IMG/VR virus record: IMGVR_UViG_3300009152_000148
Location: 1-29,816 of that record
Direction: 5' to 3' (one strand)
Source: a virus
DNA: 29,816 nucleotides
The position numbers and the translations under genes were made by a program. This document shows positions 1 to 29,816 of this stretch, piece by piece. The stretch's first letter is position 1. Every line of letters begins with the position of its first letter. The notes under the pieces are model-generated. The model searched no databases. It was not told the origin of the DNA and worked only from the letters and a program-made list of their open reading frames with translations.

Positions 1-1448
1 CTAAAACGCTTTTTAGATTTCCAAATGTTATAACTATCTTTAGCTTCACCAAATTCAAAAAATACTCCAAAATCTTGTTCAGCAAATTGTGCATCTAATT
101 CCTCTGATCCTAACCATGTATTAACCTCTTCGTCACTTAAAGCATAACCTGTTTTAAGCATTGCAGAAGCTTGCTCCCTATTAATTTTACCTTTAGTAAA
201 CTCCCTAATAATACGTTGCATATTTTGCCACTCACGACCTTTTAAACCTTTGATATGTTCATTAACAGATAAGGTTTGTGCAGGTACACTTGAATCTTGT
301 ACAGGTGCATATTTGGTCATATCAATACCTATCTTCTCTAATACCCATTCTTTAGGAGCAACTGAAACTATTGTAGCTTCACTAAACTCTATTCCTAATG
401 GTTCAGTAGGTATAATCTTTATTTCAGTTTGCACACCTTTGTATTTTGCCAACATATTAAATACACTTTCAAGGTGCATTTGTTTTGCATTTACGTATGT
501 GTTTTTAAATATTTCATAACCATCCCTCATTTCAGTTCTAGTTCCTAATGCACCTGCTTGGGCAATACCCATAATAGAAGGTGTAGTAACTTGATGTCCG
601 CTAAAAATATTAGTTTGTATTAATTCGTCTATTTTACCAAAATCTTCTTTTGTTAAATCACTTGTACCTAAATCATCTACAACAGGCTTTCTAGATATAT
701 CATTAACAAAAGCAATCATATATTTCTTACCATCTGCACCACTGTATGTTTTACGTAATCTATTATCTACATTACGTTTTTCCTCGTCGTTTGGTTCCCC
801 ATTTGGTAAGGTAATAAGTTTACTAGCAGAAAACCCTGTTTGAGCATTCCCTAAAATATGTTTAGATACCTCAATATCTGATTCAATATAATTTAATGCA
901 GCAAAATAACTAGGCAATCCATATATACCTATGTTTGGTCTATATTCTTTTATGTATAATATTTGTTTGCCTTTTGGTTGTTTAGGATTAAAGGCAGCAA
1001 TAACATCAGGTTTAACCTTGTTATCCTTCCAATCTTCCTTGTACCAATATTGTGTATTATCTTTATTTGTTCTAATTTTAATATAATCACAATGCCATAA
1101 CTCAGCAAGATTTCCTGATAAATCCCAAATAACTTCTAAATAAGCACCTCCAAAAATTTCAATGTCTAAAGATACTTTTCTAGTTAGATCATTTAAGGAT
1201 TCTACTCTATTTGCATAATCAATAAATGATTGTGCATCTTGTTCTCCTGACCAACCATTACCTGTAATATAATGTACTTTGCTTTTAATAATAGCACTAT
1301 GTTTGGAAGACTTATTGTATAAGTCAACTATATATTCAGGATAATCATTGTTTTCCCCGTATTTAATATAACCACCATCAATGCCTTTTTTCTCAGCAAA
1401 TTTAGGTTGCCTTGCTTCGGCGAATGTTAATACTCTTAAATCTATCAT
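1..1448 (-). CDS. Portal protein (3' end cut by window edge)
   Basis: An open frame begins with ATG at 1448 and stays open for 482 codons to the window edge, where it is still reading (last residues SKKRF), so the C-terminus is missing. The N-terminus resembles phage portals of Bacteroidetes siphoviruses: a KYGENNDYPEYI segment, then a helix with KSKVHYITGNGW, and a central acidic/hydrophobic core. A portal is the dodecameric DNA channel at one capsid vertex and docks the terminase. The ATG overlaps the stop of the upstream 124-residue gene, so the two are probably translationally coupled. Its place after the capsid and tube genes, rather than directly after the large terminase, is unusual. 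The call rests on family resemblance and on being the only portal candidate here. Confidence 0.82.
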   Translation of the reverse strand, partial: MIDLRVLTFAEARQPKFAEKKGIDGGYIKYGENNDYPEYIVDLYNKSSKHSAIIKSKVHYITGNGWSGEQDAQSFIDYANRVESLNDLTRKVSLDIEIFGGAYLEVIWDLSGNLAELWHCDYIKIRTNKDNTQYWYKEDWKDNKVKPDVIAAFNPKQPKGKQILYIKEYRPNIGIYGLPSYFAALNYIESDIEVSKHILGNAQTGFSASKLITLPNGEPNDEEKRNVDNRLRKTYSGADGKKYMIAFVNDISRKPVVDDLGTSDLTKEDFGKIDELIQTNIFSGHQVTTPSIMGIAQAGALGTRTEMRDGYEIFKNTYVNAKQMHLESVFNMLAKYKGVQTEIKIIPTEPLGIEFSEATIVSVAPKEWVLEKIGIDMTKYAPVQDSSVPAQTLSVNEHIKGLKGREWQNMQRIIREFTKGKINREQASAMLKTGYALSDEEVNTWLGSEELDAQFAEQDFGVFFEFGEAKDSYNIWKSKKRF

Positions 1449-1819
1449 TGTCTAATTGTATAAGTGTCTGTTGTTGTATATTCCGTATAAGACATAGTAG
1501 TACCTAAAAGCCACATAATGCCAGTTTCTAGCTTATTTAAGCCACTTGGATTTGTGTTTGAAGTACTAACTTGTTCGTATATTTCATAAGTGTATTGGCC
1601 ATTTAATGCAGTATTAAAGTAGGTGTTTGTTACAATACTAAACTCATTAAACCGATCTTTGTATAAACTTGTATCTGTTGCGTTTAATTTAACAAAACTA
1701 ATAACTTCATTACTACTTCTATTAGTAAATACAAATAAATAATTAGGGTTAGTCAATAACTGTTTTTCAGTTAATGTTAACACAATAGTATTTGTTTCGC
1801 CTTTAGTTAAATGGATCAT
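1445..1819 (-). CDS. Small structural protein before the portal (connector-like, unassigned)
   Basis: This 124-residue protein starts at ATG 1819 and its stop overlaps the portal ATG. It is rich in beta-type sequence with many Thr, Asn and Tyr residues and has no membrane segment or catalytic motif. Residues about 1-60 look like an immunoglobulin-like or jelly-roll strand pattern (TNTIVLTLTEKQLL, then YLFVFTNRSS). It is the first gene of the transcription unit downstream of the palindrome-rich gap and just before the portal. A neck, head-decoration or fibre-attachment role is an inference from position only; no family is certain. Confidence 0.75.
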   Translation of the reverse strand: MIHLTKGETNTIVLTLTEKQLLTNPNYLFVFTNRSSNEVISFVKLNATDTSLYKDRFNEFSIVTNTYFNTALNGQYTYEIYEQVSTSNTNPSGLNKLETGIMWLLGTTMSYTEYTTTDTYTIRQ

Positions 1820-1861
1820 TAATTATAAATAGCAATTAAATGAATATTTACAAAATATAAA

Positions 1862-2011
1862 AGTAAACCAATAGGTTTGCTTATTCATGGGTAAAGTAAA
1901 TCTATAAGTTTACTAATGATTAGTATTTTAATCGTAATATCCTTAAAACATATTTAATGCTATAATTCCTAAGCATAAACTTAAATATAAAAATAAACCC
2001 ATATATTTACT
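1862..2011. repeat. Three copies of a 20 bp imperfect palindrome
   Basis: Copies at 1862-1881, 1895-1914 and 1992-2011 share the pattern AGTAAAYYNATARGTTTRCT with small changes. The best dyad is the middle copy, where AGTAAA is mirrored by TTTACT. The first two copies start 33 bp apart, about three helical turns, and the third starts 97 bp further on. The arrangement upstream of a gene start looks like operator sites for a dimeric regulator, though AT-rich DNA makes weak palindromes common. Confidence 0.5.
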
Positions 2012-2136
2012 AACTAATATCAAAAAATGCAAATTGTTCACTTTTCGATAGTGTTCACTACTAATGAACAACACAAATAAATGAACAAATAAATTTATAA
2101 ATTTAATAATGCAAAGAAAAACGTGCAATTAAAGTC

Positions 2137-2156
2137 ACGTATTTATATAAATACGT
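2137..2156. repeat. Perfect 20 bp palindrome
   Basis: The sequence ACGTATTTATATAAATACGT reads the same on both strands over all 20 bases. It lies in the intergenic region about 320 bp upstream of the connector gene and about 40 bp downstream of the tube-gene terminator. It could be a protein-binding dyad; a terminator is unlikely because the stem is almost all A/T and no T-tract follows. Confidence 0.6.
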
Positions 2157-2193
2157 AACATTTAACACACGTTATGGCATATATATATAACAC

Positions 2194-2224
2194 AAAAACC
2201 CCCGCCTATAAAAATAAGCAGGGG
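2194..2224 (-). terminator. Intrinsic terminator after the tail-tube-like gene
   Basis: On the minus strand, 25 nt past the stop of the tube-like gene, CCCC-T-GC pairs with GCGGGG around an A/T loop and is followed directly by a run of T. The stem is short (about six pairs with one bulged T) but GC-rich in an AT-rich region. It would end the major transcript that carries capsid and tube genes. Confidence 0.65.
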
Positions 2225-2248
2225 AACTAACTATGAAAAACTACAAAC

Positions 2249-2767
2249 CTAACCTGCAGTTGTAAGAGCAGCAGCTACTGTACTATTTACTTCAGCACAT
2301 AAACTAGGTTCTGCACCTGTAAATGTTAAAGTATATCCACTTCTGTCTCCTTCAGCAGTACCAGTTGCGGCACTACCTGCTGTTAGATCTAAAGATCTTG
2401 TTTTACCTACATACCAAAACTTACCATTGTTGTCTTTAGCAACTGCAATAAGTCTGTTTTGAGCTAATAAAAGAATTTCATTTCTTGTATTTGCTTGTAA
2501 CTTATTTAAAATTATTGTTAATTCAGGGGTAAAATATAAAGTACCATTTTGTACATTTGATGCTACGTTTTCAGTAAGCATTGAAGTACCTTTTGTTAAT
2601 TCATATTTATAAAACCTCTTACCAGTTGCTTTAACTAATGCAGTAATTACACCACTTGCTTCTGTTGTTGAAGTTACATCTGAACTTGCAATAAAATAAA
2701 CTTCCGTAATACCACCTAGGGAATCACGACAATCGAGGGTATATCCCTGTGTTAATGCGCACGCCAT
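2249..2767 (-). CDS. Probable major tail (tube) protein
   Basis: The 172-residue protein lacks membrane segments and catalytic motifs. It is rich in Thr, Ala, Gly and Ser, with a beta-rich pattern typical of tube or head-tail connector proteins. It starts MACALTQGYTLDCRDSLGGI, a type I associate with tail-tube-like proteins of Bacteroidetes phages, and has FYKYELTKGTSM and FWYVGKTRSLDL segments. It directly follows the major capsid gene, separated by a terminator-like hairpin, and is followed by another terminator, an arrangement that fits a highly expressed virion protein. Start ATG 2767 is preceded by an A/T leader ending AACAAAA. It could instead be a neck or decoration protein. Confidence 0.7.
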   Translation of the reverse strand: MACALTQGYTLDCRDSLGGITEVYFIASSDVTSTTEASGVITALVKATGKRFYKYELTKGTSMLTENVASNVQNGTLYFTPELTIILNKLQANTRNEILLLAQNRLIAVAKDNNGKFWYVGKTRSLDLTAGSAATGTAEGDRSGYTLTFTGAEPSLCAEVNSTVAAALTTAG

Positions 2768-2787
2768 TTTTGTTTATTTTATTTTAT

Positions 2788-2817
2788 TAAAAAATGGGGA
2801 GTATATTGCAACTCCCC
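2788..2817 (-). terminator. Terminator-like hairpin between capsid and tube genes
   Basis: Seven paired bases GGGGAGT/ACTCCCC with an 8 nt loop, followed on the minus strand by ATTTTTTAA, begin 7 nt past the capsid stop. There is no clear promoter between it and the next gene at 2767, so it probably lets part of the transcription through and lowers tube expression relative to capsid, or acts as an RNA 3'-end stabiliser. Confidence 0.7.
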
Positions 2818-2823
2818 TTATAA

Positions 2824-3774
2824 TTAAATTGCTACTTTAACGATTTCATCAGGGAATGCTACGTTTACACCCATTTTGAATTCTGCTGCAAAACGAACTT
2901 CATCAGCTTCTTTTGCAAAAAAGATTTCAAATTTTTCCTCTTCGTTCAATAAATCGGTACCTAAGAATAAGTTACTTAATCTCATTGCATAAACATCATT
3001 TGTTCCGTTTAAACCTTGTAAAGCTACTACTTTAATAGAAGTGCCCGGCAATACAAATTCAGCATCTGCTTTAACATCAATTGAATATTGGAACATATTA
3101 GCGTTCTTCAATGCAATAGTGTAAGTTCTAAAAGTATCTTGACCACAAACGATAACCATATCTTCAGCAGCTACTACTTTAGCAGGAATTGCTTTGTAAA
3201 TACCATCAAACAAACTAACAACGTTAGCTGCTGTGATAGAACTTAAAGGTGCACCAGAAATAAATCCAGATACGTTAGCATCTACTACACCACTTGCAGC
3301 ACCAATTAATTTAATGAAACCATCAAACTTATTTAAGTTACCGTTAGCAGAAGCAGTATCTCCTTGCCATAAAGCAGTCTCTAATTGAGAAGCAATTGTT
3401 TTAGCTTTTCTATCAGAATAATCTTGCTCAAAAGGAATTGAATCATATTGGCTACCTGTTGGTAAAGCTTTTTGTAAGTATTTAGCTTCTAATGCTTTTG
3501 GACATAAAGCCTCTTGTACTTTAATCTTACCTACTGTTACAGTTCTTTGTGTGAAAGAAGTTGTACCAGATGCGTTCCAACCGCAAGTACCACCTGCTTG
3601 AAAGAAAGCGTCTGTATCCATAATATTAATGGTTTCTGCTGATTTAACACCAACCATTACGTTACCTGCACTCTTAATAAGAGCCGCAGTTTTTGCACCT
3701 AACACAGATGAAGTCACTAACTGTGCTTCGTTTTCTTTTGTGTAGTTGCTTAATGTACTAACTGAAAATGACAT
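2824..3774 (-). CDS. Major capsid protein
   Basis: The 316-residue protein follows the protease and scaffold genes in the usual order and is flanked by a terminator hairpin. It begins MSFSVSTLSNYTKENEAQL, has a Cys-containing AGGTCGWNASGTTSF stretch, a long helix (SDRKAKTIASQLETALWQGD, about residues 120-140) matching the HK97-fold spine helix, and a C-terminal part with LNEEEKFEIFFAKEADEVRF, typical of capsid proteins of this phage type. No separate maturation site can be assigned by eye. The length suits an HK97-fold capsid protein whose assembly is guided by a separate scaffold gene. Confidence 0.85.
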   Translation of the reverse strand: MSFSVSTLSNYTKENEAQLVTSSVLGAKTAALIKSAGNVMVGVKSAETINIMDTDAFFQAGGTCGWNASGTTSFTQRTVTVGKIKVQEALCPKALEAKYLQKALPTGSQYDSIPFEQDYSDRKAKTIASQLETALWQGDTASANGNLNKFDGFIKLIGAASGVVDANVSGFISGAPLSSITAANVVSLFDGIYKAIPAKVVAAEDMVIVCGQDTFRTYTIALKNANMFQYSIDVKADAEFVLPGTSIKVVALQGLNGTNDVYAMRLSNLFLGTDLLNEEEKFEIFFAKEADEVRFAAEFKMGVNVAFPDEIVKVAI

Positions 3775-3785
3775 TTTTTATAAAT

Positions 3786-4361
3786 TTATTTGTTTAAAAT
3801 TGCGTTTCTATATTTCTCTAATCTTTCATATTTAGTATCTTTAGTTGATACATATGATTGAAAAGCGTTTGCTGCTTTTTGAGTTGGTTCAGCAGTTGGA
3901 GTGTTTGAAAGTGCTTCTACTAATTCAGCTACTTGTGCAAACCCTTGCTTAACTTTACTTTCTAATTCAGCAATCTTTGTTTCTAATTGAATTTTTTGAT
4001 CTCTTAATTCTGTTACCATTGCAGTATTATCTTGCGCAGGTGCAACAGGTTGAATAGGCTCTTCCTCTACAACATCTTCTTTAGGAGAAGCTATTTCAAT
4101 GATTGTCCCTGTTTCATCTACTTGAATAGATGTACCATCCATTAATTGATGTTCACCCATTGGAGCAGGTGTGCCATCTTCCATTTCTACTTTACCACCG
4201 ACTTCTAATGCAGAAATCATAACTTTTGTTCCATCAGCTAAAGAATACTCAGCCATTTCTACTTTTGTTACCTCTTCAGTAACAGGTTCAACAGGTGGAA
4301 TAACTTGTGGCATATCTTCGAACAATGCTCTTATTTGCAATAATGCTTCTTTTGGGTTCAT
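3786..4361 (-). CDS. Capsid assembly scaffold protein
   Basis: The 191-residue protein is acidic and Glu/Pro/Val-rich. Residues about 1-20 form a helix, about 30-95 contain repeated short beta-like units around DGT motifs (ADGTKVMIS, EDGTPAPMG, MDGTSIQVD), then an EE/PVAP linker, a coiled coil (about 115-145: TELRDQKIQLETKIAELES) and a basic, helical C-terminus (YERLEKYRNAILNK) that probably contacts the capsid protein. It lies 11 nt before the capsid start and after the protease gene. Scaffold is inferred from position plus coiled coil. The DGT-rich part resembles segments I have seen in scaffold-like proteins next to Bacteroidetes phage capsids. Confidence 0.75.
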   Translation of the reverse strand: MNPKEALLQIRALFEDMPQVIPPVEPVTEEVTKVEMAEYSLADGTKVMISALEVGGKVEMEDGTPAPMGEHQLMDGTSIQVDETGTIIEIASPKEDVVEEEPIQPVAPAQDNTAMVTELRDQKIQLETKIAELESKVKQGFAQVAELVEALSNTPTAEPTQKAANAFQSYVSTKDTKYERLEKYRNAILNK

Positions 4362-4400
4362 CTTTATTTTTCTTTAAATGTTAATAAATAATATTATTTA

Positions 4401-5315
4401 TCACTTAACTTTATTTAAAATAGATTTTATAGCTTCCATTCTAATTTCATTAAACAATTTTGTTTTTTCACCTTTTGCTATCATATCATCCATAACATCA
4501 GACATAATAGCGTTAGCCTCCCTTGTACTTATTCCATGTATTTCTGCATAATCTTTAGTTGTTACACTTAATTGACTAGGTGTTGTATTAACAATACGAA
4601 CAGCACTTTTAGCATCCCTAATCATTTCATTCTTTTTTTCAGGACTTAAGTTTTTGGATCCAACTACTTTATCCAATGTAGGAGAATTAACTTCGTTTTT
4701 ATCCCCACCACCTTCTGAAGTTCTACCACTTCCTGGTCCACCTAAATTTGTTTCCTTTTCAATATTTGCCATTTTGTTTTTATTTTTAACATTGTAATTA
4801 AATATCCCTTCAATAGAAAATCCATTAATTTTACCTTCCTTAACTTGTTGCCAAACGTCATCGTTTTCTACTAACATTGATACAAACCAACTACCATCGG
4901 GTGCATCTTCAAATCCTACCATTGGTGAAATACCTCTAGACTTATCACTAATAAAACTTTCAAACATTGTAACACCTGATTCAACTTGATTTGGATCATG
5001 CATTAAGTTTACATTGTTTTGGTATCCCTTTTTAAAATACTTCTGTACAATTTTAACAATAGTATCCTTAGAGAATGCCACATAGTAATCGCCGAAAGAA
5101 GCATCACTTCTAAAAATAGGAGTGTCAGCCAACATAGCACAACCGCTAATAATACGCTTGTCTTCACTAACGATTTGAAACTTTTGTTCATTTTTAAATG
5201 CATTCCAATTCTTTTGTATTGCAGGTCGATCCACTAAAGCTACAAACTGTACTTCAGCATCATCATTTGGATCGTCCGAAATATCTAACATGTATAAAGG
5301 TAATTCCATACTCAT
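4401..5315 (-). CDS. XkdF-like prohead protease with extra C-terminal domain
   Basis: Residues about 1-178 look like the XkdF/Peptidase S78-type prohead protease: an early VALVDRPAI motif, a catalytic His candidate in NLMHD (H106) and a Ser candidate in NGFSIEG (S167). After a Lys/Asn linker come the GGPGSGR motif (about 192-198) and a helical region to residue 304. Proteases of this type cleave scaffold and capsid during head maturation. The gene lies between tape measure and scaffold. Met182 is preceded by an AAAACAAA leader like those of other starts here, so a separate 123-residue C-terminal product from an internal start at 4772 is possible. Met3 is an alternative start for the full protein. 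Confidence 0.8.
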   Translation of the reverse strand: MSMELPLYMLDISDDPNDDAEVQFVALVDRPAIQKNWNAFKNEQKFQIVSEDKRIISGCAMLADTPIFRSDASFGDYYVAFSKDTIVKIVQKYFKKGYQNNVNLMHDPNQVESGVTMFESFISDKSRGISPMVGFEDAPDGSWFVSMLVENDDVWQQVKEGKINGFSIEGIFNYNVKNKNKMANIEKETNLGGPGSGRTSEGGGDKNEVNSPTLDKVVGSKNLSPEKKNEMIRDAKSAVRIVNTTPSQLSVTTKDYAEIHGISTREANAIMSDVMDDMIAKGEKTKLFNEIRMEAIKSILNKVK

Positions 5316-5335
5316 ATATATCTTTTTTTAAAATA

Positions 5336-7081
5336 TTAACTAAATCTTGCTCTTTGTCTTATTGCAGCCATTCTTTGTTGACTACTAGTTACATCACTTT
5401 CAATTACATACGCTCTTACTGCTTGATTGCCTATATCGTTAATTGATTGCTGATTTAATTGTGTTACTTGCGCTGTTGGTAGTTGCGGCATCATGGGTGC
5501 AGATGATGAAACAGAAGGTACACTTCCAACACTACCACCACCTTTAACTTGACTTAATGCTTGTTTAGCTTTACCTACTGCACCTATAATAGATAATACT
5601 TGCGATGCATAAAATATAGGCATTGTAAACGGTGCTAAAGGTCCTGTACCTTTTGCTCCTTTTTGTGCAATATCCAAACCTTGTATATAACCTAAAGCGG
5701 TATTAATCCCAATTTCTGCTATTGCTGCTGTTTTACTTGCAGCAGTTCCTTTTTCAAATGCTGCTCCTAAGTTACCAATAAATCCTGCTAATATTTCAAA
5801 TTGCGCTCTTTTAGATTCTAACGTAGCTTCATCAATTAATTTAGTTGCAGTAGCATTATCTTGATCTAACTTAAAACCCTTTTGTATTGCATCAGCTTTG
5901 TTAATTAAAAACTTACCTAATACACTTTTTTGATTTTCGTCTATTTGTTCTTGTTCTGCATCTTCATCCTCTTTTTGTTGTTCTTTTTGTAGTTGCTTTA
6001 TTTTTTTATTATCAAGATATTCCTGTCTTCCTAATTTTTCCCTAATCTTTTTTAATACCTCATATTTTTGAATTTCCCCATCATAAACAACTTTTATTTC
6101 CGCTTCAATTCTTTCTATTTGTTTTTGTAAATCCTCATCGTTTTGTCTTTTCTTTTCATCTAGATTACCTACACGTATTTGTACTCTTAAATCTTTTAAT
6201 CGTTGATCGTCAGATATTAATTGTTTTCTTAAATCATCGGATGCCTTTTCTGCATTTTTCTTTTGTTCTTCATCCTCTATTAATTTAATACGAGTTAGAT
6301 TCTTTTGGTACTTTTCATATCGTACTCTATAATCTTCCTCATATGCTTCTAATATCTTTTTTTGTCCTTCCTTATTAAGCTTTACTATTTCTGCTTCTGT
6401 TCCACCTTGTTCTTTTAATTTTGCTAATCTGTATTTATTATTTCTTTCTATTGTTTTAATTTCAAGATTAAGATATTCATCTTGTGTTGCTAATGATTTA
6501 TTTAATGCATCTTGTGCTTCTGTTGCAGATTTTGTTGTATCGGTCCATTCTATTATTTTACTAATTAAATAACCAACACCTGCAACTAATGCAAGAACAC
6601 CAGTTGAAATTATAGCACTTCTTAATGTAGCAAATGCTGCAACAACTTGTGTTCTAATAACGGATGCTAATATTTTAAAACTATCTATACTTTCACCAAT
6701 AGCTTGTAAACCTTGTGACAAAGCCATTGCAGATTGTACTTTCAATAAAGTTTTTTGTACATTATCACTTTCCGCACCAAACAAAGCCATTGCACCTTGA
6801 ACTGCACCAAAGCCACCTGCAACACCAGATAAAGATGAAGTTAAAGATTTAAACTTTGCATCCGGATTATAAGCATCGGTTAATGCTTTAGCATCACCAA
6901 TTCGATCACGAAGTTCTGCTACTTTTTTTGCTGCATTAATTGCTTCTGCAGAAGTAGCACCAAACTTTTCAGACATATTAATTACATCCTTACTCGCTTC
7001 TCTTAATTGTTCCCTAAATGATTTAACAGCACCTTGTGCCTGTTCTCCATTAACTTCTATATTATATTGTAAATTTGGCAT
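5336..7081 (-). CDS. Tape measure protein
   Basis: The 581-residue protein has the typical build of a tail tape measure: helical N-terminus with Ala-rich segments (about 1-150), hydrophobic segments around 150-180 (TGVLALVAGVGYLISKIIEW), a long charged coiled-coil stretch (about 200-390, many E/K/Q), and a C-terminal Ala/Gly-rich part with a Gly/Ser/Pro linker. It sets tail length and is injected with DNA. At roughly 1.5 angstrom per residue the tail would be near 85-90 nm, an estimate only. It follows the two large tail genes directly (its ATG overlaps the previous stop) and precedes the protease, which is not the common order. Confidence 0.8.
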   Translation of the reverse strand: MPNLQYNIEVNGEQAQGAVKSFREQLREASKDVINMSEKFGATSAEAINAAKKVAELRDRIGDAKALTDAYNPDAKFKSLTSSLSGVAGGFGAVQGAMALFGAESDNVQKTLLKVQSAMALSQGLQAIGESIDSFKILASVIRTQVVAAFATLRSAIISTGVLALVAGVGYLISKIIEWTDTTKSATEAQDALNKSLATQDEYLNLEIKTIERNNKYRLAKLKEQGGTEAEIVKLNKEGQKKILEAYEEDYRVRYEKYQKNLTRIKLIEDEEQKKNAEKASDDLRKQLISDDQRLKDLRVQIRVGNLDEKKRQNDEDLQKQIERIEAEIKVVYDGEIQKYEVLKKIREKLGRQEYLDNKKIKQLQKEQQKEDEDAEQEQIDENQKSVLGKFLINKADAIQKGFKLDQDNATATKLIDEATLESKRAQFEILAGFIGNLGAAFEKGTAASKTAAIAEIGINTALGYIQGLDIAQKGAKGTGPLAPFTMPIFYASQVLSIIGAVGKAKQALSQVKGGGSVGSVPSVSSSAPMMPQLPTAQVTQLNQQSINDIGNQAVRAYVIESDVTSSQQRMAAIRQRARFS

Positions 7082-9153
7082 TATGTGTATGTTGTTTCAA
7101 TTACTTTTAATAAACTTATTTTTGTAGTATTATATTCCATAGGATTAAATCCATCAACTTTGTTTAGCCTAAATAAAACTCCATCTATCCAAATGTATTT
7201 GCTAAAGTCTAAATTCAATATATCAATAGTATTAAGCAAAGCAGAACAAGTTAATAGTTTACTATTCTTGTCTGTTATCTCTGCTATGTAATCACTATGA
7301 TAGGCATTAAATAGATTTGTTGTTGGGTATGTTGTAGGGGTAAATGATAACTCTTTAGGTGCTCCAAAGTTAATATCATTAGCAGGAGAAGTAGGGTCAT
7401 CTAAATGCCCTGCATAACCATAAGCAGTAGGACTACTTAATACAGTTCCTAAATTCATTATATTCCAACTAGCTACCCCTGTTATCTTTTTAACTTGCAT
7501 AATTCTTATAACACTATCCATGGCATCCTCTTTTGTATTGTTATTAGATAGCTTATAAATAGCAGGATATATTTTATCAGTTCCTGTTTGTTGAAATAAA
7601 ACGCTAGGTGCAAATATTATATCTGTTGTTTCTGTATCTTTTGCAAAGTCAAACTCTGTATCATAAATTCTATCTGCGTATCCTTCGCTATATTTCTTCG
7701 TGTAGTTTTCATTATAAAAATCGTTATCTGTCTTATACTTATATTGAAAGTATCTTGCATTAAGTTCACTCATTGGCTTTATACTTAATGGCTTTGACCT
7801 ATCTATTTTATTAGACCAATCCTCTGCGTTATCACTAACTGAAGGATAGAAATTTATGTAAGGTTTTATTAATATCTTTTTATCATCCCACTTATCATCA
7901 TAAACATATAGGTTAAACATCTTACATATACTCAAAAAGAAATCTCTTTGAAATATACCTTTAGGAATTACATTATTAATTTTAATATTTTCTCCATAAT
8001 TAATAGGTACTATTTCTACTGAAGTAGTTGTCATATCAAATCCTGAAGAACTCAAACTATTAAACTCATAAGGTTGACTACCTAATGACCAAGTAATATG
8101 CACTTGAAAATAATCATTTGTATTAATTGTTACACCTGTCAAATTAAAGTTTACTTGGAAAAAATTACCACTAAATCCTGTACCCATATTATATGAAGCA
8201 ATAGCAGTTCCATTCTTCTTTAAAAACATTGTAGCATTTTGACCTATTGCCCACTCTGCGTTTACATTAAAATCTATATTTACTACTTTTGAAGTAGCAC
8301 CTGTATATGTAAATAATGTATTACTAGAAGTCAAAGTAAAGTTACCTAATGTAAATGTTCCAAATTGCAAATACAATTCAACTGCAGTTCCACTATATAC
8401 TTGGTCTAATGGGTATGCTTTTAATTGAACATTACTTGAACTAGATAAAACCTTTTGATTATGTGGTATTATAAGTCTATTAAATAAATTTAAATCACCT
8501 GCTTCTAAATCTAAATCATATGTGTAATCTGTTCCTGCAAATATTTTATTTATATATTCTTTAACAAATAAAGCAGGTCTAAATGTGCTTACTTGAAAAT
8601 CCTTTTTTAAAATACCATAAGTTCCGGTGCTAACATTACCAAAGTCAATCAATGGATAATAATATCCTACCCCTGTTATGCTATTCCAACTGCTTGTAAT
8701 ATTTGAAACATTATAAGTATGGTCGTATGCACTAAAATCTAAATCCTCTAGTCTTGAATTTCCTAATGCAGTTATAAAACCGCCTAACTCACCAAAGACT
8801 GAACATTGATATTCTATTGTTTTATTATCTACAACTATCTCAAGTATTCTTAATGTGCCTTTAAATATCTGTACCTTGTCAATAAATATCTTGCATTGTG
8901 CTGCTTTACTAGCATTGAAGTTATAGTTTACATTAGGCAAAGTATTATCAAAGAAGTTAGCATTACCCAAGTCAAATACAAAGCCAAAGATTTGGTTATT
9001 TATAGCAGTACCTGATAATGATATTGTTTTGCTGAAGGAAGTATTTTTACTACCAAAGTCTGTAATATCATCAATGGCATAAGTAAACTCTGTACTTATA
9101 TCTTGCAATAAATCTAGTTTATAATCTTCTACATATATCTCTGTACTAATCAT
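7081..9153 (-). CDS. Large tail protein (baseplate/tip-like)
   Basis: At 690 residues this is the largest protein in the window. The N-terminus (MISTEIYVEDYKLDLLQDIS, then TYAIDDITDFGSKNTSFSKTI) is a pattern I associate with tail-tip or hub-like proteins next to tape measures in Bacteroidetes phages. The body is beta-rich with many aromatic and Asn residues. No hydrolase motif or membrane segment is evident. It overlaps both neighbours by one base (TAATG type) and is probably co-translated with them. A distal-tail/hub role is inferred from size, position and composition. Confidence 0.7.
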   Translation of the reverse strand: MISTEIYVEDYKLDLLQDISTEFTYAIDDITDFGSKNTSFSKTISLSGTAINNQIFGFVFDLGNANFFDNTLPNVNYNFNASKAAQCKIFIDKVQIFKGTLRILEIVVDNKTIEYQCSVFGELGGFITALGNSRLEDLDFSAYDHTYNVSNITSSWNSITGVGYYYPLIDFGNVSTGTYGILKKDFQVSTFRPALFVKEYINKIFAGTDYTYDLDLEAGDLNLFNRLIIPHNQKVLSSSSNVQLKAYPLDQVYSGTAVELYLQFGTFTLGNFTLTSSNTLFTYTGATSKVVNIDFNVNAEWAIGQNATMFLKKNGTAIASYNMGTGFSGNFFQVNFNLTGVTINTNDYFQVHITWSLGSQPYEFNSLSSSGFDMTTTSVEIVPINYGENIKINNVIPKGIFQRDFFLSICKMFNLYVYDDKWDDKKILIKPYINFYPSVSDNAEDWSNKIDRSKPLSIKPMSELNARYFQYKYKTDNDFYNENYTKKYSEGYADRIYDTEFDFAKDTETTDIIFAPSVLFQQTGTDKIYPAIYKLSNNNTKEDAMDSVIRIMQVKKITGVASWNIMNLGTVLSSPTAYGYAGHLDDPTSPANDINFGAPKELSFTPTTYPTTNLFNAYHSDYIAEITDKNSKLLTCSALLNTIDILNLDFSKYIWIDGVLFRLNKVDGFNPMEYNTTKISLLKVIETTYT

Positions 9154-10379
9154 TATCTAAATTGGCTTGTTAAATATTTACCTACTTCTATGTCAATCTC
9201 AAAGTTGAATAATTTGTCGCTGCTTTCTAATTTATACTCATAGTTACTGCTGCTAATTGTAACAGGGAAATAAGCACCTTGCACTTCCATATATGTAATA
9301 GTACTTGCAAATAATTGTGCTAACCATTCGTAATCCTGTTGGCTAACCCAATCAGATATAAGATGAAACTTATCCTTATGCTGAATTGCATAGTTCAAAG
9401 TAGTTTCATTATACTTATTATAGCTATCTATATTGCTCATAGTGTTTCCGCTTAACTGCCAATCGTTTCTTCTGTACGAAGCCCTTTGTAGTTCTGTACT
9501 TCGTTTATTAACTAATGCAAACTTCATAGTATCCCAACCGCCTAGCCTATTAAGGAAATGTAAATTGTACTGCTGATATTTAGGATAGCACTTTTGTTTA
9601 AATTGTAACTTCCTAGATATTGCCACACCTAATTTAACATAAACATTATAGCCATAAGTAGATTCTGTTATTAAACTTCTACCTGCGAATGTATTTATAT
9701 GACCTGCCTGTAAATTAAATAAGTTCATTTCACCACTAAATGTAATGCCACCACTTGCAGTATCTATTACTGAACCTGATTCATTTATAACATCAATGAA
9801 AGCCGAATAAGAACCTGCAGTAATCTTAAAATAAGTTGCATAAAAATTATCCCCATATTCAATCGTAATATTTTCATTGTCTCTTTCTGTAATCCAATCA
9901 TCTGTAAAGTTTTCTATTAGTAAATTGTCGTAATAATCAGACAATACTAATGGGGTATTATTATTAGTAAATAGAATATCTGCAAATAATGGTGGGTAAT
10001 AATTGTAAGCACTTAAAGCACCTGATGCAAGGTTAAAACTTGTAACTAAATTACCACCGCTTATATACTCCTCACCTACTTTAATTTCTGATGCTACCTT
10101 TATTTTGTCATTAGATGCTACTAATATTGATGAACCGGATGGCTCAAAGTAATTAGTTACATAAGACCTTACCATTGGGGATGCGTTAAATATACCATAG
10201 CTTCCTTCTGCGGAAGGTGATGGATATACCTTTGTTCTGCTTACTTGTGCATTATTTACATAAACATCATACACAAACTTAAATGCTAGTTCACCTACAT
10301 TAGTTGAACTTGAAACGAACCATAAGTCATCGTGCATACTGCTATAAGGTGCAGGACTACTTTGTATTGTTATTGCCAT
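9153..10379 (-). CDS. Tail-associated structural protein
   Basis: The 408-residue protein is beta-rich with many Tyr, Ser and Asn residues and no catalytic motif. It begins MAITIQSSPAPYSSMHDDLW and contains NRLGGWDTMKFALVNKRSTE (about 280-299), a stretch I associate with virion proteins adjacent to the tape measure in Bacteroidetes siphoviruses. The C-terminus has a long strand-rich region ending FEIDIEVGKYLTSQFR. It shares a one-base overlap with the 690-residue tail gene and overlaps the end of the gp10-like gene. Distal tail or baseplate component is the best guess; no domain is named with certainty. Confidence 0.7.
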   Translation of the reverse strand: MAITIQSSPAPYSSMHDDLWFVSSSTNVGELAFKFVYDVYVNNAQVSRTKVYPSPSAEGSYGIFNASPMVRSYVTNYFEPSGSSILVASNDKIKVASEIKVGEEYISGGNLVTSFNLASGALSAYNYYPPLFADILFTNNNTPLVLSDYYDNLLIENFTDDWITERDNENITIEYGDNFYATYFKITAGSYSAFIDVINESGSVIDTASGGITFSGEMNLFNLQAGHINTFAGRSLITESTYGYNVYVKLGVAISRKLQFKQKCYPKYQQYNLHFLNRLGGWDTMKFALVNKRSTELQRASYRRNDWQLSGNTMSNIDSYNKYNETTLNYAIQHKDKFHLISDWVSQQDYEWLAQLFASTITYMEVQGAYFPVTISSSNYEYKLESSDKLFNFEIDIEVGKYLTSQFR

Positions 10380-11022
10380 TGTTTTGTTTATTTGTTGCTT
10401 GGATCTTTATATTTATATCTTCCCCCAATGCTGCTAATATTACAGTAGAGAAATTACTATTAAATGTTGAACTAAGTGCATTGTCAAAGTAATGCGTAGA
10501 TCTTAAACCTTTCCTATGGATAGATCTAGCAATTAAGAATGCTAAAGACTTTGGACCATCTACTGCTTTTGTTTCTACACCTAACTTTGTATACTTTTTA
10601 ACTGATTGTACTTTTGTATTACTATAATCTATTAACCGTTTTGCTACAGATATAGGTATACTTTTTTTAGATTTATTAAATTTAAAAGGTGTTTTATTAT
10701 CTGCCTTTTCATTTCTAGTACCTTGCACACCTTTGTTTACAAACTCAAAGTACTTCGATGCAGGTTCACTTGCCGGATAACCTAATGATAATACATACGT
10801 ATTACCAAACCTTTTTTGCTCCATCTTGATTTCGTTAATATCCCCCGAGGATACAGTTTTGTTTAGTTTTAAGTTTCTTTGAGCTTCTGTAATAAATGAG
10901 CCACCAAACAATGCTAAAATTTCCTCTACCACCGGCAATTCATCATTAGGTACATTAGCAGTTCCAAGGGATGCTAATATCTTTGATGCTAAAAACTTTG
11001 CTTGTGATGTTGATATATTCAT
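10357..11022 (-). CDS. HK97 gp10-like tail/neck component
   Basis: The 221-residue protein has an N-terminal helical region, a central Lys-rich part and a segment LAFLIARSIHRKGLRSTHYF (about 161-180) followed by DNAL, which matches the pattern of gp10-like tail-completion proteins (helix, KGLR, then TxYF and a terminal helix). The C-terminus is Asn/Lys-rich and low in complexity. It is the first gene after a terminator-like hairpin (11047-11085) and its 3' end overlaps the next tail gene by 23 nt. No promoter with a good -7 box is visible upstream, so it is probably reached by read-through. Confidence 0.65.
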   Translation of the reverse strand: MNISTSQAKFLASKILASLGTANVPNDELPVVEEILALFGGSFITEAQRNLKLNKTVSSGDINEIKMEQKRFGNTYVLSLGYPASEPASKYFEFVNKGVQGTRNEKADNKTPFKFNKSKKSIPISVAKRLIDYSNTKVQSVKKYTKLGVETKAVDGPKSLAFLIARSIHRKGLRSTHYFDNALSSTFNSNFSTVILAALGEDINIKIQATNKQNNGNNNTK

Positions 11023-11046
11023 TATTAATAAATAGTGGAACTACCT

Positions 11047-11085
11047 AAAAATAACTAACCCCTCCTTTTTTAAGGGAAGGGTCAG
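11047..11085 (-). terminator. Intrinsic terminator-like hairpin after the chaperone genes
   Basis: On the minus strand CTGACCCTTCC pairs with GGAGGGGTTAG (11 pairs including two G-T) around an A-rich loop, followed by TTATTTTT. It begins about 20 nt after the stop of the frameshifted chaperone extension and lies before the gp10-like gene. Partial termination here could reduce tail and head gene expression or fix an mRNA 3' end. Confidence 0.75.
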
Positions 11086-11104
11086 TAAACCAAAAACTAA
11101 AAAA

Positions 11105-11377
11105 CTATCTAACCTTCTTTATTTGCTCATTGTCATAATCTGTCTTTGCTTTTAGATAGGACAGAATATTTAAACATTCTATTGTACTTAACTCATAAGC
11201 TTGCGTAACTGTGCAATTTTCGTACTCGGCAATAAGTTTGGTGCTATACTGCCATCCAAAATACTCAATAAATTTGCTACCACCTCTATCGCTTCCTTTT
11301 GTTTCATCCCCACCGTTGTTAATCTGTTCACCATATAATCCTGTGAAACTTCTATCCAATTTCTGTAGACTTGATAA
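11105..11377 (-). CDS. Tail assembly chaperone C-terminal extension, read by -1 frameshift
   Basis: This frame has no ATG start of its own. It is open in the -1 frame from the T-run at 11376-11385 to a stop at 11105 and would add 90 residues after Phe162 of the upstream chaperone, giving a fusion of about 252 residues. The extension looks like real protein: a Gly/Asp-rich linker (NNGGDETKGSDRGG) and then a helical domain (KFIEYFGWQYSTKLIAEYEN) with a Lys-rich end. This mirrors lambda G/GT, where the T part binds the tape measure. It overlaps 190 nt of the zero frame. A homopolymer miscount could mimic this, but both frames read plausibly. Confidence 0.65.
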   Translation of the reverse strand, partial: LSSLQKLDRSFTGLYGEQINNGGDETKGSDRGGSKFIEYFGWQYSTKLIAEYENCTVTQAYELSTIECLNILSYLKAKTDYDNEQIKKVR

Positions 11378-11862
11378 AAAAAAAACAAACTATGGTAAAC
11401 ATCTATAAACTTTGCACCTAACATATCATTAGCATACTCTTGGTGATTGCTTGCATCGTATGGAATGTTAACCCATATACCAAACATATTTCTTTTTTGT
11501 GGTATAACCATTGTTGCTGCTAACTTATGTAGGTTTCCATATAGATCTTCACTAAACACTTTGCTTTCAATATACCTAGCAAATGGCATTTTACTTATAT
11601 CATAGTTTACTTTGTATCTTTTGGTCTTAGATATGCGTATAAACTTAATAGGACTGCCTTTAATCGGTTCATTTAGAAATTCAATGGTTTTACTTAGTTG
11701 AGCGTATTCGTTCAAAGGAAGGCTGTCTATTTGCATTTCTGTAAGGTTGTTAACTATTGCCACCAATCTTACATTTAGATCTAGATCTGTATCATTCTTA
11801 TCTTTTTCATTAAGAACATTGTAGATCTGTTGATATTGCCATACTGTTATATCCTTCCACAT
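11188..11862 (-). CDS. Tail assembly chaperone (lambda G-like)
   Basis: The 224-residue protein starts MWKDITVWQYQQIYNVLNEK, a helical N-terminus with early acidic and aromatic residues typical of tail assembly chaperones, followed by helical segments. Residues 160-162 are Phe-Phe-Phe coded by a run of ten T, followed by 62 more zero-frame residues. It lies at the head of the tail block before gp10-like, tail-tip and tape measure genes, the right place for a G/GT type chaperone that keeps the tape measure soluble. Starting ATG 11862 is 33 nt after the dCMP deaminase stop. Confidence 0.65.
   Translation of the reverse strand: MWKDITVWQYQQIYNVLNEKDKNDTDLDLNVRLVAIVNNLTEMQIDSLPLNEYAQLSKTIEFLNEPIKGSPIKFIRISKTKRYKVNYDISKMPFARYIESKVFSEDLYGNLHKLAATMVIPQKRNMFGIWVNIPYDASNHQEYANDMLGAKFIDVYHSLFFFYQVYRNWIEVSQDYMVNRLTTVGMKQKEAIEVVANLLSILDGSIAPNLLPSTKIAQLRKLMS
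11376..11385 (-). other. Ten-T slippery sequence for -1 frameshifting
   Basis: The minus strand reads TTG TTT TTT TTT TAT in the chaperone frame. A one-base slip back on the T-run leaves perfect re-pairing and moves the ribosome into the open extension frame. No strong downstream hairpin was found by eye, so slippage efficiency may depend on the homopolymer itself. Confidence 0.6.
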
Positions 11863-11895
11863 ATTATAAATTTAACTTGTTTTATACCTGTTTTT

Positions 11896-12294
11896 TTATA
11901 TACTTAGCATTGTAAATGGTATTTGTAATGCTGTTAACCCTGAAAAATCCCTGTACATTTTAAGAAAGTATACGTGCTTTATACCTGCTTGTTTAATTAG
12001 TTTGCAACATTCAAAGCAAGGTGACAGTGTTAAGAATAAATCTGAATCTTTTGCGTTTACTCCTGCTTTTAGTATAGCATTGCACTCGGCATGGATTACT
12101 TCCTTTTTTGTAACTCCTTGTTCGTCTTCACAGTCATTGCAAAATCCTGCAGGTGTTCCATTGTAACCGTAACTAATTATATTCTTATCCTTAACTATTA
12201 TTGCACCTACTTGCGCTCTTGTACATCTGCTAAGGTTGGATACAGTTATTGCTAACTGCATATAGGTATTAAGCATTCTTAACGAAGGTTCCAT
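11896..12294 (-). CDS. Deoxycytidylate (dCMP) deaminase
   Basis: The protein (132 residues from Met at 12294) has the zinc cytidine/dCMP deaminase signature: HAE (H68, E70) and PCFEC (C93, C96) for zinc and catalysis, preceded by the CTRAQVGAIIV and GYNGTPAG substrate-binding region typical of dCMP deaminases. It converts dCMP to dUMP, the substrate of thymidylate synthase-type enzymes, and a thymidylate-synthase homologue lies about 1.7 kb upstream in the same operon. The open frame extends nine residues further to 12321, but I chose Met at 12294 because it fits the usual family N-terminus. It overlaps the MazG-like gene by 26 nt. Confidence 0.88.
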   Translation of the reverse strand: MEPSLRMLNTYMQLAITVSNLSRCTRAQVGAIIVKDKNIISYGYNGTPAGFCNDCEDEQGVTKKEVIHAECNAILKAGVNAKDSDLFLTLSPCFECCKLIKQAGIKHVYFLKMYRDFSGLTALQIPFTMLSI

Positions 12295-12571
12295 TTGACA
12301 TTTTTCCTTTACGTGATTCAATTACTTTATATGCACTATTAATACAATCTTCGAAATCTAACTTCGAAAGCTTTGCAATGCTAACTAATACTACAACACA
12401 ATCACCGATAGCGTCTTTTATTTCTGCTTCGTTTTTGTGGATTATAGCTTTAGCAAGTTCGCCTGCCTCTTCTAATAGTTTAAGTGTTTGTGTTTTAGGA
12501 TCACCTGATTCGTATATTCCTTTATCAGTTGCCCATTGTCTAATTGGTTCGAATTCATCTTTTAAGTTCAT
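12269..12571 (-). CDS. MazG-like nucleotide pyrophosphohydrolase
   Basis: The 100-residue protein carries the MazG/all-alpha NTP pyrophosphatase signature EExxE (E34, E35, E38 in LEEAGELAK) followed by ExxD (E50, D53) and a second acidic residue in DAIGD. These residues bind magnesium and cut (d)NTPs to (d)NMP and pyrophosphate. With the downstream dCMP deaminase it could reshape the dNTP pool, for instance by yielding dCMP or dUMP. The start is preceded by AAAAACTAAATACA. It overlaps the deaminase gene and the small gene upstream. Confidence 0.83.
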   Translation of the reverse strand: MNLKDEFEPIRQWATDKGIYESGDPKTQTLKLLEEAGELAKAIIHKNEAEIKDAIGDCVVVLVSIAKLSKLDFEDCINSAYKVIESRKGKMSNGTFVKNA

Positions 12572-12737
12572 TGTATTTAGTTTTTAAGTATTTAACATTA
12601 TTTAGTTTGCCTTTCTTTCTTATCTCTTCTAAGACCCTTTCTGCTTCCTCTTTGTCGTTACCGGATATTTCTGATATTAGTAAACAGTGTGGGTTTTGTC
12701 TAATGACTTTATCTATTGCTACTTTTGATTTTGCCAT
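12555..12737 (-). CDS. Small unknown protein (60 aa)
   Basis: The 60-residue charged protein reads MAKSKVAIDKVIRQNPHCLL, then an acidic helix NDKEEAERVLEEIRKKGK and a basic end. It fills the space between the asparagine-synthetase-like and MazG-like genes, overlapping both slightly (19 and 17 nt), as is normal for this genome. No family is recognised. Coding is supported by tight packing and lack of another gene there, but a gene this small could be spurious. Confidence 0.55.
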   Translation of the reverse strand: MAKSKVAIDKVIRQNPHCLLISEISGNDKEEAERVLEEIRKKGKLNNVKYLKTKYNELKR

Positions 12738-14014
12738 ATTTCAAAGTGTTTTTCTTTAACTTTATTTAAATTGTAATCCTTATCGTTCTTATGTCTAAGC
12801 GGTTTCTTTTTGCCTTGTACTACAAATGTAGGTAAAAATTCTTTATAAACGTCACGTAAAACCTTTTTATCTTGCCTATCTTTATACGGTATAGATCTAG
12901 ATAAATGTACCAATCTATTCGACATTAAAGGACTTCTTGCTTCTTTTGTGTGTATCATAGATGTTCTATCTATTCTAATGTTATGATAATAAGGTAGTTC
13001 TTTAAATACATCAAAGTCCCAAGTATCCGATTGTAATGAACGTTGATAACCACCAAACAACTCGTCTGAACCATCTCCGGTTAAAACAAATGAATTTTTA
13101 CAGTTTTTAAATAATAAATAATTAGGAAGTAAACTACCATAATCTAGTGAATGTTCATAGCAATAGATTGCATCTTTAAAATAAGATTCATCGTTTTCTA
13201 CAAATGTAACTTCTAATCCATTCTTATCACAAATATCTTTAACTGTTTCACTTTCATCTGACATATAAGAAACTATATTAATGTCTTTAGTCTTTTTCAT
13301 TACGTGATGCAATACAATGTTACTATCTAAACCTGATGAAAGCAATAAAGATATACCATCAATCCTATTTTCTAATCTATCTGTAACTGACTTTTCTATT
13401 AGATCATATAGATTGCCATTTAAAATACCTTTAAAGTAATTAATTGTACTAATTCTATTTGCTAAAGAATTATCATAGTAATAACAATATAATACACCTG
13501 GAATAAATCTAGATATATTAGAAAAGTTAGTATCCATTCTGCCAAATGAATATATATCATATACCATGTAACGATATTCGGAATCAATTAATGGTTTAAT
13601 TTCCGATGATATACCTTTTGAACTATAATACAATTGCTTTTTACCTAATGGATCTGTAAAAGAATATATAGAACTATTTTTATAAATAATAGAGATTGCC
13701 CAAAAGCCATCCCACTTAATAGATTCAGTATATAGTTTTATTATATCTTGATTAAACGATTTAAATATATCTTGCAAATAATGTAGATCTGATTTTGCTC
13801 TTGGATTAAGTTCTTTATAATTAAATATCTCACCATTAAATACTAAGATACAATTAGAAAATACTAAGGGTTGTTTAATGCCTTGGTTATTAGAACTTAA
13901 TGGCAAAGAATTAAAACAAACATTCCAATTACTATATAGTTCATTAACCTCTTCACTGCCTCTATGTTTAATTAGATTTGGTATAGTTTCTTTTGTTATT
14001 GTAAATCCACACAT
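12719..14014 (-). CDS. Compact glutamine-dependent asparagine synthetase-like amidotransferase
   Basis: All hallmark motifs are visible in 431 residues, short for a family usually near 550-630. Cys2 follows the initiator Met (MCGF) as the glutaminase nucleophile, with HRGS (17-20) and NGEIFNY (60-66) in the class II glutaminase domain. The synthetase half has the PP-loop SSGLDS (226-231), LTGDGSDELFGGY (311-323) and R-SPLMSNRLV. It should hydrolyse glutamine and transfer ammonia to an ATP-activated carboxylate. In the phage the acceptor could be free aspartate or a carboxylate on a modified base or sugar. Its ATG overlaps the stop of the thymidylate-synthase-like gene by one base, suggesting coupled expression. 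Confidence 0.88.
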   Translation of the reverse strand: MCGFTITKETIPNLIKHRGSEEVNELYSNWNVCFNSLPLSSNNQGIKQPLVFSNCILVFNGEIFNYKELNPRAKSDLHYLQDIFKSFNQDIIKLYTESIKWDGFWAISIIYKNSSIYSFTDPLGKKQLYYSSKGISSEIKPLIDSEYRYMVYDIYSFGRMDTNFSNISRFIPGVLYCYYYDNSLANRISTINYFKGILNGNLYDLIEKSVTDRLENRIDGISLLLSSGLDSNIVLHHVMKKTKDINIVSYMSDESETVKDICDKNGLEVTFVENDESYFKDAIYCYEHSLDYGSLLPNYLLFKNCKNSFVLTGDGSDELFGGYQRSLQSDTWDFDVFKELPYYHNIRIDRTSMIHTKEARSPLMSNRLVHLSRSIPYKDRQDKKVLRDVYKEFLPTFVVQGKKKPLRHKNDKDYNLNKVKEKHFEIWQNQK

Positions 14015-14709
14015 TATTTTATCATTTTGTTTAGTGTATATAAATCTGATTTAAAACAATGTAAGTTGCCAATCCATACATTCATATTGCCAGGTTGTAA
14101 TCCAATTTGTGTTGCTACATGTTCTAATAAACGATACGTCATATATAAATCATTTTTAAAATGCCTAACTATATCGCAAGACCTAATTAAATAAGTAACT
14201 TCCAATTTATTATCCACCCGATTAAACCAATAACCAATTGTACATGGAACACGTTCGCCATGATTAGATTGATCTTCTGGATGCCAAACAGATAGGAATG
14301 CTTGTCTTGTATATGTATTTATTTTAAGTCTTTCTATTATATCATTTAAATCACCGTAGTCAAATCTAATACCTTTAAAGCCTTTACACCAATACCTTTC
14401 CATATAGTTATGACTAAACTTACCGCCCGATCTAAATAGATCATCATTATCTAATGATTTATAATAAGGCCAATTCTTGTATTCATTACCTGGATTAATT
14501 GGTTGACCATTAATTCTTTCTTTAAAATGATCCTCAGACCAAGGCATATCTTGATTTAGATCTTGTATATTATCAATAGTAAAAAATATATTATTTAATG
14601 AAACCATCGGATTGTTTTCATTTATTTTAATAGATTGCCATTCCGTATTATTTGAAACAGTATTATATATTAAAAATTGTTTTATAATTTGTTTTAACTT
14701 CTTATTCAT
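14014..14709 (-). CDS. Thymidylate synthase-family protein (possible pyrimidine hydroxymethylase)
   Basis: The 231-residue protein shows ThyA-fold core motifs: YTRQAFLSVWHPEDQ (133-147), ERVPCTIGYWF with the catalytic Cys156, RSCD (176-179), and GLQPGNMNVWIGNLHCF. The usual His after Pro-Cys is Thr here, and the C-terminus ends about 10 residues past the H-containing motif, lacking the roughly 45 residues that close over folate in ThyA. The family adds a one-carbon unit at C5 of dUMP or dCMP. An Asp (D187) falls near the residue that is Asn in thymidylate synthase and Asp in dCMP hydroxymethylases, but alignment there is uncertain. Gene order with the synthetase, MazG and deaminase genes points to nucleotide or base modification. 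Confidence 0.8.
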   Translation of the reverse strand: MNKKLKQIIKQFLIYNTVSNNTEWQSIKINENNPMVSLNNIFFTIDNIQDLNQDMPWSEDHFKERINGQPINPGNEYKNWPYYKSLDNDDLFRSGGKFSHNYMERYWCKGFKGIRFDYGDLNDIIERLKINTYTRQAFLSVWHPEDQSNHGERVPCTIGYWFNRVDNKLEVTYLIRSCDIVRHFKNDLYMTYRLLEHVATQIGLQPGNMNVWIGNLHCFKSDLYTLNKMIK

Positions 14710-14998
14710 TACTAATTGTTATATCATTATCAAATTTTATATTCTCTTGGTAGTTATTTAATGCACCTACATAAGCTGCAACATCTAATAAGTTATCTTG
14801 TTTATGAGAATGACTTTCTCTAGCTAACTTTAATGCAATTTGAAAATTATAAATATCAAGTGTTGTAATTTCTTTATTAGAAAGTACAGATGCAATTATA
14901 GCAGCTTTTTTATTACATAAACTAAACGGACCATACTCTCGTTCTTTCTCTTCTGATCGTTTGTTTACTATTTCATTTGCTTTTTCTAGTATATTCAT
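14702..14998 (-). CDS. DUF6378-like small protein
   Basis: The 98-residue protein has R-SEEKEREYGPF, then a helical stretch ending KLARESHSHKQDNLLDVAAYV (about 53-76). This R...YG plus KxAR...DNxxDxxxY arrangement matches the DUF6378 type of phage proteins, whose biochemistry is unknown to me but which recurs near nucleotide metabolism genes. Its 3' end overlaps the thymidylate-synthase-like gene by 8 nt and its ATG overlaps the stop of the tiny membrane gene upstream. Confidence 0.65.
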   Translation of the reverse strand: MNILEKANEIVNKRSEEKEREYGPFSLCNKKAAIIASVLSNKEITTLDIYNFQIALKLARESHSHKQDNLLDVAAYVGALNNYQENIKFDNDITISNE

Positions 14999-15114
14999 TT
15001 TGTTAGTTCTTTAAATTTACATAAAGATACAACTATTATTAGTAATACAATACCTAATAATGTACCTAATATTAATCTTGTTAATTCAATTGTAATTCCA
15101 ATTATTGCTTTCAT
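14995..15114 (-). CDS. Tiny membrane protein (39 aa)
   Basis: An ATG at 15114 opens a 39-residue frame with one strong membrane helix (LTRLILGTLLGIVLLIIVVS, about 11-30) and a basic C-terminus (KFKELTK). Its TGA stop overlaps the next ATG (ATGA), the strongest sign that it is real. The start lies 3 nt after the stop of the 70-residue gene upstream (TAA-TAT-ATG). A second copy of this two-gene layout occurs at 28649-28981. Function unknown. Confidence 0.6.
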   Translation of the reverse strand: MKAIIGITIELTRLILGTLLGIVLLIIVVSLCKFKELTK

Positions 15115-15117
15115 ATA

Positions 15118-15330
15118 TTATTTATTTAAAAATGTTTCAATATAATATTCTTGTGCAGTTTTATCACTACTATATATTCCTTCCTTATATGCTGCCCAAT
15201 AAGTATTTATTATATTTTCTTTTTCTTTTTCAAGTGCATTTTTTATTATACCCTTATTATGCATAGTAGCAAACAACTCTTTATTTAAAGTTTTTATTAA
15301 ATCAATTAATTCTTGCATTGCAGTTTTCAT
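15118..15330 (-). CDS. MKTAMQELID-type short helical protein, copy 1
   Basis: The 70-residue protein begins MKTAMQELIDLIKTLNKELF and contains ALEKEKENIINTYWAAYKEG, with a C-terminal tail (AQEYYIETFLNK). It is related to the 80-residue protein at 28739-28981, which shares MKTAMQELID, ALEKEKExIINxY and a Tyr-rich end. Proteins of this kind are common as unassigned small genes in Bacteroidetes phages. It looks helical and soluble; function unknown. The start is right after the previous stop. Confidence 0.75.
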   Translation of the reverse strand: MKTAMQELIDLIKTLNKELFATMHNKGIIKNALEKEKENIINTYWAAYKEGIYSSDKTAQEYYIETFLNK

Positions 15331-15539
15331 TTGTTATTTATTTTAATTATTTCCTCCAATTGATTCCAAATATCTTTCCCATTGTCACCCCAATAGAAAT
15401 CGCATTTATTATTTTCTAATGGTAGACCTACAAAATAACTTTGGTATATATCTGGTTTTGCATTGTATCTGTAACAGTTATCCTTGTAAGGGCAAGTAAT
15501 ATTATCTACTTGTCCTTTACACATTGTTATATCTGGCAT
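15327..15539 (-). CDS. Cys-rich small protein
   Basis: The protein (70 residues from Met at 15539) begins MPDITMCKGQVDNITCPYKDNCYRYNAK, so Cys residues 7, 16 and 22 fall in a CPYKDNC-type pattern that could bind metal, with another Cys further on. The frame is open 45 nt upstream to 15584, but the AAAACTAAAACAAATG leader at 15539 matches other starts in this genome and leaves the hairpin region upstream outside the gene. I associate the CPYKDNC pattern with small phage proteins in Bacteroidetes; function unknown. Confidence 0.65.
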   Translation of the reverse strand: MPDITMCKGQVDNITCPYKDNCYRYNAKPDIYQSYFVGLPLENNKCDFYWGDNGKDIWNQLEEIIKINNK

Positions 15540-15556
15540 TTGTTTTAGTTTTAAAA

Positions 15557-15614
15557 TATCCCTGCCCCTATCGGGATAACCCACTAACGATTATTAATTT
15601 AATTAGCAGGGATA
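15557..15614 (-). promoter_or_regulatory. Alternative hairpins in the leader of the Cys-rich gene
   Basis: A 9 bp perfect inverted repeat, TATCCCTGC at 15557-15565 and GCAGGGATA at 15606-15614, brackets a 40 nt loop. The same left arm can pair instead with GGGATA at 15573-15578 in a compact 6 bp stem. The two pairings exclude each other, the layout of an attenuator or a binding-controlled leader, and the element sits just before the ATG at 15539. Confidence 0.45.
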
Positions 15615-15620
15615 GTATGT

Positions 15621-15704
15621 TTAAATATTTTGTAAGTATGCTGTTATTAAAAATGCTACTACTAAAATTATTACTGCCTCTATTTTGTATTGTCTTTGTT
15701 TCAT
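15621..15704 (-). CDS. Tiny membrane protein (27 aa)
   Basis: From ATG 15704 a 27-residue frame reads MKQRQYKIEAVIILVVAFLI and ends with a TAA at 15621. It has a basic N-terminus and a single membrane helix (about residues 9-23). It begins 9 nt after the protease stop. It resembles the tiny membrane genes at 14995-15114 and 28649-28735 in build. With this size the call is uncertain. Confidence 0.45.
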   Translation of the reverse strand: MKQRQYKIEAVIILVVAFLITAYLQNI

Positions 15705-15713
15705 ATAATTTAT

Positions 15714-16157
15714 TTATTTAGAGTAATACCCATATACACATCTTGTGCCACCTCTTGAACAATCATAGGTATCATTAATAACCCCATTAAGAACTGCTAC
15801 CCAATGTTTACTAACTGCGCATATAATAATACCTTTTGGTAATTCATCCGCTTTTAAATGTACCTTACATCCGCTACCAATTAACATTGTTGGGGTCCAA
15901 TTAAATCCTAGTGAATTCATGTACTTTTTAAACCAATCACGTTTGGTACTAATACCGTGTGCTGCAGTTTTTTTACCTGCTTTATTTCCTTCCCTTTTGC
16001 CTTTGCGTTGTGTAGCATTGCCATTAGCAAGTACTTCATAAACTTCTTGATAAGGTTTACCTGTTGCTATACAAATTGCTCTGCATACACAATCACCGGT
16101 TGTTCCTTTGTAACCTGCTTGATAACGTCCGCCGTCGTTGTAATTGAATTGTTCCAT
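15714..16157 (-). CDS. Papain-like cysteine protease fold protein
   Basis: The 147-residue protein has GDCVCRAICIATGKPYQEVY (catalytic Cys candidate C23, beginning a helix) and, near the end, SKHWVAVLNGVINDTYDCSR with His118 and Asp129, the Cys-His-Asp order of small phage papain-like proteases. A Lys/Gly-rich loop lies between. The open frame extends to 16205, but Met at 16157 is chosen because the longer part runs over the promoter and the chosen ATG has the AAACAAACTATG context. The role is unknown: it could process a phage or host protein. It is the first gene after the promoter. Confidence 0.75.
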   Translation of the reverse strand: MEQFNYNDGGRYQAGYKGTTGDCVCRAICIATGKPYQEVYEVLANGNATQRKGKREGNKAGKKTAAHGISTKRDWFKKYMNSLGFNWTPTMLIGSGCKVHLKADELPKGIIICAVSKHWVAVLNGVINDTYDCSRGGTRCVYGYYSK

Positions 16158-16170
16158 AGTTTGTTTGTTT

Positions 16171-16190
16171 TTGTATACACAAATATACAA
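16171..16190 (-). promoter_or_regulatory. Promoter -7 element within a 20 bp dyad
   Basis: The minus strand reads TTGTATATTTGTGTATACAA. It contains TATATTTG (16180-16187), matching the Bacteroidetes -7 consensus TAnnTTTG, inside an inverted repeat TTGTATA/TATACAA (16184-16190 and 16171-16177). Candidate -33 elements are at 15 bp (TTTG) or 24 bp (TTG), just outside the usual 17-23 bp. It is 18 of 21 bases identical to 25493-25513. A repressor or phage sigma factor binding here would control the nucleotide and structural operon. Confidence 0.6.
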
Positions 16191-16240
16191 CTTATATACA
16201 TACAAACATCACAACATAGACCTTTTTTCTTAAAGAAACG

Positions 16241-17392
16241 TTAAATTAATGAATAACGTCCTGTGCCTCTTTTTAAATTAAAATTGTTCCAAGCCAAAGC
16301 TAATGCCATTACACAATCATCATGAAAGCCGCTTGGTGCAGAATACTTAACCCCGTTTGCAGTAAACTGATATTCAAAGATTTGTAATTCGTCAACTATA
16401 ACACCCTCCGGAAAACCGATCTTACCCTGTTGTATTGCATTAGATAAGCCCTCCATTAGTTGCTGTTTACTGGAACTTGTAAACTTTAGACCTTCTATAT
16501 TAATACCATCCCTTTTTAAATCTTCTAGTATAGGATCTCCTACGCCTGTGCTATCTATTAAAATAGGGCACGTTGGCAATCTTTTTATATTTTCTCTGGT
16601 GTTATACCAATCCATTTGGTAGCGGTCCAAATAAGCAACATTACCGCTATTATCCAATCCTATTATTACTGTATGATCGTAAGACTTTGCTAGATCTATT
16701 CCAAAACTAACTATTGGTTTGGAGCTGATGGGCCTAATACAATTTTGTATAAACTTATTACCAAATGGGTTTGCACTGTTTTCGCTTGGGTTTGCCATGT
16801 ATTCCTGTTCAAATACAACCTCTGGCAATTGCATACGTGCTTCGTCTATTTCACCTTTGTCAATAAAAGGATTGTCATAACTACTAAATTTAAAGGAAGC
16901 CCAATCATTTTCCCCTTGCTTCATAAACAAACTATAGAAGTAATTTTTACCCCTAGGTGTGGAAAGAAATATTGCTTTGCCTTTGTAATCTGTTAAGGTC
17001 GGTCTTATACTATTTTGCCATCCTGATTCTAAATCTGGTATGTAGGAAGCCTCGTCTATTATAACCAAATGAAACTTGCGACCTCTTAAATTATCTAATC
17101 TTTCACCTGTAAAGAATTCTATCTGTCCACCATTAGGGAAATCAATCTTAAGGTCTGATTTGTTTTTAGGCAATTCTAGACTCTCTGTTAGCTTACTGAA
17201 GAAAACCTTTGCCAACCCATAAGTAGGGGTAATATAAGCAACTGAATAGCCTTTAACCGCATATGTAACTGAAAGTATCTGTGACAATTCTGACTTACCA
17301 AATCTTCTGCCACACATCACCACTCTAAAACGCTTGTCGCATTCTAGTATCTTCTGTTGGTTTGCGTGTGGGTTAGGTAAGAATATTTGCAT
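16241..17392 (-). CDS. terL: Terminase large subunit
   Basis: The 383-residue protein has an N-terminal ATPase: GRRFGKS Walker A (28-34), a Walker B FHLVIIDEAS (107-116) and a coupling motif LSTPRGKNYFYS (about 138-149). The C-terminal RNase H-fold nuclease follows: FGIDLAKSYDHT, ILIDSTGVGDP and FHDDCVMALALAW acidic residues bind metal. It cuts and pumps DNA into proheads through the portal. ATG at 17392 overlaps the stop of the preceding 61-residue gene (TAATG). The putative small subunit and an HNH gene are just upstream, whereas the portal is about 15 kb downstream in this layout. Confidence 0.95.
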   Translation of the reverse strand: MQIFLPNPHANQQKILECDKRFRVVMCGRRFGKSELSQILSVTYAVKGYSVAYITPTYGLAKVFFSKLTESLELPKNKSDLKIDFPNGGQIEFFTGERLDNLRGRKFHLVIIDEASYIPDLESGWQNSIRPTLTDYKGKAIFLSTPRGKNYFYSLFMKQGENDWASFKFSSYDNPFIDKGEIDEARMQLPEVVFEQEYMANPSENSANPFGNKFIQNCIRPISSKPIVSFGIDLAKSYDHTVIIGLDNSGNVAYLDRYQMDWYNTRENIKRLPTCPILIDSTGVGDPILEDLKRDGINIEGLKFTSSSKQQLMEGLSNAIQQGKIGFPEGVIVDELQIFEYQFTANGVKYSAPSGFHDDCVMALALAWNNFNLKRGTGRYSLI

Positions 17393-17574
17393 TAATTACT
17401 TTCATTTAATGCTTTAATAAGAGCATCAGCATATTCAACAGAATAATGTGAGACAAATACTAAATCTGTTTGCATTCCACTTGTTAAAATAGATTGCATT
17501 GCTAATGAAGCAAAATATTCACGCTTTGTTAATCCGAATACTGTTGCTGAATCATTTGGTTTTGTAGTTTTCAT
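17392..17574 (-). CDS. Small unknown protein between terminase genes
   Basis: From Met at 17574 the 60-residue protein reads MKTTKPNDSATVFGLTKREY followed by FASLAMQSILTSG and a helical C-terminus (YADALIKALNESN). This GLTKREYFA...AMQ type is a common small protein of Bacteroidetes phages with no known role. The frame opens 10 residues earlier at 17604, but that part overlaps the terminase small gene and reads poorly. It overlaps terL by one base, which suggests coupling. Confidence 0.75.
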   Translation of the reverse strand: MKTTKPNDSATVFGLTKREYFASLAMQSILTSGMQTDLVFVSHYSVEYADALIKALNESN

Positions 17575-17584
17575 ATGTTTTATT

Positions 17585-17950
17585 TTAAAGTATGGTTTTA
17601 CCATCTACAAATATAACCTCAATTTTATTATCTGATTTAATATCCATTTGCTCTTTAGGTTTGCCATACACTCTAGTTAATAAAGTTTCTATTGAATATA
17701 GACTTCCTTTATTCATTGAGTTTATAATAGCTTTAGATATAGTTCGCTCTAATGCTGTTGCTAATGTATCATCCTGAATAGACTTTAATTGCTCTTCAGT
17801 CATTGCCATTAAATTTTGCATGGTATCATTAATCTCCGATAATTTATAACCATGATCTACTAATAAACTTACCATTTTTTTAGGTCTGCCATTAGGATTA
17901 CCAGAAACCCCTTTTTGCCATTGCGCTTCTTTATAAGGAAATTGTGACAT
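17585..17950 (-). CDS. Putative terminase small subunit (DUF5681-like)
   Basis: The 121-residue protein has the N-terminal QWQKGVSGNPNGRPKKMVSL motif of DUF5681 proteins, then a helical middle part and a C-terminal strand region. Proteins with this motif occur upstream of large terminase genes and can act as DNA-recognition small subunits, but the exact role is not settled. Position 193 nt before terL, with only the small 60-residue gene between, supports the call. Confidence 0.65.
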   Translation of the reverse strand: MSQFPYKEAQWQKGVSGNPNGRPKKMVSLLVDHGYKLSEINDTMQNLMAMTEEQLKSIQDDTLATALERTISKAIINSMNKGSLYSIETLLTRVYGKPKEQMDIKSDNKIEVIFVDGKTIL

Positions 17951-17951
17951 A

Positions 17952-18305
17952 TTATTTATCTATTTTTGATTTAAAATGATCGCAAAGTTTTTCCATTTTA
18001 GAAATATAATAAGTCATAAAGTCTTTAAATCCTTCCGCATCTTGTTGGTAATTTATATATAAAATACCTCTTAATCTTTGCGATGGTGTTTTATTATATT
18101 CCAAATCTGTTTTAATACTATCAATATTATCTAATTCGTCTTGTTGAAAAGACTCTTCTTTTATTGCTATATAACAAAATCTTTGATTAAGTTGGAATAC
18201 CTGTGCTGCATCATTTGGTGACATTTCTTGTGTGCCAAATGTTACCTTAATTGTTTTATCTTTTCTAGATGTTAAGTTTTCTATTTGTGCAGGTATTATA
18301 ATCAT
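17952..18305 (-). CDS. Unknown protein upstream of terminase
   Basis: The 117-residue protein begins MIIIPAQIENLTSRKDKTIK with beta strands and then a helical half (SQRLRGILYINYQQDAEGFK, about residues 76-95). The SQRLR...YxxxxxxxxGFxDFxxxYxxKM pattern is one I associate with small conserved proteins placed between HNH and terminase genes in Bacteroidetes phages. No enzyme motif or membrane helix is seen. It overlaps the HNH stop by 4 nt. Confidence 0.7.
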   Translation of the reverse strand: MIIIPAQIENLTSRKDKTIKVTFGTQEMSPNDAAQVFQLNQRFCYIAIKEESFQQDELDNIDSIKTDLEYNKTPSQRLRGILYINYQQDAEGFKDFMTYYISKMEKLCDHFKSKIDK

Positions 18306-18550
18306 CCTAGTTTTTCTTTATGTTTTTGTTTTAAAAATTCTATATATTGTTTTTTATCCCCATATTGTAAATGATGCTCTCTGCATAATGCCATAAGGTT
18401 TTCTATTGTATCTCCTTTTTTTGTTCCCCCCATTCCCCTTGCTTCAATATGATGAATATCTACTGCCCTTGCTCCACAAGTTTCACAAGGTATAAAATCC
18501 TCACCTGTGTAACCAAAATGGTTCAAATATATTTTAGTGTGATTCTTCAT
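18302..18550 (-). CDS. HNH endonuclease
   Basis: The 82-residue protein carries a complete HNH/zinc signature: CETC (C22, C25), DIHHIEARG with the catalytic HH (33-34), ENLMALC (N51, C56) and HH (59-60). It is a short free-standing nuclease. HNH genes beside terminase genes are common in tailed phages of the cos-type, where the HNH protein helps the terminase cut the packaging site. It could alternatively be a homing-type nuclease, but its operon position favours packaging. Confidence 0.88.
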   Translation of the reverse strand: MKNHTKIYLNHFGYTGEDFIPCETCGARAVDIHHIEARGMGGTKKGDTIENLMALCREHHLQYGDKKQYIEFLKQKHKEKLG

Positions 18551-19541
18551 TACCTATTAGTTTATTATATATAGCAAATCTTTTATTATTTATTGCCTCA
18601 AAGTTAAACTCCTTGTCACAAAATTCAAAAAGTTTCTGTCCGTATTCTATCCTTGCTGCTTCATCAAAGGTCAATAGCTTAATCCACTTGTACCAATCCG
18701 TTTGTTTATTTACATAGCAAACAGGCATATTTTTATATGGATGAACATTACTAACAATTGCCGGGTTTTTCTTTGTAGCAGTTTCTAATACCTTTAAATT
18801 AGATTTCATTGAACCAAATTTGTTTTCTACTAAAGGAATTATACTTATGTCTGAATCAGCATAAGCACCCATATACTTTGTAATTTCTGCATAGTCATAT
18901 ATGGTAGGGTTTAACTTTAAACCATTAGTAAATACCCCTATCATTCTATCCCAAAGATGTTTTTCCCCTAAATTATATCCTGCTATAACTGTACGAACCG
19001 GAAAGTTTATTTTTTTCATTGGTTGTCGTAGTATATCTAAATCAACTGTATGAGTTCCAGAACCTGACCAAAACAACCTAACCATATCTGATTCAATCTT
19101 ATTATCTTGGAACTGCTCTTTACCATAAGGTAATGCGTTTGGAAGTATCTTAACATTAGAATTATAAATTGCTATTTCATCTGCAAGTCTTTCGTGTGTA
19201 CATGTGCAAAGGTCTGCTATTCTAATAAAGTCGGTTATTCTTTTTGTTACATCACTATCCCTGTATCTTGAATATAAAATATGTGAAGGTGGTAAAATCC
19301 AATAGTCATCATTATCAACCACTAACTTAAACTTGTATCTCTTTCGCATAGCCTCTAGCATAATTATTTCAGTATGTGCTAGGAATCTATTGAATATTAC
19401 TATGTCATAATTGTTATCAAATACTGCTTCATTAATTGTATCTGTAATTAAACAATAATTTTTACGCATATTAACTAATGGCATTATTATTCTATGATAG
19501 CCAACCCCACTAAATTTACTTGTTATTGCTAGGATTCTCAT
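18534..19541 (-). CDS. Glycosyltransferase (GT-B fold, GT4-like)
   Basis: The 335-residue protein starts MRILAITSKFSGVGYHRIIM, with a GVGYHR sugar-transfer-type N-terminus, and shows GT-B features: an N-terminal Rossmann half with VVDNDDYW and ILPNALPYGKE, and a C-terminal half with SNLKVLETATKKNPAIVSNV and PYKNMPVCYVN, like the E-x7-E-type nucleotide-sugar site of GT4 enzymes. It would transfer a sugar from an activated donor. Its ATG overlaps the stop of the GT-A-like gene by 4 nt and it overlaps the HNH gene by 17 nt. The acceptor is unknown. Confidence 0.75.
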   Translation of the reverse strand: MRILAITSKFSGVGYHRIIMPLVNMRKNYCLITDTINEAVFDNNYDIVIFNRFLAHTEIIMLEAMRKRYKFKLVVDNDDYWILPPSHILYSRYRDSDVTKRITDFIRIADLCTCTHERLADEIAIYNSNVKILPNALPYGKEQFQDNKIESDMVRLFWSGSGTHTVDLDILRQPMKKINFPVRTVIAGYNLGEKHLWDRMIGVFTNGLKLNPTIYDYAEITKYMGAYADSDISIIPLVENKFGSMKSNLKVLETATKKNPAIVSNVHPYKNMPVCYVNKQTDWYKWIKLLTFDEAARIEYGQKLFEFCDKEFNFEAINNKRFAIYNKLIGNEESH

Positions 19542-20125
19542 AAAGGAAGGTAATATGTTTTGCTGCCATTTGAATAGTTTGCAACATTGCTAGTATGTAA
19601 TTCCCAAGTACTTTTGACTAATTCATTCTTGTTATAACCATAAGCATCTATTCCATTCTGTTCTATATGAGTTGCCCAACCTGAATGAATATATTTAGTA
19701 TATAATCCTGCTGCTCTTACTCGTGTGCAATAGTCAAGGTCAATAGCACCATAAGGGTCAAGTGCAGTATTAAACGCACCTACATTTTTTATAACTTCTT
19801 TGCTTATTGTAAAGTTTCCTATTATATCTGTTGTGTCATCAAAGCCACCGACTAATGGTATTGCACATATACCTACGCTTTTGTCTTGCATAAATATATT
19901 TCTTACCTTTAACCAATTATCAGGCTCTAAAATATCATTAGATAACAAAGTAACATATTGAATGTTGCTAAAGTCTATTTTATTTAGACCAACATTAATA
20001 GCATTAGCGATTCCTTTTTCTTTTACTATTACAACTTGCTCAACATCTAAACCTGCATTAGATAAGTTGATGCCTAATGTTTTAACACTATAATTTTTGT
20101 AGTTTAAAAATATTACTGCGTTCAT
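19538..20125 (-). CDS. Glycosyltransferase family 2-like (GT-A)
   Basis: The 195-residue protein begins MNAVIFLNYKNYSVKTLGIN and shows GT-A-type features: LLSNDILEPDNW (an acidic metal/sugar-binding loop after a strand), GGFDDTTDIIGNFTISKEVI, GAFNTALDPYGAIDLDYCTR (acceptor/catalytic acidic loop) and a final YGYNKNELV stretch. It is shorter than usual GT2 enzymes but holds the core. It lies 4 nt overlapped between the acyltransferase and the GT-B gene, forming a three-gene sugar cassette. Confidence 0.72.
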   Translation of the reverse strand: MNAVIFLNYKNYSVKTLGINLSNAGLDVEQVVIVKEKGIANAINVGLNKIDFSNIQYVTLLSNDILEPDNWLKVRNIFMQDKSVGICAIPLVGGFDDTTDIIGNFTISKEVIKNVGAFNTALDPYGAIDLDYCTRVRAAGLYTKYIHSGWATHIEQNGIDAYGYNKNELVKSTWELHTSNVANYSNGSKTYYLPL

Positions 20126-20604
20126 TTGATTATATTTTGTCCTAAAGATTTAGCAGGTACACCTGCATATTTTGTATATGGTTCTGATTCACCTTTAAAA
20201 AAAGCACTTGCTCCTATCATACAACCTACTTTAATTTGGCTATATTGATGCAATACTGCATTTAAACCTATGTTTGCTTTTTCACCTATTATAGAATGTC
20301 CACCAATTTTAGCACCGCAACTAATCGTAACATTATTATTTATTGTGCAATCGTGCCCTATGTGAGCGTGTTTCATAATAAAACAATTATCCCCTATATA
20401 AGTTGTTTGTTCTGTACCTGCATCTATTGTAACTAATCCTGTTATTATATTATTATTTCCAATTATAACCTTCCCTTTTGGCTTATTCCAAAATGATTTA
20501 TGTTCTGCAATGTCCCCAATAATACAATAAGCACCAATGTAATTGTTATCACCTAGTATAACATTATTCCCTATAATTGCAGTTGGATGTATATTATTTG
20601 TCAT
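20122..20604 (-). CDS. LpxA-like left-handed beta-helix acyltransferase
   Basis: Repeated hexapeptides ([I/V]xxxx, e.g. IIGNNVILGDNNYIGAYCII) over most of the 160 residues form a left-handed beta-helix. The motif KHAHIGHDCTI matches the LpxA/LpxD-type catalytic His region, and the C-terminal KYAGVPAKSLG matches hexapeptide transferase ends. At 160 residues it is shorter than LpxA (about 260). It probably acylates or acetylates a sugar. Together with two glycosyltransferases it may build or alter a glycan on the virion or host surface, or on modified DNA. Confidence 0.82.
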   Translation of the reverse strand: MTNNIHPTAIIGNNVILGDNNYIGAYCIIGDIAEHKSFWNKPKGKVIIGNNNIITGLVTIDAGTEQTTYIGDNCFIMKHAHIGHDCTINNNVTISCGAKIGGHSIIGEKANIGLNAVLHQYSQIKVGCMIGASAFFKGESEPYTKYAGVPAKSLGQNIIK

Positions 20605-20887
20605 TATTTTTTTTTCTAGTCTTTTTAATTATAACTTGTTCCGGCTCAATCACTTTACTTTTTTCAATAATTGGCAAAGCTATATAGTATGCGTATAATT
20701 TTAATATCATTTGCATTCTACAATCACCGCACCAAATAGTAAGTATAAAAGTAGGATTAAGATATAACCTATAAATATGCTCATACATTTTAAGTACAGG
20801 CAAATCTAGGTTTCTTACATAACCACTTAATGCAGTTTCGTAATTATTATAGTGTTCCTTTAAAAACTCCCGGTGTTCTAGTTCCAT
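20594..20887 (-). CDS. Unknown protein with a CGDC motif
   Basis: The 97-residue protein is helical with LTIWCGDCRMQMILKLYAYY (about 53-72), containing a CxxC pair, and a very basic C-terminus (KKTRKKNNDK). The motif is not followed by a thioredoxin fold. I have a weak memory of similar small proteins in Bacteroidetes phages near the sigma-like gene. It could bind nucleic acid through its basic tail. It overlaps both neighbours by about 10 nt. Confidence 0.6.
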   Translation of the reverse strand: MELEHREFLKEHYNNYETALSGYVRNLDLPVLKMYEHIYRLYLNPTFILTIWCGDCRMQMILKLYAYYIALPIIEKSKVIEPEQVIIKKTRKKNNDK

Positions 20888-21117
20888 ATTTTATACATTA
20901 ATGTTTCAATGATTGCACCTAGATAACCTGAAATAAATAATACACTTGCAATATCTAAAACTAATTTAGGTGAGAAATATAATACGACCCCAACCCACGC
21001 AGCCAAACAACTTCCGCAACTGAAAGGCTTAAAGTTGATTCCCCATTTACGATGAAGGTTGTGGATAGAATTAAAAAATAATGATGTACAGACACTTGTT
21101 ATAATTATTTGAATCAT
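20878..21117 (-). CDS. Membrane protein with CxxC motif (DUF1360-like)
   Basis: The 79-residue protein has an N-terminal hydrophobic stretch, a KPFSCGSCLAAWVGVVLYFS segment (about 31-50) and a further membrane helix (LDIASVLFISGYLGAIIETL). The C-x-x-C-x3-W arrangement next to membrane helices resembles DUF1360 proteins, whose role is unknown. It directly follows the sigma-like gene, overlapping its end by 4 nt. Membrane location is well supported; the family name less so. Confidence 0.65.
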   Translation of the reverse strand: MIQIIITSVCTSLFFNSIHNLHRKWGINFKPFSCGSCLAAWVGVVLYFSPKLVLDIASVLFISGYLGAIIETLMYKIWN

Positions 21118-21596
21118 TTCCTAATGTGTTTTTTTAATTCGTTTTTAGTTTGTTTTAATGTCCTTATAATTGACATATATGGTATACCTGTTTGTCTACT
21201 TAATTCTTTTGCATTTTTATTAAAGTTAAAAGTATATAAATTTAAAATTTCCTTTTGGTACCAATGTAGTTTTTCTATACCTTGTTCCATTATATTAATT
21301 ACACTTTCTTGTTTATCATCTGCTAAATCTTTTTCTACATATTCGGAAAAATTTCTATATTTTTTCCAAAATCCACTTCTACCTGATTTAATCATATTTA
21401 ACATAGTACGAACTATATAAAATCTAATTTCACCCCTTTCATATAAACCAAATAACTTAGACTCCTCCATTTCTAATAAAACTAAAAAAACCTCTACCTT
21501 TAAATCATATTGCAATTCCTCTGGTTGCATTTTAGCAAATGCTTGATTTACCTCTTGATTTAACCAAAATTGCTCTATAATTTTATTTTTGTCCAT
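21114..21596 (-). CDS. Sigma-70-like (region 4 HTH) factor
   Basis: The 160-residue protein looks like a small phage or ECF-type sigma factor: an acidic helical N-terminal half (MDKNKIIEQFWLNQEVNQAF) and a C-terminal HTH region resembling region 4 (YQKEILNLYTFNFNKNAKEL, SRQTGIPYMSIIRTLKQTKN). I do not see the full region 2 signature, so it may be a partial or divergent factor. If active it could direct host RNA polymerase to the phage promoters at 16180 and 25502. It overlaps the VRR-NUC gene by 22 nt. Confidence 0.68.
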   Translation of the reverse strand: MDKNKIIEQFWLNQEVNQAFAKMQPEELQYDLKVEVFLVLLEMEESKLFGLYERGEIRFYIVRTMLNMIKSGRSGFWKKYRNFSEYVEKDLADDKQESVINIMEQGIEKLHWYQKEILNLYTFNFNKNAKELSRQTGIPYMSIIRTLKQTKNELKKHIRK

Positions 21597-21889
21597 TCAA
21601 CTAAAGCAGGTTTGTTTTCTACTTCAGTACAAATATATACAATCCCGCCACATTTATGTATATCTTGCAATCTTTCTTTTTGTTCCTTGCTTAACTTATC
21701 TCCTAGTTTTTTAACCTCAATTGCAACATAAGTGCCATCCGGTGAGTATCCTTGTATGTCAGACCATCCTTTTTCTACTGTTCCTTTACGCTTCCCGTAT
21801 GGGATATTATTAACCCTATTAAGTCTAAATCCAATGTAACCCAAATTTAACTTTACCCATTTTGTAAGTTCGTTTGCTGAAATATCCAT
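21575..21889 (-). CDS. VRR-NUC domain nuclease
   Basis: The 104-residue protein has the PD-(D/E)XK pattern of VRR-NUC domains: GWSDIQGYSPDG with D44, then AIEVKK (E58, K60), followed by KLSKEQKERLQDI (Q70) and a closing IVYICTEVE strand. Such stand-alone nucleases act as structure-specific or endonuclease factors in phage DNA processing. It lies between a small unknown gene (37 nt overlap) and the sigma-like gene. The active-site residues are all present, so activity is expected. Confidence 0.8.
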   Translation of the reverse strand: MDISANELTKWVKLNLGYIGFRLNRVNNIPYGKRKGTVEKGWSDIQGYSPDGTYVAIEVKKLGDKLSKEQKERLQDIHKCGGIVYICTEVENKPALVEWTKIKL

Positions 21890-22047
21890 AATTTATCATA
21901 AAATTCTTTTGTAAATAAAAGCCTGTCTTTATTTTTTTCTAAATCAGGTATTGATATATAGCAGTCTTTAAGGTTCTTTGTATAGCACCACTTTACAACT
22001 CCGTAATGTGTGTATCTAACTTGGTAGGTTTTCAAAATATTTGACAA
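21853..22047 (-). CDS. Small unknown protein (64 aa)
   Basis: The 64-residue protein reads MSNILKTYQVRYTHYGVVKW followed by CYTKNLKDC and a charged helix. It overlaps the gene upstream by 32 nt and the VRR-NUC start by 37 nt, longer than typical here, which leaves some doubt. The YxVRYTxYGVxKWCYT pattern is plausible protein and the space between the neighbours is otherwise empty. No family recognised. Confidence 0.55.
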   Translation of the reverse strand: MSNILKTYQVRYTHYGVVKWCYTKNLKDCYISIPDLEKNKDRLLFTKEFYDKLWIFQQTNLQNG

Positions 22048-22756
22048 GTGCTAATTTTTTACATTGTGTATCTACAAAATTATTATCCTTAATTTTCTTA
22101 TTGAACTCTTTGGCATCTGCTCCATAAAGTTTCTGCAATCTTTGAGCATTATCCTGTCTTACAATTCTAACAATTTGTAGCATTTCGCTAGGATGAAATT
22201 TTAATTTTTCCTGTTTTATTAAAATATCAAATACCTTTTCTGCATTAAATAACTTGTTAAAGTCATTTCTAGGTGATTCTAGCCATTCTTTCTGCGTGAA
22301 TGATACTATTTCATCATCCGTTAATTTTGGTGCTAAAATTTCGTTTACTATAGGTTTTGCAATTTTCCTTACTTCATTAGCTTTTTTAGTATATGCAACC
22401 ATAACCTGACCAATAAACTTTGGTGAAAACTTTTCATAGTGTTCTGTACTGCAATCTAATTTACCTTGAACTGCCATTTTAAATGCAATTCTAAATTCTT
22501 GTATAGTGTATAATGGGTAGCTAGTTCTTATGAAATCTTCTATTATTGTCATTTCTTCTTTATCAGGATAGTTCTTAAATCCTAGTAAAGTAAATATGTA
22601 AGCTAAATTTTCCCTTAATATTATTGGCGAAACTATATTTAGTTTATCACCATTAAATGAATTTAGTATTTCATTATCAACTATGTACCCACTCTTTAAG
22701 GGTTGCCATTCGTTGCTGACTTGAAGCGGTTGCGCTAAATGTTTTTGTATTTCCAT
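22016..22756 (-). CDS. Replication-associated protein (helicase-loader-like position)
   Basis: The 246-residue protein is almost all helical with no classical ATPase motif. Segments such as FRIAFKMAVQGKLDCSTEHY and FSPKFIGQVMVAYTKKANEV are a type I associate with replication-region proteins of Bacteroidetes phages. It directly follows the iteron-bearing replication gene, whose 3' end it overlaps by 80 nt, a place where helicase loaders often lie. Loader or accessory protein is an inference from position; it could equally be a different replication factor. Confidence 0.62.
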   Translation of the reverse strand: MEIQKHLAQPLQVSNEWQPLKSGYIVDNEILNSFNGDKLNIVSPIILRENLAYIFTLLGFKNYPDKEEMTIIEDFIRTSYPLYTIQEFRIAFKMAVQGKLDCSTEHYEKFSPKFIGQVMVAYTKKANEVRKIAKPIVNEILAPKLTDDEIVSFTQKEWLESPRNDFNKLFNAEKVFDILIKQEKLKFHPSEMLQIVRIVRQDNAQRLQKLYGADAKEFNKKIKDNNFVDTQCKKLALVKYFENLPS

Positions 22757-23306
22757 ATCTTAATTTGTTTTTAATCCAAGTATTAACTCTACGTTTTACA
22801 TCAAAAAACTTTTCTAATTCATACCGCAATTTACCTTTTTTATTTGGTTCACACCAATATTCAATAAATTCATTGTAAGAATCACCAAGTAATTCACGAT
22901 ACTCTAATATATTATTAATAAATAAATCATTTCCATTTATAGTTACAGTTTCAGTTTCCATATGTTTAACATATGATTCATCATATGACGGATCATATGA
23001 TTCATCATTCTTTGCATTTTTAGTAGAATTCCTATTATTACGTCTACTTTCTGTATAACTTTTCCTACGGTTAGTTTCATCATACATTTTTTTATTATAA
23101 TAAAAATCATCTTCTTTTATAAACTTACAAAAAATTTCAGAATCATATGTTCCACATACGCAATACATATCTTTATCAGTTAACTTACCTTTTTGGTGTT
23201 GTAAACATAAAAGTCTTATATATTTACCAACTTGCTCATCTGTTAAAGTATAGGTGCCGCTTAGAAAATCAGAGGTATAAAATAGTACTGCAGGATCTTT
23301 TGCCAT
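22677..23306 (-). CDS. Replication initiator-like protein (DUF1376/DUF4373-type N-terminus)
   Basis: The 209-residue protein starts MAKDPAVLFYTSDFLSGTYT, then LTDEQVGKYIRLLCLQHQKG (21-40), matching the winged-helix N-terminal domain of phage replication proteins. It continues with a Cys region, a basic stretch (RRKSYTESRRNNRNSTKN), an acidic repeated DxSY stretch (DESYDPSYDESY) coded by the iteron-like repeats, and a C-terminal helical domain. The internal repeats make it a lambda O-like gene carrying its own origin. It follows the DnaA-like gene by 2 nt. DNA binding to the repeats is inferred. Confidence 0.72.
   Translation of the reverse strand: MAKDPAVLFYTSDFLSGTYTLTDEQVGKYIRLLCLQHQKGKLTDKDMYCVCGTYDSEIFCKFIKEDDFYYNKKMYDETNRRKSYTESRRNNRNSTKNAKNDESYDPSYDESYVKHMETETVTINGNDLFINNILEYRELLGDSYNEFIEYWCEPNKKGKLRYELEKFFDVKRRVNTWIKNKLRYGNTKTFSATASSQQRMATLKEWVHS
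22905..22927. other. A/T-only tract beside iterons
   Basis: All 23 bases are A or T, about 31 bp from the CATATG repeats inside the replication gene. It could be the DNA-unwinding element of a phage origin. Confidence 0.45.
22959..23005. repeat. Iteron-like tandem CATATG repeats (candidate origin)
   Basis: Four CATATG hexamers begin at 22959, 22970, 22982 and 22994, spaced 11, 12 and 12 bp, close to one DNA turn. The units are CATATGATTCAT (22970-22981 and 22994-23005), CATATGACGGAT (22982-22993) and CATATGTTTAA. A further CATATG lies at 23144-23149. They sit inside the initiator-like gene with an A/T-only tract 31 bp away, the typical layout of a phage origin embedded in a replication gene. 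Confidence 0.68.
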
Positions 23307-23308
23307 TA

Positions 23309-23740
23309 TTAGTTTTTTGTTACAAATATATTATATTCCTGTATACTCTTCTCAACCTCCTCCATTTTTAATCTATACCAATCCTCTGTTTCCATTAAAT
23401 TCATTGCTGTTTTAATATTATATAAAACTGTGGTATGATCGTTAACACCTACATAGGGGGCAATTTCTTTTAATGATAAATGTGTATATTTCTTTAAAAT
23501 ATAAGTAGCAGCTTTTCTTGCAAAAACAACTGCTGATCTTCTAGATCTAACTGAAATATCCTCATCAAAAACATCGGAAACCAATTCAACTAACTTTGGT
23601 GCCATAATGGTTGTAGACCCTTTTTCTATTATTAAATCATTCTGTATTATACCAATTTGTGATAATGTTTTATGAAAAACTCTCATGCCGTGCAATTGGT
23701 TTTTATAACACTGTATTAGATCTTTGTGTAATTGTTCCAT
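23309..23740 (-). CDS. Stand-alone DnaA domain IV-like protein
   Basis: The 143-residue protein lacks the AAA+ core of DnaA but has its DNA-binding domain: RRSAVVFARKAATYILKKYT (helices), LSLKEIAPYVGVNDHTTVLY with the DHTTV recognition helix signature (101-105), and a terminal helix. DnaA domain IV binds 9 bp DnaA boxes; a phage protein with only this part could bind the host or phage origin or interfere with the host initiator. It is upstream of the initiator-like gene and overlaps no neighbour. Confidence 0.78.
   Translation of the reverse strand: MEQLHKDLIQCYKNQLHGMRVFHKTLSQIGIIQNDLIIEKGSTTIMAPKLVELVSDVFDEDISVRSRRSAVVFARKAATYILKKYTHLSLKEIAPYVGVNDHTTVLYNIKTAMNLMETEDWYRLKMEEVEKSIQEYNIFVTKN
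23323..23330 (-). promoter_or_regulatory. Possible -7 promoter element before the initiator-like gene
   Basis: TATATTTG on the minus strand matches the TAnnTTTG consensus, with a TTG 22 bp upstream (17-23 bp is usual). It lies at the end of the DnaA-like gene, 17 nt before the initiator-like ATG, so transcripts from it would carry a short leader. Confidence 0.45.
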
Positions 23741-23741
23741 G

Positions 23742-23954
23742 TTAAAATTCTAAATCGTCGTTTATAATTGGTTTTACTTCATCAGGTTTTACATAATTAT
23801 TTTCGTAAATTTGGTAGTCCGGTTCACTATCTTTTTTCTTATAAGTGTTTACCCACATAGTATACTTTTGACCTTCAATTGCAAAATTAATTACTTCACC
23901 TTTTTGTGTTTGTTTTTTCCAAGCACCATACTTTTTTTTTATTTGCTCTTCCAT
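23742..23954 (-). CDS. Unknown protein of the replication operon
   Basis: The 70-residue protein reads MEEQIKKKYGAWKKQTQKGE, then VINFAIEGQKYTMWVN and a charged, acidic C-terminus (PDEVKPIINDDLEF). The central strands could form a small beta barrel and the acidic tail resembles the end of single-strand-binding proteins, but the fold cannot be shown by eye. It shares a one-base overlap with the HTH gene. I associate this type with small genes beside ERF genes in Bacteroidetes phages. Confidence 0.65.
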   Translation of the reverse strand: MEEQIKKKYGAWKKQTQKGEVINFAIEGQKYTMWVNTYKKKDSEPDYQIYENNYVKPDEVKPIINDDLEF

Positions 23955-24166
23955 TAGTTTTTATTTTTTAAAAGTGAATACTGTGCAACATATCTTGTAT
24001 TGCGTTTTGTTCCTACATTAACTATATCTGTTTTAATGTTATACCCCTCATCGCGAAGGTTAAAAATTAATGCAGCTAATCTTAATGTACCATACTTTTT
24101 TAATGCTACTAATGGTGTTAGCGGTTGACTTTTAAGGTGGTTAAGCACCATGTTTTGTTGACTCAT
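23954..24166 (-). CDS. HTH_39-like DNA-binding protein
   Basis: The 70-residue protein has LTPLVALKKYGTLRLAALIF (16-35) with a helix-turn-helix pattern followed by LRDEGYNIKTDIV. This L-T-x-L-x-ALxxYGxxRLAxxIxxLRxxGYxI pattern is that of small phage HTH_39 proteins. A role in regulating replication genes or in DNA handling is plausible but unknown. It overlaps the upstream small gene by 26 nt. Confidence 0.72.
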   Translation of the reverse strand: MSQQNMVLNHLKSQPLTPLVALKKYGTLRLAALIFNLRDEGYNIKTDIVNVGTKRNTRYVAQYSLLKNKN

Positions 24167-24344
24167 TTTGTCTGTTTTTAATTTTAGAAAAATTGTATTG
24201 TTTGTTTAAGGAAATTGCATTTTCAATTGGTTCTCTATTACTGCATCTAGTAGATACTTTTAATTGTTTAAACCATTCATTTTGTGTTAGCTTTTCATTA
24301 GGTATAGCTATTCTGCTTATTTTAATACCCCAAATATTTTCCAT
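24141..24344 (-). CDS. Small unknown protein
   Basis: The 67-residue protein begins MENIWGIKISRIAIPNEKLT and contains NEWFKQLKVSTRCSNREPIE; it is basic at the end. It lies 2 nt past the ERF stop and overlaps the HTH gene by 26 nt. No motif is recognised. Coding is supported by gene packing only. Confidence 0.55.
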   Translation of the reverse strand: MENIWGIKISRIAIPNEKLTQNEWFKQLKVSTRCSNREPIENAISLNKQYNFSKIKNRQNESTKHGA

Positions 24345-24346
24345 AG

Positions 24347-24898
24347 TTATTTATTTTGGTTTTGGTTAATACTTCTTAATGCCTTTTGATATTGCTCAGA
24401 TGTTGTAATAGCACTTATTTTAATTGCTACTTTTTGTTTCATTGTTTCATCCCAAGAGGTATTTTCAAGCAATAAAATTAATTCCATTCTTTTTTGTTCG
24501 CCAACTTCATCTTGATGATTATTAGTAGCATCTGAATCTTTTGTATCATCTATTGCAAATAATCCATTGAGTGCGTACTTCCGTGCATAACTAGAAGCAC
24601 TACCTGTAATTTGTGCAGCATCCATTCCTTTTTTTACTTCTTCCTCTCTTGCCCATCCGTAAACTTGTATAGGTAACTCCTCGTTATTTTCATCAATTAG
24701 CATAGCAGTTGCCCTTACATATATTCTGTCAGCTACTTGTATAATTTCATCACTAATAAGCAAAGCGCAATTATTTTTAAATAAGATGGGCTTTACCGCT
24801 TCAATAATGTCTTCTGCACTTCGGTATTTATATTTACCAAAGTTGTTTGTTTGATTTTTTGGCGCTTTTAATTCTGCCTGAATTTTTACTAATTTCAT
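24347..24898 (-). CDS. erf: ERF-family single-strand annealing recombinase
   Basis: The 183-residue protein starts MKLVKIQAELKAPKNQTNNF and contains the ERF signature region: GKYKYRSAEDIIEAVKPILF, then ATAMLIDENNEE, GSASSYARKYALNGLFAIDD (the conserved GSAxSYxRKY segment) and a variable C-terminus. Such proteins anneal complementary single strands in phage recombination. The frame is open 14 residues upstream to 24940, but Met at 24898 has the AAACAAACTATG leader seen at other starts here and avoids overlapping the next gene. The exonuclease that usually partners it may be the DEDD or VRR-NUC protein. Confidence 0.88.
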   Translation of the reverse strand: MKLVKIQAELKAPKNQTNNFGKYKYRSAEDIIEAVKPILFKNNCALLISDEIIQVADRIYVRATAMLIDENNEELPIQVYGWAREEEVKKGMDAAQITGSASSYARKYALNGLFAIDDTKDSDATNNHQDEVGEQKRMELILLLENTSWDETMKQKVAIKISAITTSEQYQKALRSINQNQNK

Positions 24899-24917
24899 AG
24901 TTTGTTTTTTTTGTTTA

Positions 24918-25172
24918 TTAATAATCACCGTGTTCCTCAAACACTTCTGTTAGATCTGCTAATCTTGTATAACCCTTTGGTGAATTAAGTTCTGGGATTT
25001 CAATATTATAATGTGTTCTATAATATTCCCCAAATGCTTTTCTTGCTTGTTGATATTTTTCATAATATTCTGCATTAAAATACAAGTAACAATTTTCATA
25101 TTTCCATTTCCAATAATCTAAGTTAACTCCTAATTCATTTAGTTTATAATCTTGGGTTAAAGCATGTCTCAT
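24918..25172 (-). CDS. Unknown protein of the replication operon
   Basis: The 84-residue protein begins MRHALTQDYKLNELGVNLDY and is rich in Tyr (YWKWKYENCYLYFNAEYYEK, about 20-39), with a charged helical end. It is 19 nt upstream of the ERF gene and follows a 64-residue gene by 1 nt. No family is recognised. Confidence 0.65.
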   Translation of the reverse strand: MRHALTQDYKLNELGVNLDYWKWKYENCYLYFNAEYYEKYQQARKAFGEYYRTHYNIEIPELNSPKGYTRLADLTEVFEEHGDY

Positions 25173-25173
25173 T

Positions 25174-25368
25174 TTAAATAGTTTTGGTTTCTAAAATTGT
25201 TTTAACAGGTTCTAAACTTCCGCCATTTGCTAATGTAATAAATTTTTCATAAGCAACTTCTTTATCAAAGCTACCTGAATCACTAATATAACATTCATCA
25301 ATAGCAGTGTAATACCAAATGTCGTTAGAATTATATCTAACTTGTTGTACAAATTCAATTTTTTTCAT
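25174..25368 (-). CDS. Small unknown protein
   Basis: The 64-residue protein reads MKKIEFVQQVRYNSNDIWYY and TAIDECYISDSGSFDKEVA, with a helix after. Its ATG has the AAACAAACTATG leader. It follows a 33-residue frame and is in the operon behind the promoter at 25502. No function is recognised. Confidence 0.62.
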   Translation of the reverse strand: MKKIEFVQQVRYNSNDIWYYTAIDECYISDSGSFDKEVAYEKFITLANGGSLEPVKTILETKTI

Positions 25369-25380
25369 AGTTTGTTTTTT

Positions 25381-25482
25381 TTAATTAATTAATGCGTGTT
25401 TAAATTTTTTAATCATTTCATCAAATGCTTTATTAGTTTTTTTAATTTCTAATAACTCTTGTTTAGTTAATTTTTCTTTCAT
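25381..25482 (-). CDS. Tiny charged protein (33 aa), first in the replication operon
   Basis: An ATG at 25482 opens a 33-codon frame (MKEKLTKQELLEIKKTNKAF, then DEMIKKFKHALIN) that is helical and rich in Lys. It begins about 20 nt after the -7 element of the promoter and is directly followed by the 64-residue gene, so it would be first in the transcript. The size makes it tentative. Confidence 0.5.
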   Translation of the reverse strand: MKEKLTKQELLEIKKTNKAFDEMIKKFKHALIN

Positions 25483-25501
25483 ATTTTTTAGTTTGTTAAC
25501 A

Positions 25502-25534
25502 CAAATATACATCTTTTAGACAATATACAACAAA
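25502..25534 (-). promoter_or_regulatory. Strong Bacteroidetes-type promoter of the replication operon
   Basis: On the minus strand TATATTTG (25502-25509) fully matches TAnnTTTG. A TTTG (25531-25534) lies 21 bp upstream and a TTG is at 18 bp, both inside the normal range. Transcription would start about 13 nt before the tiny 33-codon gene. The surrounding 21 bp (25493-25513) nearly equal 16171-16191, which suggests common control. Confidence 0.78.
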
Positions 25535-25572
25535 AAAATTTTATTCTAGCAAAACTTTAACGTATATGAATT

Positions 25573-25842
25573 TTATATACTACCATCTTGCATAGGCAAA
25601 TCAATGGTATCATCTATCTTACGATAACCTTCCTTCCATAAAACTTTAGTTATAAGAACACTCTTACGAATAATAGTTTGTTCACTATCCTTTGGATTTA
25701 TCAAGTGCATCAGTTCGTGGATTAAAACTTCCATCATCTTTCTACCCTTTAACCTTTCATCAATCTCAATAACCCCATCACTTGATGAAATGCCATAAGC
25801 CTGTTCCTTACCAAGTTTACGATATATGATTGTAATCTTCAC
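25573..25842 (-). CDS. HExxH zinc-peptidase-like protein
   Basis: The 89-residue protein contains MMEVLIHELMHLINPKDSEQ (about 36-55), in which HELMH is the HExxH zinc motif, preceded by an N-terminal beta region and followed by a helix ending KVLWKEGYR. Small proteins of this shape are common in Bacteroidetes phages and could act as minimal metallopeptidases or as inactive relatives; a third zinc ligand cannot be assigned with confidence. It is the last gene before the replication promoter. Confidence 0.7.
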   Translation of the reverse strand: MKITIIYRKLGKEQAYGISSSDGVIEIDERLKGRKMMEVLIHELMHLINPKDSEQTIIRKSVLITKVLWKEGYRKIDDTIDLPMQDGSI

Positions 25843-26024
25843 GACTTTAGTAATGCTTCATCAGGTCTATCAATCTCTTTAACTTGTATTCTTTCACCGC
25901 CTCTTATCTTGGCTAACATTTTTGTGATTTGACTTTCAACTGCATAGTATTCCTGTAGTCTATTAACTAGCCATAACTCTTGTTCGGTTAAACTCCATTT
26001 GCTAAAACCCTTTGGCATTTTCAT
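25839..26024 (-). CDS. Small unknown protein
   Basis: The 61-residue protein reads MKMPKGFSKWSLTEQELWLV, then a helix with charged residues (NRLQEYYAVESQITKMLAKI) and ends IDRPDEALLKS. It overlaps the upstream gene by 23 nt and the HExxH gene by 4 nt. MPKGF-x-KW is a pattern I recall from small phage proteins. No function is known. Confidence 0.62.
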   Translation of the reverse strand: MKMPKGFSKWSLTEQELWLVNRLQEYYAVESQITKMLAKIRGGERIQVKEIDRPDEALLKS

Positions 26025-26205
26025 CTTGTTTAGTTTTTATAATTTTTTTTAAATAGATAGCTAAATCTAATGCTTCCTCGTAAGCGTGTTGTAACCATTC
26101 CTGTTCAGATAAATCCTTTCTATCCATAGTTGTTCCATATTCCATCCTACCCTTTTCTTCTCTATATAGCAAATCATCTATGATTGAATATAATAGTTTG
26201 CTCAT
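26002..26205 (-). CDS. MazG-like small protein
   Basis: The 67-residue protein is helical: MSKLLYSIIDDLLYREEKGR, then QEWLQHAYEEALDLAIYLKK (about 35-54) with EExxD-type acidic residues. The motif recalls the MazG nucleotide-pyrophosphatase half motif, but the protein is too short for a complete enzyme. It shares one base with the exonuclease stop. It may act as a partner or be a remnant. Confidence 0.6.
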   Translation of the reverse strand: MSKLLYSIIDDLLYREEKGRMEYGTTMDRKDLSEQEWLQHAYEEALDLAIYLKKIIKTKQDENAKGF

Positions 26206-26939
26206 TATTTATCAGTTTTAGAGTGCATTTTATGACAAGTCTTACAAATGTATTGTATCTTTTTTACCCCTGATGCGGTTGTCCTTCTTTGATTTACAAT
26301 AATATCATCACTACCACATTCAGGACAAGTACCTTTATCCTGCCCAAAGATAACCCCATAATGAGTTTTAGATTCTATATGATTATTAAGTGCCTTAAAT
26401 ACTTGCTCCAATAATGTTACATCCTTTTTGCAATACTTAATCATCTTATCCATTGCCACCTTATCCTTCTTTAAAAGAATGTCCTTCCAAAGACTATATT
26501 CTGTTTTAATCTTTTGACCTAAACCTAAAAAATCTGCTATGTAATTTAAACGATTTGAATTAAACCTGAACTTTGACCTAGCTACTTTTAAGGTATCTAT
26601 GGTTGTATATTTAGGGAACATTTCAATGTGGTGAAATAGACATCTAGTTCTAATCCACGCTAAATCAAACTTATCTCCATTATGTCCTACTAATTCATTT
26701 GCCTGATTTGCGACAAGTATAAACTTTTGTAGCATTGTTTTATCATTCTGCTTTGCATCCCAATTTAATGAGTAAACTTCTTTTTCTTCTTCCCATTTAT
26801 AACAGATGCAAATGATTGCTCGTTCCTGTATGATGTTTGATACATCAATGTTTTTCTTATATCCTGCTTCCCAAAATAAGCCAATGTTAGGACTTGTCTC
26901 TATGTCAAAGAAAAGCCTTCTCCGTTTTGTTTGTAGCAT
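26205..26939 (-). CDS. DEDDy 3'-5' exonuclease with C-terminal zinc ribbon
   Basis: The N-terminal half of this 244-residue protein is an RNase H-like DnaQ-type exonuclease: LFFDIETSP (D12, E14), VGHNGDKFDLAW (second metal site) and YCKKDVTLLEQVF with Tyr three before Asp, the DEDDy type. Residues about 205-240 add a zinc ribbon with CPECGSD and CKTCHK. It could degrade DNA ends or proofread alone, since no DNA polymerase is in the window. ATG at 26939 overlaps the endolysin stop by one base. Confidence 0.86.
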   Translation of the reverse strand: MLQTKRRRLFFDIETSPNIGLFWEAGYKKNIDVSNIIQERAIICICYKWEEEKEVYSLNWDAKQNDKTMLQKFILVANQANELVGHNGDKFDLAWIRTRCLFHHIEMFPKYTTIDTLKVARSKFRFNSNRLNYIADFLGLGQKIKTEYSLWKDILLKKDKVAMDKMIKYCKKDVTLLEQVFKALNNHIESKTHYGVIFGQDKGTCPECGSDDIIVNQRRTTASGVKKIQYICKTCHKMHSKTDK

Positions 26940-27397
26940 TAAAATTTTTTGTAGTGTGTAGAACCATTTGTTTTATATGCTATTAAAACCTCTTTTCTAT
27001 GCCTTTCTGAATAAGAACAATGAACCCAATCAGGGTTTATATCATTGCCAAATTCCCAAATCAATTGGTCAAAAGGAAGTTTATCTTTTATGTAATGAAA
27101 TATCTCTGCGTTGGTTACACCATAGGTAGTGCCATCCATATCTATATCTATTGCCTGTCCAAGTGAGTGCTGCGAAGTATTAGCACCCCCTATTTTAGCG
27201 TTTAATTCTTTAGACCTATAACCACTTGAAATAAGTATAGGGCATCTAAAATTAGCTCTAATTGGCTCAAAAATGTTTTCAGCTAGTTCTTTTAAGTTAA
27301 CTATATGTTCAAGAGTTGGCATATTACTAATGCCATTACGCTTTGCGGATTCACTACGAATAGCCTCTGCTAATGTAAAATGTTCAGATAAGACCAT
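26939..27397 (-). CDS. Peptidase M15 endolysin (D-Ala-D-Ala type)
   Basis: The 152-residue protein shows the zinc M15_3 signature: ILISSGYRSKELNAKIGG (about 55-72), SQHSLGQAIDID with His77 and Asp84, and WVHCSY with His126 as the remaining ligand. This family cuts D-Ala-containing peptide links in peptidoglycan. It has no signal peptide, so the holin must let it reach the wall. It overlaps the C-terminal end of the spanin-like gene by 28 nt and belongs to the lysis cassette. Confidence 0.9.
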   Translation of the reverse strand: MVLSEHFTLAEAIRSESAKRNGISNMPTLEHIVNLKELAENIFEPIRANFRCPILISSGYRSKELNAKIGGANTSQHSLGQAIDIDMDGTTYGVTNAEIFHYIKDKLPFDQLIWEFGNDINPDWVHCSYSERHRKEVLIAYKTNGSTHYKKF

Positions 27398-27861
27398 AAA
27401 AATCGTTTAATTAATATGTATCCAATTAAAATGCCAAATAAACCCCAAAATCGCCACTTCCACTTATTGCTAGTCTTTATACTATCTTGCAGAGAAGTGC
27501 TGAAATAACGCACCGAATCAGCCATTATGCCTAACCTTCGGTTATCTACTATATAACTAGTTTGTATTTCCTTAACCTTAATAGTCTTAACGATGGTTTT
27601 TGCTGCCTCTTTGATGGTTATGTATTCAACCCCATTAATACTGATTGTATCTGTTTTGTAGTTAGTAATGGTATCAACAAGTAATGTAGTGTCATATTTT
27701 GTTATTATTGTTGTGTCATTTGCACAGGGTCTAGTTTTTTCTAACTGCCTAAATACTCGTTCACTACTTTCAATATTGTTTAATACTGTGCGTTCAGCCT
27801 TCTTAATTGGGTTGCACCCTATCATAAATAATGCTAAAATCAATATTATCTTATTTGCCAT
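27370..27861 (-). CDS. Unimolecular spanin-like lipoprotein
   Basis: The 163-residue protein starts with a signal ending in lipobox LFMIGC (Cys16), so it should be lipidated and sorted to the outer membrane. The long middle is Thr/Lys/Val-rich and likely beta-structured. A second hydrophobic segment (WRFWGLFGILIGYILIK, about 136-152) near the C-terminus would span the inner membrane. That arrangement is the topology of a u-spanin, which fuses outer and inner membranes at the end of lysis. It lies between holin-like genes and the endolysin, whose ATG overlaps its end. Confidence 0.68.
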   Translation of the reverse strand: MANKIILILALFMIGCNPIKKAERTVLNNIESSERVFRQLEKTRPCANDTTIITKYDTTLLVDTITNYKTDTISINGVEYITIKEAAKTIVKTIKVKEIQTSYIVDNRRLGIMADSVRYFSTSLQDSIKTSNKWKWRFWGLFGILIGYILIKRFLWSYLNILH

Positions 27862-28039
27862 ATCTTTTGTCGTGTGGGTTTAAGTAGTTTATAATAATAG
27901 GCAAAATTGAGATTATTCCTGCGTTTAAACAATCTTTTAATGTTATCAAATAAATATCCCCTTTCATTACAATCATTGTAAGTATTGCTGAAACAAAGAC
28001 TTTTAACCACGAACCATAAATACTATTTAGGAACTTCAT
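27851..28039 (-). CDS. Holin-like membrane protein
   Basis: The 62-residue protein has two hydrophobic segments (about residues 13-25 VFVSAILTMIVM and 33-51 LKDCLNAGIISILPIIINYL) and a basic end with NPHDKRYGK. This layout is that of a class II holin of Bacteroidetes phages. It overlaps both neighbours by about 10-17 nt and lies right before the spanin-like and endolysin genes. It could be paired with the 63-residue membrane protein upstream. Confidence 0.7.
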   Translation of the reverse strand: MKFLNSIYGSWLKVFVSAILTMIVMKGDIYLITLKDCLNAGIISILPIIINYLNPHDKRYGK

Positions 28040-28214
28040 CTTTTTTTATCTTTTTAGTTGCGTTGTAATAATAACGAATGGCAAATAAACCACTGATAAT
28101 AGCAGTGAACCCTGCTAATAAAGTAACAAAGGGTTGTACCTGTGTTAGTGTCAAGGATGCAGCGGTTAAGCTAATCCCTGTATTAATGAGTGCACTGCTA
28201 CTATCTTGTGTCAT
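28023..28214 (-). CDS. Second holin-like membrane protein
   Basis: From the ATG at 28214 (TAATG overlap with the upstream stop) the 63-residue protein has two hydrophobic stretches (LINTGISLTAASLTLTQVQP and FVTLLAGFTAIISGLFAIRY) and a basic end (NATKKIKKDEVPK). The frame opens 16 residues earlier with an Arg-rich stretch, which I reject because the overlapping start fits operon style. It may be a holin, antiholin or membrane accessory. Confidence 0.62.
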   Translation of the reverse strand: MTQDSSSALINTGISLTAASLTLTQVQPFVTLLAGFTAIISGLFAIRYYYNATKKIKKDEVPK

Positions 28215-28600
28215 TACAATTCTTCTTCTTCTTCTGTTATAAATGCGATACCTGTTGTCCAATCTTGAAGGAATGTAAATTCTTTAAGTCCTGAAGAATT
28301 AACCACTTCAATAGGCTTAAACTCAAACTCCTTCTCTCCTAGTTCTTTAACTTGAGCAGTTAGTTTTTTGATAGCTTCTTTAGTAAACTTGTAACCACCT
28401 TTTTCATCCAATAATAAAATGTCATTAGAATCGGTTGATGCGTTGTCAAGGCGGAGTTCTTCAACTTGGGCTTGATAGCTTTCGTGGTGGGATTTGACTT
28501 TTTCATAAATCTTTACGAGTTTTTTTTGTGTCTTACTTTCGGAATTTCCAATAACCGCATTAATTGATGCGACTAGGGTGTTGAGTTGTTGATATTTCAT
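28214..28600 (-). CDS. Unknown helical protein of the lysis/virion block
   Basis: The 128-residue protein has a coiled-coil type N-terminal half (MKYQQLNTLVASINAVIGNS and KLVKIYEKVKSHHESYQAQV) and an acidic end (ITEEEEEL). It is a type I recall near holin genes in Bacteroidetes phages. No enzyme motif is present. Start ATG 28600 lies 48 nt from the previous tiny gene, with a weak -7-like TATATTTG at 28616-28623. Confidence 0.65.
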   Translation of the reverse strand: MKYQQLNTLVASINAVIGNSESKTQKKLVKIYEKVKSHHESYQAQVEELRLDNASTDSNDILLLDEKGGYKFTKEAIKKLTAQVKELGEKEFEFKPIEVVNSSGLKEFTFLQDWTTGIAFITEEEEEL

Positions 28601-28615
28601 TTGATTGATTTTTTA

Positions 28616-28623
28616 CAAATATA
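28616..28623 (-). promoter_or_regulatory. Weak -7-like element
   Basis: TATATTTG occurs on the minus strand 15 nt upstream of the gene starting at 28600. No TTG or TTTG lies 17-23 bp upstream, so promoter activity is doubtful. Confidence 0.3.
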
Positions 28624-28755
28624 TGTTAATTGTTATAGGTTTTCTTTATTACCATTTTTTTCTTTTTTCATCATCAGTTTTTAATCCTATTAATATTGCT
28701 ATTATAAAAAATATTATTAAAGGTATTGCTGACATATGTTAATTGTTATAGGTTT
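28621..28755. repeat. 22 bp direct repeat bracketing the tiny membrane gene
   Basis: The same 22 bases begin at 28621 and 28734 (plus strand ATATGTTAATTGTTATAGGT plus TT), 113 bp apart, and the core TTGTTATAGGTTT recurs at 28992. They cover the ends of three successive small genes or their leaders, as if short gene units had been inserted or duplicated. Confidence 0.6.
28649..28735 (-). CDS. Tiny membrane protein (28 aa)
   Basis: ATG at 28735 opens a 28-residue frame: MSAIPLIIFFIIAILIGLKT and a basic end DDEKRKKW. It has one membrane helix. It starts 3 nt after the stop of the MKTAMQELID-type gene (TAA-CAT-ATG), the same arrangement as the pair at 14995-15330. Short size makes it tentative, but the repeated layout supports it. 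Confidence 0.55.
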   Translation of the reverse strand: MSAIPLIIFFIIAILIGLKTDDEKRKKW

Positions 28756-28981
28756 GGTTGTAGTATTTATTTCTCATTTGTATAGATACCCATCCGTTCT
28801 CGTGTTGACCTTTAGTACCATTTGCTCCACCTTTAGCACCATCACAATAAGCATTAATTATCTGCTCTTTTTCTTTTTCAAGTGCTTTATTAAATAAACC
28901 ATCTTTCTCTAATCTTTCAAAGATAGATTTAACTAATGTATTATCTAAATTATCAATTAACTCTTGCATTGCAGTTTTCAT
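28739..28981 (-). CDS. MKTAMQELID-type short helical protein, copy 2
   Basis: The 80-residue protein starts MKTAMQELIDNLDNTLVKSI and shares MKTAMQELID, ALEKEKEQIINAY and a Tyr/Asn-rich end with the 70-residue protein at 15118-15330. Between them is a Gly-rich part (GAKGGANGTKGQHENG). It is helical at the N-terminus. The gene is preceded by CCAATATTATG, as is the next gene upstream. Function unknown. Confidence 0.72.
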   Translation of the reverse strand: MKTAMQELIDNLDNTLVKSIFERLEKDGLFNKALEKEKEQIINAYCDGAKGGANGTKGQHENGWVSIQMRNKYYNQTYNN

Positions 28982-28993
28982 AATATTGGTTTG

Positions 28994-29224
28994 TTATAGG
29001 TTTTCTATCTCTTGTTTTACTTTATCCCAATAATTAATATTATCCATTATTCTTTTATGTTTAATATCTAAAGAATCAAATTCATACCCATTCAATATCT
29101 CATCTGCTGCTATTAATGAAAATTCTTTAGCTACTGCAATGTGCAAACAATCCGTATCGGACATTTCCGACATCGGATGCTGAAACTTTGTAATTAATTC
29201 AAATGCCTTTTCTTTTGGTGTCAT
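28994..29224 (-). CDS. Unknown helical protein
   Basis: The 76-residue protein reads MTPKEKAFELITKFQHPMSE, then HIAVAKEFSLIAADEILNGY and a helix ending KQEIENL. MTPKEKA-starting small proteins are frequent in Bacteroidetes phages. No motif for function. Its leader, CCAATATTATG, matches that of the MKTAMQELID-type gene. A possible -7 element TAATTTTG (29239-29246) with TTG at 23 bp lies just upstream. Confidence 0.68.
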   Translation of the reverse strand: MTPKEKAFELITKFQHPMSEMSDTDCLHIAVAKEFSLIAADEILNGYEFDSLDIKHKRIMDNINYWDKVKQEIENL

Positions 29225-29238
29225 AATATTGGTTTTGC

Positions 29239-29246
29239 CAAAATTA
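29239..29246 (-). promoter_or_regulatory. Possible -7 promoter element
   Basis: TAATTTTG on the minus strand fits TAnnTTTG, with a TTG 23 bp upstream at the edge of the usual range. It lies between the virion-like gene (ends 29250) and the 76-residue gene. Evidence is moderate because AT-rich DNA gives chance matches. Confidence 0.35.
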
Positions 29247-29249
29247 GTA

Positions 29250-29624
29250 CTATTCGGTTACAATTTCATCAATAGGAGCATCTTGTCTTAAATCTGCTAA
29301 AATAGAATTTAAAGGTTCAGTAGGTTCGGTAGGCACTATTGGTTCAGGCACAGGCGGAACATAATCTCCAATGATTGTAAGGTTAAGTTGGTCGCTAGAT
29401 GCTGCCCAATTCCAAGCATACTCATCATCATTACCCCAAGCAGCGTAGGCTTCCCCACTCATTGTTAAGTTGCCTCCTGCTACATTAGCTAAATCACTAT
29501 CTAATAATGAGTAGTAAAACGATGCAGATGAACCTAGCACCCCACCGATTACATACATATTAAAAATTGTTGCCGTTACTGATTTTCCGTTTATCCAACT
29601 TTGGATTGATGAAATTTGTTTCAT
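29250..29624 (-). CDS. Probable virion-associated protein
   Basis: The 124-residue protein begins MKQISSIQSWINGKSVTATI and has a Gly/Ala/Tyr-rich middle (AGGNLTMSGEAYAAWGNDDE) followed by a Pro-rich linker (VPPVPEPIVPTEPTEP) and an acidic C-terminus. Strand-rich composition with WNWAASSD and the position after another virion-like gene suggest a tail fibre or tip component. I associate this type with Bacteroidetes phage structural modules, but no family is certain. Confidence 0.68.
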   Translation of the reverse strand: MKQISSIQSWINGKSVTATIFNMYVIGGVLGSSASFYYSLLDSDLANVAGGNLTMSGEAYAAWGNDDEYAWNWAASSDQLNLTIIGDYVPPVPEPIVPTEPTEPLNSILADLRQDAPIDEIVTE

Positions 29625-29634
29625 ATTTTATATT

Positions 29635-29816
29635 TTAGAATTGTGATAAAAAGGTATCTTTTGTTGGACATTGATTGCTTGCTACGGGTCCTCCTGTTGC
29701 AGTTGTATGTGCTGCTATATAAGCTGAACTTGTTATTAATAAATTATCCCCTGTTGGAATAGTTACATCAACTGTATAGAATCCTGTTGCAGTTGCACCA
29801 TCTCTTAATGCTGCTC
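29635..29816 (-). CDS. C-terminal end of a probable virion protein (5' cut by window)
   Basis: A frame enters from the right edge and reads 59 residues, AALRDGATATGFYTVDVTIP onward, ending KDTFLSQF before TAA at 29635-29637. The other two frames on this strand stop early. The Thr/Ala/Gly-rich composition with short strands fits a tail fibre or repeat-type virion protein. The start is outside the window, so size and family are unknown. Confidence 0.6.
   Translation of the reverse strand, partial: AALRDGATATGFYTVDVTIPTGDNLLITSSAYIAAHTTATGGPVASNQCPTKDTFLSQF

Follow-up and report, generated by a model that had tools for sequence, protein, structure and literature searches.

A conserved pair of ThyA-like and AsnB-like genes as the probable core of a cytosine-hypermodification pathway in viruses

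Two overlapping genes, encoding a thymidylate synthase (TS)-like protein (ThyA-like) and an asparagine synthetase-like protein (AsnB-like), probably form the core of a viral pathway for the hypermodification of cytosine. They were found in the window, i.e., the whole stretch of 29,816 nucleotides of IMG/VR record IMGVR_UViG_3300009152_000148 that was analyzed. The persistence of the pair across many unrelated viruses suggests that its product is a chemically altered cytosine. A role in base modification had been proposed from an earlier, sequence-only reading of this DNA, and it is supported here by the dCMP-type residues of the ThyA-like protein and by the conservation of the pair.

Organization of the locus

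An ORF check of the window identified six open reading frames on the minus strand (11896–14998), each overlapping its neighbor, and together with Pfam searches it bore out the six-gene operon described in the earlier reading (Table 1). The successive overlaps are 8 nt (DUF6378/ThyA-like), 1 nt (ThyA-like/AsnB-like, the one-base overlap noted previously, which is real), 19 nt (AsnB-like/60-aa protein), 17 nt (60-aa protein/MazG) and up to 53 nt (MazG/dCMP deaminase). The dCMP deaminase gene was called from a TTG start, with an in-frame ATG at ~12294 as a likely alternative. The two Pfam domains of the AsnB-like protein are Asn_synthase (8.8e-27) and GATase_7 (5.3e-9).

Table 1. Genes of the six-gene locus, with coordinates in the window.
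Product	Length	Position	Strand	Pfam evidence
DUF6378 protein	98 aa	14702–14998	(-)	2e-10
ThyA-like, predicted dCMP-type C5 hydroxymethylase	231 aa	14014–14709	(-)	Thymidylat_synt 4.8e-13, residues 118–230 only
AsnB-like, class II glutamine amidotransferase + PP-loop ATP pyrophosphatase	431 aa	12719–14014	(-)	Pfam
60-aa protein	60 aa	12555–12737	(-)	No family
MazG-type NTP pyrophosphohydrolase	100 aa	12269–12571	(-)	MazG 5.7e-10
dCMP deaminase	Up to 141 aa	11896–12321	(-)	dCMP_cyt_deam_1 6.2e-23

The ThyA-like protein

A structure model of the ThyA-like protein matched TS structures with Z scores of 16.9–17.6, identifying a TS fold, and its catalytic residue Cys156 lies in a PC motif, with Cys present in 77/77 AsnB-linked copies. 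The fold and this Cys are shared with dTMP-forming ThyA enzymes, but Asn177 and the closing C-terminal segment are not. Asp187 falls at the position of TS Asn177, the residue selecting dUMP, and Asp was found there in all 77 AsnB-linked members and in 54 of the 54 others having a residue at that site. Position 147, directly after the catalytic Cys, is Thr or Ser across the ThyA-like members (Thr157 in the window protein). At the C terminus ~43 TS residues are absent, the model covering E. coli residues 1–221 of 264. The closest PDB match of the model was a TS with Asp at the aligned site, and in a structural alignment the Asp of the HY126 dCMP hydroxymethylase coincides with the same Asp of the ThyA-like protein.

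In the MetaGPA study, positions 177 and 147 separate the TS-family genes of modified-cytosine contigs from others (PMC8670742); the ThyA-like protein reads as a dCMP enzyme because it has Asp at the first of these and Thr after the catalytic Cys. The sequence marks of a dCMP hydroxymethylase, namely Asp at 177, a residue other than His at 147 and a compact C terminus, are present. Judged by these residues, the protein is not a dTMP synthase, and methylation may be an alternative to hydroxymethylation. The route previously drawn through the deaminase and dUMP is not supported, given the Asp at the Asn177 position and the Thr after the Cys.

The AsnB-like protein

The AsnB-like protein aligned with asparagine synthetase B (1ct9) over 393 residues (Z 36.7, 22% identity), the two having in common the whole fold, the Cys, the PP-loop and the catalytic Lys. 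Residues kept include Cys2, Asn60-Gly61-Glu62, Asp76, SSGLDS (226–231), GDGSDE and Lys403. It is however shorter (431 aa, as opposed to 553 aa) and has lost the Arg of the aspartate site and, in the window clade, that of the glutamine site. At the former site, Arg325 in E. coli, the window protein has Gly293, and nearly all members likewise have Gly there. In the latter, the Arg binding the glutamine carboxylate is replaced by Ser36 in the window protein and its clade, so that the supply of glutamine-derived ammonia is not assured there; the jumbo-type members, unlike the window clade, keep this Arg.

Scores against curated asparagine synthetase models were well below the cut-offs (TIGR01536, 123.1 bits against 267; NF006949, 79.3 bits against 499). 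Cellular relatives were generic AsnB-like proteins with 21–31% identity among the best 80 of 420 genome matches, in line with the earlier view that the synthetase has no close match to host AsnB. No match to the window protein was obtained in cultured phages at 1e-3, and hence no carrier can be named whose DNA chemistry is known. These sequence comparisons show the AsnB-like protein to be phage-specific and distinct from the asparagine synthetases.

The Pfam and PHROG labels alone would describe an ordinary nucleotide-pool operon, with the ThyA-like protein making dTMP and the AsnB-like protein asparagine. This reading is very improbable and already contradicted by the Asp at the dUMP-selecting position (77/77), the missing TS C-terminal segment, the second, canonical ThyA in 9/10 large contigs, the TIGR01536 score (123 bits, cut-off 267) and the loss of the aspartate-site Arg.

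GMP synthetase aminates the ring carbonyl of XMP, and adenylation of carbonyl oxygens on nucleobases is the chemistry of PP-loop enzymes such as GuaA, TilS and ThiI. As the PP-loop domain of the AsnB-like protein resembles that of GMP synthetase 2dpl (Z 10.7), it could be argued that amination by this protein is directed at a pyrimidine nucleotide's ring carbonyl and not at a carboxylate on a side chain. We regard this as quite doubtful, since amination at C4 would be pointless if the ThyA-like protein already takes dCMP (Asp187), amination at C2 would spoil pairing with G, and the fold of the whole protein is that of AsnB and not of GuaA.

Conservation of the gene pair

Conservation of the pair in relatives, which the sequence-only reading had left to be searched for, was confirmed. 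Close copies (L001–L003) are 86–99% identical, and in other viruses the two genes are still together down to ~33% AsnB identity. Among the close ThyA relatives, an AsnB-like gene adjoins the ThyA-like gene in nearly all whose contig extends that far. Scans seeded with AsnB placed a ThyA-like gene in the locus for 32 of the 43 AsnB clusters (defined at 80% identity); in 22 clusters it overlaps or abuts, the gene order being reversed in three of these, and the ThyA proteins paired in this way form a diverse set. As a background rate, any ThyA-like match occurred in only 455 of 50,697 cultured-phage records. The persistence of the pair exceeds chance by far, and the paired function suggested earlier gains support from it. 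The literature search returned nothing on HY126 or on a ThyA/AsnB gene pair.

The pair is the sole constant feature of the loci, the remaining neighbors being variable. DUF6378 was present in 37, and the MazG cluster in 28, of the 53 AsnB loci that contain ThyA. Deaminase genes (cluster 19) were found in only 16/82 AsnB loci; the dCMP deaminase, formerly placed within the pathway, is therefore no constant companion of the pair. Counterparts of the 60-aa protein occur in L002–L004, L006, L032 and L034, a ThyX cluster is common to L131, L139 and L155, and a C5-MTase-like gene lacking the SPPC motif is found in 10 loci.

It is conceivable, although unlikely, that only 5-hydroxymethylcytosine is made and that the AsnB-like protein merely travels with the ThyA-like gene while acting on a non-nucleotide substrate, such as a host metabolite, the envelope or a protein. 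AsnB-family amidotransferases take many acids and their substrate cannot be read from sequence, but the fact that the two genes occur together in compact operons, also with their order reversed, and at a distance in jumbo phages points to a shared pathway and not to hitch-hiking.

Jumbo phages

Ten contigs of at least 230 kb, selected by AsnB alone, were taken as a jumbo-phage set. All ten carry the special (A2-type) ThyA-like gene, usually distant from AsnB (~60–130 kb in those compared), and nine of them also carry a second, canonical ThyA. The latter, together with the ThyX cluster mentioned above, argues that the pair does not serve dTMP synthesis. No recognizable modification genes were seen in the flanks of the jumbo ThyA-like genes. 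The distance between the two genes and the position of the ThyA-like gene outside a recognizable modification cluster were counted against the pathway. A 255-aa gene downstream of the jumbo AsnB was considered as a divergent ThyA and rejected, as it matches no family.

Proposed pathway

In the first step, which is well supported by the residues described, C5 of dCMP would receive a one-carbon unit that the ThyA-like enzyme takes from methylene-tetrahydrofolate. The product would most likely be 5-hydroxymethyl-dCMP, since the protein has the Asp that selects dCMP and is compact like the solved phage dCMP hydroxymethylase. In the second step, the AsnB-like protein would adenylate a carboxylate at its PP-loop and join it to ammonia from the Ntn domain, or to another amine; this step is inferred, the carboxylate itself being a guess. 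The final base would be a 5-substituted cytosine bearing an amide. Genes for MazG, DUF6378, deaminase, dUTPase and TMK-like kinase, occurring variably around the pair, may tune the nucleotide pool. By analogy with known phage modifications, the likely benefit is that the virus DNA would be shielded from host nucleases.

No dNMP kinase was recognized among the window proteins scanned and no carboxylate-supplying enzyme in the carrier records scanned. The missing carboxylate source, the loss of the glutamine-site Arg and the lack of a recognized dNMP kinase were all counted against the pathway. A search for Tet_JBP gave no match in 12 records, but this carries little weight, the control likewise giving no match anywhere.

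In TS, the C-terminal segment closes over substrate and folate and shields the intermediate, and in tRNA a comparable attack by an amino acid on uridine is carried out by MnmEG. It is possible to envisage, with low probability, that in the ThyA-like protein, which lacks this segment, the methylene at C5 of dCMP is attacked not by water but by glycine or a similar amino acid, the resulting carboxylate side chain then being amidated by the AsnB-like protein. Such a route would provide the missing carboxylate and require no further gene, consistent with the pair alone being constant among loci. If so, it would yield an undescribed amide-bearing cytosine common to small and many jumbo phages, an outcome that we consider equally unlikely. 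The amino-acid nucleophile is however conjecture, and compact dCMP-type ThyA proteins without AsnB are widespread (L036–L080; actinophages), for which plain hydroxymethylation is the simplest reading.

Should the hypermodification pathway be correct, it would represent a new second step for ThyA-based modification of cytosine, and phages would have recruited AsnB-family enzymes for base chemistry more than once. As the pair spans contigs of ~30 kb to genomes of 230–430 kb, many environmental viruses could contain the modified base. Resistance to restriction and CRISPR would be a candidate role for it, and the enzymes that make it could serve as cytosine-labeling tools.

Comparison with known systems

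The T4-type dCMP hydroxymethylases (gp42; HY126 AfhB, PDB 9iqu) share with the ThyA-like protein the TS fold, Asp at 177 and the PC(T) motif. AfhB is similarly compact (234–238 aa) but only 17% identical in the structural alignment, and the second step of the T4-type pathway is a glucosyltransferase whereas the window has an AsnB-fold enzyme. The 5-hydroxymethylcytosine carbamoyltransferase system identified by MetaGPA likewise combines a TS-family gene with Asp177 and a second, cytosine-dedicated enzyme, with dCMP deaminase and nucleotide pyrophosphohydrolase as neighbors, as in the window; its second enzyme, however, is a TobZ-like O-carbamoyltransferase and not an AsnB-like amidotransferase, and the main text of that paper makes no mention of amidotransferase or Asn_synthase domains (PMC8670742).

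An ATP-dependent, amide-forming AsnB-family enzyme in a phage cytosine-modification locus is found in the CmoA/CmoX/CmoY systems, including gp123–125 of Streptomyces phage TurkishDelight, where CmoY amidates 5-carboxymethylcytosine (PMC12783734). One subgroup of the CmoY family has a glutamine-hydrolyzing domain, a domain also predicted in the AsnB-like protein, and amidotransferase-domain AsnB relatives occur in CmoA/CmoX clusters (TurkishDelight; PMC12783734). The AsnB-like protein could by this token take 5-carboxymethylcytosine, the product of CmoA and CmoX, as its substrate and ligate an amine to it, leaving the ThyA-like protein incidental. This is the least probable of the readings considered. 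In those systems a Cx-SAM DNA methyltransferase places the carbon in DNA, whereas in the window the ThyA-like protein is predicted to do so on dCMP; CmoA was absent from 26 + 9 records (the window and 34 other carriers), and the C5-MTase-like gene of 10 loci has no SPPC motif. Furthermore, the CmoY group and the TurkishDelight and Motura proteins are only distantly related to the AsnB group of the window. The sequence-only reading could put no name to the gene grouping; the grouping has some precedent, AsnB-family enzymes already occurring in the CmoY, Motura and TurkishDelight base-modification clusters.

In Achromobacter phage Motura, a distant AsnB-family amidotransferase lies among QueC, TGT-like and QueE genes of a 7-deazaguanine cluster. 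That pathway is one of purines, and the Motura ThyA keeps Asn at 177, unlike the ThyA-like protein of the window.

Conservation of the gene pair

The ThyA-like/AsnB-like pair of the window is real and widespread. The six overlapping genes, with the identities assigned to them by the sequence-only reading (DUF6378-like, ThyA-like, AsnB-like, 60-residue, MazG-like and dCMP deaminase proteins), were recovered, and the one-base overlap of the pair proved genuine. The window's 29,816 bases, which constitute the entire IMG/VR virus record, encode structural genes, a large terminase and an Erf-like recombinase, with no replicative DNA polymerase recognised among the ORFs scanned.

A ThyA-seeded scan yielded 80 loci. 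The AsnB-like gene adjoins the ThyA-like gene in nearly all close relatives (L001–L035) with a long enough contig, DUF6378 lying upstream and MazG often downstream of the pair; more distant ThyA relatives (L036–L080) are without AsnB. Scanning with AsnB as the seed yielded 82 usable loci, of which 53 include a ThyA-like gene. Conservation of the pair, looked to as support in the sequence-only reading, was upheld: of 43 AsnB clusters defined at 80% identity, 32 have ThyA in the locus, overlapping or abutting in 22, the first AsnB alignment having been built mostly from ThyA-linked copies. Relatives taken in were the best 80 of 175. Gene order is reversed in L129, L137 and L151, and the ThyA partner sometimes belongs to a divergent subfamily.

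Most AsnB loci lacking an adjoining ThyA are jumbo-phage fragments, for which a ThyA-like profile search across whole AsnB-bearing contigs was the fairer test. A ThyA-like gene of the window's compact family is present in 10/10: the two large contigs (270 kb and 430 kb) from the first set and all eight (230–373 kb) from a second AsnB-seeded scan. L299, L300 and L301 are seemingly one genome, however, so that independent contigs number fewer than 10. Nine of the ten additionally encode a canonical ThyA. Among contigs of 100–163 kb only one of 12 has the gene, as would be expected of fragments if the two genes are widely separated.

Three loci carry unusual copies. In L163 the ThyA-like gene, one frame of 637 aa, has an intein-like insertion placed precisely at the catalytic Cys (VPC/FTGEIEI...VHN/CTIGYHF). 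In L033 the AsnB-like protein, a probable pseudoenzyme from its sequence, has the catalytic Cys replaced by Ser and has lost the PP-loop Asp and GDGxDE motif; its gene still overlaps an intact ThyA-like gene. The AsnB-like gene of L006 is seemingly in two frames, perhaps through a frameshift or an error in sequencing, or because it encodes separate subunits.

Coordinates of features discussed in the text
Feature	Locus	Coordinates	Strand
Six mutually overlapping genes (ORF calls)	window	11896-14998	minus
Glycosyltransferase (phrog_7162, 1.3e-57)	window	18534-19541	
Second glycosyltransferase match, weak	window	19538-20125	
ThyA-like, intein-like insertion	L163 (430-kb contig, G024:C1)	396529-398406	
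AsnB-like, degenerate	L033	6696-8036	
AsnB-like, two frames	L006	2709-4036 (2709-3149, 3149-4036)	
C5-MTase-like, cluster 34 (examples among others)	L112	5674-6792	
	L099	4060-5178	
	L139	4262-5491	
phrog_13667/ThyA, Mycobacterium phage Muddy gp47	L165	4048-4941	
phrog_13667/ThyA, actinophage	L167	3868-4929	
TurkishDelight gp123-125	L251	6673-10101	
Motura AsnB-like amidotransferase	L250	8001-9281	

Predicted substrates

The proposal of base modification holds, but not its route through dUMP. Asn177 of E. coli thymidylate synthase (TS) aligns with Asp187 of the window protein, and Asp occupies this dUMP-selecting site in 77/77 AsnB-linked copies and in 54/54 other family members having a residue there. 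It is likewise found in the best PDB match, 1njc (profile alignment), and in the solved dCMP hydroxymethylase of phage HY126; as a control, the canonical ThyA of Motura has Asn. An Asn177-to-Asp change makes TS lean towards dCMP, and the two positions at which TS-family genes on modified-cytosine contigs are best told apart from the remainder are 177 and 147 (PMC8670742). Given this Asp, the Thr or Ser directly after the catalytic Cys, the compact end (the model stops at TS residue 221 of 264) and a ThyX cluster common to some carriers (L131, L139, L155), the predicted substrate is dCMP, not dUMP. The sequence is compatible with methylation as well as hydroxymethylation, of which the second is the likelier given the compact form and the HY126 enzyme. 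In actinophages this dCMP-type ThyA is directly preceded by a phrog_13667 protein, in a position that might be expected to hold another second-step enzyme.

The AsnB-like protein has a confident AlphaFold model (pLDDT 94) that aligns with 393 residues of E. coli AsnB (Z 36.7, rmsd 2.8), with conservation of the N-terminal Cys, NGE, Asp, PP-loop and Lys403. The aspartate-site Arg is replaced by Gly and, in the window's clade, the glutamine-site Arg by Ser. As the aspartate-site Arg is lost, the score is below half the asparagine synthase cut-off and cellular relatives are at most 31% identical (no close match to host AsnB, which would have told against the sequence-only reading), the enzyme should amidate an acid other than aspartate, using ammonia or another amine.

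Proposed pathway and known systems

The ThyA-like enzyme would first substitute dCMP at C5, a step well supported by its sequence, and the AsnB-like enzyme may then form an amide on the C5 side chain, as its fold and precedents suggest, although no enzyme to supply the carboxylate was recognised. Placing both in one pathway rests on their co-occurrence. A TMK-like kinase gene (phrog_761), present in 23 of the AsnB loci and frequently located just before AsnB, hints that these phages may, like T4, carry out the modification on nucleotides.

Among precedents, CmoY of phage S-B43, an AsnB homologue, links glycine to 5-carboxymethylcytosine; further CmoY-type ligases, forming a second group, carry a glutamine domain (PMC12783734). 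The window's family differs in being without CmoA in the records searched and tied instead to a dCMP-type ThyA, a combination apparently not previously described; no description was found in the literature searched, mostly open-access.

Annotated phages provided two further examples, whose AsnB-like proteins are only distant relatives of the window's family. The cultured Streptomyces phage TurkishDelight encodes in a row a C5-MTase (SPPC motif), a glutamine-domain AsnB homologue and a CmoA-like gene, which together are probably a cluster for the amidation of 5-carboxymethylcytosine. In Achromobacter phage Motura, an AsnB-like amidotransferase lies within a 7-deazaguanine DNA-modification cluster (QueC, TGT-like, QueE).

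Other modification-type genes were also observed. A C5-cytosine-methyltransferase-like protein (cluster 34, 10 loci) with an altered motif IV, PEC/TEC rather than PPC, adjoins the ThyA-like and AsnB-like genes, often between them, and a different N4/N6-type MTase (cluster 39) occupies the same place in eight loci. Near its terminase genes the window has two glycosyltransferase matches; within the fetched loci the glycosyltransferase is confined to the near-identical relatives L001 and L005 and is thus outside the conserved pair, and it could act on hydroxymethylcytosine.
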